Positions 1-64,000 of a stretch of DNA of 64,000 bases are shown one piece after another. The position numbers and the translations under genes were made by a program. Each line of letters starts with the position of its first letter. The stretch's first letter is position 1. The notes under the pieces are model-generated. The model was not told where the DNA came from, did no database searches, and was given only the letters and a program-made list of their open reading frames with translations. This DNA comes from Heliopora coerulea (Eukaryota; Cnidaria; Anthozoa; Scleralcyonacea; Helioporidae): positions 1,488,001 to 1,552,000 of the forward strand of contig JASJOG010000018.1 in the NCBI GenBank assembly GCA_030142905.1, written 5' to 3'.

Positions 1-236
1 GACTCCTTCGATTCCCAGACGAACTTCAATAATGTAGAGCTACCGGAGTATCTCCTGTTATTAAATGAAAGGTTGTGGTTTCGGTATCGTGTTTTAAAGT
101 CGTGTTCCGTCATTCCTATGTATATCCTTTGGGTTCGATTCCTGGGAGTGACAGTGGCCTCCCAGGCATGGTTATCGCATGTGTTAGCATTTGCCTGTCA
201 CTATATAATTAGCGTCACTGTGTTTGTTATTTATCT

Positions 237-265
237 CTGAAGATGTTGCAAGATTTACGACGAAA
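237..265 (+). other. Hammerhead-core-like module
   Basis: CTGAAGA at 237-243 is followed by a possible 4-bp stem (GTTG with CGAC, one G-T pair) and then GAAA at 262-265, the order of conserved boxes in a hammerhead ribozyme core. The module continues as ACGTTAGATCC, also found near 27645. Penelope-like elements of many animals are known to carry such motifs. Stem I is not evident here, so this is probably an inactive relic. Confidence 0.35.
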
Positions 266-1555
266 CGTTAGATCCATTAAACCATTTTGAAATTTACTTG
301 TCACTTTTCTGTTTAAAATGCCTATCCTTCGTATTATATGCTGGGCCCTGATATTTGTTACACATCTGTGGCTCAGTTGATTTGACAAACCTAAAATTAT
401 TTGAGGTGTTAGACAAGGAATCGAAACGATAAAAGAACAAAAATAAAAGATTTTTCGAAGATGTAACTGTTACTTGGTACCAGAAGCGAAATGGAGGAAC
501 TAAGTCCATATAAATGAAGTGTCCAAAGCCAACTACCAAAAGTTCTTTCCACAGATTGAAACGACTGACACTCAAGCTTTGATGGAAGACGTTCAAAACC
601 TTTGCAAAGAAACATGTATGCAAAATAGATCATTCCAGATCAAGGATTACTGGATTGTTTGTAACGGAGGAAAAACGAAGCAGGTTGTGTTGTAAAGAAG
701 CCAGGGGAACTGTGGATGGACGCGTTTGAGCGGAGTTCTACGAGGCATTAACTTTTGAAATGCACTTCGGAAACCGTATTCTATGCATTATTAGCACTGA
801 TTGATCCAGGGTGGATCATTTCCAGCCATTCCCCCAGAGTAGCAAATAAAAAGGCAAAAAAGCCATATTTTCGTTGCTAGTAATGATCAGTGGTAAATTA
901 CGTTACCGAGATTTGCCCTATTCTCTCCCATTGCACGGATAGGGTCGGCTAACTGTTTCCCGTGTAAAAATGCCTGGATTCATCAGTGAAACACATACAA
1001 CCTCAGTCAGTGTTCGATCATATGAGGGTTTTCAGAAAATAAAGACCCTTGAGATGGAATGTATTCTAGGTTATTTAATTTAATGGCGTGACATGACTTA
1101 GTGAAGAGTATTTATATCGTGTTGTTCATTTTAAATTATTTATCGTTGTGTTTCGGCGTGTTGTAGTAGAACGATTTTGATATATCAATCATAGTTGGAT
1201 GACAGTACAGTTCCTTAACGATCTTAACTACAACCCAGAAAGTGAAGCGGATTTTTCCTGTGTAGAATGCTGAATCCGTTTACCGTGACATAAAAAATCA
1301 CGGCAAATCTGAGATATCACGAAACAAGGTTGGTGACTAGTCGATAAGTCAGATAATACCATGATGACCTCCGTTTATATTGTTCCCAAGGGCAGATTTA
1401 ATCCCTAAATTCCCTCATCAGCGTGCATACTTTTACTAATTTCCTCTTATTAATTTACATAAGCGAGCATCAAAAGGGGAAATACTAACACCCCCAAAAG
1501 AATTTCAAACAATACCAATTAAATTTCGCCGGCCGTCGTGCTATTACAAACTAAG
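266..1555. other. No gene recognised
   Basis: AT-rich sequence with only short open frames on either strand. Two overlapping minus-strand frames at 294-633 show no recognisable motif. I see no exon with convincing splice sites and no complete repeat unit. Confidence 0.4.
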
Positions 1556-1560
1556 GGGAT

Positions 1561-1690
1561 GTTTACATAAGGCCGAGCTATCTCGGTGGGTGGAGATAAC
1601 TCGGGGGATAGGGTCAAAGTTGGCCCTGTTTCACATGATAAAATGGTACAACTAAGATACCCCTGCCCCCCGCGATAACTGTAGGCTTCG
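1561..1690 (+). repeat. Left arm of a repeat interrupted by an L2-like element
   Basis: The arm contains GAGCTATCTCGGTGGGTGGA followed by GATAACTCGGGGGA. A diverged inverted copy lies at 5025-5190 (the reverse complement there reads AAGTTATATCGGTGGGTAGG and then ATATCTCGGG). Related TCTCG-rich words recur at 2070-2105. The simplest reading is an older DNA-transposon-like repeat into which the L2-like retroelement inserted. Confidence 0.45.
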
Positions 1691-2126
1691 TAAACATTCT
1701 CCTAACTAAATGGCTGGCCGACGAACTTGATTGCTGTCGTAAGTTCTATAATATAATCTCTGCTATTGTTATGATGCAACTACATCGACTTTTTTAAGAA
1801 GGCCATTAGCAAGGAGGAGGAATTTGGACAACCAACGACGACGAAGGTTTTGGAAGAAGCCCAGTCAAATAGATAGCTGGTGGCAACACTCAATTGACGG
1901 GATTTTACGTTAAGAACAGCAGAAAAAAAACTCGCGTATGCCTGGTCAAGTATTCATGAAATTGGCCGATTTTATCGATTTTAAATTTTATCACGTGCTG
2001 CAGTCGAAACTTCTACGTCCACCATGTTGTTATGAAGTAATTTTGACGTACGCATGCGTAATTGTGTCAAAGTTAACCCTACCTCCCGAGATAACTTGGG
2101 CTGAAGCTTTCACATAGAAAATATTA

Positions 2127-2966
2127 ATGATAAAAAAACCGGTGGATATACTTAGCATTAATGAAACAAGATTAGATGCTACAATTTGTAATAACGAAAT
2201 AAATATCTCTGGGTATGCTTTATTCAGAAAAGACAGATCCAGAATTGGCGGTGGCGTATGCCTTTACATTAGAGAGGTGTTTAATGTAATTGACAGAGCG
2301 AGAGATGTTCCCTTCAATTTGGAAGCCGTTTGCGTTGAAATAACTATACCTAAATCTAAACCTTTTCTTGTTACAACGGTATATCGACCCCCTAATTCAG
2401 GATCTGACTTTGTGGACCTTTTTGAAACCTATTTACTAAAACTAGACAAGGACGATAAAGAGTTAATTGATACAGGGGATTTTAGTTGTGATCTTTCTCT
2501 GAGTATTTTACAACCTCATGCTAGTAGTCATGCTAGCTTACTGGATATTATTGCCACAAACAGACCTTATGAATTATTGAATTCAGGTGTTTTACACATT
2601 GGGATCAGCGATCATAGTTTGGTCTATGCTTGCTTTAAAATAGCCGTCCCTAAACAAAATCCTAAATTTATTGAAAGTAGAACTTTTAAACATTATAATC
2701 AGAATCTTTTTAACCAAGATCTCCAGAATATGTTGAACAAACAGAATTGGAGCTCTCAAGACCCCAGCCACCTTTGGGAAAATTTTAAAGAAGTTTTTAT
2801 TTTAGTATCAGAAATTTATGCTCCGATAAGATTTCGCAAAGTTCGTAGCGAATATGTTCCTTGGATGACTCATAGTTTAATTCAGGAAATGAGCCATCGT
2901 GATTATTTAAAAAAGAGAGCAGTAGCATTAAAATCTGAATCATTACACAATTTATATAAAAAGTAA
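2127..2966 (+). pseudogene. Retrotransposon apurinic-type endonuclease domain
   Basis: The frame shows the endonuclease signatures INETRLD (catalytic Glu), GGGVCLYIRE, TTVYRPPNSG, a GDF box and ISDHSLVYA (the SDH box with catalytic Asp-His). This enzyme nicks target DNA to prime reverse transcription. Between the GDF box and LLDIIATN the spacing is shorter than usual, pointing to an internal deletion of some tens of residues. The frame ends at a TAA (2964-2966), and translation resumes in the same frame straight after it, reading into the RT region at 3054. The true start is lost; the first Met is only the first one available. Confidence 0.85.
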
Positions 2967-3053
2967 CGCAATCGAGTAAATTACCTGATTAAAAATGCGA
3001 AAAAGAAATTTTGTCTTGAAAGCATTGACTTAAATAAAGGAAATTCGAGAGAA

Positions 3054-4136
3054 ATGTGGAAAAGCATTAATTTAATTATTGGGCGCAAAGGCCGAAGTTC
3101 TAAAACTACTACAATTTCCTCAATTAAACAAAATAATACAACTAACATTGTGACAAACGAAAAGGACATTGCTGAATCCTTAAACGAGTATTTTACTGAG
3201 ATTGGTCCTAGCCTCTCAAAAAAATTGGATAAGACCAACGCTCAATATTTAGACTATATAACACCTGCTGAATGTGAGTTTAATTTCAGTTATATAACCT
3301 GCGAAACTGTTTTACATACAATTAATGGAATAAAATCTAAAAAAGCAGCCGGGCCAGATATTTCGGTAAATTTGTTGAAGGATTCAGCTAATGTTTCTGT
3401 ACCTTTCTTAACTACAATTTTTAACTTATCGTTAAACTACGGTGTTTTTCCAAATGATTGGAAAAATGCACGTGTTTCACCAATTTATAAGTCGGGAGAA
3501 AAAGATGAATGCGGTAATTATAGGCCAATTTCGATACTATCCGTTGTTTCTAAATTATTCGAAAAATTGGTTTATAAACAAGTATACTCTTATTTAGAAA
3601 ACAACGAACTTTTAACTCCTTTCCAGTCGGGTTCTAGAAAAGATAACTCGACTAGCACATCTTTATTAAACACAACCAACACTTGGCTGGTCAACATGGA
3701 CCAAGGTCCGATAAATGGAGTAATTTTCCTTGATTTAAAGAAGGCCTTCGATACTGTAGACCACGAGATCTTAATAAAAAAATTAGAGTTATATGGTATT
3801 AAAGGAAATAGTCTGCGTTGGTTCATTTCATACCTGAGTGACCGTACACAAATATGTAAAGTTGGAATGACAATTTCTTCGAAAAAATATATAAAGACCG
3901 GTGTGCCACAGGGATCTAATTTGGGTCCATTATTATTTATACTTTATGTAAATGACCTACCAAACTGTTTAAGCAATTCTATCCCTGCTCTGTTTGCAGA
4001 CGATACCAATGTAACGACATCTGGACCGTCTGTGGAAGATATCCAACGTAAACTAAATAATGAGTTGGATAACTTACATCAGTGGTTGCTTGCGAATAGA
4101 TTGTCTTTGAATGTCAATAAAACGGAGTACAGTTAA
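3054..4136 (+). pseudogene. Retrotransposon reverse transcriptase
   Basis: Reverse transcriptase of the L2/CR1 group. Visible motifs in order are [62 protein letters not shown] (first catalytic Asp), KTGVPQGSNLGPLLF and ALFADDTNV (the catalytic DD pair). It is in the same frame as the endonuclease and is separated from it only by the stop at 2964. The frame breaks after NKTEYS, where a one-base deletion relative to the family moves the C-terminal part to another frame at 4238. Confidence 0.9.
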
Positions 4137-4237
4137 TTGGCTCTAGGTACAGGCTAACTCATATATCAACGGATCCCGAAATTTCAATTGGTTCTCAAAA
4201 AATCTCACGTGTAAAAGGGACAAAAACACTGGGTGTT

Positions 4238-4780
4238 TTGATCGACGAAAATATCACCTGGAAAAATCATATTGAAGCCACATGTAAAAAGATTTCGAGA
4301 GTAATAGGAATGATGAGACGAGTTAAAAATGTCATCAGTAATGAAAGCCTAGAACGGTTGTATAAAACGTTATTGTTACCACATTTTGATTACTGTTCTT
4401 TGGTTTGGGATAATTGCTCAAATAGCTTAAAAGACCGCTTACAAAAGCTTCAAAACAAAGCTGGTCGAATAATAAGTGGTGACAGATATGATATGTCAGC
4501 AACAGACACACGACCAAAACTTGGGTGGAAAGATTTATAGTCGCGAAGGGACGAACAAATGTTGTCCTTTGTGCAAAAGATAATTTCGGGCAGATCAAAC
4601 TTAGATAATTTAAGTCACCTATTTTCAATAGCAAGGCGAGATTGTTATGACCTGAGAAGTAATGATAACATGCTCTTGTTACCTAAACCAAATACTAATG
4701 CAATGAAAAAAAGCTTTAAGTATAGAGCCGCTGTGATCTGGAACGCCCAATCATTAGAGGACAAAATTTATGAGCTTTGA
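4238..4780 (+). pseudogene. C-terminal domain of the L2-like polyprotein
   Basis: Continuation of the RT protein after a frameshift near 4130. It shows the usual post-RT sequence LLPHFDYCSLVWD, LQKLQNKAGRIISG and YDLRSNDNMLLLPKP, and ends with YRAAVIWNAQS close to the family C-terminus. An in-frame TAG at 4538-4540 splits it. It is followed by an AT-rich 3' UTR and the TAAA tail. Confidence 0.85.
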
Positions 4781-5024
4781 AATTCAGTATTTTTAATTGT
4801 AAATAGCTTGGTTTTTATTTTTAGTATTACCATTTAAAAGCTCTGATGTAAATATCCTTATTTCTTATTTTCTCTTTTTAATTTCTTTTATGTGTGCAAC
4901 ACAGCCTAATGAAAAACAACTGAACATTTTTTCCCTGTAAATATATTTTATTATTGGTTGATTAGTTATCGTGTATAAATAAGATTAAATAAATAAATAA
5001 ATAAATAAATAAATTAAGCAAAGA

Positions 5025-5190
5025 TATCTCGCCCCCCAGGGTTGCCGTACCTTTGAGACCGAGGTATCTCAATCTCATGTGAACGATCTTGCATTTGATC
5101 AAGGAGATGTATAGGAGACAGGGACATCTTGGGGACCCGAGATATCCCTACCCACCGATATAACTTGCCTCATTTCAACAGGGCCTAAAG
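5025..5190 (-). repeat. Right arm of the repeat interrupted by the L2-like element
   Basis: Inverted, diverged copy of 1561-1690, placed directly after the 3' tail of the L2-like element. Together the two arms bracket the retrotransposon. Confidence 0.45.
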
Positions 5191-5333
5191 ATGGATTTCC
5201 ACTTGGTGCAAAATGTCGCGCACGCGACTTTTTCCTTTTGTCGTAGGAGCTCTCGAATGGAACCAAGTAGTTAAGTTTTACAATGCAGCTGTCGCGCGCG
5301 CGACATTTTACACCAAGTGGAAATCCACTTTTA
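5190..5333. mobile_element. Palindromic MITE with CG-rich inner arms
   Basis: The ends are an inverted repeat: GGATTTCCACTTGGTGCAAA on the left and TTTACACCAAGTGGAAATCC on the right, followed inward by GTCGCGC-type blocks. A TA flanks each end, as expected for a TA target. Two relatives lie at 50133-50285 and 58749-58905. There is no coding capacity, so it must have moved with a transposase supplied from elsewhere. Confidence 0.75.
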
Positions 5334-5439
5334 TACCATGACATGTGGGGAAATGAGTCATTAACTGTCCCCTCAAGCCTCGGGAGGTTTGTGACTAACG
5401 CACTCGGCACTTCCCCAAACCTCGTTCGGTTTTCTGGGA

Positions 5440-6905
5440 CATTTAGTCACTAATTTCTATCGTGTCATGGTTATACTTATAATAACGGGTCAGAAGCCTC
5501 GTTTGTTAAAGTTTGTTTAGAACCATTATTTATAATAATAAATTTCTCTCGTTTTAAGGTTCTGGTTCCGGATTTTTTTCGCAACTACACAAAAGAACTT
5601 GTTTGAAAACCACTTTATTAGCCTTTTTTTAAAATATAATTTTAAAACCTCATAAGTAATTTATGTTTATTCCCTTGTTGACTTTTCCCGTTTCACCAAA
5701 ATAAGTCGATATAACTGTGGTAGAGAGGTTATCAAAACAAGGTGCCTGTGGCAACACTTGTAGCTATTCGATCAACGAAATAATGAAGCTGATCCGGGTA
5801 AACGATGGGTTAAGGAGGGTCAATATCGAAATTTGAGAAAATGTAACACCTTGACAGATTAAAAACATTTCGGGACTGTATCATCAAAATGTTTTCAGGC
5901 CCCGATGAGAAGAGGTATACTTCTGCTTAAGTCTAACACTTACAAAACTTATTAATATTTCGCTTCGGCTTCAAATATACTTCTGCTCAGATAAGATGAA
6001 AAACAGGCTTAACCTTAACTATTAATTCTTCACTGCCAAAAGAGCATTAAGATTGCCGGGTATGTGCAAAGGAATAGCAACGACAATTTTCTTTTCTCTC
6101 AGCCAATTAAGTGCTCCAGCTAGCTTGGGCTACGTCATCATTTTGTTGAATAGTTTCGCTGGCTGCACATTGCTTCTCATGTTCCTGAGTTGTCCTAAGT
6201 AACCAAAGACGAAGTGCCCCATACATTCAATGCCAATATGATTGCTAGCAATCAAAATCTGTTATAGATAAGTCTTTACCAGTGCCCTTTCCTCCCCCGC
6301 TATTCCGTCATCTTGATGACTTGGTCCAGTTCCTTACAGATGTCCCAGGGTAAGAAGTTGGTCCTGCTAATGAGGTTAGGAGCAAGCTAGGACGATGATG
6401 GCGGTGATGAGGCAATATGAATTTTGTAATTTAAAACAAACCTTGGATCATTGACGTCTTATTTGATACTTGATATTTGTTCCTCGACCTTGGGAATGCT
6501 TCATATGGTTTCTAAAAGGATTCAGTTGAATGCGTTGAAGTCAAACTCAACTAACAATTTTCACCGGTTCAAGAGTTACTGTCGTCCAGAATACATTAAA
6601 ACTCCCTGAGTGACGTTGTATCTAGAACAAGGACGACGTTGGGATTACTCTTGGGATAATAAATTATCGATTCTCTTTGTTTTGGATGAAATATTCTATT
6701 GAAAGAAGGACGTCGCCTTTGACGTTCCCGTCGTGTTTGCTTAAGGCTCCTATTGTCTCAGTACAGTGACAGAAACACAGCTTTCAACTAGCAAAACCCC
6801 ATATTTTCTGGAAATGCTATTTTTTAGAGATAAAAAAACTAATTGCACGATTATTTTACTCTACAATACCTTGATGTTATTTTTTTGACCAACGAAATAT
6901 TTGAT
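5440..6905. other. No gene recognised; possible 5' region of the gene starting at 6913
   Basis: Unique-looking AT-rich sequence. If the exon at 6913 is not the first, upstream exons or the promoter should be here, but I could not pick one with confidence. Confidence 0.3.
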
Positions 6906-6912
6906 GTTTCAG

Positions 6913-7015
6913 GTTGTATCAACAAAGATGAGCTCTCGCACTACTACCGTGGAAGAACTCGGAAACATCCTGGATAAAATGCGCACACATTCTAAAACCG
7001 TCGAAAGTAATCTAG
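6913..7015 (+). CDS. Unidentified small protein, exon 1 (or an internal exon)
   Basis: The exon is bounded by TTTCAG and a GTATCG donor, and carries an ATG at 6928. From this Met the product begins MSSRTTTVEELGNILDKMRT and ends with a split Gly codon (phase 1). Joined to 8044-8114 and 9713-9844 it gives about 96 residues, all phases matching. The product is charged and predicted helical by eye; its repeating hydrophobic pattern recalls coiled-coil or BAR-type helices, but I do not recognise the family. The frame stays open upstream of the ATG to the acceptor, so this could be an internal exon of a longer protein. Confidence 0.5.
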
Positions 7016-7114
7016 GTATCGATTATACACTATTTCTTTTGCAAAATGTCTATTGAAATTTTGAATGACGTGAATGTACACAAGTGCTGTGTTTGTACGA
7101 CGAGCTTGGTGTTA

Positions 7115-7884
7115 CAGTAGTCTCCCGATGTCTCGACATTGCTTATCTCGATACTCCCGCTATCTCGATCAAAGATTCGTTTCCCCTGGATTTGCCTAAC
7201 TGTTTATCAGTAGTTTACTATGGTTTATCTCGAACTCGTTTATCTCGATAACCCCGCTATCTCGATCAATTTTGGATTCCCTTGACCTAATTTTACCCTT
7301 TTTATCTCGATGCAGCGTTGAAAACGGCTGTTTCAAATAGTGAACCAACGACAGTAAGATCACAATTTTTTAAATAGTTTCTTATTACAACTGGCATCTT
7401 AGCGTTTATTCTTTGCATCTTAGCAATTCATAGGTCATTCCATAACTTCCCTTTACAAAATTTCAATGAGTTTGGCACTGCCACAATGAATGGAGAATGA
7501 AGAAGATACGCAATGGCTCTGACGACGAGCATTAGAAGTATCTAATTTTATGGAAAAACAGTTTGCGATGGCAAAACGCCAGCAAGATATTTCGGACTAT
7601 TTTAATCAGTAGGGTATTTGAACTGGACCAGGGGTTCTAACTCGCTTCTGATTTTTTTCTGTAAAAAAATTGTTTAGTTTGAAAATAATTTAAAGAAAAC
7701 ACAGACTTTGTACCATCTAAATAACGTAAACTAAATTGAAACCAAGAATAAATGTTATAGTTAGTCTTTGTTAATTTTAACATTGAAAATCAAAAATTTC
7801 TTGGATCCCCCGATATGTCGAACTCCCGCTATCTCGATATTTTTTGCGTTTCCCTTGAGAGATCGAGATATCGGGAGACTACTG
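7115..7884. mobile_element. Tigger/pogo-like DNA transposon remnant
   Basis: The ends are inverted repeats beginning CAGTAGTCTCCCGAT and then RTCTCGA, flanked on both sides by TA, the target of Tc1/mariner-pogo elements. Inside, around 7540-7613, a short plus-strand frame ends KRQQDISDYFNQ, like the C-terminal tail of Tigger-type transposases, so this is an internally deleted copy. It sits in the intron between 7015 and 8044 of the small host gene. Several TATCTCGAT words repeat within both arms. Confidence 0.8.
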
Positions 7885-8043
7885 TATTTCAGACGATGAG
7901 TGGACGTTCGTGAAGCTCACATACTCCGAAAAAAGTGCATGAGCTTGACGTACGTCCACTTATTGTCAACTGGAATTTTTGTAAGTTGATTACGTGGCTT
8001 GTACTAGTGGTTTGTGTGGATTTACCTGTGTTTTGTCCTTCAG

Positions 8044-8114
8044 GTGATGTTTTAAAGGAATTTGAAAACCCTAAAATAAAAGAGTTCCGAGATGCTAAGA
8101 GACTATTAAACGAG
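8044..8114 (+). CDS. Unidentified small protein, exon 2
   Basis: A 71-bp exon between CTTCAG and a GTTTGT donor. It enters in phase 1, completing the Gly codon begun at 7015, and leaves in phase 0. It encodes GDVLKEFENPKIKEFRDAKR followed by LLNE, a strongly charged helix. The phase match on both sides is the main evidence that it is real. A hAT element (8839-9568) lies in the following intron. Confidence 0.5.
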
Positions 8115-8838
8115 GTTTGTTTGTGTAAAGCTAACCAGTTCTGAAAATGATAACACTTTCCAGTCGGTAGGTCTTCAGTTGACATGTAAAATCGTCCGGT
8201 ATTAGCTAGAGTAGAATACTAAGGAGTTGCCATTGTGTGAAAATAGTTTACTAAGCAAAATTATATTGCGTGAATGAAAGCGGTCACGTGCATAATTGAA
8301 GAATATGCATTAAGATGAGCTTGTCTGCCGTTTTAAAATGGGGACCTAACTTCTAGGACGTTATTGGAGACCTAAAGGGATTATAAGGGGTTATCAATGG
8401 CAGTATCGACGCACTCCTGTGATTAAAAATGTTCACATTAATCCATTATTGACTGCTATTACCTATTCGCCCATATGATTGCTAAATACCTACTCACTTT
8501 GAAAGAATCCCTCCAATGGTTCTGCGTAAATCAATACCTGTTATCCCATTCACTGAAATTAGAATTCGTTCGAGAATTCTAAAAAGATATTAGAGAAACA
8601 TGACCCCAGATCCACCAAGAAAGGTGTGGATTTGTGAGAAAATTCTGAAAATCTGAACATGCTTGCTGAGGAGTTCCCATGATACCACATCCTGTTTCGT
8701 ATGCTTTGACCACAATTTAACGGTCATGCACCCTGACTTTGTTAGTCGATGTGAAAAACTGGGTGTAAAACATGTTTCTTTGAGGTTGATCACTTCAGTA
8801 CTCACTCCATTGCACTCTCAACTATTATCTGACGTTAG

Positions 8839-9568
8839 CAGTGGCGTATATATAGGGGGGCAGAGGGGGCGACCGCCCCCCCCCCCCATCGGACATTTCT
8901 GTCGGAAAATTTAGAGGTTGTCGGAAAATTTGAGGGAGGATACCTTTCGTTTGCTGAGAAGTCAAAATACCTTCAGGACTAGAAACGTCAAAAATTGGAC
9001 ATTTGTATATCATAGAAATGATACAATATTACGGTAAATGAAAATTTGAAATAAATTTAAACATCTTTAACCTAAACCAAATGCAGAAAACCGAACGTTT
9101 TCTTTTGAAATATGGCAACTGTCTGCCTACAAATTGGTATGAGAAAATTCATTCCTCGCGGTTCGTGTTGACAGGCGCCTAACAACGTGAAGTCCGCCCA
9201 CAGCAACGTCAAAGTTTCGTCCAATAAACTTCAATGTTTTAATTTTGAAACAACGCGTTAACGCACAGTGCACAGTCAATTGCAAATGCGGTAGCACAAA
9301 CATAGGAAAATCGTGTAATCAAAATAGCCTATAAAATTGTTGGTAACATTTTGTGTTCTGAAAAGAAGCCAGTCAATGTTAGTTGGTTGGCACCGCTGTG
9401 TCTGCGTATTACAGCCGAGGCTAGACTGCTGTTACTAATTCTCAACTCTAAATGACTACTGAAAATGCGTTTGCCGTTTGTTCAGGTAACCCGATTTAGG
9501 CTAACTCTTGTCTGAAATTTTTCAAATCTCGCCTCCCCCCCCTCCAGAAATTGTTATATACGTCGCTG
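8839..9568. mobile_element. hAT-type non-autonomous element with perfect 8-bp target duplication
   Basis: The left end is CAGTGGCGTATATATAGGG; the right end, read inverted, is CAGCGACGTATATAAC. GACGTTAG flanks it on both sides (8831-8838 and 9569-9576), an exact 8-bp duplication typical of hAT. It has C-rich blocks near the ends and no transposase frame. A fragment of the same family, matching the last 130 bases, is at 30650-30774. Confidence 0.88.
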
Positions 9569-9712
9569 GACGTTAGGTCTCCCATTGGCGAATAAAATAT
9601 ATTGCATTAGCCAGAATAAAATAGCAAGAAGTCGCAACCACTCAAATGTTTTTCATGACATTCTTAAATATGGTTGTTGCGTTACACTGAAACTGTTTTA
9701 ACATTATTTTAG

Positions 9713-9844
9713 GTACAAGCTAAGTATGACGAGGTCAGGCACCAGTCTCTGAATTCGACAGCCATTGCTGCTAACATCATGAAAAGAGAACTTATACATC
9801 ATGATGTAAAAGAACAGAGCTCACCAATGGGAGCGAAAAAATAG
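9713..9844 (+). CDS. Unidentified small protein, last exon
   Basis: Begins after TTTTAG in phase 0 with VQAKYDEVRHQSL, and ends KEQSSPMGAKK at TAG 9842-9844. It continues the helical, charged character of the first two exons. A poly(A) signal AATAAA at 9955-9960 follows at a suitable distance. An alternative is that a donor inside the exon (GACGAG/GTCAGG near 9733) leads to further exons, making the stop a read-through artefact. Confidence 0.5.
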   Translation, partial: VQAKYDEVRHQSLNSTAIAANIMKRELIHHDVKEQSSPMGAKK

Positions 9845-9954
9845 AATCTGAAAAAGACCTTGAAAAGCCGAAGGAAAGATTGGATTTTCGAATCTAAATT
9901 CGCACAACCTAAATTTGCATAAAGATATGCACACTTGATCATGACTGATATGTA

Positions 9955-9960
9955 AATAAA
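9955..9960 (+). promoter_or_regulatory. Poly(A) signal AATAAA
   Basis: Canonical hexamer about 110 bases after the stop codon of the small gene ending at 9844. Confidence 0.45.
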
Positions 9961-10049
9961 ATATATTTTGATATTCCATGTAATGATCTTGGTATTCCGT
10001 TTGGTATTCCGTTGCATCGAAGGGATCAAAGAATTCGTTCAATTCTTTG

Positions 10050-10770
10050 ATCCCTTCAATTAATTAACTAGAAATAGGTGTACGCAAAAAACCCTCGCCC
10101 ACCCTTCCAATATCTCTCTCGAGAATCCGAGTAAGATTGACAATTTTTCAAAATTGTCAGTGACAAATCGTCCTTACTATAACTGGAAGAGCGAATGCAA
10201 CAAAAAAACCGCCACACATATGACAAATACAATCCAAACTAGAAATTGTTTTATATATAAACGGCTTAACGTCATATTTACGTTTAAAATTTCAACTTTG
10301 TTTTATTAAAACAAAACGTTCGGTGAGAATAACCTTTAACAGTTTAATAAATGACAAGGGATTCATTCTGACAATTCTACTGCTAAACAATGGATAATAG
10401 ATCGTATCAAGATCCTGCATTAGTTGCGATCTTGAGGTATTTCGTGTCGTTTTCCAATCAAACTTCTCACTCATTTTGCCTTAAAGAAAGATTTTTTAGT
10501 AGATGACCAGACTTTCCGTCTTAAAAGTGGAGCTATCTCAAAGGTTATCAGTCGGATACCAGCGTTACAGACAGCTCATGATTGAAAACTTTTTTGATAT
10601 GTTTTTTTTTTTTTTACTTAAAAACTTGGTGAATTCTACATTATCTCAAAGTTGGTTACAAATGTCTGAGATGAGCTATGATAAAGATTTATGCTAAGTA
10701 TTCATGCGGAGGTACAAGACTTCGGTGACGAACATGTAAAGAACTGCGAAACCGACGAAATAAACAAAGA
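10050..10770. other. No gene recognised
   Basis: AT-rich spacer with only short frames and no clear repeat boundary. Confidence 0.35.
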
Positions 10771-10775
10771 AAACA

Positions 10776-11375
10776 TCAACGAGTTCTGCATTTCATTTGC
10801 TGACCAAAAATAGTCACCTCACGGAGCTTCTTTCTCTCCACATGTTTCAAAAATCTTGGTTGTTCTGCTTCATCTTCTTCTAGAGCCAGTTTAATATCGT
10901 TCAAAATATCTCGCTGTCCCTCTGACAGTTCTTCCGGATTCAGGGCTCGAAATTGGTAAACTCCTTCCTTGTTGTCTTCCCTCTCCGATCTACACTCAAA
11001 AATAGGTTCTTGATTTTGCTGCATATTCATTCCATCATTATTCATCCTATTCTCATTATTCTCGTCATCCGCCGTACTATCCACTCGTCGCTTAATCTCC
11101 TCCAACTCGACAGTGGAGAGCCAATTATTGTTTCTAATTGCTCTTGCCTGATCAGCTAAATTTTGCTCAGACATCCTAAACATCCCTCTATTTTGCCAGC
11201 TATTCAACATTCTCCTTCTGTACCCTCTGGTTCCTGGTTTACTCTCAAAATAGCATTCCATTACAACTCGATATAACGCATTGTTCCACTTTCTACGGGC
11301 AGTAGCTTGATGACGACCGAGTGGTGCCTGTCCGTTCACACCATCACTGCTGGACGAGACCACTTCTGGCCTCAT
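10776..11375 (-). pseudogene. N-terminal ORF piece of an NeSL/R2-like retrotransposon
   Basis: About 199 residues with an Arg/Lys-rich conserved block: ARRKWNNALYRVVMECYFES, RGYRRRMLNSW, LADQARAIRNNNWL and VELEEIKRR. I know this block as the region before the RT in R2/NeSL-type elements of invertebrates. An acidic, Asn-rich stretch follows. It lacks the RT, which would lie at lower coordinates, so this is a 3'-truncated copy. It starts close to a leader region and an (ATT)n tract at 11592, and is on the same strand as the RT copy at 11735-13546. Confidence 0.6.
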
Positions 11376-11429
11376 TCACGTCGTTATCTTCATCTCTATT
11401 GTTGCTCATTATTCATCACTTTTGTGAGT

Positions 11430-11590
11430 TAGTGTTGATAAGGTGACACAACCACCGAGCTACTCTTTGTCTGGCCTCTCCCCTTTGACCTGTCTGGCTT
11501 GGGTGACCCTACCAGGAGCATTTGCTCCCGCCAGCCTAGCTCTCAGGATCGTTGAGACGCGCAAGGCCCCTCCACCAAGGCTCCTCCTCC
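11430..11590 (-). other. Leader (5' UTR-like) module of the NeSL/R2-like element
   Basis: A GC-richer stretch between the ORF piece at 10776-11375 and the (ATT)n tract. It holds GTGACCCTACCAGGAGC and GCCAGCCTAGCTCTC, a sequence style I have met as a widely dispersed module in marine invertebrates. It may belong to the 5' end of the element, as it abuts the 3' tail of the neighbouring copy. Confidence 0.4.

Positions 11591-11591
<1 letters not shown>

Positions 11592-11634
<43 letters not shown>
11592..11634. repeat. (ATT)n microsatellite at an element junction
   Basis: About 14 ATT units. On the minus strand this is an (AAT)n tail directly after the 3' UTR of the RT copy 11735-13546 and directly before the next element's leader. 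Confidence 0.9.
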
Positions 11635-11636
<2 letters not shown>

Positions 11637-11734
11637 TATATTTGACTGTATGTATACTTGTCCAAACACCGGGTCCCCACCGGGGTCCAAGAGTGAGAGG
11701 GCTCTAGAAGTCTATTTTCCAGTTGGACCAATTT

Positions 11735-13546
11735 TCATGTTCTTATAGATAATGTTTTTCTAAGTATATGTGCAGTACCAATGAGAGTAATCTTCTGCAG
11801 TTCTTGAAGCTTGCTATTTCCCAGAATTCTCTCGACATTCCTACTAGTTCCCTTTCGGATCATTCCTAGTGCGCCCATGATGACTGGTATCGTTGTTGCG
11901 TTTAGATGCCACATCCTGGTGATCTCAATTTCCAGGTCTTTATATTTCTGAAGTTTATCATATTCTTTAGTCGAAATGTTGCCATCACAGGGAACTGCCA
12001 TGTCAATAATTTGACATGTCCTTGCTTTGAAGTCTTTGATAACAATGTCTGGTTTATTGGCCGTGGTGGTACGGTCTGTGTGAACTGTGGAGTCCCAAAG
12101 AATTGTCACATCTTTTCCATTGGTGACCTCTACAGGATGATGTTCGTACCATTTCTCAGGAACTTTGATGTTGTAATGCTTGCACACATTCCAGTGGATG
12201 TATTGGCCTAAACGATCATGGCGAGCCTTATATTCTTTAGACGCTAATATAGGGCAGCCAGCTATGAGATGATCTACTGACGCATCTGACTTTTTGCAGA
12301 TGCGGCAAAGAGGGTCTGTACCGTCGTTAACTATCTTAGATCTATAGACGTTTGTCGGGAGGCTCTGATCTTGGGCTGAGATCAAGAGACCCTCGGTTTC
12401 CGCTTTGAGACCTGACCCTTGAAGCCAACGATGTGTGGATTTACTATCAACATCAACTTCTTCTAGTCTTTGTAGGTATTTGCCGTGCAGTGGTTTATTT
12501 CTCCAGGTTTCCTTAAGAGCATTTAGACCAGCCTTTTTTGCCCGTTCTTTCAGTGTTTTGGCAGCAGCTGTTGGTTTAAGTTGATCTTCTTCTACTGTTG
12601 GTTGCACATCATACCGATGTTTCAGTTTTCTACTCAAGGTTATTATGGAATTCTTCCTTTTAGATTTCTCATACTTCAACACAGCTTGTAGCATGGGATC
12701 TGTTGTTGTTTCGAGATATCTACCAAGGCCGATCAGCGTAGTTTCATAAGCCATCTCGAGTTGGTTGAGTCCGCGTCCACCATCAGTGCGAGGTAGATAC
12801 AATCTGTCAACATCTGATTTGGGGTGGTGCATACGAAATTTAGTTAACAGTTTGCGTATTTTAGTATCTATTCTTGCTACGTCTGTTTTGCTCCAATTTA
12901 TGATTCCAAAACTGTAAGTGACAACAGGAGCTGCAATGCTGTTAATTGCTTTCACTCTGTTAGAGGAATTCAGTTCCGACTGAAGAATTAGTCGAACTCT
13001 CCTGTAACATTCTTTACGAATTTTTTCTTTCATCGCCGTGTGTTTGATACCATCACCTTCGTGGATACCAAGGTATTTGTAGACCTCATCATGTTCAAGG
13101 TTTCTGATCTTAGTGTTTGTATCCAGATTGATGTTACTCGCCTTGCAGAACTTGCCACGTTTAAAGCTGGCTTTTGCGCATTTGTCAAGTCCAAACTCCA
13201 TGCCTATGTCGTCGCTGAAGTCTTTCACGATGGTGAGAAGGTCTTCGAGATCACTGTCATTTTTAGCGAATAGTTTGAGGTCATCCATGTAAAAGAGGTG
13301 GGTGATGACTTGATCAAATATATTATATCCCCGATTTGATTCATTCAAAAGTTTCGATAAGGGAAACAGGGCAATACAGAAGAGAAGTGGAGAGAATGAA
13401 TCTCCTTGGAATATTCCTCGGTTGATGCTAATGCTGTTAGATGTTATAGATCCATTACCGTGATTAAGGATAAGAGTTGTCTTCCATGTTTTCATACTAA
13501 TTTTAACGAAGTTGGTAATTTCTGGTGCCACCTTATACATTTCCAT
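11735..13546 (-). pseudogene. NeSL/R2-like reverse transcriptase with restriction-like endonuclease, 5'-truncated
   Basis: 603 open residues. It starts inside the RT: INRGIFQGDSFSPLLF, then FYMDDLKLF with the catalytic YMDD at residues 86-89. The C-terminal half has a C-x2-C-x8-H-x4-C knuckle (C414, C417, H426, C431) followed by a PD-(D/E)xK-type nuclease, with KPD at 498-500 and QIIDMAVPC at 512-520. This layout defines the restriction-like-endonuclease non-LTR elements (R2, NeSL and relatives), which usually insert at fixed sites. The fingers of the RT and the N-terminal DNA-binding part are missing, with reading continuing only as WINKAME upstream. The frame is otherwise intact, implying a fairly young copy. 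Confidence 0.9.
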
Positions 13547-13559
13547 TGCTTTGTTTATC

Positions 13560-13693
13560 CAGTCTATTTAACCCATAGTTGGGGGCATACCAGGTTGCTC
13601 ACAGTTGCCACCTGCGACCTGGGGCTAGTGGACCGAAGGGACGCCATCCCCATTGAGAGGCTGAGACCAGGGTCTGTCCTCTCCCACAGCGGG
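13560..13693 (-). other. Terminal module related to the repeats at 24780-24960
   Basis: Contains GAGAGGCTGAGACCAGGGTC and TGTCCTCTCCCAC, resembling GCAGGCTGAGACCCCTTCC and TGTCCTTA at 24800 and 24905. In each case the module sits beside an (ATT)n/(AAT)n tract, so it is probably an end of the same retroelement family. Confidence 0.4.
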
Positions 13694-13695
13694 TT

Positions 13696-14590
13696 ATTAT
13701 TATTGTTATTATTATTATTATTATTATTTAATGTTATTTAAACACGGTGGCCTTTCAGAAAGTCTGCTTTTCAAAGGGCCGTGTAAAATTTCTACATGTA
13801 CATAAAAACATTAACCTAATGTATTACATACTTGTGTTCCCAACTATATATAACTATTTGCAAAATAAAATAAGTGGACTATTCACTGGTTGCATAGTTG
13901 ATTTTTGAATGTTTTCAAAGTCTTTGTACTAATATTGTTAACTATATTTTTATCTAACCTGTTTCAGCACACAGCTCCTCTATAGGAAAAACTTCTCTTT
14001 AGGAAATTAGTTTTTGGTTTATTTAATATAAGATTGGTATTGTTACTCCGTAAGTTATAATACTGATTATCACATATGTTAAACAATTGTGACAAACAGT
14101 TTGGTGCTAAGCCCTTAAGTATTTTGTACATCATTATCAATTCACGTTGATTCAAAGTATTAATGACGGGAGACCATTTTAAGTTATTAAAGATTTGGAC
14201 TGACCGAATTTCATATGTAGATCCAGTAATAATCCTAGCTGCGCGCTTCTGCAGTTTGAACAGTTTATCTATATTAGAATTGTTACCGTCATGCCATACA
14301 GTAGAACAATAGCTGACATGGGGCAACACCAGTGCATTATACATGGTGATTAAAGTATCTTGATGTACAAACTGTTTAGCTTTTTTTAACAAGCTAATAT
14401 TTCTAGATATAGTTTTGCATTGCCCTTCATTGTGTTTGTCCCATTTCAGCTGTTCATCGATGATTACACCAAACACCTTTTTATTTGATACTCGTTTGAT
14501 AGTCTGCTGCCCAATTGTTAAGACAGGATCATTATCTAAGAATGCTTGTAATCTTTGTCGTGATCCAATACTCGCTATATCTTGTCAGTT
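13696..14590 (-). pseudogene. L2-like retrotransposon 3' fragment
   Basis: Minus-strand reading from about 14585 (GSRQRLQAF) through KKVFGVIIDEQLKWDKH, LVLPHVSYCSTVW, LQKRAARIITGST and NLRSNNTNLILNKPKTNFLK to YRGAVC (13964). This is the region after the RT palm in L2/CR1-like proteins. It is followed by a 3' UTR containing ACGGCCC and GGCCACCGTGTTTAAATAA and an (AAT)n tail at 13696-13735. The RT palm itself is absent: this is a strongly 5'-truncated copy, as expected from incomplete target-primed reverse transcription. Confidence 0.85.
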
Positions 14591-14599
14591 CCACCAACG

Positions 14600-15420
14600 C
14601 AAGATTCATCGACCAACGATGCCGTAATAATAATGGTAACTAGTCAGACCAAAAGGTAAGAGAAGATGCTCTTCGAATAATTCTACCGTCTCAGAGATCA
14701 AAAGTTAGCGGATCATGGAAGGCGACAGTTAACTAATCCCGGCAAATTTCTATCGAATTTCAATGTGACCAGGGTGATGCAGATTATCTTGGTTATACAT
14801 GCATTTGAACCATTGCGTTGTAGTATCCAATTGGTCGACAGTGCAAGGGTCAATACATGAACACATTGACAGAATTCGGAACTGCTTTACTATTCTTCGA
14901 AAGTGCCAAAAGAAAATATGATTTTTTTGCTTATGAAATTCTTTTCATTACAGATTTCGAGCCCTCTTAGAACTCGTAATCGGACTCGACATGCTCAAAA
15001 TTCTTTGTACAACTTTTATCTCTGACGGAGTCGTGGACTATTGAATACCACAACACTTTATAATTTTTAACTTCCGCTATGACAATTTTAGTTATTTGCC
15101 ACTTTTCGGCGGGTATGAAGCATTTTTACTTGATTACGTTGAGTCTGTAATATCGTATTTGAATGCACTTTTACAACCTACTGTTTGAATTTGAAAATAG
15201 TGCCGTGCTCCCATCGAACCGCCGTTCATTAAAGATAAATATTTCAATGTTTACATTTGAGTGTGAATGTATAAAAAATAAAAAAAAAATATATATAAAT
15301 AAAAAAAAAACCCTTTCTGAAAAAGATCATGCCAGGGTCTCTTTTATCACACTAGCGGGGTGGGCCATGACCCTCCGGCTCTCACGGCGCACCCTCCATA
15401 GTAACTTGTCCTCATAAGTA
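14600..15420. other. No gene recognised
   Basis: Mixed sequence with an A-rich block at 15270-15312. No exon or complete repeat identified. Confidence 0.35.
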
Positions 15421-15877
15421 CAGACGGTCCCGACTTACGATTTTTCGACATTAAGATGGTGCGATAGCGATACGCATTCAGTAGAAACCGTTCTTCGAAT
15501 TTGAATTTTGATTTTTTTCCCGGGGAAGCGATATGCGGAACGACACTCTCTCGTGATGCTGGACAGCTGGGCAGCGGCAGCAATCCCCATCCCCCAGTCT
15601 GCCAAGTGGTCGCTAGTGTGTATAACCAATACTCCACAGTAGTGTTCTGTGTTGCCAGCGTTTTTTTGGATACCCCTCTGTATTTACGTTGTGTTCTGTG
15701 CATCCATCATGTCCATATGTACGTGTTCTAAGCACGTTTAAGGTAGGCTAGGCTAGGCTAGGCTAGGCTGTGATGTTCGGTAGATTAGGTGTATTAAATG
15801 CATTTTCGACTGACGATATTTTCCACTTATGATGGGTTTATCGGAACGTAACCCCATCGTAAGTCGGTGACCGTCTG
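15421..15877. mobile_element. Tigger/mariner-like MITE resembling a mammalian repeat
   Basis: The terminal inverted repeat is CAGACGGTC(A)CCGACTTACGA at both ends with a one-base gap; TA flanks the left end and AA the right. Inner sequence includes GATGGTGCGATAGCGATACG, TCTCTCGTGATGCTGG, AAGCACGTTTAAGGTAGGC with a GGCTA tandem run (15744-15769), and TTCGGTAGATTAGGTGTATT. From memory these match, nearly word for word, a non-autonomous Tigger-type family of mammalian genomes. No transposase is present. Confidence 0.75.
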
Positions 15878-15899
15878 AATAGAATTCCCCTTACACCTC

Positions 15900-17030
15900 T
15901 ATTGTATAGGGTGTAATGACTTAATAAAAATTAAACTAGTAACACTATAGCGATAAGGTCAAGAAAACATGATAGAAATAAATTCAGAAGTTACTTGTAG
16001 TATGTTTTGATCAAGTTGTAAGCTTTTTTGATGTCGACTACACCTACAGTTGCTTGGTTGCAGGTGCTGTAATAACACCCATGTTGATTGTTTGGGGCTT
16101 TTTGTACTATTAAATACAACTGCAACCACCAACCAACATGGGCTGCCCTGCGTTTGTCCACTGAGTCTCGGGGTAAGCCGAGGAGGTTGATGGCAGTCTG
16201 CCAGTACAGTTCTGTACATTCATACTCATGTCATCTTAACAATTTCCGGGATATCGTGTTCAACGAGGATCATTTCTTAACTTGTCGGCGTTGTCGCTCG
16301 GCCCTCGTGTACAGCAGATCCTCTGATATGATGCCTTCTTACCACTAAAGATTTCTTAGCATGGTTTCGAGGTCGATTTGAGAAAAATACGCACGAGTAA
16401 GATTTTCAAAGACTCATCAAAATAGCTATTTAAAGTCTGAAAAACTCACGAGCGCGGTTTTTCCAAATTCCACGAGAAACCTTGCGACCATCAATAACAT
16501 ATATTAAAAAGTAAATACAGTGCCTAAAAAGGCAGTTCAGTGCAAATTGGTGTTACCTTTCTACTGCACTGTCACCTTGAAATTCAACTGTTCTCAGCCA
16601 ATCAGAATCGAGTCATTTTTTTATGCTTATTATTGCGCGCGTTCAATGCCAAGGTCCAAGTCCCATACATAGGTTGCCTTGGGAAGTTTTATTTTATAAA
16701 TTTCGTTTCAAATCGCATGCAAGAGGCAAGGCAAGAAAATTTTACCAATTTTTTCGATTCTGGAGAGCAACAACATGGAACACTTGCAACGAGGAAATTT
16801 AATAAAGATTTAGCAGGAGAAATTTTGCCTGCCGTAGGTAGTCATTTTGACGGATTTAATAAGAGGTCATGCAATTACTTATAAACAATGAAATGATTTT
16901 ATAATCAACTATCACAAACTTGTCACTACGAAAGTGAACTACTGAAAAGCAATCCACTAGGGGCTGTCAGAATGCCGCTGTACAGGCCATAGTTCTGTAT
17001 CCTCTCCAACTCACAATGAATATGGCGAAA
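15900..17030. other. No gene recognised
   Basis: AT-rich spacer downstream of the GPX gene. A 114-residue plus-strand frame at 16540-16884 has no recognisable motif or splice context. Confidence 0.35.
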
Positions 17031-17033
17031 AAC

Positions 17034-17039
17034 TTTATT
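17034..17039 (-). promoter_or_regulatory. Poly(A) signal AATAAA of the GPX gene
   Basis: Canonical hexamer on the minus strand about 205 bases past the GPX stop codon, bounding a 3' UTR that includes the SECIS candidate. Confidence 0.5.
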
Positions 17040-17104
17040 ATGTTAAAGATTTAATTTACGCTGAAGGTTAAGCATTTGACATGAATAAAAATTAACTTCT
17101 GCAC

Positions 17105-17170
17105 AAGATAATATTTCATCAACCTTAGCTTTTTATACATTTCAGGCAAAGGCATCATAAATTCATTCTC
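17105..17170 (-). promoter_or_regulatory. Candidate SECIS element (selenocysteine insertion signal)
   Basis: On the minus strand ATGA (17158-17155) is followed by exactly 12 bases and then AAA (17142-17140); the 3' side carries TGAT (17121-17118). The helix between is GCCTTTGC with GC-T-AAGGT: G-T, two C-G, two T-A, a T-T mismatch, G-C and C-G. This is the SECIS layout of an AUGA/UGAU non-Watson-Crick core, an 11-13 nt stem and unpaired apical adenines. Flanking bases can form a weaker lower helix. It lies about 85 bases after the GPX stop, where a SECIS is needed to decode the TGA at 19793. I paired it by hand and did not fold it. Confidence 0.6.
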
Positions 17171-17243
17171 AGTTATGCTCACGCTCAGACAATTATTTCA
17201 CAAAAGTTAGCAAAAATCTCAAAAATATAGTTGCCTGGGCAGT

Positions 17244-17577
17244 TCATAGTGAAGGTCCTAATAAATTCAAAATATCTTTCTCAATACTTTTTGGAGCTGT
17301 AGTGGGTGCGTAGCGCTTCACAGGTATGCCTTCTTGATCACAGAGAAACTTGGTAAAATTCCACTTTATTCGATCTCCAAATGTCCCTCCTTTCACTTTC
17401 TTCAAATAGACATAAAGAGGATGAGCGTTGGTTCCATTTACATCAATTTTACTGAACATGTCAAACTCAACACCAAATCCTTTAACAAACTCTTTGATTA
17501 CAGTTTCGTCATCTGGTTCCTGATTTCCAAACTGATTGCATGGAAATCCTAAAATACGTAATCCTTTCTCAGCATAC
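17244..17577 (-). CDS. GPX4: Glutathione peroxidase (GPX4-type), exon 2
   Basis: The exon begins after TTTAG at 17577 and completes a Lys codon split at 19746, reading [20 protein letters not shown]. The catalytic-tetrad Gln lies in PCNQFG, and the Trp and Asn in IKWNFTKF. It continues with [18 protein letters not shown] and VKRYAPTT and ends LLGPSL at TGA. The shape (no oligomerisation loop, FPCNQFG, short C-terminus) is that of GPX4 phospholipid-hydroperoxide peroxidases, which reduce lipid hydroperoxides in membranes using glutathione and guard against ferroptosis-type damage. The single visible intron (17578-19745, 2.2 kb) contains a 130-bp hairpin. Confidence 0.93.
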
Positions 17578-18565
17578 CTAAATAATTGGAAAAAGTCATG
17601 AGTGTAATCTTATGTTTACTTAGAGCAGCATCATGCTGCAGAGATGGGCAGAGCAACAAGTCTCACACAACTAGAATGTTTTTCAGCAGGTAGAAAGAAA
17701 AAATGTCAGTGCAAAGGAGCTCATTTTATTTTAAATCCAAGACCCTCTTTTTTAAAAATTTCACTCATGCTAATGCCAGGAAATTTCACTCACCAAGAGG
17801 ACTTGTCCTAGGATTCCTAGCCACCTTAAGGTTGATAAAGTTAAGAGGAAGCGTATGGTTTGAGGTTTCTGAAAAGATCTGCACCACAGCATGCCTCCAA
17901 AAACCTTTCACCATGTAACCATTACCCCTAGACCCAAACCTCATAGTCTTAGACCATGCACAGTGGGTGAAGTCATTCATATTCCTTTAATTTTTGCCTT
18001 CTTTAAAGAGAAAAAGTTATCAGTGTGATTTTTTTTTCCCGCAGTTTTTAATTTTGCTTCCTGAGCAGGATGATAAAAATTTTCTGAATATGGTCAATTA
18101 CAAAATGAATAGCTAGGTTGCATCAAATAAACAAAAAAGAACATAAGGCAAGACACTGTACTGATGGCAATGTGAAGCACTTATTATGCAAGTCCACATC
18201 AATATTAATCATCTTCAAAAATCCAGAGGATAAAAATGATTTGGGAGAGAAGACCGAAGGAAAAGTTTATATAAAGTAGGGCAATTTTGTATCATATTTA
18301 CTACAACTGATTGAATGTTCATTTCTTTTTTTTCTTCATCAACTGTTAATTAACTAATTAAAGCACCTGACGTGTAAAATCCTCTGGCATTAGCCAGAGT
18401 AAAAATTCAAGAGTGTGCCCTTACCCCTTAATGGGTTATCAACTGTACCATAAACCCAAGTCCTACATGAGCTCACAGCCAGTTACAGTACATATAAACT
18501 GCAGTGCTGGTGATGAGTTTACTGTATGTATATTAATAGGAGTAACTGGCAGGCAGGGTCATGGG

Positions 18566-18695
18566 AAAACAGCAGTGTTCTTGAGGTCATACACTATCTA
18601 AAAGATAAAAAAAAGCTTCTCAACATTTCGAGACGTCGAGAAGCTTTTTTTCTATCTTTTAGATAGTGTATAACCTCAAGAACACCGCTGTTTTA
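18566..18695. repeat. Long hairpin (inverted repeat) in the GPX intron
   Basis: Arms of about 55 bases (AAAACAGCAGTGTTCTTGAG with CTCAAGAACACCGCTGTTTT, continuing through ACACTATCTAAAAGATA and AAGCTTCTC) with only a few mismatches, around a spacer of about 16 bases. Probably a fold-back MITE. Confidence 0.9.
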
Positions 18696-19745
18696 TCAAA
18701 GCTATCTACACTGGACCCCCGTGCCTTAGAGGGTCATGGGAACCTGGCACCAAGTTCCTCTAAATTTAAAAAAATAAGGCTTCAATTTTTTTGCTGCAAG
18801 TTGAGGTCTTTGAAGAAAGAAAACATGACAAACAGTTTCAGAGAATGTATTAGGAAGTTATTTCAACTTTATTCTTTTTATATATATAATGTTTTCAATC
18901 ACTGTGACTTGAAACTGATGTATGTTACAGGAAGTGTTTCTGGGCTGCGTTTTCTGTTTGCAGTTTGTTGCCTGAACCATTTGTGTTTACGTTAAGTATT
19001 CCATGGCCTCTACCTTCACTGAAATGTTGCCACAGACCAGTTTGTTGTTCGTTTTTATTTTTTCCAAAATTGTTTGTTGGACAAAAAAGAGAAATGTTTC
19101 AATACATGAAGTAGATCAGTTGTTTTTACTTGTTTGCTAATGGCTAAAACACTTCTTTCTCAGAAAAGACCAGCCTAAAAGTAAATACTGTGTGAAAATC
19201 TGTTACCCACTCCAAGCAGTCAATAATGTTTTTCTTCACCATTTAAGACATAACTCACTTTTTTGATAGTTTAATTGCAATTCTCTTAAGAACTTTTTTT
19301 TTGAAATGTTTTCCCGTGGTTTTCCAGTGCTCCATCGAGATGTGGAGAATGCATGGTAGGCAATTAGAAGCGGCGCTGAATTAAATGTATACCTGTGTTA
19401 TAATATGCATGTAACACGTATTATAATTTATAATTTATTTTATATCCCCAGCACAAACTGTCCAGTACCAATTACCGGTCAATATCAATAAGCAGAACAA
19501 CAATCTATTTCTATCTACTGAGAAGATTGGACAAATTTGTGAATTATTCGGCTAATCCGAGTTCTTCCAAGTTGTGGATGTTCAATCAAACATCGATATT
19601 ACGTAATCCATCAAATTTTACTCAGTAGTTTTAACCAAGAAAACAACTTCAATGTTATTAAATTAATCATATCAAAAGAAATAATTAGTTTTTGTCATCA
19701 TCTCAAATAAACTAAGCCATGTCAATTTTATCTACGTTCTCTTAC

Positions 19746-20038
19746 TTCTTGTGCAGTTCTTGAAGCTGAGTATAGTTTGCGTTAGTAAAACCTCATTTGG
19801 AGGCGACGTTGACGATGAGTGTCACAAATCCCTTATATTTCGATAGAGAAACGTTTATTCCATTGATATCTTTTGCTTCAAACCCAAATATGTTTTTTGG
19901 GGATTCTTTTGCGCCAGCCATTATCCCTCTTCCTGATAATTTTGCTAAGTATTGGAGATTTCGAGCTAGAGACCGTATTGGCCTTACCATGGAACGAACG
20001 AGGTGTATCCACTGGGTGTATCTGCTTCTTTCCATCAA
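19746..20038 (-). CDS. GPX4: Glutathione peroxidase (GPX4-type), exon 1, with in-frame TGA (selenocysteine)
   Basis: Reads IFGFEAKDINGINVSLSKYK, then VTLIVNVASK, TGA (19795-19793), GFTNANYTQLQELHK and a split codon at a GTAAGA donor. In GPX enzymes the residue after VASK is the peroxidatic Sec or Cys, so the TGA is read as selenocysteine; annotators who treat it as a stop will truncate the protein. Two starts are possible. The Met at 20038 gives an Arg-rich, amphipathic-looking leader like a mitochondrial signal, and the Met at 19921 (MAGAKESPKN) gives a cytosolic form. GPX4 genes of animals are known to use such paired starts. Confidence 0.93.
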
Positions 20039-20198
20039 CGAAACAGACTACAAGAACTGGGTTGCTTGGAAACAGATCACGTGACATCATCCAGAGACAA
20101 GGTGGGCATTTTGAAAAGTAATAACCATAAAGCCCTGGCCAAACGAATGCAACATCATTCGACATTGTTGAATTCAACTTCGTTGGATGGTGCTGGAC

Positions 20199-20240
20199 TG
20201 AGGCGCCTTCCGTAGAAACAGAGGCACCTTCCGCAGAAAG
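20199..20240. repeat. Two tandem 21-bp units near the GPX 5' end
   Basis: GAGGCGCCTTCCGTAGAAACA followed by GAGGCACCTTCCGCAGAAAG. They lie 160-200 bases upstream of the first GPX Met, with a CG-rich stretch (GCTGCGCGCGCAACG) beside them, so they may be part of the promoter. Confidence 0.5.
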
Positions 20241-20415
20241 TTCAAAACGCTGCGCGCGCAACGAACCGAGACTGGAGAGCATGTAGTTTTGGAATTTGTA
20301 GAGCAAAAGAACAAGAAAACTGAATCTGGAAAATGTTTTGTAGCTCTTGTGGAGGATACGTGAACTCTTGAGCCAGTATTTGCTCTAAGTGTGGGGCAGG
20401 TGAGTCGCACGGAAA

Positions 20416-21607
20416 CAGTGGGCCGCTAGGATTTTTTTTTGAGATGGCACAATACGTATACGGTACGTTATTTGTGAGGACACATTTGTAGGGGGCCCGG
20501 GGGCATGCCCTCCCATGATAATTTTTTTGAATGTTGGGTCTCTGAAACGGCATTGCCTGCATTTTGAGGCCCCTTTGGAGCAAAATATAAAGGCCTTAAA
20601 TCACATTTTTAACAGTGTGAACAAGGGCTTAAATCGCTAATGATCACACTAATGTTCATTTTCAAAGAAGTAAACATTTTAAAGAAGTTTGGACCCAAAG
20701 TCCAAACCAGATGCTGAGAAACCAAAACATAAATGATTTTCTATACAATTAAGTGTACTTTTTCATTATATAGGAAACAATGATTTTCAGTCTAATAGTT
20801 TCATAACAGGAACGAAGAATTCATTCATAATCAAACAAATTAACAATTAATACAAGTTCAATCTTAGGGGAAGTGCATCGGTAAAGCGATTAATAAGAAC
20901 TTCGATGTCGAGCTTCTGACAAATGTCAGATTCCACGGACATGAGCATCAGTGAGTCCAGTCGATCTTGTCCCATTGCCAACCTCAGTCGGTTTTTGATC
21001 ATCTTCAGCTTTGAAAATGATGTCTTGGCAGATGCAGATGTCAACGGGATTTTAACAATTCTTGACAAATTTAGGAAGCATTCAGACTCTTGAAGCAGTG
21101 CGCGGTAGAGGTCAAGGACGGCTTTTGTTCTTCTTCTATTGCCTTGGCCAGAATATCTTTAATCATCTTTGAGGAACGAATGAATTTCATCTCATTTTCA
21201 AGAGCATCAGAGTCGATATCATCCCTGAACCAATCAGCAGCGTCTTTAACGTGCTTGAAAGAATCAGCCGCCGTAATGCGGTTAGGATGGAGATATCCGA
21301 ATCGACGCAAGATTGATCGATTTGGCTGCGTCGTATCTTATTTCGATAGAATTGATCATCAGATCAAGAACCTATTTCAGAACAGTTGACAAGTTAATTC
21401 AATGGGAGACATCAATTCTATTTTAGTTTGTAGAATCTTATTTCAGAACAAAGTTCCGTAGATGCGCAAGTTACGCAACACAATCGCTAATAAATTTTAA
21501 CATCCCCCGGAAATTTCTCATCGGATTTGGACGGATCAAAAATCCCACTCTGAAAAAGATTGGGAGGACGGGCGCGCCCCCTTGTCCCCCCCTTGCCGGC
21601 GCCACTG
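20416..21607 (-). mobile_element. hAT element with transposase remnant and 8-bp target duplication
   Basis: The left end is CAGTGGGCCGCTAGG; the right end inverted is CAGTGGCGCCGGCAAGG. The flanks CACGGAAA (20408-20415) and CACAGAAA (21608-21615) match 7 of 8, the hAT signature. The interior keeps the C-terminal part of a transposase on the minus strand, so it is an internally deleted derivative. It sits about 380 bases upstream of the GPX first exon. Confidence 0.85.
20847..21310 (-). pseudogene. hAT transposase C-terminal dimerisation region
   Basis: Two minus-strand frames. The first, 21310-21071, reads FGYLHPNRITAADSFKHVKD and more. The second, 21068-20847, reads IVKIPLTSASAKTSFSKLKM, IKNRLRLAMGQDRLDSLML and MSVESDICQKLD. 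The second matches the hAT family C-terminal dimerisation domain of the ZMYM1-like type (P-x-T-S-A-x-x-E/K-x-S-F-S-K-L). The N-terminal zinc fingers and RNase H-like catalytic core are missing. Confidence 0.8.
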
Positions 21608-21849
21608 CACAGAAAATTCGCACTCGTGACGTTTGGCTTTTATACTATTCTTTACTATAATTAAGAAATGACTGGTTACTGTAGGTTGTTGACTTTTCTT
21701 CAAACAAATTACTGGAGATTAGAAAATGCGTAATTAACGACGGTTTGGTTGTTGAATTCATTAAGCGCTTTTCTTCATCAGAAAATTTAAGTTATCAATC
21801 AATTCCATCACAGGCCTGTTGTATTTTAGGAAATTCACTGTTGTATTTT

Positions 21850-23700
21850 AGGATTATATCACTCCAACTGAAAGGTGTTTCTCTATTAAGGAGACAAATA
21901 GTACTAAAGTATATGATTTGATACAGTTGCTTTCGATACACAAGGCTACTGGCCTTGATGGGATATCTTGTAGACTACTGAAGGAAGCTTCTCAAATTAT
22001 TATTCCATCTTTAACCTTTATTATTAATTTATCCATCAGTAGTGGAATCTTTCCAAATGATTAGAAAGTAGCCAAAGTTAGGCCTGTTCATAAGGAGGGT
22101 GCTAAGTCAAATCGTGATAATTATTGTCCCATATCAGTTCTGCCAATAGTTAGTAAGATAATAGAAAAGATTGTATTCGAACAATTCTTTGAATATTTGC
22201 TCAATAATAATTTATTGGCCCATTCACAGCACGGATTTAGACCAAAACATTCTACCCTGACAACTCTTCTTTTATCTACATATAGATGGTATCAAAATAT
22301 TGATGAGGGATTACTAAATGGGGTTTTATTCCTAGATTTAAAAAAAGCCTTCGACACAGTTGACCATCAAATATTACTTGACAAACTTAAAATGTATGGA
22401 GTTGAATTCAATTCTCTCAAGTGGTTTAAATCTTACTTAACAGGCCGTACAAACATAGACAATGTACAAACATAGATGGTATTTTGTCTAATTATCTGCC
22501 TATTATTTGTGGGGTCCCCCAAGGCTCAGTTCTTGGACCTTTATTATTTTTATTTTACATAAATGATTTCCAATCTTGTCTTTCATCATCATCTATGATG
22601 ATGATGAAACTGATGATCATCATCATCTATGATGATGATGAACTAAAGAATGTTCAAATTTGGCTACAAGCAAATAAACTCACTTTAAATGTTAAAAAAT
22701 CGAAGTATCTAATTATTGCTAGTCAAAAACGCCTTAGTAGCCTTGACTACCATTTCAATATTGGAATAGATGGAATGTATATGGAAAGAGTCATTTCCTA
22801 CAAATATCTAGGTGTTGAAATTGATGAAGTGCTAAACTGGCAGGTACACGTTGATGGTCTATGTAAAAAGGTATCAACATGTCTTGGGGTCTTAATGCAA
22901 AATAGATGCCTAGTCCCTTATGATACATTGCTATTGATGTATAAAGCATTGGTACTACCTTACCTAGATTACTGTAGTGAAATATGGGGCTGTTTAGGAA
23001 AAACCCTATCTGACAAACTCCAAAAGCTTCAAAACAGGGCAATTAGAATTATAACTTTTTCTGATTATGATGTCAGTGCAGTCGATCTATTGCAATCCCT
23101 TGGATGGGATACTCTTGAACAATGTCGTAATAAGCAAATGGCAGTTAGTATTTATAAATCATTGAACCATTTGTATCCTGAAGAGCTTAATTTACTATTT
23201 GAAACAACCTCCCAGATTCATTCACATAGTCTGAGAGACAGCTCTAGCAATATCTTTATACCAAGGCCTTTGACAGAGACTGGAAAACGAACTTTTGGCT
23301 ACAGAGGGGCTGTTCTATGGAATGAGCTTTCTGATGTAACAAGGAATAGGCCGACTGTTCAGTCTTTTAAAAATTCTTTATAACTGTGGAGGGGCGATTC
23401 AGTGGAATTGGGCTTCCAATGTAATATAAGTTAAATTTTTAATATTTTAATGTACTTAGCATGGGTATGTGTGTATGTGTGTGCTTTTGCATTCATGGAT
23501 ATGTATGCTCATGTATGTGCGTGTAATGGCCTGTGTACAAATATTTTTTATATGGCCTGTGTACAAATATTTTTAATTTTGTCACAGGTTAATAATTTCT
23601 TTTTTATAGCACGGCTCATTGGAAGAGCATTTCTTTGAATGAAATGATATGGTGTGTGCTAATAATTTTTCATTTCTAATAAAACCTTATGAGGATGATG
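21850..23700 (+). pseudogene. L2-like retrotransposon, RT with its catalytic motif replaced by a GAT repeat
   Basis: Begins mid-protein around LLSIHKATGLDGISCRLLKE, with a stop where a Trp is usual (NDW to ND-stop near 22063). It continues with [34 protein letters not shown], a frame change near 22476, CGVPQGSVLGPLLFLFYIND, and then ATC/GAT repeats where the FADD motif should be (22586-22640). After this the protein reads ELKNVQIWLQANKLTLNVKK through RTFGYRGAVLWNELSD to 23383. A 3' region ending in GATGATGATGA at about 23693-23704 follows. It lacks the endonuclease. Confidence 0.88.
22586..22640. repeat. CAT/ATG trinucleotide inverted repeat inside the RT
   Basis: Alternating CATCATCATCTATGATGATG blocks form a self-complementary tract, about 55 bases, at the position of the RT catalytic Asp-Asp codons (GAT GAT). 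Confidence 0.85.
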
Positions 23701-23974
23701 ATGAATACATTTACAATTTTATCTACTTTATTAACTTGACCATGAGGTCTACTCTCAAAAGTGAAGTGATTTTAGCCTGAACAGAACTATCAATTATAAA
23801 AACAAACAAAGTAAAATTCCAAAACGAGTGACCTTGTGAGTGTCCACGTTCTGTAATTAACGTTACACAACAATGCCCATGGCCAAGGATTCCTATAAGT
23901 TTTACATAAGACAACAATTCCAAAGAGTTAAGCATGGTCACCATTTCCTGACGGGATTTTTTGGGGTTTTTTTT

Positions 23975-23990
23975 AATGATAATAATAATT

Positions 23991-24022
<32 letters not shown>
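23975..24022. repeat. (AAT)n microsatellite
   Basis: About 15 AAT units followed by GGGCACTGGAG, the beginning of a GC-richer block to 24960 that looks like non-coding ends of the NeSL/R2-like family. Confidence 0.85.
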
Positions 24023-24023
<1 letters not shown>

Positions 24024-24854
24024 TGGGCACTGGAGTAGGACAAGCACAGCTTCAGCCTACTACGGGAATGTGGATGCTCCCGCCTACCAGAGTCCAGGGT
24101 GGCACCTTTGGCAAGTGCCAGCAACCCCTTAGCCAAGGGTAGATAAGACTCTTTAGCTTTGGATGGCAATTTATCTAGGAGAAGGAAACTCTGACATAAA
24201 ACCAGAAGTAGGTAGGCAGGACATTGATTTGGAGCCAGTGACCTCCATAAAACGAGCAGGCTTTAATGAGATGACCTAGGGAGTGGCATCCCTGCCTTGC
24301 CAGCTGGGTAGACAGGTAGCTGAAAGCCTCGGCTTGCTTTAATTGGCTGGCAGCTGCAAGTACACTACCTTCAGGTGTTGGCAAACCTGCCCTGTTAGCC
24401 CAAGGACTAGAAGAAAATCTGTACAGCAGGCTGATGCCCCTGACCTTAGTTGGTTGAGGATGAACCAGCCTTTAATGCTGAAACAGATCTGCACTAGTCT
24501 AAGAATAAAACAACATTCAGACTTAACCCTTGCAGTGGCATGCCTAAACTTACCTTAACTGGTTGGAAGTGCAAGAGTGTACTGTTAAGGTCAAACTGGA
24601 TATACGCATTGGGGAGTACTTTCAGGGACTTTAAAGGGCTGTACATCCCTTACTCCTTCCTGACTGGATAAGTTGGGCGAGTAAGGGCTGGCCCAGTGGG
24701 TGTTTCTTAAAATCTATATTAATGGTAAAATTTCCTTTCCCCACAAGTTCCCTGAAATGTGCAATGTCTGTTGCGGCCTTACCTGGTGGGATGCTGGGAG
24801 CCCGTAGCAGGCTGAGACCCCTTCCACTGTCCTTAACTGGGTGGTGTGGGAGTT

Positions 24855-24890
<36 letters not shown>

Positions 24891-24970
24891 CTGGGACCCC
24901 GTAGCAGGCTGAGACCCCTTCCACTGTCCTTAGTTGGGTGGTGTGCGAGTTGAGTCCAACAACACGCAAC
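24024..24970 (+). other. Non-coding ends of an NeSL/R2-like element with a duplicated unit
   Basis: No protein is recognisable. A unit of about 65 bases (GCTGGGA, CCCGTAGCAGGCTGAGACCC, CTTCCACTGTCCTTA, CTGGGTGGTGTG) occurs at 24790-24853 and again at 24890-24945, separated by an (AAT)n tract at 24857-24890. Words of this unit recur at 13640-13690 next to the RT-bearing copy, which ties it to that family. Confidence 0.4.
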
Positions 24971-25271
24971 CCTGTTGGCTGTCATTCCTCCTTATACCTC
25001 AATCACCACAATGGTAAAGAATGGTATTAAATCCAAACGTGGACAAATTTTCTCTGCAACTTACCTGCCCAACACTTAGGGCAAAAACTGCCTTAGGAGT
25101 TTACGTATCGTCCACAAAAACTGCAAAACATTTTCCAGATTCAAATTTTCTTATTCTTTTGCCTGCTAGATTCCAAATTACGAGGACGACAAACTAAGAA
25201 CCCGAGTTAGAGGATCCGAGCTGGGATCCGAGTTGGGATACGGATTCAGATTAGAACTCGGACTCGAGTCG

Positions 25272-25402
25272 AGATTAGGGTTAGGGTTAGCGTTTGGGTT
25301 AGGGATAGGGTTAGGGTAAGGTTAGGGTAAGATTAGGGTTATGGTTAGGGTTAGGGTGAGGTTAGGGTTAGGGTTGGGATTATGATTAGGGTTTGGGTAA
25401 GG
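25272..25402 (+). repeat. Interstitial telomere-like (TTAGGG)n tract
   Basis: Degenerate GGGTTAGGGTTA units (about 20, with variants such as GGGTAAG, GTTTGG and GATTAG). Cnidarian telomeres use TTAGGG. The tract is internal and decayed, so it is old or arose by end-joining repair rather than marking a present chromosome end. Confidence 0.9.
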
Positions 25403-25452
25403 TCCTGACGTTGGTACGAAGTGATCACATAATCGATGAGATACCCTTTTAG

Positions 25453-25840
25453 GGACTGATTACATGGAGAATTTTAGGCAAAGCTGAAATTGCAGCCCGA
25501 TTAACCGGGATGAGATTTCAGCTCGGCCTTCTGATAAAATACTTGATAAACGGAGCTTGTGATTGCAAGAAGAAGGCTTCACACCGGTTTGAGCTACCCA
25601 GGCTGAAAATTTCAGCTAGGTTGACCGGGTTGGAAAATCACACGTAATCATCAGCCCGCGTTGAAAAGATGATTGACAGGTGTGGGTGGATGCAAATTGC
25701 CAAAACAACGGAGGCTACCGACCAATTCCTGCCTGGGTTCACTTCCGATTTCAGTTTCAGCCCGGGCGGAAGTATTTGATGTAATCGAGACTTTTTTCAA
25801 CCCGGTCTGCCGGGTTGAAATTTTCTCATGTAATCAGCCT
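25453..25840. mobile_element. DNA-transposon MITE
   Basis: Ends are inverted: GGACTGATTACATGGAGAAT at the left and, inverted from the right, AGGCTGATTACATGAGAAAA. The subterminal CCCGATTAACCGGG, CAACCCGG and CCGGGTTG repeats resemble binding sites. There is no coding capacity. Confidence 0.75.
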
Positions 25841-25879
25841 CATCGGCAGCCAATTTTATCAGCCCAAAACTCAGCGTAG

Positions 25880-27545
25880 CCGGGAGCGAAGATAAAACCC
25901 TGGGTACGAGGTTTAGTGAACGGATTTTAGTCCGCAGTTTTCATTGGTTTAGAAATCAAACATATGATTGGTTAAAAATTTCTAGTATAAATATGGTTTG
26001 TATCCTACTTCGCACGTGGACACAGAGAAGATTTGTTACGAAGCAACGTGCGGAGAGGTTCGTTGAAGATTTCGTTATCGAACTCTTTGATGAGTCGTCT
26101 CATCAAACTATTGGCTTCGGGGAAAGTCCCCGGACATTAGGTAGAGAGTACCTGCCGTAGACGGCTGCTGTCTGTCCTGTTGTTCAATGGCCAAGATACC
26201 GTCAATGGTGGAGTCGAACGAAAGGAAGATGTTTCGTCAAAGCAAAGTTATACAGATGGCCAGCTGAATTGAGTTGGTTCAACATAATGGGGCTTACTCT
26301 TGCTGTGTCCACCACCTTTTTAAATATGAGAAAGAATAACGAATGAAATTACTCGATGTGTTAGTCCATACAGAGTTTATGACAGTTACTTCGCCACGTG
26401 GTTATCACTCTCATGCTTTAACTCCGTGATTGACTGTAGTCTCATTTTGTCAGTTCTTTCTCGGAATTAGCTATCATACTGCAAGATCGCACTTCCAATG
26501 TTAAAATGTTTAACTGGATGGAGAACTGCTGAGAAGAAGTTGGAGATTGTCTTATTAGGACGACAAATTAGACGAGGTCGGTCGTGGTGCTTTGTGGTAT
26601 GAAATTCACCTGTTTATCTTGATAGATAGATTGACTGTTGGGTCAGTTATTGAGTATAGATTTATCAAATTTCGTGTTACACAATGCTTGTACGCTAGAG
26701 AGTGGTACACGCTATAATTTTCTCTGATTACCATGCTCTTCAGAATCTGACTCAGAGGATCAATTCAAGTGTAGTCCCCCCACCCCCTAAGGGAGGACTA
26801 CACTTGAATCACCTAGTTGGGTCATTTAAGTATAGTTCCCCCAAAGCTTTATCATATATCGTGAAATCAAACAAAACCTTTTATTTAATATTAACAATCA
26901 CAAACTTTTTGGCCTAAACAGAATTTTGTATCTGAATAAATTACTTCTTAATAAATAGCATTAATTATTAAACCAAATGTCTTGTTTGGGAAATCAAATC
27001 CTGTCAACCTTGACCAGCTCTGTTGAGTTTCATGGGAACCCATTTCAAAGCCTATTCGAAATTTTCAGTTCAATCATGATTTATTGTGGCTACCATGTTA
27101 CCATACAAATAGATCATATTTTGGATCAATGACTCATAAGCCATCCATCCATTATATAAAGACCTGAAATGTTTATCAATGGGCAAGAGCAGACCAGTGA
27201 GAACAAGTTCAAAGCAATATTGGACAAAATTGCATAGCAATATGGTGTCCGATAGATGGATGACAATAATAATAAACTTGTTCCTTTGGGAACCAACACA
27301 AACTTCGAGGCAACTCATTGCTATGTGCTCTCTTATTTTGATATGATATTGTGAAGGGCAGTACCAGATTTTTGATTTCGTTGGAGAAACTTGTAACCTG
27401 AATTCAGATATTAGCAGATAACAATATCCATAGCAAGTTTCAACATCTATGTCAGATTTTTAATTTTGACCACTTTATTTATCACTTAAATGGAGTTATT
27501 AGTCAATGTTTGTATCAATACACATGACAAAATTATAATCTAACA
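25880..27545. other. No gene recognised
   Basis: Contains a TATAAATA-like box at 25986 with CG-rich sequence after it and a GGGGAAAGTCCCCGG mini-hairpin at 26119-26134, but no ORF longer than 71 codons. A non-coding transcript cannot be excluded. At 26770-26812 there is a short inverted repeat around CCCCCACCCCC (AAGTGTAGTC with GACTACACTT). Confidence 0.3.
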
Positions 27546-27551
27546 TTTTGT

Positions 27552-27638
27552 TGCTTAAGATGCAACATCATCAGAGAATTAGACATAATACGATGATCAT
27601 CGTATTATGTCTCATTCTCTGATGTTGCATCTTAAGCA
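27552..27638. repeat. Near-perfect 87-bp palindrome holding two inverted hammerhead-like modules
   Basis: Arms TGCTTAAGATGCAACATCA and TGATGTTGCATCTTAAGCA extend inward through GAGAAT, AGACATAATACGATGATCAT. The right arm reads CTGATG, a TTGC/GCAA stem and GAAACGTTAGATC (GAAA at 27641); the left arm inverted reads CTGATGATGTTGC. The right module ends with the same CGTTAGATC word as the one at 237-270. Confidence 0.9.
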
Positions 27639-27699
27639 AGGAAACGTTAGATCTTAATAAACCTTTTGACACAAATATGCTTGTCTTAAGAATTTTTTG

Positions 27700-29600
27700 C
27701 CTGGCCTTGATTTTCATCATTTGAATACGTTTTCCGCCTGGTTCTTCAATTACATCGATTCTAAAGAAATTATAATCATGGCCTGGGGAATGAAGGCCTT
27801 GTTCAAACTACAGGTGTAGGTGCCCTTGCACTGTGCATGAACACAGGCAGTAATGTGAATGCATCCTTTGTCCTATTGCCCAACTGGTGGGTCAATTCTA
27901 TTACACAATGCCACTTACCTGCTTTGCTGTTTAAAAGAATGAAGAAAATGCACAGTAAGAATTTCCTTTGTTGTTTAATATCACCTTCTTGAAGTATAAA
28001 GGGAAAAACAAAGAATTAAGGAATCTTTTAGTTCTTTTTAAAAATGAAGGACAAGAAGGGCCAGTCATATAGCTAGGACATATCTAGCAGGAGGCCTTGA
28101 GTAGCTGTCAGCAAATTTGGGGAGTCAATGTCAAGTACAGATTTTAGGAAGTGCCTATCAAACACTCAAATATGTCATTTGGAATCTGTAATTTGGAAAG
28201 TGTCCAGCTTTATATAGGTTGATTATTACATTACTCTAAAAGTAGGTGTGACCCAGTAAATTCTTAGGGGTACCAGAGTCCCCTTGGGCCACCATGGTAG
28301 TTATGCCAGTGTGAAGGGTAAGTTAGGCTTCAATTGATAGTCTCCAAACTGAAAGGATAGTATTGGGAAATTGTGGTTAGGTAAAGGTGCTAGTCTGCCC
28401 ACAAATTCAATTGACTTTGGGACTGTTTAAGCAGATAGTTCAAAAGTATGTACAGCACCATTAAAAACATTTACTTACCATTGGTTTTGAAACCAATGGA
28501 GTTTGTGCAAATATCCAAAGATTATTAGAAATCACCCAGAAATTTTAAAAATACATTATAAAATAATTTTCCAAGATAAAGAACAACCATGTGAAATTGT
28601 ACTGGTTGAGACCACTAGTGCTCCAATAACTTTGGCCCTGGCTTCTTATTTGCTGATACATTATTTGACAATACAATAATGGGAGGCTAAATGCTTTGAA
28701 GAAGAGGGCTGGAAATGTCCATGATACCATAGAATACAAACAACAAGCATTTTTAATTTCTGTGCCTGAGCACCATGCCAGACACCTGTTCTGAACCAGG
28801 CCTAAATTCCCATATGTATTGAACTACTTACCTTGCTTATCTATCCCTGCAGTCCAGATGTTAAGAGATAACTCCATTTCATAACATACACTTGTAACAT
28901 ATGTAATTCTGATTTTTCCTCTATGATCCCTAGACTGAAATCAATGTCTTCCTACATATATATCTTTTTTATGTGGCCGTGTTGGTGGCACTGTGGTAGG
29001 AGACATGTATTTCAGTTTAGTTACAGGTGATAGGATTACCTATGCCTTGTATGAAATACAGCAATTCCTTAATTACTTGCCAGCATAATTTTTTTGTTTC
29101 CCTCCTGCCATATATTGAAATTTCTTGTCCTATTGGTAAAGGAGATGTATCCTTATTTACTTGGTATAAACTACATGCCTGGGTAAATGATACCCATTCC
29201 AGCCATGAACACTCAAAGCCAGTAGTCATTGGCCTACTGAATTTTAATTTGCATTAATTAGCACTAAATGGCAGGCATAGCAGGCCACTTATCTAAAATT
29301 ACCTCAGGGAAATCATAGAGATGAAACAAGGAGCCATTTTATTTTAACAGGAGGGTGATGTCATTGCCTGAAACCATTTCAAAATATGAGTAGCATGCCC
29401 TTCATGTTTGTTGCTATTCTATACCTGGCCTTAAAAATTTTGCCTCTTTATTGAATTAGCCCATCTCTGCTAGCTATAGCTCTGCTGAGAACAATGAAAA
29501 GCATTATTTGATGTGCTGCATGACTTACAAATGAACAATGAATTGCAACATACCTACTGTATAATAGTCTGTTTTCCAAGGAGCCATATGGAAATTTACA
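27700..29600. other. No gene recognised
   Basis: AT-rich unique-looking sequence; the longest frames (64-76 codons) overlap on opposite strands and show no motif. Confidence 0.35.
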
Positions 29601-29754
29601 TAATTATTCACTTATTAATTTAAAATTATTATATGTCTAAGATAACAATTATTACGTTCACTTGTTGGATATTATTAAAATTACTTTGGAAATATTTAAA
29701 GACCTTATGCTTAAGCACTAGTCCATCTGTCTTTGAGTAGAACCCTAAAATGCC

Positions 29755-30654
29755 TTAGGGGAATGTTGGTGGCCTTAAAAGATCTTGGTAGGTCATTCCT
29801 TTTTTTAGCCCCAGAATAACTAATACTTTTTTGAGAAAATTTGTTTTGGGCTTATCTAAAGCATAATCAAAGTTATTATTCCGTAAGCGGTATGTTTGAT
29901 TATTTGGCACTTTGAAAAGGTTAGAAGTACTTTCCAGATATTCTCCTTTCCTTACTTTGTACATAAATACAGCTTTGTTGTCTTCCCTTCTCTCCACCAA
30001 TAGTTGCCAATTTAATTCTCTAATGATCGCAATAGATCTAAATTCATGTGATTTACCAGTAATGACTCGTGCAGCCCTGTTTTGCATTTTTTGTAGTTTT
30101 TCAAGTAAATAGTTATCGCAGGTATTCCAAACAAGGCTACAATAGTCAAAATATGGCAAAACAATTGCATTCTAGACTGAGATCAGTGTCTCTTGTGGTA
30201 CGAAAGCTTTCATACGCCTGATCATCCGTATACCCTTAGACATCTTACTAACTATATTATTTAAATGGGATTTCCATTTAAGTTGGTCATCGACTATGAC
30301 TCCCAGTGTTTTGGTTTCTTTCACCCTATATATTCTACTTCCTCCAAGTTTAAGATCAGGGTCATTATTAATATTGTTTAGTCTTTGTCTAGATCCAACG
30401 ATCATGTATACAGTTTTTTCTTTATTTACAGTTAGTTTATTAGTCAGCAACCATTGGTGTATATGTTCCAAGTCTTCATTTAAATTTGTTTCAATATCAG
30501 CAATAGAGGGACCGCTTGTTCTTAAATTAGTGTCGTCAGCGAACATACTAGCTGTGGATTTACGTAAGCAGTTAGGCAAATCATTAATGTAGATAAGAAA
30601 TAACAGTGGCCCCAAATTTGAGCTTTGTGGGACACCACATCGAATGATTCTCAA
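29755..30654 (-). pseudogene. L2-like retrotransposon, RT palm to C-terminus
   Basis: Minus-strand reading CGVPQSSNLGPLLFLIYIND, SMFADDTNLRTSG (catalytic DD intact), HIHQWLLTNKLTVNKEKTVY, KTLGVIVDDQLKWKSH, then an in-frame TAG at 30174-30172 where a Tyr codon is usual, then AIVLPYFDYCSLVWN, LQKMQNRAARVITG and LRNNNFDYALDKPKTNFLKK. 5'-truncated at the VPQG box, exactly where a hAT fragment (30650-30774) begins. Confidence 0.9.
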
Positions 30655-30774
30655 CTCTAAATGACTACTGAAAATGCGTTTGCCGTTTGTTCAGGTAACC
30701 CGATTTAGGCTAAGTCTTGTCGGAAATTTTTCAAATCTCGCTCCCTCTCCAGAAATTGTTACATACGCCGCTGT
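30650..30774. mobile_element. Right-end fragment of the 8839-9568 hAT family
   Basis: Nearly identical to 9439-9568 (TCTCAACTCTAAATGACTAC through TTTGCCGTTTGTTCAGGTAA to the CGCCGCTG end). The left part is absent; the break coincides with the 5' end of the L2 copy. Confidence 0.85.
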
Positions 30775-30937
30775 GTGACAGAAACCTTTGATTTCTTATT
30801 AATTAGTCTAATTTTAATGGTACCCAGGCCTTAGTTTCACAAATATTTGCACACCACTGAGGAAGGTTGGAATGAACACAATTACTCATAACTGTGGGGA
30901 TTTACAGGTTTAAGAACCAAGTACACAAAGCTGTACA

Positions 30938-32323
30938 CAGTGGCGGTTTTAGAACATTTTAACCAGGGGGGTCAATTAGGCATGAAGTATGCGGCCCCGA
31001 AGGCGCGAGGCGTTTTAGCTAGGGGGTCCGGTGGCATGCTCCCCCGGAAAGTTTTGAAATTCTAGAGTCTTAGAAAGGCCATTTCCCGGGTTTTGGGAGA
31101 GGTTTTGGCAATTTTAAGGGTTAGAAAATCTTTAAATCGCTATAGAATTAAAATTTCAACTTTGTTGCATGTATGGGGGTTTTGAACTCCTCCCTTGGCA
31201 AGGACACTTGGGCTAATACTTAGGTTTTTATCGACTGTGCTAGTGAAAGTAGCACTTTATGCTACTAGCACTGCTCGTTTTTAACCAAAATTATGCTAAA
31301 GTTATGCTCGTTTTTCAAAATTATGCTTCTTTTTCTGAAATTATGCTTTCACAAATTAACTTTAGAAGCTCGAGATTAAATACTTGTTGGGTTTTTTTTT
31401 TATGTAGCCGAAAGAAAGCAAAACATCTCATTGTTCGCAATGTTGTCTAGCTTTTAATAGATTGCTCCTTATCTCCTGAAATGTTTTAAATACATCACAA
31501 AACTGCACTGATGGTTTGCTATCATAATTAGTGCCCTCAAAAAGTTCCCTGCTGCATTACACTTGCTTGCAAGTAATCAAGTTAAAGAATATTCATTGAA
31601 TCAAACAGAATGGTTGGGAAAAAAAACAAATAACAGCAGTTCAGTTAAATTTAACCATTTCGTTTTGACCTTGAGAGCGTGGACTGGATCGGAACTAAAG
31701 TTCCAGTGAACCACAGGCGCCTAGACTAAGGCCTACTAAGAGACAGAATTTAACAAGACTGAACAAAGCTTATAAATTAACTCAATATAAGCAAGATGTG
31801 AATTACTGGAGAGTTATGGCCCAAGTAATGTGCTCTGTAACTGTAAAAATATGTAGGATGTGCTAGCAGTGCTACTTCCACAAAAAATGGCAAAAATGTG
31901 CTCGTTTTCCCAAAATATGCCAAAAATGTGCTAGCACAATCGATAAAAGCCTACTAATACTTCTACAGCCCAGTGGATACTTGCACCCAGTGAAGAACTG
32001 CTGCAAGCAGCGTTCAAGCAAGCGTACATCATTTGTTACACTTGCCTAAACGAGACTTTGTTCAACTTTAAACGGGAACGTTATCTACGGTGCAATTTGA
32101 GAAGTGAACCATTAGAAGCGAACCAGGCGGCATTAACGCAAAAATGTTGCAAATCTCTACTTGGGTAACTATTTAATACTGAGGAATGCTAAGCAAGACT
32201 ATGTTTGTTTGCAACTTCTGTTTAGCATGTATTGTACTAGCTATTACTTGGAGAAACTTTACAACCATTTTGAAAAACTTGCATTTGGAGGGGCCATGGC
32301 CCCCCCCCATAGAGCCTCCACTG
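30938..32323. mobile_element. hAT non-autonomous element with perfect 8-bp target duplication
   Basis: Left end CAGTGGCGGTTTTAGAAC, right end inverted CAGTGGAGGCTCTATGGG. GCTGTACA flanks both sides (30930-30937 and 32324-32331). No transposase is seen. A second element (31222-31952) is nested in it. Confidence 0.9.
31222..31952. mobile_element. Nested transposon with 9-bp target duplication
   Basis: Inverted ends AGG(T/C)TTTTATCGA(C/T)TGTGCTAG; CTAATACTT precedes the left end (31213-31221) and, after one extra base, follows the right end (31954-31962). A 9-bp duplication fits the Mutator superfamily. ATGCT/GTGCTCG words recur in both arms. No transposase. Confidence 0.75.
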
Positions 32324-32480
32324 GCTGTACATGTATGTGATATTTCATGTGTGTAAGGTTTTGTTGTTTGATGATATGCTGTTATGGAATCTGGACTGTC
32401 AGTTTTCTGTTAAAAAGTATATATGGATTTTAAAAGCATTAAAAGGTGCCTGGGATATTGACTTGCCATTAAAAAATTGC

Positions 32481-32597
32481 TTTAACCTTTTAACGCCTGA
32501 TTTTGTTTTCTTTTGCTCTTTGTTTTTCCTTTGTTTTCTCACTGATTCTTTTGTTCTTGGGTGTCCAATATACAGGACACTGGGCATTAAAAGGTTA
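32481..32597. mobile_element. Short TTAA-flanked MITE
   Basis: Ends TTAACCTTTTAACGCC and, inverted from the right, TTAACCTTTTAATGCC; both start with TTAA, the target of piggyBac- and Kolobok-type elements. The inside is T-rich with GTGTCC and GGACAC near the right arm. Confidence 0.65.
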
Positions 32598-32619
32598 AGA
32601 ATGCACTAAAAGTATAATA

Positions 32620-33780
32620 ACTTAAAATTCAAGGTAGATGCAGCAAATAAGTCATTGAGAAACTAACTGGCAGCAAATTGCAGGAGCCTGTTCGTTTACC
32701 AGTGGTGTATAATTGTCTTTATTTGTAAAAGATGGCTCCATCATTTAATTAAACTCTTCTCTTTAGAAGTTCTTCAAGGTCCACCCCCTACGTGTCCAGT
32801 TTAACGAAGAACGACATTGAAATGATTCGTTAACTCGAATATGAACTTTATTGCTTGCTTACGTGCTTACGTCTCTACATCCTAAAACCTGATAATTAAA
32901 CATAGAGGGGTTCGCCACACCCTGATCACACCCTAACATCCAGTGTTGCTACAGAAGGAAACTGAGATACCAGGAAAGAACCTGCAGTATTTTCAAATGA
33001 GACCAATATGTATACGTTGTTATAAATTATGTGGGTATGAAGCTGTAGGCCTTGCCAAATGTCAATCCAAATTCAGCATACGTGTCGCAAACAGGCGATA
33101 TCACCATACCCTCCTTATGCAGTTTACTGTACATTTTCCTGAGAAGAGTATAATAAAGTGTACAAGTTTTTGCGTTTGTTGCAGTTTATTATGTTTTCCT
33201 GTTTTTTACAATTTTATTTGATTGGTTAAAACATTGAGAGAACTTTCGCCCCCCTTTCCCATATCGTACTCCATAACTTTCTCAGTTGTTGGTATTATTG
33301 GAATTGTTAGTTAAGAGTTGGGGTTTGAGCCAGTGTCATTGTTGGTCAAAAATCCTGGTAGTTATTCACACTGCAGTTATGGAGTATTTCCACTGGGAAA
33401 AGTTTTTGTGAAATCTGAAAATTTCCTCCCAGAATGGACCTTAAGCCTGCGTAGTTCAGTCTTTCTATTTCCTCGGCCAAAAAATTCTTTTCTGAGAAAG
33501 TTGCAACAGTTTTATTTGCGCATTTTGCTGATGCTCGTGGGAAAGGTTTTCGCGAGGACTATTTGAACAAAATTTCTCAGGGGAAATATATTCACGCCAG
33601 GTAAACGAATTAGGTTTCATAGGAGTAAATCAATAATGATATCGTTTTGTTAAGCGGGATGTTTGTCAATAATGATTTGATATCAAAAGTGGACATGGTG
33701 ACTTGATGAATTTAAGAAGCTTTTGGGGTTTGAAGCAACTCACTTTACGAACATGTTAATGGTGTTGCGTTGTTTTCTTT
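32620..33780. other. No gene recognised
   Basis: AT-rich, with short frames on the plus strand only (92 and 82 codons) lacking motifs or splice context. Confidence 0.3.
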
Positions 33781-33798
33781 TATTTCGATCCTCGGCTG

Positions 33799-33900
33799 AT
33801 GTTCTTCACTCAAATTAACTATATAAATTCACAACATGCTAATATTAAATTTACGCACGAAATCGAGAATAACAATACCTTGCCATTTCTTGACAGCAAA
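33799..33900 (+). pseudogene. Penelope-like element RT fragment
   Basis: The frame YINSQHANIKFTHEIENNNT followed by LPFLDSKI matches the conserved RT segment of Penelope-like elements (N-x-x-H-x-N-I-K-F-T, E-x-x-N-x-x-L-P-F-L-D). Only about 35 residues remain. It supports Penelope-like elements as the source of the fold-backs and hammerhead-like modules elsewhere in the window. Confidence 0.75.
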
Positions 33901-34054
33901 ATACTGCTCTGTTTTGCGCAAGTTTATTTCTTGAAACATGCTTTTTACTTCATCCTAAAACTTCAGCTGCACTTACGTTTTAAATTTATTTCTCTTTAGC
34001 TCATACTGTCTCTCATAGTCTTCAAATGGCTATCTTTAAAACCCAGGTCAGGGA

Positions 34055-34135
34055 ATGGAGAACGCTAAAACACGGAATCTTTAAACTCCGGAATACGAAA
34101 ACTCGGAACGCGAAAACCCGTAGTCTGTAAAAGCC
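34055..34135 (+). repeat. Imperfect short tandem repeat (AAAACxCGGAAT type)
   Basis: Successive units such as AAAACACGGAATC, AACTCCGGAATACG, AAAACTCGGAACGCG and AAAACCCGTAGTC, about 13 bases each. Confidence 0.6.
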
Positions 34136-34139
34136 AGGA

Positions 34140-35075
34140 AATAAGAAACCCATTGAACTCTAAAAAGAATTTAATGTCAAGAACTTTAATGGCAACAAAA
34201 AATGAACAAAGAAGGAAAATAAGGTTGGTAAAACCGGTGATCTTTACATCAAAGCCTGCATGAAGATATGTGGCCGGTCTGACTTATTCAAACACGATTT
34301 TTCAAGCTACATGAATCCAGTACAACCCGATTCTAGTGTAAGCGATGGGAAACGATGCACCACTGGAGTCTTATTTTCCTTACAAAAGATCTGATTACCT
34401 TCGTACCAGGGGAGTCGGAAGCGAGGGGCCGGTCGAGCCTTGGCTCCCACATTTTTTTTGTGGGGGTAGAGTATGTGTGCCCCCCACTTTTTAAGGGAAT
34501 ATAAATGTTTCAATTTAAGTTAAGAAGCCTTATGTACAGGTACTTGAAAGTCTGAACTGTGTAATATGACTGAAAAAGTTTGATTCCTGAGGACAGAGGG
34601 CAGTGAGGCCGCAGATCTCTCTATTGACTGTTCCTATTGACCAGTAGTTTGCCGTATTTTTACCTTAAATCTGCGCCATAAGTTTGCCTGATCAATTGCA
34701 TTGAGTGAACGAACCTTTAGCAAATCACAAATTCGACTTCGAACAACATTAAGGTTATTGTTTTGGCACCTGTATGATGACGGCAACTGGCCGTTGCTTG
34801 GACCACGCAGTCAAACACACTCATCCAGAGATTGGAACCTCACCGGACCCCCTACTTCTATATTCGTTCCGACGTTGGTGCTTCTTGCCATTTAAATTCG
34901 TAAAAACGCACGAGGTTTAAAGAACTACATTGATCGAAGCCCGTACTGATATTGCATGCAAAGTTTTATATTTCGACAATCTTTATAGCTGTAGGCCAGG
35001 TACTCCAGTTAGACACAAAAGAAGCCACGTTGGACACCCGAAAGCATTTACTTCTGTTTCGAGAGCTTTCTGTTC
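34140..35075. other. No gene recognised
   Basis: Mixed sequence with C-run/G-run blocks at 34430-34500 (TTGGCTCCCAC, TGTGGGGG, CCCCCCACTTTTT) typical of hAT-like MITE ends, but no clear boundary. Confidence 0.3.
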
Positions 35076-35081
35076 ACTACA

Positions 35082-36306
35082 GTGAACTCAATTTCCATAT
35101 CTGGAATGCTAACTCCCAGTCATTTGCTCGGGCAAAGAGTGAAGCCAAGATGGCTGCCTAAGGAGAGAAATTTTGTATGCAGTGAACTCAATGGACTCAT
35201 TTTCCATATCTGGCCAATGAAAAGTGAAGCCAAGATGGCCACCCATGGAGGCCAATTTTGGACGTCAGTTTCAGTCCCCTACGAGGGCTTGTACGTCAGT
35301 TTTAGTCTCCCACGCGACTTTTTACATTTTCTAACGAGTTTTCTTTGGAAATACACGCAAAACATGTCTTCAAAATATAGAAATAAGTTTAAGAATTTTA
35401 AATATATTTCGACAAAGTCAAACCGAGTTACAGGTTATATATTTTCACGAAAATAAATTACCAAACATACGAGAAACCTGATAAAACGGTCTTCAAAAGT
35501 TACTTGAAGAAACTACTAAGTGCATGTCCTTTTTTTACCGGTAGTTTACCATCTTCAGACAATTTAGTACACTTCTTAGGCCACACGGCAATAATGAATC
35601 TTTTTAAATACTCGATTATGTAAAATTGGTCCAGTAGTATTTTGTCTAAACACCTTTTCGATGGCTGGGAATGTTTTCGAAGCCGAACCAAACAAAAACT
35701 AAAAATTAAAGTCGTGCAAAGGACTAGAACTGACGTACAAGACCGCAAAGAGGACTGAAACTGACGTCCAAATTTTCCCTCCATTGGCGGCCATCTTGGC
35801 TCATTGAACTCTAAAAAGACTGGAACATTGAACTCCATTGAACTCTAAAAAGACTAGAACGATAACTCGTCATACTTGTCCTCACGATTGAGTGAAGCCG
35901 ACATGGGGGCAGCCATGTAAGTCAAAAACACGCGTGGGAAAAAGTTGTATTGAACTATTACTTCTCATTGACAGTTAATTCTGACAAATATGCAGTCCTA
36001 CCGACATTGTCTTCCACTTACTAAGGATAAAAAGGAAAACTGTCAAAAAATCCGAAATTTAGCTTAAGTTTTTCGGAACAGGTTGCGTGTTTTATCGCGC
36101 AGGGGACTGGGATGACCTGCAAATTGACCTACATGTCAGCCTCCATGTTGGCTTCAAAATACAGTTTGCAGGTATCGTTCCAGTCATTTTAGAGTTCAAC
36201 GTTGAACTCTAGAAAGTCTTTTTAGAGTTCAATGTCTTGGCTTCACTTTTCTGCCCGAGCGAATGACTGGGAGTTAGCATTCCAGATATGGAAATCTAGT
36301 TCATTG
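35082..36306. repeat. Inverted-repeat-bounded composite of MITE copies
   Basis: The left arm (CCATATCTGGAATGCTAACT, CCCAGTCATTTGCTCGGGCA, AGTGAAGCCAAGATGGC) recurs inverted at 36232-36300. Related pieces, GAAGCCAAGATGGCCACCCA at 35230 and GAACTCTAAAAAGAC at 35808 and 35841, fill the interior. This looks like several related insertions rather than one element. Confidence 0.6.
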
Positions 36307-37193
36307 GGATTCACTGGCCCTCCATGGGCGGCAGTCTTGGCTTCACATTTCATTGGCCAGTTAGCATTCCAGATATGGAAATCAACAAGGGCAGATAATC
36401 TTTTAAGCCAATCAGGGCGTTTGTTTACTTCCGTGCGACAAGCCAATCAGGTTGCATTATTCACTTAATGGCTGCCGAAAATCACTGGGATGTGCATCTA
36501 ATCATTTAAAGCCTTACGTGAACGTAGATTTTCCATTTTCATGTTCCAAACCTGTATTTCCCAGTAAAATACAATTTTTTCTTGGATTTCCTCGGACGGA
36601 TTCGCGATTTATCGCCTATTACCCACGCAATCGGCGTTCGAATTGCGGCTCACGCAATGCTCGCAACTGAGAGGGCACGTAGAGTCTCAGTCAACCTTCA
36701 ATCGCCCTTGTTGTCGGATTGCCGTGGTATCAGAAACCTTCCGAACGTTTCGTTTGCTGATTGTTTTCTCGCTATTACAAGGTTTAATAAACGTCTGGCA
36801 GTTATCAACCTTTGAACATTTTTATCTCGTGTCATATATACACCTAATAAACCTTGATTAATTTACCAATAACCATATATTTTCTTCAATTTGTTTATAA
36901 CAAGACAAATCAATTCTCTTGCTTGTAAGTTATCTTCTTTACCAGACGCGCGCATTCTGTCTTGAAGTATAGAAGAGAATGAAGCCTATGAAACTTGATT
37001 ATGTTAAATTAAAATATTACAAAGTAAACTTTTAAAAAGCAACATTTTATGGATTATCTTGAATGATTTGGTTGGCCTCTGGCATTGTTTTTCGCCAAGC
37101 TCGTTGGTTTTCGGCCACAAACGGCGGGAAAAATAACATCACTAATTGTATTCTTGTTTTTCGTTTGACCTTTTCGTTATTTTCGAGTTAAAG

Positions 37194-37463
37194 ATGCCTA
37201 AATATAAGAAAATCTGCAATAATCCACTTCATGATGGTTGGTCAAAAGGTCAAGATGATCAGCGAAACGTCAACCTCAAAGCACATGGTTTATCAGAAAT
37301 AGCTAACGCATTTTGCAGTCTCATGAAGCAGGAATTTGGCGCAAAATCACCAAGTGTAAACCATGTTTGTAGAGCTTGTCTTCAGCAATGCCTAAAAATT
37401 CGAGTTTTCAGAAAGTATCTTCCAAGAAACTGCGAAGCGATCAAACGCAAGGTAGAGAAACAG
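37194..37463 (+). CDS. Unknown Cys/His-containing protein of the Mutator-like element, exon 1
   Basis: The ATG at 37194 (MPKYKKICNNPLHDGWSKGQ) opens 90 codons to a CAG/GTATGA donor in phase 0. Cys and His occur in a spaced pattern (C8, H13, then HVCRACLQQC near residue 60-70), which could form a zinc-binding N-terminal domain. I do not know the family. It joins 37738-38082 in phase 0. It could be a DNA-binding accessory protein of the element, or a captured host gene piece. Confidence 0.5.
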
Positions 37464-37737
37464 GTATGAATCAATGCAACAAAAAAAAGTATAGAAATAT
37501 GAAATTTTAATATTATGTCCCAAAATCCCCAATCAATGGCTAAAGTTTCATAAAGCATGATTTGCTGATATTTGACAACAACCTTTGACTTGCAATAAAA
37601 ATGTAAGGCATATTAATTCTAGACAGTAACCCCTCTGTTTCTAATCAGATAACTGATGGCAATCCTTCGAGCTATACTGTAGGTTCTTGAAATTTGCATT
37701 GCTTAGCATGATACCTTTCCTCTCATTTACCTTGAAG

Positions 37738-38082
37738 TTTTTGCTGCGTAGTTCAGAGGATGTTTCCCATGATCCTAATAGCACAAGTACCATAAGTTCA
37801 GCAGATATCAATGAACCAGACATGGTTGGTCAAACTAGCAGTCAAGTTAGTAATGAATCAACAGTTACCTTGAATTCACCCAGCCAGAAAATGTTAGAAG
37901 ATTCTGAAGAAGATATGATATGTCAAGTAAAAAACCATGAGGACAAGGAATGCTCAAAGGTTGATAACTGCCAGACGTTTATTAAACCTTGTAATAGCGA
38001 GAAAACAATCAGCAAACGAAACGTTCGGAAGGTTTCTGATACCACGGCAATCCGACAACAAGGGCGATTGAAGGTTGACTGA
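37738..38082 (+). CDS. Unknown protein of the Mutator-like element, exon 2
   Basis: Acceptor CCTTGAAG at 37737 after a pyrimidine-rich tract; continues in phase 0 as FLLRSSEDVSHDPNSTST, then a Ser/Thr/Asp/Glu-rich low-complexity stretch (SEEDMICQVKNHEDKECSK), and ends RQQGRLKVD at TGA 38080-38082. The last 40 codons lie within the right terminal repeat, so the left repeat carries the same sequence antisense. Confidence 0.45.
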   Translation, partial: FLLRSSEDVSHDPNSTSTISSADINEPDMVGQTSSQVSNESTVTLNSPSQKMLEDSEEDMICQVKNHEDKECSKVDNCQTFIKPCNSEKTISKRNVRKVSDTTAIRQQGRLKVD

Positions 38083-38399
38083 CTCTACGTGCCCTCTCAG
38101 TTGCGAGCATTGCGTGAGCCGCAATTCGAACGCCGATTGCGTGGGTAATAGGCGATAAATCGCGAATCCGTCCGAGGAAATCCAAGAAAAAATTGTATTT
38201 TACTGGGAAATACAGGTTTGGAACATGAAAATGGAAAATCTACGTTCACGTAAGGCTTTAAATGATTAGATGCACATCCCAGTGATTTTCGGCAGCTATT
38301 AAGTGAATAATGCAACCTGATTGGCTTGTCGCACGGAAGTAAACAAACGCCCTGATTGGCTTAAAAGATTATCTGCCCTTGTTATGGAAATCTAGTTCA

Positions 38400-39240
38400 C
38401 TGGAATGAACGTAACGTAATTACGCTGTAGCTCGTTCGATAAGTTTACCACCTTTCAGGCTTGAAATTTAGAATTTGATTGAAAAGCATATTAGTCTAAA
38501 ATTTAAATGGAACAGCCAATATCTCAGCAACCAGGTAAGCTTTTAGTTTAAAATAGATCGTTTAAAAACAGGGTAAAACATAATCTGAGATTGAACGTCT
38601 GGTAAATTACTCAAGATATGACCCAATAAACAAGTCGAAAACAAGTTGGTAATATATCGACTTCATACATCTGCAAGGATATACAGACCCAGTGCATAAG
38701 TTAAATTCGAGGGTGAATATACTACCACTTACGTCAGCAACCCTTTCCTGTCTACTTGACTGCACTAAGTTGATTTGATATAAACATTGGCTTCTGAATT
38801 GGCGGAGATTTGACGATCCACCCTCGTACAGGGAGATATCTGGACAGGACAGAGTTAAGTAAATCTCAATTACGGCTCTTCCCTGTAGAATAGGTTTATC
38901 TGCTTTTTTTTCTGTGACTCATGCCGGATGACTTCACCTGCCATGAGGGGACGTTGAAACAGGAAAGAGTTAATACACACTTGTCCGAATAAGTACCTGT
39001 GCACGATAGTAATGTTTACCTTTGGAAGGTAAAATCGTCAGATATTAGCCAGGGGATGTGGTCGAAGAACTATCCGGGCAGGAGTTAGTTCTGGTGTACG
39101 TACTGAATTGCCTCTTTCCCGTCCAGAGGTTTCCCTTTGGTGAGTTTCATCATCTGGTGATAGCCCAAATAAAACTATTGGAGATCTGTTCAGACAACAA
39201 AGAGTTAAAAGCCTTGATAAAAAATTTTGTCAGCCAGAAG
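38400..39240. other. No gene recognised; MITE-like debris
   Basis: Contains ACAGAGTTAA and AAAGAGTTAA words near CAGGACAG/CAGGAAAG (38850, 38965) and the dispersed GTAAAATCGTC motif at 39030. No coding feature seen. Confidence 0.3.
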
Positions 39241-39246
39241 TTGTCA

Positions 39247-39512
39247 AAATACAAGATAAAACATACTCCGAAGAGGAACATCTTGAAAACTCAGAATACG
39301 AGTCAAAATCAAAACGCAGGTTGAATCGATAACATTTCGGGTTTATTTCAAAACCATCATCAAACTAGTTAAAATTACATCATACTTTAATTGGTCTGAT
39401 GATGGTTTTGAAATAAAACCGAAATATGACTGATTCAACTTGGGTCTTGATTTTGATTCGTATTCCGAGTTTTCAAGATGTTTCTCTTCGGAATATGTTT
39501 TACCTTGTATTT
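39247..39512. repeat. Large fold-back (115-bp arms) with a hammerhead-core-like module
   Basis: The arms 39247-39362 and 39397-39512 are inverted copies with scattered mismatches. On the plus strand the right arm reads CTGATGA (39396-39402), a perfect 6-bp stem GGTTTT/AAAACC, then GAAA (39421-39424): the conserved boxes of a hammerhead core. Such tail-to-tail structures are typical of Penelope-like elements. Confidence 0.8.
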
Positions 39513-39539
39513 TTTTAAATTGTCGGCTGGCTCTGGCTT

Positions 39540-40240
39540 CAGAAGTTGTCAATCTAAAGAAAAACTTTGGGAAAATTCTATCAAACGTTCGCCAACCATT
39601 CTGATTTTCCTTGACTAAAGTTACTGATTTGTTGAAGGAATTAAAATTATTTTCCTCATGAACTACAGCAAGTGTAAATATAATTTATAGGATCATGATT
39701 ATTTTATAACTACCCTGAAATTTTAAACAGAGGAAATATTCTTGAATTTAAAAAAAAAGGTTTGTAAAAAAAAGGTTTGTAAAAATAAAGGACCATCTAC
39801 TATGGCTTTAAGTAGGATATAAAGTTTTGATAAGAAATTTCCTCAGCAAGAAGTTGTCACTCTAAAGAAAAACTCTGGGAACTTCAATTAAACATTTGCC
39901 AACCATTTCAATTTTCCATGACTAAAATTACTAGTTTGTTAAAGGAGTTAAAATGATTTTCCTTATGAACTGCAGTAAGTGTAAATATCACTTATAGGAT
40001 CATGACTATTTTATACAGGTACAGAAGAGCCGGGGGGGCTGTGGGGGCTGTAGCCCCCCACTTTTTTATGCATTAAAACACTTGTTGTGAAATTTCCCAG
40101 AGAAGCATACAAAATGCTGTATTTTTATCTCAAGCCCCCCACTTGTAATTCTGCTTTGCTGTCCCTGTTATAACTACTTAAACAGAGGAAATATCCATGA
40201 ATTTAAAAAAAAGGTTTGTGAAAATAAAGGATCATCTACA
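39540..40240 (+). repeat. Two direct copies of a unit of about 310 bp
   Basis: GTTGTCAATCTAAAGAAAAA at 39545 recurs as GTTGTCACTCTAAAGAAAAA at 39852, and the match continues through CCAACCATT, AAAATTACT, TATAGGATCATGA and AAACAGAGGAAATAT. The second copy is interrupted by a 152-bp MITE. A start of a further copy (CAGCCAGAAGTTGTCAAAA) precedes the fold-back at 39230. Confidence 0.8.
40016..40167. mobile_element. 152-bp MITE with 5-bp duplication and an empty-site paralogue
   Basis: Ends CAGGTACAG and, inverted, CAGGGACAG; TTATA flanks both sides. The paralogous unit at 39705-39715 reads ATTTTATAACTAC without the insert, directly showing the site before insertion. Confidence 0.85.
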
Positions 40241-40244
40241 ATGG

Positions 40245-41015
40245 CTTCAAGTGGGATTTTCCTATGTTTCATGAGAGGAAAAAAACTTATTGGAAATAAA
40301 CTGAAGCTTTTACCCAAGTTGTCCACAATATGTATCAGACAGACTGCATTTGCAGCAGCACAATGTTTTCAAAAGTTTCTTAAGAGAGTGTGCCAACACC
40401 AATTGCTATGGAATCCAGTGCCTTTTAAAACTTGATTGTCACTTTTTGGATACCACTATTTGAGGACTGACTACTTTAAAATCTGCAGAGAATACTAGAC
40501 TGTCTACTACATCAGAGTCTGATTACCAAGTGTATGGGGTATATGTGCTCCGTCTGCATGACTCTTGGACAGGGGCAGAAGGAGGATATGGGCTCAGGAT
40601 ACGAGGCACAGCTTTGACAGTGGATTGCAGTATGCCATATGTTTTGGACATGTTACCTTGCTTATGCTTTTGTTGTGAAGAGAAATTCTACAATAAAAAC
40701 TCCTTCACTTCTGGCATATCAAATGGGATAGCATAAAATTCTTGTGGGTGTCATATGGTCCCTTATACCCCATCTATCTGGTTGTGCTACTTGGTAAAAG
40801 AATGAACTGCCTTAATTGATCTCCTCTGAGTATCCAAAATGTGAATTAGTCTTTCAGTAATGATAGTTGGATGTTCATCAAACTATGTCAGAAAAACAGT
40901 TTCTGAACCTCACATGGGGATTGAGTCTGCACCATCTGATGACCAGGAAGACACTCCATAAGCTGTAGAGACCAAGATGGCTAGCTAAGGACAATACAAA
41001 TTCAACATGTGCTGC
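40245..41015. other. No gene recognised
   Basis: Short plus-strand frames (64 and 68 codons) without motifs. Confidence 0.3.
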
Positions 41016-41024
41016 CATGATAGC

Positions 41025-41140
41025 TGCTGTACAGGTAGCTTAATGGTTTGAGCATCTTACCAGCTGTCAGAAGGTTGCTTTTTTGATTCTTGTCTGGGGT
41101 TCAGAAATAATTTTCCTGAAGTATTGGCTTGACAAACATC
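41025..41140 (+). repeat. tRNA-derived SINE relic
   Basis: AGGTAGCTTAATGGTTTGAG resembles a tRNA A-box/D-arm; TTTTGATTCTTGTCTGGGG is a degenerate B-box at tRNA spacing. The tail (GGTTCAGAAATAATTTTCCT) resembles the copy at 47385-47490. Confidence 0.55.
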
Positions 41141-41149
41141 CAACTATCA

Positions 41150-41920
41150 TTTAATAAATTATTCTTGGCATATGATACTGATCATCAGTTGTATATTCCT
41201 GGTAGGAACTGGTGTAGTGTGAGATGGTTTACTGATAATTAAACTGAAGAAAGCTGATTTTGATGATGTTGCTATAATTGAAAAACTGGAAACCTAGGAC
41301 ATCAAAGTTTGACATTTCTTCAATAACAAACTGTGATATATAATGACAATGACAATTTATCATCACAAAAACAGAATGGTGTTGTTGCCTTCAAAAGCAC
41401 TGAAGTTTAGTGACCAGAACAGTCCAACTGATGGTGAATTTTCAGTGACTGAAAAGATGGCTGACCTAGTATTCAATGACATGTGCAGACAAATTGCTAA
41501 ATTACATTCTAAATTATCCTAAATTATGAGGTTGTATGATTTTTATATGCAGAAACATTGCATAATCATAAACACTAATTAATAATCAAAAATTGATATG
41601 TTTGTTGCATATTAGTGGAGCTTGGGAGAAAAATGTCTTTGGTGTACTTTGCAATTTAGTCTTTCATTAGTCTGTGGCTGCACTGATATTTTCAAGTTAA
41701 GGAACAGTGATCTGTTGTGTTTGGTAATTATTTCTTCAATTCATGTTATCTTGAGGTTAATTTAAAGGCTTGGATGTATCAGCATGATGTATAATTATCC
41801 AGTTAGCACATTCTTATAGTTATTTGAAACATTTGCTCATCATCTTGCTGAGTTGGTAAGATCAAATAATGGGAATGGCTAATTATAGTTAAAAACACAA
41901 TTACCTTAAGCTGTGAAAAC
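41150..41920. other. No gene recognised
   Basis: AT-rich spacer, no supported feature. Confidence 0.35.
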
Positions 41921-41922
41921 TA

Positions 41923-42114
41923 GGAAGTATAATATGAAACATACTCTAAATAAGAGTGACATCTTGAAACTCAAGATCTGAGTGAAAACAAGACAAGACT
42001 ATAATGTAATTATTATGTATTAATAATTCACTAATTATAATGTAATTATAATTCACTCAAATCTTGAGTTTCAAGATGTCACTCTTATTTGGAGTATGTT
42101 TCATATTGTACTTC
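41923..42114. repeat. Fold-back repeat with about 54-bp arms
   Basis: GAAGTATAATATGAAACATA through GTGACATCTTGAAACTCAAG at the left and its inverted copy at 42061-42114, with an AT-rich spacer of about 85 bases containing TAATTATAATGTAATTATAA. Same style as the fold-back at 39247. Confidence 0.9.
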
Positions 42115-42937
42115 TTCAAGTTATTGGCAGGCACTGGATTTTAGATCATGAAAACTAAAGTTCTTAAAAATCATTATAAAAACTCTATTCATCTGCATTT
42201 GCAAAACAATCACATGTAAGAGATAATTACTACCAAACTCAATCTTGGGATGTTGACATGCAGAACTTAACAGCCAATCATTAATAAATAAATTAGGACT
42301 TTGGCAGCTGTTTGCCTGCATGATCATCTTTGACTAAAGACGTTGCGTTTTACATTCTGACTTTTCCTGACATCATTGCATTTAGTGACAAAAACCCATT
42401 GTCGTGGTGGAAGTTTGTAAAATATGAAAAAAGGTTTACTCAAAATTTTTGTCATAATTCTTTCAGGCAGTTTTCAGTTTTTGGTTTCTTTCTAGAACTG
42501 CCTCACCCTTGAACTGGTGTTGCAGAGCATTCAGAGTTTTTTCAGACTCAGAAAATCGCACGCAATTTCGTGTGTAAAAGCGATTGCACCGGCTTGTCCA
42601 CGCGATCATGTGCTCAAACACGAAAGACACGAGTATACACAGGTCAGAAATTGCCATGCAGCATTTGGTTTACCGTACCGAACAAACTTTTTAAATTTTA
42701 CGTTAAACAATAACTACGTTCGTAAACATAATGCCATTTATGAAGACGAATCATTGTCAGAATCCGTAGAACAGACCGTCAGAATTGTTATCTTGATGTG
42801 CTTGATCGGACGACAAAACAACGATGTTTCCTGATTGCCAGTTTCCTTTTTCTCGTGGCAATTGGGCCAGTTTTTTTCTTTTTTTCTTTTTTTTTCTCGC
42901 TGTTTACTTTCCGTCATGTAAATCTGAACTGCTCGAT

Positions 42938-43545
42938 CTACAATTGCCTGTCGTTTATTTGTGTTTCATAAATCATCGTTGCCATAAATGACCGATGACT
43001 CGTTGATGGTGTTGTGATGTATAGACACTTGCGATGACTATTCGTCTGAACACTAAATATCCGTTTTACCGAGGAGTTGGAACCCGAAATACTGATGGTC
43101 AGACTAGCTAATTTAGACAGATTTGGAAATTCTTGTCCGCGATAAGTCATCACTGACTTCCACAAAGATTTCGCGTCTGGCAATTTTGAGAGGTGGCTCT
43201 TTGCATAAAATTTAAAATTTGTCCCCTCTTTCGGAACAAGTAAGATCTCAAAGGATGCGCGTGACAGGAGCTGTTCAAAATGATTCGCCGTCGCTTGTAT
43301 ATCTTTGTTCTCGTAATCCTTCTCGTCGGTCGAAAAGGTGGATAAAACTGTTTCGTCTTGGAAAAGATGTTTAAGTCGTAGCACGCGAGTCGAGATTTTA
43401 TTGCGTCAATCACCAACCGAATGACTTCATATACTTGGGCGCACAATCCATCGCACGCCCAAAATCTTCTGAGCGCATTCAGGCGCGATCGCACGCCCCA
43501 GTTGAATCCCTTGTGTTGCTGGAACTTCTGTAATAATTCTTGCAA
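42938..43545 (-). pseudogene. hAT-type transposase-derived pseudogene
   Basis: Two overlapping minus-strand frames joined by a frameshift near 43380. The upstream part reads WGVRSRLNALRRFWACDGLC, QVYEVIRLVIDAIKSRLAC; the downstream part reads LKHLFQDETVLSTF, ANHFEQLLS, then FPNLSKLASLTISISGSNSS and VKRIFSV. The last block matches the hAT C-terminal dimerisation region (FPNLSKLA-x-x-x-L-S-I-P-x-S-N) as in zinc-finger-862-like proteins. No terminal repeats were located. Confidence 0.75.
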
Positions 43546-43559
43546 GTGAAACTGGTAGT

Positions 43560-44300
43560 TGTGGTACGTTTAGCGATAATTACAGCATGCTAGCCTGATA
43601 AAGCAAGAGTTATAGCCAGATAATGAAATAGTCGGATTTTTTTCTTTTTAACAGGCGTCAATTATTCTGGACAAAGTGGTATGTATAGTATTTCAGAGCA
43701 AAATAAAATTTGATATCTTATTTTTCTTTTTATTCATTTTCCTTCTTATTCATTTTTATATGGTTCTTTTAATTCTTACGGTGAAGGGGTGTGAAAAGCT
43801 TTTAACTCTGAAATGTGTCCCTGGCATGTTTATTTTTGGAACTTTTTTAAGCTCTAAAAATTTTGAAACATTTACATGTTATTCATTGAATTCTTAATGT
43901 GTAGAGATTTTCCAAAACAGAACATTGTCATAATAAATGTTTTGCTGTGTATGTTGCAGTTAATGCAGAGGCTTTTTAATGTTTTAAGGTTGAAGATTGT
44001 GCAAAATACTGTTATACATTAATCTGATTTATGATATTAAGAAATAAATAAGAATGAATAGAGTCTTCAGGTACTGTAATGTTGTTATGCAATTTTTGTT
44101 TGATGTTACAATCACAGTTACTAAACAATGTGAGACTTAGTGGAGTCTCCTTATTACTGCCCAGGTTACGTGTAGGTCTACCGGAGAAGCATGATTACCT
44201 GAATTTTAAGTACAATCACCTGTTCATGACAAATTGCTTCCTACCACAAGGCTCTAAATGGTATCACTCCTAAATTAGGACAGTTTGCAGGGTTGTGGCC
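43560..44300. other. No gene recognised
   Basis: AT-rich; a 73-codon hydrophobic plus-strand frame at 43676 has no splice or start context. Confidence 0.3.
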
Positions 44301-44308
44301 AGGCTGGG

Positions 44309-45050
44309 CAGTGGCATAACTACGGGGGGGCGTGAGGGGTCACGTGGCCCCCATCTGATGACTGTGCCTCCCCCATTTGAAATTTTCAAATTGGGAAAAA
44401 TTGCAGAATCAAATCCAGTTGCTAGTTTGCTTGTGAAATATATTTACTCCATATTAAGTCTAAAAGTGAAATGGGAAATGCAAGTTGTCGAACTGTTCGA
44501 ATTTGACTATTTTTTTGACCGCTTAGCCCGTGCTAGGACGTCAGGCTCAAAAGTGCACGCTCAACCGAATAAGCAAAATACCGGTAGTTTAGGAGTCAGT
44601 GGATGAGTGGGTGGCTGCTATTTAAACGTAGTAATAACGGAAGAATAGCTTTTTGATAAATTTTGATAAATTGAGGAGGCAAGTCAATGTCATCGTTTGT
44701 TGTGTATTAGTAGGGGGTAGGTAGTTCCACGATGAAGTTCCACGATGAAGTTCCACAAAAATAAAAAAAAAAATAAAGTCAACACTGTACGTGGTCGTTT
44801 GCCGGTTCAATTGAATATTGCTCATTGTGTTGTGCTGTGGACTACACAAACATTTTATGAACCAAATTTGAGGTTAACATGTATTCGGAGTTCTTTTGGC
44901 AGTATAGTTCACCAACCATGTAAATGCAAAATATCGAAATTCACTTAATTTGATAAACGTTTTATAGCGAAATATCTAGTGCCCTCCCCAAGATATGGTT
45001 ATGCCCCCTTGGGTGCCCCTCTATTTTTCAACCACAGTTACGCCACTAAA
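44309..45050. mobile_element. hAT-like element without recognisable target duplication
   Basis: Left end CAGTGGCATAACTACGGGGG; right end inverted TAGTGGCGTAACTGTGGTTG. Flanks (AGGCTGGG and AAGTTAGA) do not match, so the ends have decayed or come from two copies. It directly abuts the NeSL/R2-like RT at 45050. Confidence 0.6.
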
Positions 45051-45842
45051 GTTAGAATGTTTAATGTGGATCAAAAGAAGTTTTATCAAGAATTGGATGG
45101 TAAGAGTAGACCGGAGAAAATTATACCTGATGCTGAAGAAAGCAAGACGTTTTGGGGTAGTTTGTGGGACATTGTAAGACAACATAATGATCAGGCAGAA
45201 TGGTTACAAGAATTAAAAGAAGAGATGGCTTATCCCGTTCAAGAAAATCTGCACATTAGCAAAGATAAGGTAGAAATGCAGTACCGAAAGATACCTAACT
45301 GGAAAGCACCGGGACCTGACGGGGTGCAAGGGTTCTCGATTAAGAAATTAACAGCTTGTCATCAAAAAATAGCGGAACAACTGGAAAAGATATTCAATGA
45401 AGGGGAAGAGCTTCCTGATTGGATGACGTGTAGCAGAACAGTTCTTTGTGCAAAGGATCCTAGAAAAGGCAATGCTGCAGACAACTTTAGACCTATATCA
45501 TGCCTCCCATTATTATGGAAACTTATGACTGGTATCATTTCTGAAAGTATTTACGGCTTTCTGGATAGCAACGGAATTCTACCAAAGGAACAAAAAGGCT
45601 GCAAAAGACAATGCAGAGGAACAAAAGAGCAGTTATTTATTGATAAGTTGGTTCTTAAGGATTGCATGAAAAGGCATACCAATTTAGCAATGGGATGGGT
45701 AGATTATCGGAAAGCATGCGACATGGTACCGCACTCGTGGGTCGAAGAATGCCTGAAAATGTTTGGAATTGCCAGAAATGTGGAACAGTTCATATGTAAT
45801 AGCATGATGAAGTGGAAAACAGAATTGACTGGTTGTGGATAG
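45050..45842 (+). pseudogene. NeSL/R2-like reverse transcriptase, N-terminal half
   Basis: Reads NVDQKKFYQELDGKSR, RKIPNWKAPGPDGVQGFSIK, NFRPISCLPLLWKLMTGIIS, GILPKEQKGCKRQCRGTKEQ, WVDYRKACDMVPHSWVEECL. In the catalytic A box the usual KKAYD/VP pattern appears as RKACDMVPHSW. The frame leaves the family at 45842, just before a 352-bp hAT insertion. The other half continues at 46235. It is related to the minus-strand copy at 11735-13546. Confidence 0.88.
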
Positions 45843-45877
45843 AGTCTAGGCCTCGTGAAGATAAGAAGAGGTATATT

Positions 45878-46229
45878 CATAGGCGAACGGGAGAGTGGGG
45901 GCTAGGGCTGCAGCCCCCCTCAGATTCAGGCATCGCCAAGTTTTTCGGGCGACATTTCCTTTTTTTTGGGCAGAAGTCTTTATCTCCTCATAACCTGGGA
46001 TCTGAGAGGAAAAGCTCAGCACTTTTAGACTTAACGTATTGTCAGTTGATATAGTTTCGTTTATATCCATTTCGATGTGATTTTAGTATTGCGTAAAATA
46101 TATAATAAGCGCAGTTTTTTTGAAGGCATGGCTTAGTGGTTGGTTCATTTTGAAAATTCGGGCGACGCAGAAAATTTTCGGGCAACAGGCCTCAGTCCCC
46201 CCAGTTGAAATCGGTCCTGTACGCTTATG
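45878..46229. mobile_element. hAT-like MITE inserted in the NeSL/R2-like RT
   Basis: Ends CATAGGCGAACGGGA and, inverted from the right, CATAAGCGTACAGGA; GGTATATT flanks both sides (45870-45877 and 46230-46237). The host reading of the RT is interrupted exactly here. Confidence 0.82.
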
Positions 46230-46234
46230 GGTAT

Positions 46235-47120
46235 ATTCTAAGGAGACAGTTTGTCACCATTGCTGTTCGTACTTTGTGTGGAACCTCTTAGCTTTATACT
46301 AAGGAAAGTGAAAGCAGGATATGAATTTAAGGGCCAGGAAAAAATGATCAACCATCCACTGTGCACGGATGACCTTAAGCTATATGGCAAGAATGAGGCC
46401 CAGATTGATTCTTTGGTGAAAACGTTGCAGCTCTTCGGTAATGATATAGGCATGGAATTCGGCATCAAGAAGTATGGGGTGTTAATATTAAAGAGAGGGA
46501 AGATTGTTCAATGTAATGGTATAGTACTGCCGAATGGAGAAGTGATGAAGGTAATTGAACAAGATGGATATTTGTATTTGGGAATCTGGGAGATGGATAG
46601 AATATTGGAAGAAGAAATGAGATTGAGGTTTAAAAAGTAGTATTTTAGGGGGTTGACACTAGTTATGAATTCGAAACTCAACAGGAGAAACAAAATACAA
46701 GCTGTGAATACGTGGGCAGTGGCACTACTAAGGTATTGTCCAGGAATAGTTACTTGGAACAGTTAAGGAGTAAAGAACTTAGAAAAACGAGGAAGATACT
46801 GACATTGTTTGGAGCTTTCCACCCTAAGAGTGATGTGGACAGACTATACCTGCCGAGAGAAAAAGGAGGTAAAGGGTTGATAAGCTGTGAGACATGTATC
46901 AGATCAGAAGAGAACAGTATTGGGTAGCATATCAAGAATGCGGTTGAACCAATGTTAGTGGAAGTGAAAAAAAGGTCATAATGACTGAGAATAGCATACC
47001 TAAGGTATAGTATAAGAAGAAAGATGTTGAAGAAAAGGAGCGAAGATGGATGGACAAGAGAATGTATGAACAGTTTAACAGATAAAAGTGAAGACATAGA
47101 CAAGGACAAAATGTGGTGGT
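46235..47120 (+). pseudogene. NeSL/R2-like reverse transcriptase, C-terminal half (broken)
   Basis: After the insertion the frame resumes with SPLLFVLCVEPLSFILRKVK, HPLCTDDLKLYGKN (the catalytic box is CTDD where the paralogue has YMDD), GNDIGMEFGIKKYGVLILKR and YLYLGIWEMDRILEEEM. Frame changes follow, then FHPKSDVDRLYLPREKGGKG (close to the 11735-13546 copy) and a decayed stretch to about 47120. The zinc knuckle and nuclease are not visible, so it is 3'-truncated. Confidence 0.82.
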
Positions 47121-47384
47121 GGCTACAAACATGAGGAGGCGAGAGTTAATCGACCCAGACCTGAATGCCTTCTACATCAGGGTGTGCAAGATAGACGTAG
47201 AAACGTCTGGAAAGCTTTTTGGAGAAGATTATTTTGTACAATGATATTAGACCTTTGCGAGCTTGGAGTCAGGAGATAGGATTATGTGACCATGTGTTAA
47301 TCTCAATTCTTCAGAAAATGATTTAAGCCGCAGATTGATCAGAATCGTGACCGTCGATTGACTAAGTGTCATCGTGACTGATGA

Positions 47385-47490
47385 GATTGACTAAGTATCT
47401 CAATGGTAAGAGCGTCTCTTTAGATCAGAAAATAAGGGATTTGATCCTCATAATGAGCTCAGAAAGTTTTCCTGAGAATTTCAGCGTGAC
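47385..47490 (+). repeat. tRNA-derived SINE relic
   Basis: TATCTCAATGGTAAGAGCG (A-box) and GGGATTTGATCCTC (B-box) lie at tRNA spacing, with an anticodon-arm-like stretch between. The tail CAGAAAGTTTTCCTGAGAAT is shared with the copy at 41025. Not a functional tRNA, as the acceptor stem does not pair. Confidence 0.6.
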
Positions 47491-47499
47491 GAACGTTTG

Positions 47500-48520
47500 C
47501 ATATCGCCTTTCATTCCTTCGGGCGTGTTTATGCTTAACATCAAATAACGTGCAATATCCGTGTGCATTTATATCAGCTAACTGGTGTCACAACTGAGGC
47601 ATGTGGGCATCTATCCAACGCAAAGTTGAAAAATAACAAATAGTGTTACGTCTACTTGATATGGATGTCACCCCAATGCTAAAAAAAAAACGAGAATTGG
47701 GATACAGTATAAACATAGAATAAAATTGTGACTTCAACAGAAATCACAGAAGACATAACTATTATGACCATTAAGGCTGGAAAGAGGAAGAAATTTGTCC
47801 CATTACTTTTATGGAAACATTCTCCTTGAATGGTAATCCCATTTAGTTTTTAAGCGTTTATTTTAATGTATGTACTATACTTTGTCTGGTGATCCCATTG
47901 AATTAAAATGTTATCGCTTTTCCGTTGTTGTGTATTTAATTAGAATATTCAGTGGTTCCCGTAATTATTGATCTCATTCATTGTTATCATATTGGGAAAA
48001 TGGGAAATGCGCTCTTAAAATGCGATGAGCAGATTTAAAGTTCTAAGTTAAATTTGGCAATACCTATTGTACTGACAGCTGGCCTAGCTCACGTGTCTGG
48101 GGAAATCAAATCACTATAATATGTTAATGTTACACATTTAGCGCAATACATGTTTGTTATTATTGTTTATATTGGAATAAAACGATATTCCCTAGTAATT
48201 CTATTTACATGTTTTTATATGATGGAATATGTGACAAGTCAGACATAAACCAAGGTATTTTAAAGATAATATTTCTTGAAGAAAGTAGATGATCCGCCAT
48301 CAGGATTATCCACGCGTTTACTCACCAGAAATATTTTATGCCAGTAATGTTTCTCGTCTTTTAGTAATATTCAGAACAGTCGAAAATCTCTATTATGACG
48401 ATTATGACTGGAATAAAAAAACAAAAATCTATTATATCTTCAATAACACCTTGCTGTATAAACTTGTAATGCAAACTAAGTTTTTTAGATCCGGGTATGT
48501 TAAATATTTCAGTGTTTAGA
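47500..48520. other. No gene recognised
   Basis: AT-rich spacer before the minisatellite. Confidence 0.35.
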
Positions 48521-48521
48521 G

Positions 48522-49000
48522 AAAAGGTCATTCTCGTCACCTACTTTGCCACCATGCGTTATGTTTAGAAATAAAGGTCATTCTTATGAGACACTAGTCA
48601 CCATTCATGTTTAGAAAAAGACCATTCTTACAACATACTAATAACCATGCATAATGTTTTAGAAAAAGATCATTATCATAAGATACTAATCACCATACAA
48701 AATATTTTGAAAATAGTCATTCTCATAACATACTCTTCGCCATGCATAATGCTTAGATAAAAGATTATTCTCGCAACATACTCATCACCATGCATAATAT
48801 TTAGAAGGGAAAAAATCGTTCTTATTGCATACTTACCACCATGCACGATGTTTAGAAAAAATGTCATTCTCATGACATACTTATCACCATGCACAATGTT
48901 TAGAAGAAAAAAGGTCGTTCTTATTACATCTTTACCACCGTGCATGATATCTAGAAAAAACGGTTGTTCCCATAACATACTTATCACCATGCATGATGAC
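48522..49000 (+). repeat. Minisatellite, about ten units of about 48 bp
   Basis: Each unit has the form GTCATTCTCATAACATACT then CACCATGCATAATGTTTAGA plus an A-run, with 75-90% similarity between neighbours by eye. It ends 20 bases before the acceptor of the first visible scramblase exon, so its length could influence splicing of that exon. Confidence 0.9.
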
Positions 49001-49020
49001 ATCCACTGTATTTCCTGTAG

Positions 49021-49155
49021 GTACAGTTGTTGTACAGCTACCTGGAGCAAATGTGGGTCAAATGCCAGCAGCTATACCAAATTGTCCGCCTGGGCTGGAA
49101 TATCTCACGCAGATTGATCAAGTCATAATCAAACAGAAAAAAGAGCTTCTGGAAG
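49021..49155 (+). CDS. Phospholipid scramblase, exon with the conserved N-terminal PPGLEYL block
   Basis: Bounded by CCTGTAG and a GTAAGTT donor. Encodes [40 protein letters not shown] and ELLE, leaving in phase 1. PPGLEYL-x-Q-I-D-x-x-x-I-x-Q begins the scramblase core. Scramblases are palmitoylated membrane proteins linked to Ca2+-dependent lipid mixing; several family members also act in the nucleus. The Pro-rich N-terminal exons should lie upstream, but I could not find them. The next exon is 8.9 kb away. Confidence 0.92.
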
Positions 49156-50132
49156 GTAAGTTCTGCAACTTTAGTCTTTTGATCTCCTTTGAACTAGTGT
49201 TATTACAATTTAGACTTCAATGTACCGTACATACAAATTTGTGGCTGTTGATTGGTACAGGAAGAAACAAATTCATTTTCATCTTCAACTAAATGTAACT
49301 TCCATATGCCAAACAATCAGTCTGGGAAGTTTCAGTGGTTTTTTAAATAAATGAGTGCGTGTATGTTTGCTTTTATCTGATTAAGGCACTTTAACGTGGA
49401 AGAGATGTATCTTGGGAATGAGTTTTAGTTCATCTAGGTTTTATGACAAAAAAAACCCCTGTCGTTTGGGGTGAGGTGACAAAAACGTGGAGTGCGGTGC
49501 CACATCATGAATTGCTTTGGTGTTCTAAGAAATGTAAAACACATATACGCGAATGTATTTTGCAAATCTTATATTTACCCATTGTAATACTAACTCCCAA
49601 GCGTTAAGAATCTAGTTGGGAAACGAAATAAGACTTGTATTAGCATCGATATGGGAATCTTATTAAAAAGGTTAGCGTTACTTAATTCATACTAAATGGA
49701 ATTTTTATGACAAATAAAGTGGAAGTCCTTAAAAGTGCTGTATCTGCAGGTTCCCACCGTTATCATTCTCTTTTCAGGTCTTCGGCTAATTGTAACATAC
49801 TGTAACTCATTAACTCTTTCCCTGCCCAGTCACGAACCTTACAGACTAAGGTATGTTTCAGTGATATCATTTCATGAACGAAGAAAAGCTAACCTCAACC
49901 AAGGAAGGGTAACACCCAATACAGATCACTCGACTTAGATATAGGGCCATGTTGTGCAAGGGTGGTCCAGTAAGTTTATACGAATATGGGATAACAATGT
50001 GCAATAGTGAGTTTTTAAAAACCCGAAATTTTTAGAAAAGGAAACCGCCACGCCTGAATTTAATAAAGAAAAATGAGTATTATTATAAACTAGAAATAAT
50101 TTAACGCACCAGTATCTTTCGCTCGACTTTAT

Positions 50133-50285
50133 GCCGGTTTTCCACTCAAGAATAAATTCGCGCGAGTCGACATTTCTTTGTGTAAATCGAATAGGTTTCT
50201 CATCTCGTTACAGTCGACGGCCCAGGAGACAAAAGAAAAATTCGATTCGCGCGAATTTATTCGCAAGTGGAAAACCTGCTTTATC
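50133..50285. mobile_element. Palindromic MITE, same family as 5190-5333
   Basis: Inverted ends GCCGGTTTTCCACTC and GCAGGTTTTCCACTTGC, then GAATAAATTCGCGCGA on both sides; TTTAT flanks each end. Lies in the scramblase intron. Confidence 0.8.
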
Positions 50286-50296
50286 ATGCTTTCCTT

Positions 50297-50824
50297 CTTT
50301 ATTCCAATAGACACCCACTATCTAATAAACACCTCCCTCCAATAAACGCCCCCTCAACTCAAAAATATTCAATAAACGGCCTTCTTCAACAAACGCCCTC
50401 CTAATAATCATAATAAACGCGCTCTAGTCAACCAAATGAGCCTCGAGTATAACTGTAAACACAAAACGTCAAAAGTAAGATACAACAGCTTATTTTTTAA
50501 CGTTAACTTCTAAGAAGATGAGGTGTCTTGCAGAGAAACTGTTCGTACTCAATGTCAAAAGAGCATACATCGTTTTTAATCGCTTGTTCTGATGTTGAGG
50601 AAGTAGTTAAACCTTCTACTTTTTTAATATTGACGTAATAACGATGAAATTTAAGTTGTGTGAACATTTGTGTGGTATCATATGAATACTTTCTATTTCT
50701 AAGGTTGAAATATTAAATTTTGAAATAAACGCCTTTCTCTAATATACGGCTCTCTTTAATAAACGCCTCCATTCAGAGCTCAATTTTTTGATAAATGCCC
50801 TGGGAATCTATCGGAATAAATACG
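50297..50824. mobile_element. DNA transposon rich in AATAAACGCC repeats
   Basis: Ends TTTATTCCAATAGACA and, inverted from the right, TTTATTCCGATAGATT. Near both ends the word AATAAACGCC (and variants) recurs many times, like subterminal transposase-binding repeats. No coding capacity. Confidence 0.65.
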
Positions 50825-51346
50825 GTAAGCGTCGCAGCCAACTGTCACTTACAAAGGTAACTAGAAATACGAACATCCCACCACTCCTCCCTACCATTTA
50901 ATCTTGTTCTCTGTGAATGCGAACGAAGTTGACGGGTTGTAAAAGTTATCGAAGAGCGTAAAATTTAAATTTAATTAACAAATCTCCCTTATTATAACTG
51001 GAAACTGAAAGTGTTACTCTAAAGTCGTTTTAAAGTAGTGAATATTAACAATTACAAACGCTAACCATAACCCTAAACATTCGCCAAAACGATTGTTCTC
51101 GATTCCATTTTTACGATGGCGTGGATTGCGTCCGCTAAAGTGCTGTCTAGCCAGTGGCAGTCGGGAAGAAAACCGGAAGAAAAATTCATTTAGAACTAGT
51201 GCACATAAAACAGAGTAAGTGGGTTATTGAACTTCGAACAGTGGCGTAGCCAGGCGGGCGAGGGGGCAGTTTTCCTACGGAAGAATGGAAAGGGACAAAG
51301 TCGGGACAAAACTTAGAAGGAACGAGACGAAACCAAAAATGATTAT

Positions 51347-53456
51347 ATGAAAGTAAAGGTCAGACAGGGAAATAATACTGCAAAGTCTGCCTTTGGAAAA
51401 TGGTTAGCCGACTGTAACTGGACTGCTTTGTGCCATACTTCTTCATGGGAAAAAAAATTAGGTCTTTTTCATAGTGTTATTAATACTGGATTGGATTGTT
51501 TTCTTCCATCTAAAACCATCAAGTTGCATGACAAAGATAAACCTTGGATAACTCCACGATATAAGAAAATTATCCAAAATAGGCAAAAGCCGTTTTATCA
51601 AGGAAAAAGTTCGTGGAATTGTTATTTACGTAACCAGGAAAATAGAGAAGGCAAGAAGCTTAAATCTAGTTTTCTTACGAAGAAACTGGAACAATTAAAG
51701 TCAAGTCCTAATCCTAAGAAATGGTGGAATTCCATGAAACAACTTGCAGGATACCCCATGAAAAAGGTCCTTTCAACTTTTGTTGTAGACAATCGGGTGG
51801 TTACTGGAAAAGCCTTCGCTGATGGAATTGACGATGTTTTTGTCCCACTTACTAAGGAAATTCGTACTTTAGATTCTATTTTTGTTGATGACCAATTGGA
51901 GGGTGCTAATTTGGGTATTCTACCAGAGTTTATTATTAGAGAAGAAGATTTATACCACAAATTGTCTTTCATATCTACCTGTAAATCATCAGGTCCAGAC
52001 GGAATACGTAATTGGGTTCTAAAGTTTTATGCTCACGTACTTGCTTCTCCTGTGGCTTCAATTTTTAGTGCGTCTGTTCAACAGGCCGTCGTTCCTACTA
52101 TGTGGAAAAAAAGCTGATGTTATCCCTGTTTCAAAAGTACCAATACCTGTTGATATTATCAAGGATTTACGCCCAATTTCCCTAACTGATACCTTGTCTA
52201 AAATCTGTGAATATTTTATCACAGATTGGCTAAATGAATCGATAAGATTCATAAACGGCAATTTGGTTCTTTAAAAAATTCTTCGACGACACACACTTTA
52301 TTAAGCCTCGTTCATTATATCTTAAGAGAAACATATGCATCGAAGTGTGCTGTTGGAGTTTTTCTTCTTGATTTTTCAAAAGCTTTCAATTTTATAGACA
52401 ATAACATCCTCTTGTATAAGTTACTTGAGTTGAAAGTACCATCTATTATAATAAATTGGATAAGAAGTTTTCTCACTTTTGATTCTGAAGATGACCGCCG
52501 CTAAGGCTGTCGAAACGTCAGTCACTTCCACCAACAGTCTTTCTCAAGACTACACTAACCTGGACGATCAACTTCCACAAACATGTCAAGTTTTCTCACT
52601 GATCGCAAGCAGCGTGTCAAGTTGGCCTGCTGTGTTTCAAATTGGCAACATTTAGATTGAGGAGTAACGCAAGGAACGGTCATGGGACCAGTACTTTTCT
52701 TTGTTATGGTAAATGACCTTCTTACAGAATGGGCTGACCTATGGAAATATGTCGACGATAGTACCTTCAATGAAAGTATTGTTCCAGATTGTAATAGTAA
52801 TCTTCAAGAACTCCTGAATTACATTTATAATTGGACTACTTTGAACAATATGAAGCTTAATGTTACTAAATGCAAAGAATTGGTGATTGACTTTGCAAAA
52901 GCGAAACGAGGTTTTCCGCTATTTATTGTAGATGGTGTCGTCGTTGGACGCGTAGAATTCGCTTGTATTCTAAGGCTTATTGTACAAGATAATATGAACT
53001 GGAACGAGCATGTTAACCAAATCGTAAAAAAGGCAGGGAAAAGGCTCTCTATGTTAAGGCTATTCAAACGATCAAATGCTGATATAAATATTTGGATCAC
53101 TGTGTACACTACCGTTATAAGGCCTGTTTTTGAATATGCTTGTCAGGTTTGGCATTTTAACATTCGAGATTATTTAAGCGGCGACATTGATAAGATTCAA
53201 AGACGTGCATTAAGAATTATGCTGCCATGGTTAAGTTTTAGTGGCCCGGAACTCTATGGATATACCTTTACTTAAAGTGCGCCGCGAAAAATTGTGCGAA
53301 CAATTTTTTTACAGGAACATGAATAATGATAAATTATGCGAGTTTTTGATAAGTAAAACTTCATTTAATTATAGTATGAGACCGAGATGTAAATATAGCA
53401 GTTATTTATATGAAACCGAACGTTTTAGGAAATCATTTTACCACAAATTGTTTTAA
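51347..53456 (+). pseudogene. Crack/Daphne-like non-LTR retrotransposon RT, multiply broken
   Basis: Segments in order: DKDKPWITPRYKKIIQNRQK, KKWWNSMKQLAGYPMKK, STCKSSGPDGIRNWVLKFYA, a frameshift near 52110, ADVIPVSKVPIPVDIIKDLR and PISLTDTLSKI, a stop at about 52274, GVFLLDFSKAFNFIDNNILL, a 110-bp insertion (52478-52587), GVTQGTVMGPVLFFVMVNDL, LWKYVDDSTFNES (catalytic YVDD), NMKLNVTKCKELVIDF, RPVFEYACQVWHF, DKIQRRALRIMLPWLS. The PVPKV/DLRPISLT and KYVDDST wording is that of the Crack/Daphne clade of the CR1-L2 group. The 5' endonuclease is missing. Confidence 0.85.
52478..52587 (+). mobile_element. 110-bp insertion with 13-bp duplication, hammerhead-core-like
   Basis: AAGTTTTCTCACT occurs at both borders (52465-52477 and 52588-52600), and removing the insert restores the RT reading. 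The insert has CTGAAGA (52485-52491), a stem GACCGCC/GGCTGTC with one mismatch, and GAAAC (52512). A retroposed Penelope-like fragment is the likeliest source. Confidence 0.8.
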
Positions 53457-54599
53457 AGGAAAATAGTAAATAATTATCTCTGTAATATTCTACTTTGTAA
53501 CGTTACTGATGTAATTTAACCTTTTGGTTAGAAAATCGGTTTTATTATTAAACAATTACAAATTTAAATTTAAAATGGAGAACGTCGAGGAAAGGTGCGG
53601 GGAGGAAAAAAAGATTGACAGACAAAAGCACGAAGATGTACACGGGAAAATGTTGAGCAAGGAGGTCAGACATTGCTTTCACAGGACTACCAACTATGAT
53701 CGATTTCTGCTGTAAGAGACATGCGATAGCAACATTAGATGAGACGGAATTTGTCAGGACATAATACATTCCCTCTCCCTCCCGTACCACCTCGATTCAT
53801 AGACGGAATGATTGTCGGGTCTAGTATAAATTAGCTAATTTAGCCTGTTTATGTAAACTCGGGCTAAGTATTACTAGCCCTGAGAAAGGGAAGCTAAACC
53901 ATATCCGTGGGAGGCACAGGGGAGCGGGGGACTGGCGCCCCCCTAAACGCCGAAAGGAGGGGCTGAGTCCCCCTAAGTATTTGACATCAACGCACGAGGT
54001 TACCGTGGAATGTGATGCAAGCGTACCCAGGACCGTCCCATTCTCAGAATGAATATATCATATGACGTTTTGTAACCTTCAGAATTCTTTAAATTCAAGC
54101 CCCAAAATGCAGGAAATAGCATTTCAGAGACTCTCAATCTCAAAATTTTCAGGGGGAGCATCCCCGACCTGCTTAGAAATTTTACAGCATCCCCTAACAT
54201 GAAACATCTTCCTGCGGGGCCCGTAAATATCGACTCAAGTTAGCCATAGTTTACAATGATAGTCTAACAATTACCAGGACAGGGATAAATTTTTTCCCTG
54301 CCCTGAAAGTCAAAACTGGCTGCGCCACTGACTTCGAGCTTCGGAACCCATACTGAGAAAAGTTAGTGACCGATACCACTGACATATTATTGTCGATTTT
54401 AGAATATTTTTTGTACTTCAGCTGCTGGTCACCATATCTACCTTTGTCACTTCATCATTTCCAATTTCGTTTTAAGCAACATCTTATCAACAATTACCTT
54501 TAACGGCTCGACAAAAGCTCTCAAATCCATTCTCATTTAAAATATGTATGAAGTTGCGTAAAATGTTCGAAGGTTAACAACTACCGTGACTAGTCGCAA

Positions 54600-54640
54600 A
54601 GACTTCTAACCTTTCGAGCCAAGACCTTTCGTCAGAGAGC
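54600..54640 (-). other. Hammerhead-core-like module (weak)
   Basis: On the minus strand CTGACGA, a GC-poor spacer and CTCGAAAGGTTAG. A second CTGACGAAGGGCC lies at 54676 on the plus strand. The stem II pairing is weak here. Confidence 0.3.
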
Positions 54641-55204
54641 GAAAAGTGTTCTGTCCCTCAGAACATGTTTCACTGTCTGACGAAGGGCCTTAGTCCTTAG
54701 TTTATGGTGCCCTAAAAGTCGCCAGACACTAGCGGCTTTTCAAAACAGTTTTTTTTAAAAAAGAACGGTTGAGACGATTTCGCCATGTCAATTGGTGTCA
54801 GTTTAAAAACTTTGAAATACAATAGCTACCTTTCCATCTTGTTACCATGCCTCCAAATTCTTACGCGGTCAGGTTGATCTTACGCAAAGGAAGTTTTGTC
54901 CTTCTTGTCACCTGCGGGGTAAATGAACTGAAGCGTGTCGAGATTCGTATCGTCGGACTGCGCTTTGTGCGGAGGGCGAGGGATCGTTAAAATGGTTTTG
55001 ACAAACGTTTAGAATGAGGGTAAGGGTTTGCACAGGAATTCATGTCGATAGATAATACCAGGGAAATTTTTAGGGTCAAGTCGTTTGAAACACCTGGAAA
55101 TACTGGTAAAATTGGCAAGCATGATGAAATCAAAATTACCAATTTTCTAGGGCCAAAAAACGTTGTATTTTTAAAGTTGTTTGGTAATTACTATGTACTA
55201 TTTA

Positions 55205-55310
55205 CTGAAAAACACGAGTAGGAGCGATTTATCAGATTTAAAACACGACCATATAGCGCGAGTGTTTTAGATCTGATAAAACGCGCACTATGAGTGTTTT
55301 GAATAGCTTT
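55205..55310. repeat. Fold-back repeat
   Basis: GATTTATCAGATTTAAAACAC is mirrored by GTGTTTTAGATCTGATAAAAC. Related to the fold-back at 56262-56376, which shares AACACGAGNAGGAG at its left edge; together they bracket the YR-type pseudogene. Confidence 0.7.
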
Positions 55311-55615
55311 AAACACGTCTGCAATAGAGTGACTTAAATAAGGGAATTCTACCGTTTTTAATTCCCTTTTATCATTGTTGATAGAGCACGGTTAAGTTCA
55401 CTGCAGAACAAAAGGAATTAATCTTGAATTAACCTAAATTGGCTATGTATTGTTCAATATGCAAAAACATGATCTTTGAACTGATGTATGCCGCAATAGG
55501 CACAGACACAGGCCTTTGACAACCCTTTGGCAAGCAAAGTGGTTTGGCTTGCAAAATGCAGCCGTGGAAAAGGGTTTTTCGGACAGCAAAAAGTGTAGAG
55601 GAGGAATGAAGATCA

Positions 55616-56114
55616 TTGGAAGATTCAATTCAAAAATCAGCACGAGATTCGACAAAATGGGCGTATAAAATATTCAATCAATGGCAAATGGGCAGGGCAA
55701 ACAAATATCCTCGTTTAGAGAGCTCTTCGTTCAACTTCGACATGGCAAAGACACAACAGTTGGACACAAATATTGTTAACAAATCCTTTGAGTCGCTGAA
55801 TTTGTGGCTTACGAAGTTCATACGAGAGGTTTGCAAAGAAAACAGGCAAAGATACCTGGGAAAAACACTTTACAGTGAATCTAGAAGCCAGTACGGCTGG
55901 AAAAAATCGAGAGAAAAGTGCCGTAGATTTTTTGTTTGGTTTTGATGTTCCTGACGAGGTGCTATGCAACATTCCTTTGCCAAAGCCACAAGTCCAGCAA
56001 GCAGAGAAAACGGGGAGTTGTGTGTTATCTGGTTGTGTCTTTAATAATTGTACGATTAATTTTGGAAGCTTAAGCTCTAGCTGTCTGTATTATTTGTCCA
56101 TTATCTGGTTGTGA
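55616..56114 (+). pseudogene. Crypton/KolobokYR-type (tyrosine-recombinase family) fragment with internal deletion
   Basis: The first part, KSARDSTKWAYKIFNQWQMG then LDTNIVNKSFESLNLWLTKF and YLGKTLYS, matches the N-terminal helical region found before the tyrosine recombinase in Crypton-like and QRICH1-like proteins. From about 55880, in another frame, DFLFGFDVPDEVLCNIPLPK and SGCVFNNCTINF resemble the C-terminal tail of such proteins. The recombinase core between is missing. Identification rests on remembered sequence style. Confidence 0.45.
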
Positions 56115-56261
56115 AAATAAATTTTTTGTTGAGTGTAAATTTAAGAGATCGAATACGATTGCCAAACAGCGATAAGTTTGCTTGTTCTACGAATTACTAA
56201 TTAGGATGACAATTTTATATAAAGTTCACGTTCATTAGTATTCTTTATGTAATATATCAAA

Positions 56262-56376
56262 CACGAGAAGGAGTGTTTCATCAGATATCCAAACACCGAG
56301 AAGTGTGTTGAAAAACGAGGCCATAGCCGAGTTTTTGACCAACTTCGAGGTGTTCGGATATCTGATGAAACACGAC
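56262..56376. repeat. Fold-back repeat
   Basis: GTGTTTCATCAGATATCCAA and its inverse CGGATATCTGATGAAACAC flank a short centre with CGAGNNNNNNNCTCG-type pairs. Confidence 0.8.
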
Positions 56377-56419
56377 TTTCCAGCGTATGATATTGCATCT
56401 CAAAGGAATCCGTATTTAA

Positions 56420-58000
56420 AGGGAAAATCGGGTTTAAATTTGACGAAACTCTATGCTAATTAAGATCCGATATCCAAACTGTCTCGGCACTGATTTCCTT
56501 TGTGTTTAGGTCATGAATTCTTAATGAGTTTGAGATATGAAATTTCATGCTAGTTAATATTCATAGTGTTTTTGTCAAGTATAAAAGTCTTGCATATGAT
56601 CAAATACGCGCATATGATCGGACAGTTTTCCTGATGAAAATTAATGAGTTTTTGAATGGTAATTACTCTCTTGGTGAAGGAATGTGGGTTTAAAATTTTG
56701 ATGAAAAATGCTCATTGGTGGATATTTAATGGATGGACGGCGTAATTGGCATGTCCCACTCCCGCGTTTTGTTGTAAGCTCGATTACGTCCTTCCACGGT
56801 TCTAAGATCGTCAGAACAGGTTAACGGAGAGAATTAGGTACCTTAGGCTTACATACTTGACTTGACTGGGCTTGCTATCACACTCTTTTACCCACACGAT
56901 ATGGCGAAAGTTCAATGTTCAAACTTTGTTATATTGGCCCAGTCGGGTCATCAGAGGGGAGTTATGGAAGCCAAACTGAATCTCCTGTTTGGGCAGTCAA
57001 GAAACTGCTGGAGAAGCAATTCACTAGACATTAAAGACTCAACGAGCCACTTGGCTCATCTCGGTTGTATACCAATCTTATAAAATGGAAATATAAGCTG
57101 AAAAATGAATGTTTTTGCATAGGCTTTGTTTGTTGCCACTGAATTGGACTTCTCGTCAGCACTAAGTGGTCGGTCATTGGCAAATCGCACAGTAAGGCGG
57201 AATTCGCATTTCTAAGAGGCAGGCTCTTCTTTTGCCAGCTCCACCCACGTAGAAGCTAATTATATTCTGTTAATTATATTAATTAGCTAATTATATTATA
57301 TTCTGTTAGAAGCTAATTATATTCTAATAATATTCTATTCATCAATCGCCCAAGTCTGAGAAATAATACTTTAGGATTTTAAGAAAAAACCCCAGAAAAA
57401 TCAAAGTTGAGAAGGTTAACTTTGTAAACAATATGTCCACAATGGACATGTGGGCTGATGCTAATTTTATACCGATATTTACCCAACTTACTGCAATAAC
57501 GTATATCATGGAATCTGCAGAAAATTTTGATGTAATAAATGTTATGCTTCCCGGGGTTTCTTTAAGAAAATATCTCGAGGAGACGGCAGAAAAGAACTTT
57601 AAAGGATTTCGGGGGACACAATACTTTAAGTTGTCTAGCATACTCTGAAAGAAACTTTTGACTCGTATTCTACTCTTTTGAGATTAGTTACGGTGCAACT
57701 CACCCCGACTACATTACCCTCAATTTCTTTAACGAATCAACAGTCCTTTGCAAATGCCTCCACAGTATCAGTCTCAGAGCATTTCATTTTGAACCAATTT
57801 CCAAAAATCTATCGCATATTTGCATTATTCAAAGCGTTTTGCCAAGCTTGAACGTTGTATCCGTACTTGTACCTTGACTTTACCGCCTATATTTTTATCA
57901 CACAAACGTAATACGTCCACGAGTTAACGTTATTATTCTGTCCCGGCAGCGTATTCGTGCTCATTATAGAGCATACAGTAGATGTTAATATGAATTAATT
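56420..58000. other. Scramblase intron, no further gene recognised
   Basis: AT-rich; 57250-57335 has repeated TAGCTAATTATATTCTG units. A 71-codon frame at 57433 on the plus strand mirrors a 99-codon frame on the minus strand, and neither shows a known motif. Confidence 0.35.
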
Positions 58001-58010
58001 TTTTCTGTAG

Positions 58011-58088
58011 TTTTAACAGGATGTGAATTCAAAAATAAGTACCATGTTTATAATACCGTTGGTCAACAAATCTTTTTTGTCCAAGAAG
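58011..58088 (+). CDS. Phospholipid scramblase, second visible exon
   Basis: The acceptor is TTTTCTGTAG at 58010 rather than the nearby AACAG, because only the first gives the conserved EVLTG reading from the split codon at 49155. Encodes VLTGCEFKNKYHVYNTVGQQ and IFFVQE in phase 1 at both ends (78 bp), donor GTGAGT. In vertebrate scramblases the same strand pair reads LTGFE-x-x-N-K-Y-x-x-x-N-x-x-G-Q. Confidence 0.93.
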
Positions 58089-58748
58089 GTGAGTGTTCGT
58101 CCATTAAATGCTTTTTATTTTTTCTTGAAGTAAAAATTTGTTGATATTGCAACGATACAAAAGTAATATCCGTATTACGTCAAGTCCAATGGAAATAAAC
58201 ATGTTTAGAGAATCGATATCCGCTAAATTGTCAAGAAAAATAAAACTGAAGGAGCTCAACGTCAATAGAACAAGATTTTAAAACATGAATTTTTGAGAAA
58301 TGGTGGCTTAGAATACCGATTGACCAGTGTTCTTACTGATGTGGTATTTTTAAATATTTTGAGTATGTGAAATTGAGAAATTATGGGCTATGACCATTCC
58401 GGAGTTATGCCCAAGGAAAGCATGAGCTGCACAAAACTAACATAATTGTGTTCAACAGCCTTAAATAAACAGCTTGGAGAGTTTGAGATCTCCAAGATTT
58501 TTTCTTTCCGGCGATGTTCCAGCCATAAATCTTAAATCTGGGACGTCATTAATGGTTGTGCCTACACAGATTTCACTTTATAAGTTTGAAGCTGTAGTTT
58601 TCAGTGATAAAGCACTGAAGTCTAGTACATGCTTCAAAATAGTTAGTATGGTAAAGGTGTCCGTAATGCCCAAATTAGGCTGATCAATTATGACGTCGCC
58701 AATTTCGGTTTCTGCGCTTATCCCTCACCGAAAAAAATAACCTCTAAA

Positions 58749-58905
58749 GGCCGCTTTCCATTAGACGAAATTTCTTCGCGCAAAGGGACTTTTTTTTTGT
58801 CTCGTGAGCTTTCCGCTGGAACTAATGATGGGTCTATTCAATTTGAACAATGAAAAGTCGATTCTCGCGACAAAGTTCGCCTAGTGGAAAACGGCCTTTA
58901 AGAAA
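58749..58905. mobile_element. Palindromic MITE, same family as 5190-5333 and 50133-50285
   Basis: Inverted ends TAAAGGCCGCTTTCCATTAG and TAAAGGCCGTTTTCCACTAG with CG-rich inner blocks (CTTCGCGCAAAG, TTCTCGCGAC). Confidence 0.75.
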
Positions 58906-58909
58906 GCTA

Positions 58910-60550
58910 TTTCACAAGTACAACTATAAAAAACAATCTCAGATACGAATAGAAAAGATTGAAAATATAGTCCGATTTGGCCTTCAAATTGGAGAGCTCT
59001 GTGAATAATTTGAAATGCTTTGGAATTGAGTGTTTTGAAAGAAGAACAATTTAGATTTGCAATGGTCTTGTACAACGATAATGCAGCAGCCAATTTCGAA
59101 CGCACAGACTCAAGTATTTATTGGTATTTATACGCTTCAATTTTACGCGTCATATTGAATTCTAAGAGGGTATTATGTTAGACTTCTATCGCGTAAAATG
59201 CGCGCAAAATGTGCATTAAGAAGCATTGCTTTTCGTGACATCGATCACATTCGCAGGCATGGGTATCCTAAGTTGGGAGTCAGGGGTCAGTCGCTCACTC
59301 AATATTAAACAAGGGAAGGGCATTGCTCACCAAATATTAGTCGCATAGTTAATTCGAAAACACATTTTTTCTTCATAAAGGTATACGAACAGCAGGGAAA
59401 ATTTTACAACCTTGAAAGATCATTTACAATATCAAAACTGAATCGACAAACCAGAAAAAGATTAATTAGTTACTATATTTTATTATTTCTTCTGTTTGTC
59501 TCTGACATGTGAATTGTCAGCCAAAAGTCGTGCGACACGATTACTGATGAAGAAATTTTAATATGAGTTAAAGCAAAACCAGAATAATTCACCAATATCA
59601 CTAAGCCGACCAGACGCTATTTACACGCGCTGATTCAAAAGTGGCGTTTCTATAATCGATAACTCATATATGTGGATCTCAATACGACCTACAACTATCA
59701 CTTGATGGAAGCAAGAAAAACGTTTTCTACTACTTAAAAAGTTCAGTAACTCCAACTAACAAACATGTCGATTGATTTTACCCTAAATACAGACACGAAA
59801 CCTTGCACAAATATCATTTCCGTTACCAAAAGGTTTCAAACTATCATAAAACAAATACAAAAATTTCCCTCTGGTTATCTTATACCTTTAATGAACTTTA
59901 CGCTCTCTTCGTTGTAGGTAAATTAAAACTCACACTGCTGCGAAAAACTCAGAACACAATGACGGTATCTCCTCTCTTGATGGTTGACAAATAACACTGA
60001 GTGTCTCCCAGACAGTGGGCTTTTACGATAGTCCTTTTGCTGGCAGTTCGTATGACGACGTGGTCGTGAGCATTTTGAAACTTATCTTTATCATTTTGAA
60101 TATGTGAAATGCCATTTCAACGGAAACGATTTTAGAAAAAAACTAATCCTTTTTTAGACACTTTTATGTTCATTTATCGATAAGTTTCTGCAAGCAACAA
60201 ATAAGCTTTCTGAAAATTATCATTTACTGTAGCTGTCAGCATACAAATGTGACATTAAGATGCCTTTGCATGCTAGCCAAATAGCAATCTTAAAATGTAA
60301 TTAATGGTTGAGATCTGTTATTGGAAAAACACTTCTTTAGTTACCTTAGGTCCTTCGGCGATTTTTGTTGGTCATCTCTCGCTTCATCGCATGTTCAATG
60401 CAGCAGGCCTACGCATGCATGACACAATTTTTTTTTTCATTCCTAAAAATTTGTTCTGGGTATACTGACTCCGTTGACCTGCTATTAGTTAAGGGTCTGC
60501 AAATTTGATAGCAACTTGCGTGCTTCTTAATTGTTTTTGGTTGCAACCTT
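58910..60550. other. Scramblase intron, no further feature supported
   Basis: AT-rich intronic sequence without a recognised repeat or ORF. Confidence 0.4.
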
Positions 60551-60553
60551 CAG

Positions 60554-60746
60554 ATACTGACTGTCTTACGCGCCAATGCTGTGGTCCTTTGCGACCATTT
60601 GACATCAAGGTAACAGACAACTATGAAAGAGAAGTTATACGTTTGGTGCGTCCACTTCGTTGCCAGGGATGCTGTTGTCCGTGTTGTCTTCAGGTGCTCG
60701 AAGTTCAGTCTCCACCTGGTCAAGTGATTGGTTATGTGAAGGAAAG
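60554..60746 (+). CDS. Phospholipid scramblase, exon with the Cys-rich palmitoylation motif
   Basis: Bounded by CTTCAG and GTACTA. Encodes DTDCLTRQCCGPLRPFDIKV, YEREVIRLVRPLRCQGCCCP, CCLQVLEVQSPPGQVIGYVK. The CCCPCC run is the palmitoylation cluster that sends scramblases to the membrane, and RPLRC-x-x-CCCPCCLQ is a family hallmark. The final Arg codon is split and completed at 63452. Confidence 0.96.
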
Positions 60747-61263
60747 GTACTAAATTGTTATTGAACAAAATATTGAAATGCCTTGTGCTAAAGCTTATCA
60801 ACTGACCCGGGGTGCAACACGGAATTTCCGGACAAAATTTTAAAAGTCTGCTTCCTCGGAGTGAAATAGAACAGTCTTTCTATTTAAGAGCTGCGAAGTC
60901 GCTCCCAAAACGTATTTTATAGCTCATATATCGTTAAAAAAACACTCTTTGATTGAAAAAAAAAAATGAAATATAATATTTAGCTGGGATACTAGAATTT
61001 TTTCCCGCAGTTGCGAATTAATTGCCTCCGCATGAATCTCGAAGGATTTTCTTTTTACTTGAAAAATCTGTATGCGATTTGTTTTGTTTTTGGACATTTG
61101 TACGTGTACAGTTTTTCTTATCTCCATTGATCTGAAAAATATTGAAAAATGATCGTACCAGACATTGATACTGGCTTTTTGTGAAGGCCCTTTTTTAAAA
61201 TTTTGTTTAATTTATTATTTCTTCTTTACTAGTTCACACAATGTTAAATATATTAAAGAATGT

Positions 61264-61331
61264 AATGAATTAAATAGGAAGACGTTCTCTGAACACTTAC
61301 GGTCGGAGAACGTCTTTCTATTTAATTCATT
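61264..61331. repeat. Perfect 26-bp-arm hairpin in the scramblase intron
   Basis: AATGAATTAAATAG and GACGTTCTC are mirrored exactly except one base by GAGAACGTC, CTATTTAATTCATT, with a 16-base loop. Confidence 0.9.
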
Positions 61332-61339
61332 GTGTATAA

Positions 61340-61910
61340 TCCCGACCGCGCATCATCCATTTTCTCCATTGAAGGATGTCTTTATACTCGTATGAAGTTT
61401 GCAGTTGGCAGCCTGGAATTTCGCAGTTGAAAAAGATGCATTATCAGTTTCTAACTAAACTACATTATTCTAGTCTATATACAATTCAAAATGCAGTTTA
61501 ACTCCATAGTATAATCACGCGACATTCTACTTGGGTCCAGTTGACTATTTCTTCAGCTGCTAGTAGTTTTTTATTTACTTGGAAAGACGTCGTCCGATAT
61601 TAAAAGTCGTTTCAGACATCGACTCTAGTTAAAAAGAGAATACCGTACATAATTTGCTCTATTGTAAGACTGAGTATCAAAGCCTTCATTGTGCCATGGC
61701 GATGAATTTGAGTACTGGCAATAAAATCATTAAGGTAAGCCCTGAATGTTATGTTACTGAGACGTGAATAGGCTAGTTAGGTAATCCGTGACAAAATTTC
61801 TGTATCCTTTGAAATCGGTTCAGCGTGTATAAAGTATGACAGACCATAATATTAACCGAACGATTTTTGGGATATTCATTAATTTTTAATCGTTTTTATG
61901 TGTATTGTCC
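61340..61910. other. Scramblase intron, nothing recognised
   Basis: No supported feature. Confidence 0.4.
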
Positions 61911-61918
61911 CCATCATA

Positions 61919-62203
61919 GTTCCCAGGGCCTGTTCGGTAAACTAGAGATCGGAGGCCCTGGTAAAAGACGATAAAAATGTACCAAATTCGTGGACATTTA
62001 GGTCGCACATTTTCAAGGTACGCCGACCTCGTGTTTTGAAATTGATCTACTGATACGTCTAGAATTACGTTTAATTTCGAAGAAAGCCACAAGTTGGTGC
62101 TAGGCAAGCTTGAACTGCCGACGAATATCCCAGAATCTGGGACATAATGATCATCTTTGATTAGGGCCTCCGATTTCCAGTTTAGCAAAGAGGCCCTGGG
62201 AAC
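61919..62203. mobile_element. MITE with 40-bp inverted ends
   Basis: GTTCCCAGGGCCTGTTCGGT continues through AAACTAGAGATCGGAGGCCC; the right end inverted reads GTTCCCAGGGCCTCTTTGCT, AAACTGGAAATCGGAGGCCC. Target duplication not clear. Confidence 0.85.
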
Positions 62204-62763
62204 AAGGATGGTATTATCCCATGTTAAACCGCTATAGATTGGATATGGATGAACTGATCTAATGAAAATCTAATAAAAGTATGTAAACAAGTAATTTTTG
62301 CACCCTTTCTAGGTCTGCTTACTATTTTATAAAAGAAATATAGAATGGTTTTCTATGATTAGAAGTAACTATTATAAGCCAAGGAGCCGAGATTTGTACG
62401 AGCAGACAGTGAATATGAGGTCGAGAGCGAGGGATTTTGTGTTATGTATTGGGATTAGTAGTTGGGATTTTGTTTCGTTTGTTTCTAATAACTGGGGGGG
62501 GGAGCATTAAACTATTGGTCAAACATAAGTATTTTTCGTTTTGACCAGTAAATTTTTTTTTTCTCTGAAATTTGATGACCGTCATGATTGACTTATCTTT
62601 AATTTTACTTCACTTTGCCTAGTCGTATTTATACACGGGGGCCTTTTCCTTGCTGCCGTGTCGGATATTGACGAAAGAAGAGTAGTCCTGATAATTTTGC
62701 ACATAAATTTGAAAAATCTATGTCTTTCACTAATTTCTTTGTTTACAAATTTATAATATCTGA

Positions 62764-63080
62764 TTACGCTAACTTAAACTGTTTACAATAAGAAAAGAAT
62801 ATTAATGTTCCAAGGAAATTTTGAGTATGATTAATGGTTTTCCATACCGATATTGTCAATCGTATTAAAAGATTGAATAGACGGTTGATCTCTATGGTTG
62901 ACAATATCAAGTAATAAACTGTTCCAGGAAAGAACTCCGGGATTTGGAAAAGCTGGATTTTAGGAAATTGGAGTCTCTGGTCATTGTTTCTCAATTTATA
63001 TTTATTGTTATGATTTGTAGTAAATAGGTCTGACAAATACCTGGATCTCATTCCTTGCAATGCTTAGAAAGTCACTGGAG
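62764..63080 (-). pseudogene. L2-like C-terminal relic
   Basis: GMRSRYLSDLFTTNHNNKYK followed by LRNNDQRLQFPK is the C-terminal block of L2-like proteins (x-PxYLSDLF..LRN). It is heavily decayed and lies antisense in the scramblase intron. Confidence 0.7.
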
Positions 63081-63451
63081 TTCGTGTTTTTGAAGAATAG
63101 TTTTAATTGGTTCCCCTTCTATCTCTAGGTGACTTGGTTAGGAATTGTAACATGAAGTGTTTGACATTCGTGGAAAATCCGAAACAGTAACTAGGTACCC
63201 TGAAGAGACTGAGGAGGGATTTTTTTCCCATAGTTTTATAGATCCGATAAAACGTGTCTTTATAAAAGCAGGCATTACGATGATATCGATATAGTTGAAA
63301 TGATATACCAATATGGGATATCTCTCACATCGTTTTTTGAGTTAAGAACATTTTTATATGTTTTTCCCTTTGAAGCACGTTCTTAAGTTTAATCCCCCAT
63401 TAAAATTGGCTTGATGAGAATAATTCTACTAAAACAAGATTATTCTTTCAG

Positions 63452-63563
63452 GTGGACCTGTTGTTACCCAAAATTTGACCTCGAAAACGCTAACGAAGAA
63501 CTCTTACTGACTATTTCTGGACCACTCTGCCCGTGCAAATGTTGTGCTGATGTTGAATTCAAT
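63452..63563 (+). CDS. Phospholipid scramblase, fourth visible exon
   Basis: Bounded by TTTCAG and GTATGG. Completes the Arg codon from 60746 and reads RWTCCYPKFDLENANEELLL, TISGPLCPCKCCADVEFN. The W-x-C-C-x-P-K-F and G-P-x-C-x-C-x-C-C-x-D-V-x-F patterns match the second half of the scramblase barrel. Confidence 0.95.
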
Positions 63564-63694
63564 GTATGGAAGTACCATTCATCATTATAGTTCATTTGAA
63601 AGAAAGGATATATTTTTAGTACTCTATTTCTTGGAGCTACACCTCTGTCTTTTTTTCTTATACTTTTTTACTCTTTCACTCTTTTTTCCCAAAG

Positions 63695-63797
63695 GTAATG
63701 TCAGCCGATGGATCTACCCCAGTGGGAAAGGTGTCAAAGCAATGGATGGGTGCTTTCACTGAAATGTTTACTGATGCCGATAATTTTTCGGTTACTT
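63695..63797 (+). CDS. Phospholipid scramblase, fifth visible exon
   Basis: Bounded by CCCAAAG and GTAAGT. Reads VMSADGSTPVGKVSKQWMGA, FTEMFTDADNFSVT and leaves in phase 1. DADNF is the Asp-rich Ca2+-binding segment near the C-terminus. The last exon (the hydrophobic C-terminal helix) lies beyond the window. Confidence 0.95.
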
Positions 63798-63799
63798 GT

Positions 63800-64000
63800 A
63801 AGTTGTAAATTATGGTCGTGTGACACGATGTTATTACCAACGTAGTATTTTCATAAAAAGGTAATCAGACGGCGCATAGTCTTGTGCACGTAGTACACCG
63901 TGTGAAAACTCGTAAACTGATTTACGGTTGTTAACTCATATATGACACAAAATTTTTTTGATTAAAAAGAAACATCTTATCATATATGAGTTATTTTTTC
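63800..64000. repeat. Partial inverted repeat at the window edge
   Basis: AACTCATATATGA at 63931-63943 is mirrored by TCATATATGAGTT at 63980-63992, with an A/T-rich centre. Confidence 0.6.

Follow-up and report, generated by a model that had tools for sequence, protein, structure and literature searches.

A GPX4-type gene in cnidarian DNA with an in-frame UGA codon and a candidate SECIS hairpin in its 3′ UTR

The stretch of Heliopora coerulea DNA analysed here, a window of 64 kb (64,000 nt), very probably contains an intact cnidarian GPX4-type (phospholipid hydroperoxide) gene in which UGA codon 81 is decoded as selenocysteine (Sec) by means of a SECIS element in the 3′ untranslated region (UTR). 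The reading frame, the codon, the splice signals, the catalytic residues and a hairpin of SECIS geometry are all present, and both codon and hairpin are conserved. The exact placement of the TGA on the catalytic codon of an otherwise open frame, together with the fact that relatives conserve both this codon and the hairpin, lifts the finding far above chance. Reading the gene correctly avoids a truncated or split annotation.

Gene structure

The gene occupies the minus strand in two exons, whose 624 nt of spliced coding sequence specify 207 residues and a stop. Its features are the following.

19746..20035, minus strand: coding part of exon 1, covering residues 1-96 in full and codon 97 up to its second base
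19922..20035, minus strand: Arg-rich N-terminal extension, residues 1-38, a putative mitochondrial targeting sequence by composition and amphipathicity
19793..19795, minus strand: TGA, residue 81, the probable selenocysteine codon (sole internal TGA; homologue column)
17578..19745, minus strand: intron of 2168 nt, GTAAGA...TATTTAG, with GT-AG ends (splice ends 19746 / 17577)
17244..17577, minus strand: coding part of exon 2 including the stop, an open frame
17244..17246, minus strand: terminal stop codon TGA
17118..17158, minus strand: candidate SECIS core, with AUGA at 17158-17155, AAA at 17142-17140, UGAU at 17121-17118 and helix II between (descriptor, pairing and the relative P0086)
17034..17039, minus strand: AATAAA, a candidate poly(A) signal 3′ of the SECIS, its function judged from sequence

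Exon 1 is open except for a single TGA, the only internal one in the 207-codon frame, which falls exactly on catalytic codon 81 and leaves the other 206 codons open. The first in-frame ATG is at 20035 and is taken as M1 because an in-frame TAG lies upstream, at 20050-20048. Searches by tblastn with the window protein and two relatives found one GPX locus in the 64-kb window. The homologue P0001 (170 aa) is an uninterrupted ORF spanning the 19746/17577 junction, on contigs no longer than 1181 nt; its continuity across the junction fits a spliced transcript (cDNA) of a relative.

The preliminary description had placed the gene at 17105..20038, with TGA at 19795-19793 as its catalytic codon and, about 85 bases past the true stop, a hairpin bearing ATGA, 12 bases, AAA and TGAT. 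Its location for the gene stands while its 5′ end does not, 20038 being three bases upstream of the ATG; the codon is there, as residue 81, and the hairpin begins exactly 85 nt after the stop with every one of its elements in place.

Two further features were seen within the gene. By eye, a GTAAG at 19987-19983 (minus strand) directly follows the second in-frame ATG of exon 1 (TCCATG|GTAAGG) and is a possible alternative splice donor. The intron harbors at 18566-18694 an inverted repeat with two 49-nt arms, 94% complementary and 31 nt apart, which looks like a fold-back element.

Protein family and the residue-81 column

The window protein contains the Pfam GSHPx domain PF00255 (148 bits versus a cut-off of 27). 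Its best match in a sequence search of the PDB is 2v1m (206.6 bits); GPX4 entries score near 190 bits (183-194), and other GPX proteins far lower (GPX7 125, GPX8 114, GPX1 101, GPX2 94, GPX3 82). On these scores the protein is nearer GPX4 than the tetrameric GPX1/2/3 or GPX7/8, and matches to solved GPX4 settle its predicted GPX4 fold. Under what we take to be the numbering of the GPX catalytic tetrad, U81, Q116, W169 and N170 occupy all four positions as expected, and the Gln, Trp and Asn are present in 120 of 120 aligned listed homologues.

Out of 8000 candidates scored for homology, the figures given here concern the best 120. The in-frame TGA lies at a column where homologues have Sec or Cys: among the 120 listed, residue 81 appears as Cys in 80, as Trp in 37 and as a gap in 3. 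The top-scoring P0001, which covers 81% of the query at 80% identity, has Trp. No active GPX enzyme is known to have Trp at its catalytic site, and translation of TGA as Trp by a gene caller would yield exactly such rows; for these two reasons, we infer that the 37 Trp rows represent TGA read with a Trp code. In some of the C rows, the letter may stand for Sec.

The region in which a resolving Cys would lie, residues 119-136, is free of Cys in the window protein, which thus lacks the resolving Cys after the Gln motif that distinguishes Cys-type GPX. In the listed homologues, Cys occurs in this region in 70 of the 80 Cys rows, in one of the 37 Trp rows and in none of the three gap rows (Fisher p 7e-20 for residue-81 type versus resolving-region Cys, a value that overstates independence as the rows are related). 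In a tree of 121 rows, 121 of them different, with no row named GPX1 or GPX7 and a bootstrap that had not settled, the window protein is grouped with P0001 and P0086 (support 100/99), the wider group that includes Exaiptasia and other Trp rows reaching only 92/89 and an inner one 83/16. One branch, at 100/89, has on one side all 37 Trp rows, 17 Cys rows, the window protein and the three gap rows, and on the opposite side the remaining 63 rows, all Cys. The tree requires seven label changes among W, C and the window; besides the gap rows, 7 of the 120 rows fall outside a neat residue-label rule.

Residues 1-38 contain eight Arg or Lys and one Asp or Glu, and their top 18-residue hydrophobic moment is 0.84 (a value without a control); this extension is a putative mitochondrial leader. 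M39 (19921) lines up with the initial Met of P0001, whose alignment begins at 19921. Vertebrate GPX4 has mitochondrial and cytosolic starts.

The hairpin in the 3′ UTR

The core of the candidate SECIS, in which 12 nt separate AUGA from AAA, spans 41 nt with AUGA and UGAU included. In the unconstrained ensemble, the pairs of helix II have probabilities of 0.93, 0.99, 0.99, 0.99 and 0.65 and, beyond a U-U mismatch, 0.97 and 0.88. The hairpin has the AUGA:GA stem and AAR loop by which a SECIS is recognized (PMC8704476), and the Sec codon lies 466 nt from the core in the spliced mRNA, beyond the published minimum of 51-111 nt (PMC8659212).

Taken alone, this hairpin is modest evidence, because shuffled sequence also gives SECIS-like matches. 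A loose descriptor, composed after the candidate had been seen, has one match on both strands of the whole window, the candidate at 17158-17118; on 20 shuffled windows it gave 1-7 matches each (mean 4.0), and when the 400 nt that follow the stop were shuffled, it gave at least one match in 31 of 2000 cases (about 1.6% by position). The fold of the 111-nt SECIS region is no more stable than its shuffles, 115 of 200 of which fold at least equally well (z 0.29). When 16700-17300 was scanned with Rfam models by cmscan, with E values as high as 10 allowed, four matches at chance level came up and no SECIS family, so that the curated covariance models in Rfam, a supporting rather than a defining criterion, do not recognize the hairpin.

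Conservation of the hairpin in a relative

The decisive support for a SECIS comes from the apparent conservation of the hairpin in the 3′ UTR of P0086. The P0086 record continues past its own terminal TGA, which is rendered as Trp (table 4) at the C-terminal end of homology, and the extension thus translated matches the window at 17179-17141 (SVTENEFMMPLPE / SITENEFMMPLPE, 12 of 13 residues), with a tblastn E of 7e-5 for the extension alone and 0.001 for the full protein. When back-translated, the extension aligns from 17175 across both strands of the quartet, the apical loop being gapped; the alignment scores 68.8, whereas the highest of 100 shuffles scores 46.0. In P0086, 9 of 10 positions allow a helix II in the register of the window, as against 4-6 in the five other placements tried. 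Aligned alone, the 3′ half of the extension prefers 17094 to the SECIS (score 28.4, equalled by 1 of 300 shuffles), and conservation of the 3′ strand of the SECIS therefore rests on the joint alignment. The C-terminal extension of P0086 was also used to look for more relatives whose records read into the 3′ UTR, and it recovered only P0086 (one of two candidates). Codon conservation, for its part, was judged at the protein level.

These comparisons bear out the remaining claims of the preliminary description. Its GPX4-type assignment agrees with the PDB scores and with the grouping with P0001 and P0086, and the comparison it proposed, of the spliced protein with GPX4 proteins, brought out GPX4 entries of the PDB near 190 bits. 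Its reading of the TGA as Sec is favored by homologues recoded at that column and by the Cys-free resolving region, and its reading of the hairpin as a SECIS by the geometry and by P0086. The mis-annotation it forecast, truncation or splitting at the codon, is found in kind: the P0086 protein starts only beyond the codon, and residue 81 is missing from the Hydra record P0029.

Decoding of UGA 81 and its alternatives

In eukaryotes, SBP2 binds the kink-turn of the SECIS, and eEFSec delivers Sec-tRNA to the upstream UGA (PMC8704476, PMC8659212); an SBP2-type motif has been located in Nematostella (PMC2746813). By analogy, the hairpin of the window gene would bind SBP2 through its AUGA:GA kink-turn, and eEFSec would bring Sec-tRNA to the ribosome, placing Sec at codon 81. 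If expressed, the gene should yield an active GPX4, predicted from its sequence to reduce lipid hydroperoxides with glutathione at a Sec-Gln-Trp-Asn site; a start at M1 would be expected to give a mitochondrial form, and one at M39 perhaps a cytosolic form.

The same facts might conceivably be read otherwise. Were the TGA a nonsense mutation in what was once a Cys or Sec gene, and the hairpin a product of chance, the locus would be a pseudogene, at home in a window rich in retrotransposon ORFs and carrying a SECIS-like hairpin that, by itself, is not rare in shuffled sequence nor unusually stable. Such a pseudogene would, however, have kept 206 open codons, an intron with GT-AG ends, all four tetrad positions and a hairpin conserved in P0086, and would have acquired its stop on the one codon of 207 expected to be Sec, which makes this very unlikely. 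It is still harder to credit that the TGA inserts Trp or Cys without a SECIS, whether through a changed genetic code or ordinary readthrough. Trp does stand at the residue-81 column of database rows, but it is best explained by the code of the gene caller; moreover, the same gene terminates with TGA, the 80 Cys among the 120 listed rows lead one to expect a thiol or selenol, and a SECIS core is present.

A genuine Sec gene served by some other 3′ UTR element than 17158-17118 is about as improbable as the pseudogene: the hairpin has no Rfam support and an unremarkable folding energy, yet it is the sole descriptor match in the window and is the very part of the 3′ UTR that matches P0086. Decoding of UGA 81 as Sec through this hairpin accordingly remains our preferred reading, and it raises a question about the second UGA of the gene. 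One mRNA would contain two UGA codons of opposite meaning, the internal one for Sec 81 and the terminal stop, and the latter is separated from the SECIS core by 85 nt in the window and 66 nt in P0086, both within the 51-111 nt range of minimum spacing (PMC8659212). Because its distance falls within that range, there is a slight chance that some ribosomes read the terminal UGA as Sec as well, which would lengthen the protein by this Sec and 16 residues; if so, SECIS spacing would tune where the GPX4 protein ends.

Relation to known selenoproteins

GPX4 is a selenoenzyme that protects membranes from lipid peroxidation and ferroptosis, and it attracts interest in connection with corals and anemones under heat stress. 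Vertebrate GPX4 resembles the window protein in its catalytic residues and in lacking a resolving Cys, its solved chains scoring 183-194 bits, and the human coding region has more exons than the two of the window gene. The top PDB match, the glutathione peroxidase 2v1m, which we take to be a Schistosoma protein, comes from a different phylum. Among the 120 listed homologues, those GPX relatives that are both close and named are cnidarian (Exaiptasia and Hydra). The Exaiptasia diaphana protein A0A913XGN7 (P0002) has, like the window protein, 207 aa and an N-terminal extension before the domain, and is 65% identical over 94%; it differs in the sequence of the extension and in showing C at residue 81 (Cys, or a converted U).

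Hydra vulgaris, of another cnidarian lineage, is named among Sec-containing GPX proteins (ABC25026) in PMC2679728; its GPX4-type protein, with Sec reported, is one of the closest known counterparts of the window gene. The comparison made here is with the record P0029: it has 66% identity over 73% of the window query and, unlike the window protein, is 167 aa long and has no residue at the residue-81 column. The same paper assigns a class I AUGA_AA_GA SECIS to Sec GPX mRNAs of flatworms (platyhelminths). Elsewhere, Sec GPX is reported as widespread outside GPX7/8 (PMC9925728), and Sec in animal GPX is dated to the rise of Metazoa from a dataset that includes five cnidarians (PMC8614756). The window gene is thus an ordinary member of a known Sec GPX4 family, of which a cnidarian example is already in print (PMC2679728); it contributes a further Sec GPX4 of cnidarian type, together with its SECIS, and leaves unchanged the published picture of an early entry of Sec into animal GPX (PMC8614756).

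Other matches and features of the window

In the viral_contigs collection, a search with the exon 2 protein gave 67 loci (L001-L067) that are GPX relatives at 33-52% identity and, as far as identity tells, are probably not coral DNA; a degenerate DNA pattern of the 5′ arm of the SECIS had 0 matches there. A tRNA scan of the 64-kb window yielded 0 genes. An RNase MRP RNA gene (Rfam RF00030) lies at 26018-26309 on the plus strand, full length over 1-266, with 111.5 bits versus a cut-off of 50. A reverse transcriptase ORF of 610 aa occupies 11735-13567 on the minus strand; its listed homologues bear PF00078, and its named matches include Oculina, Porites and Exaiptasia, and also a fish, shrimps and a cyanobacterial bin. 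Other ORFs resembling reverse transcriptase by eye lie on the plus strand at 2118-4136, 22065-23383, 44949-46640 and 51317-53275, and on the minus strand at 29755-30690.
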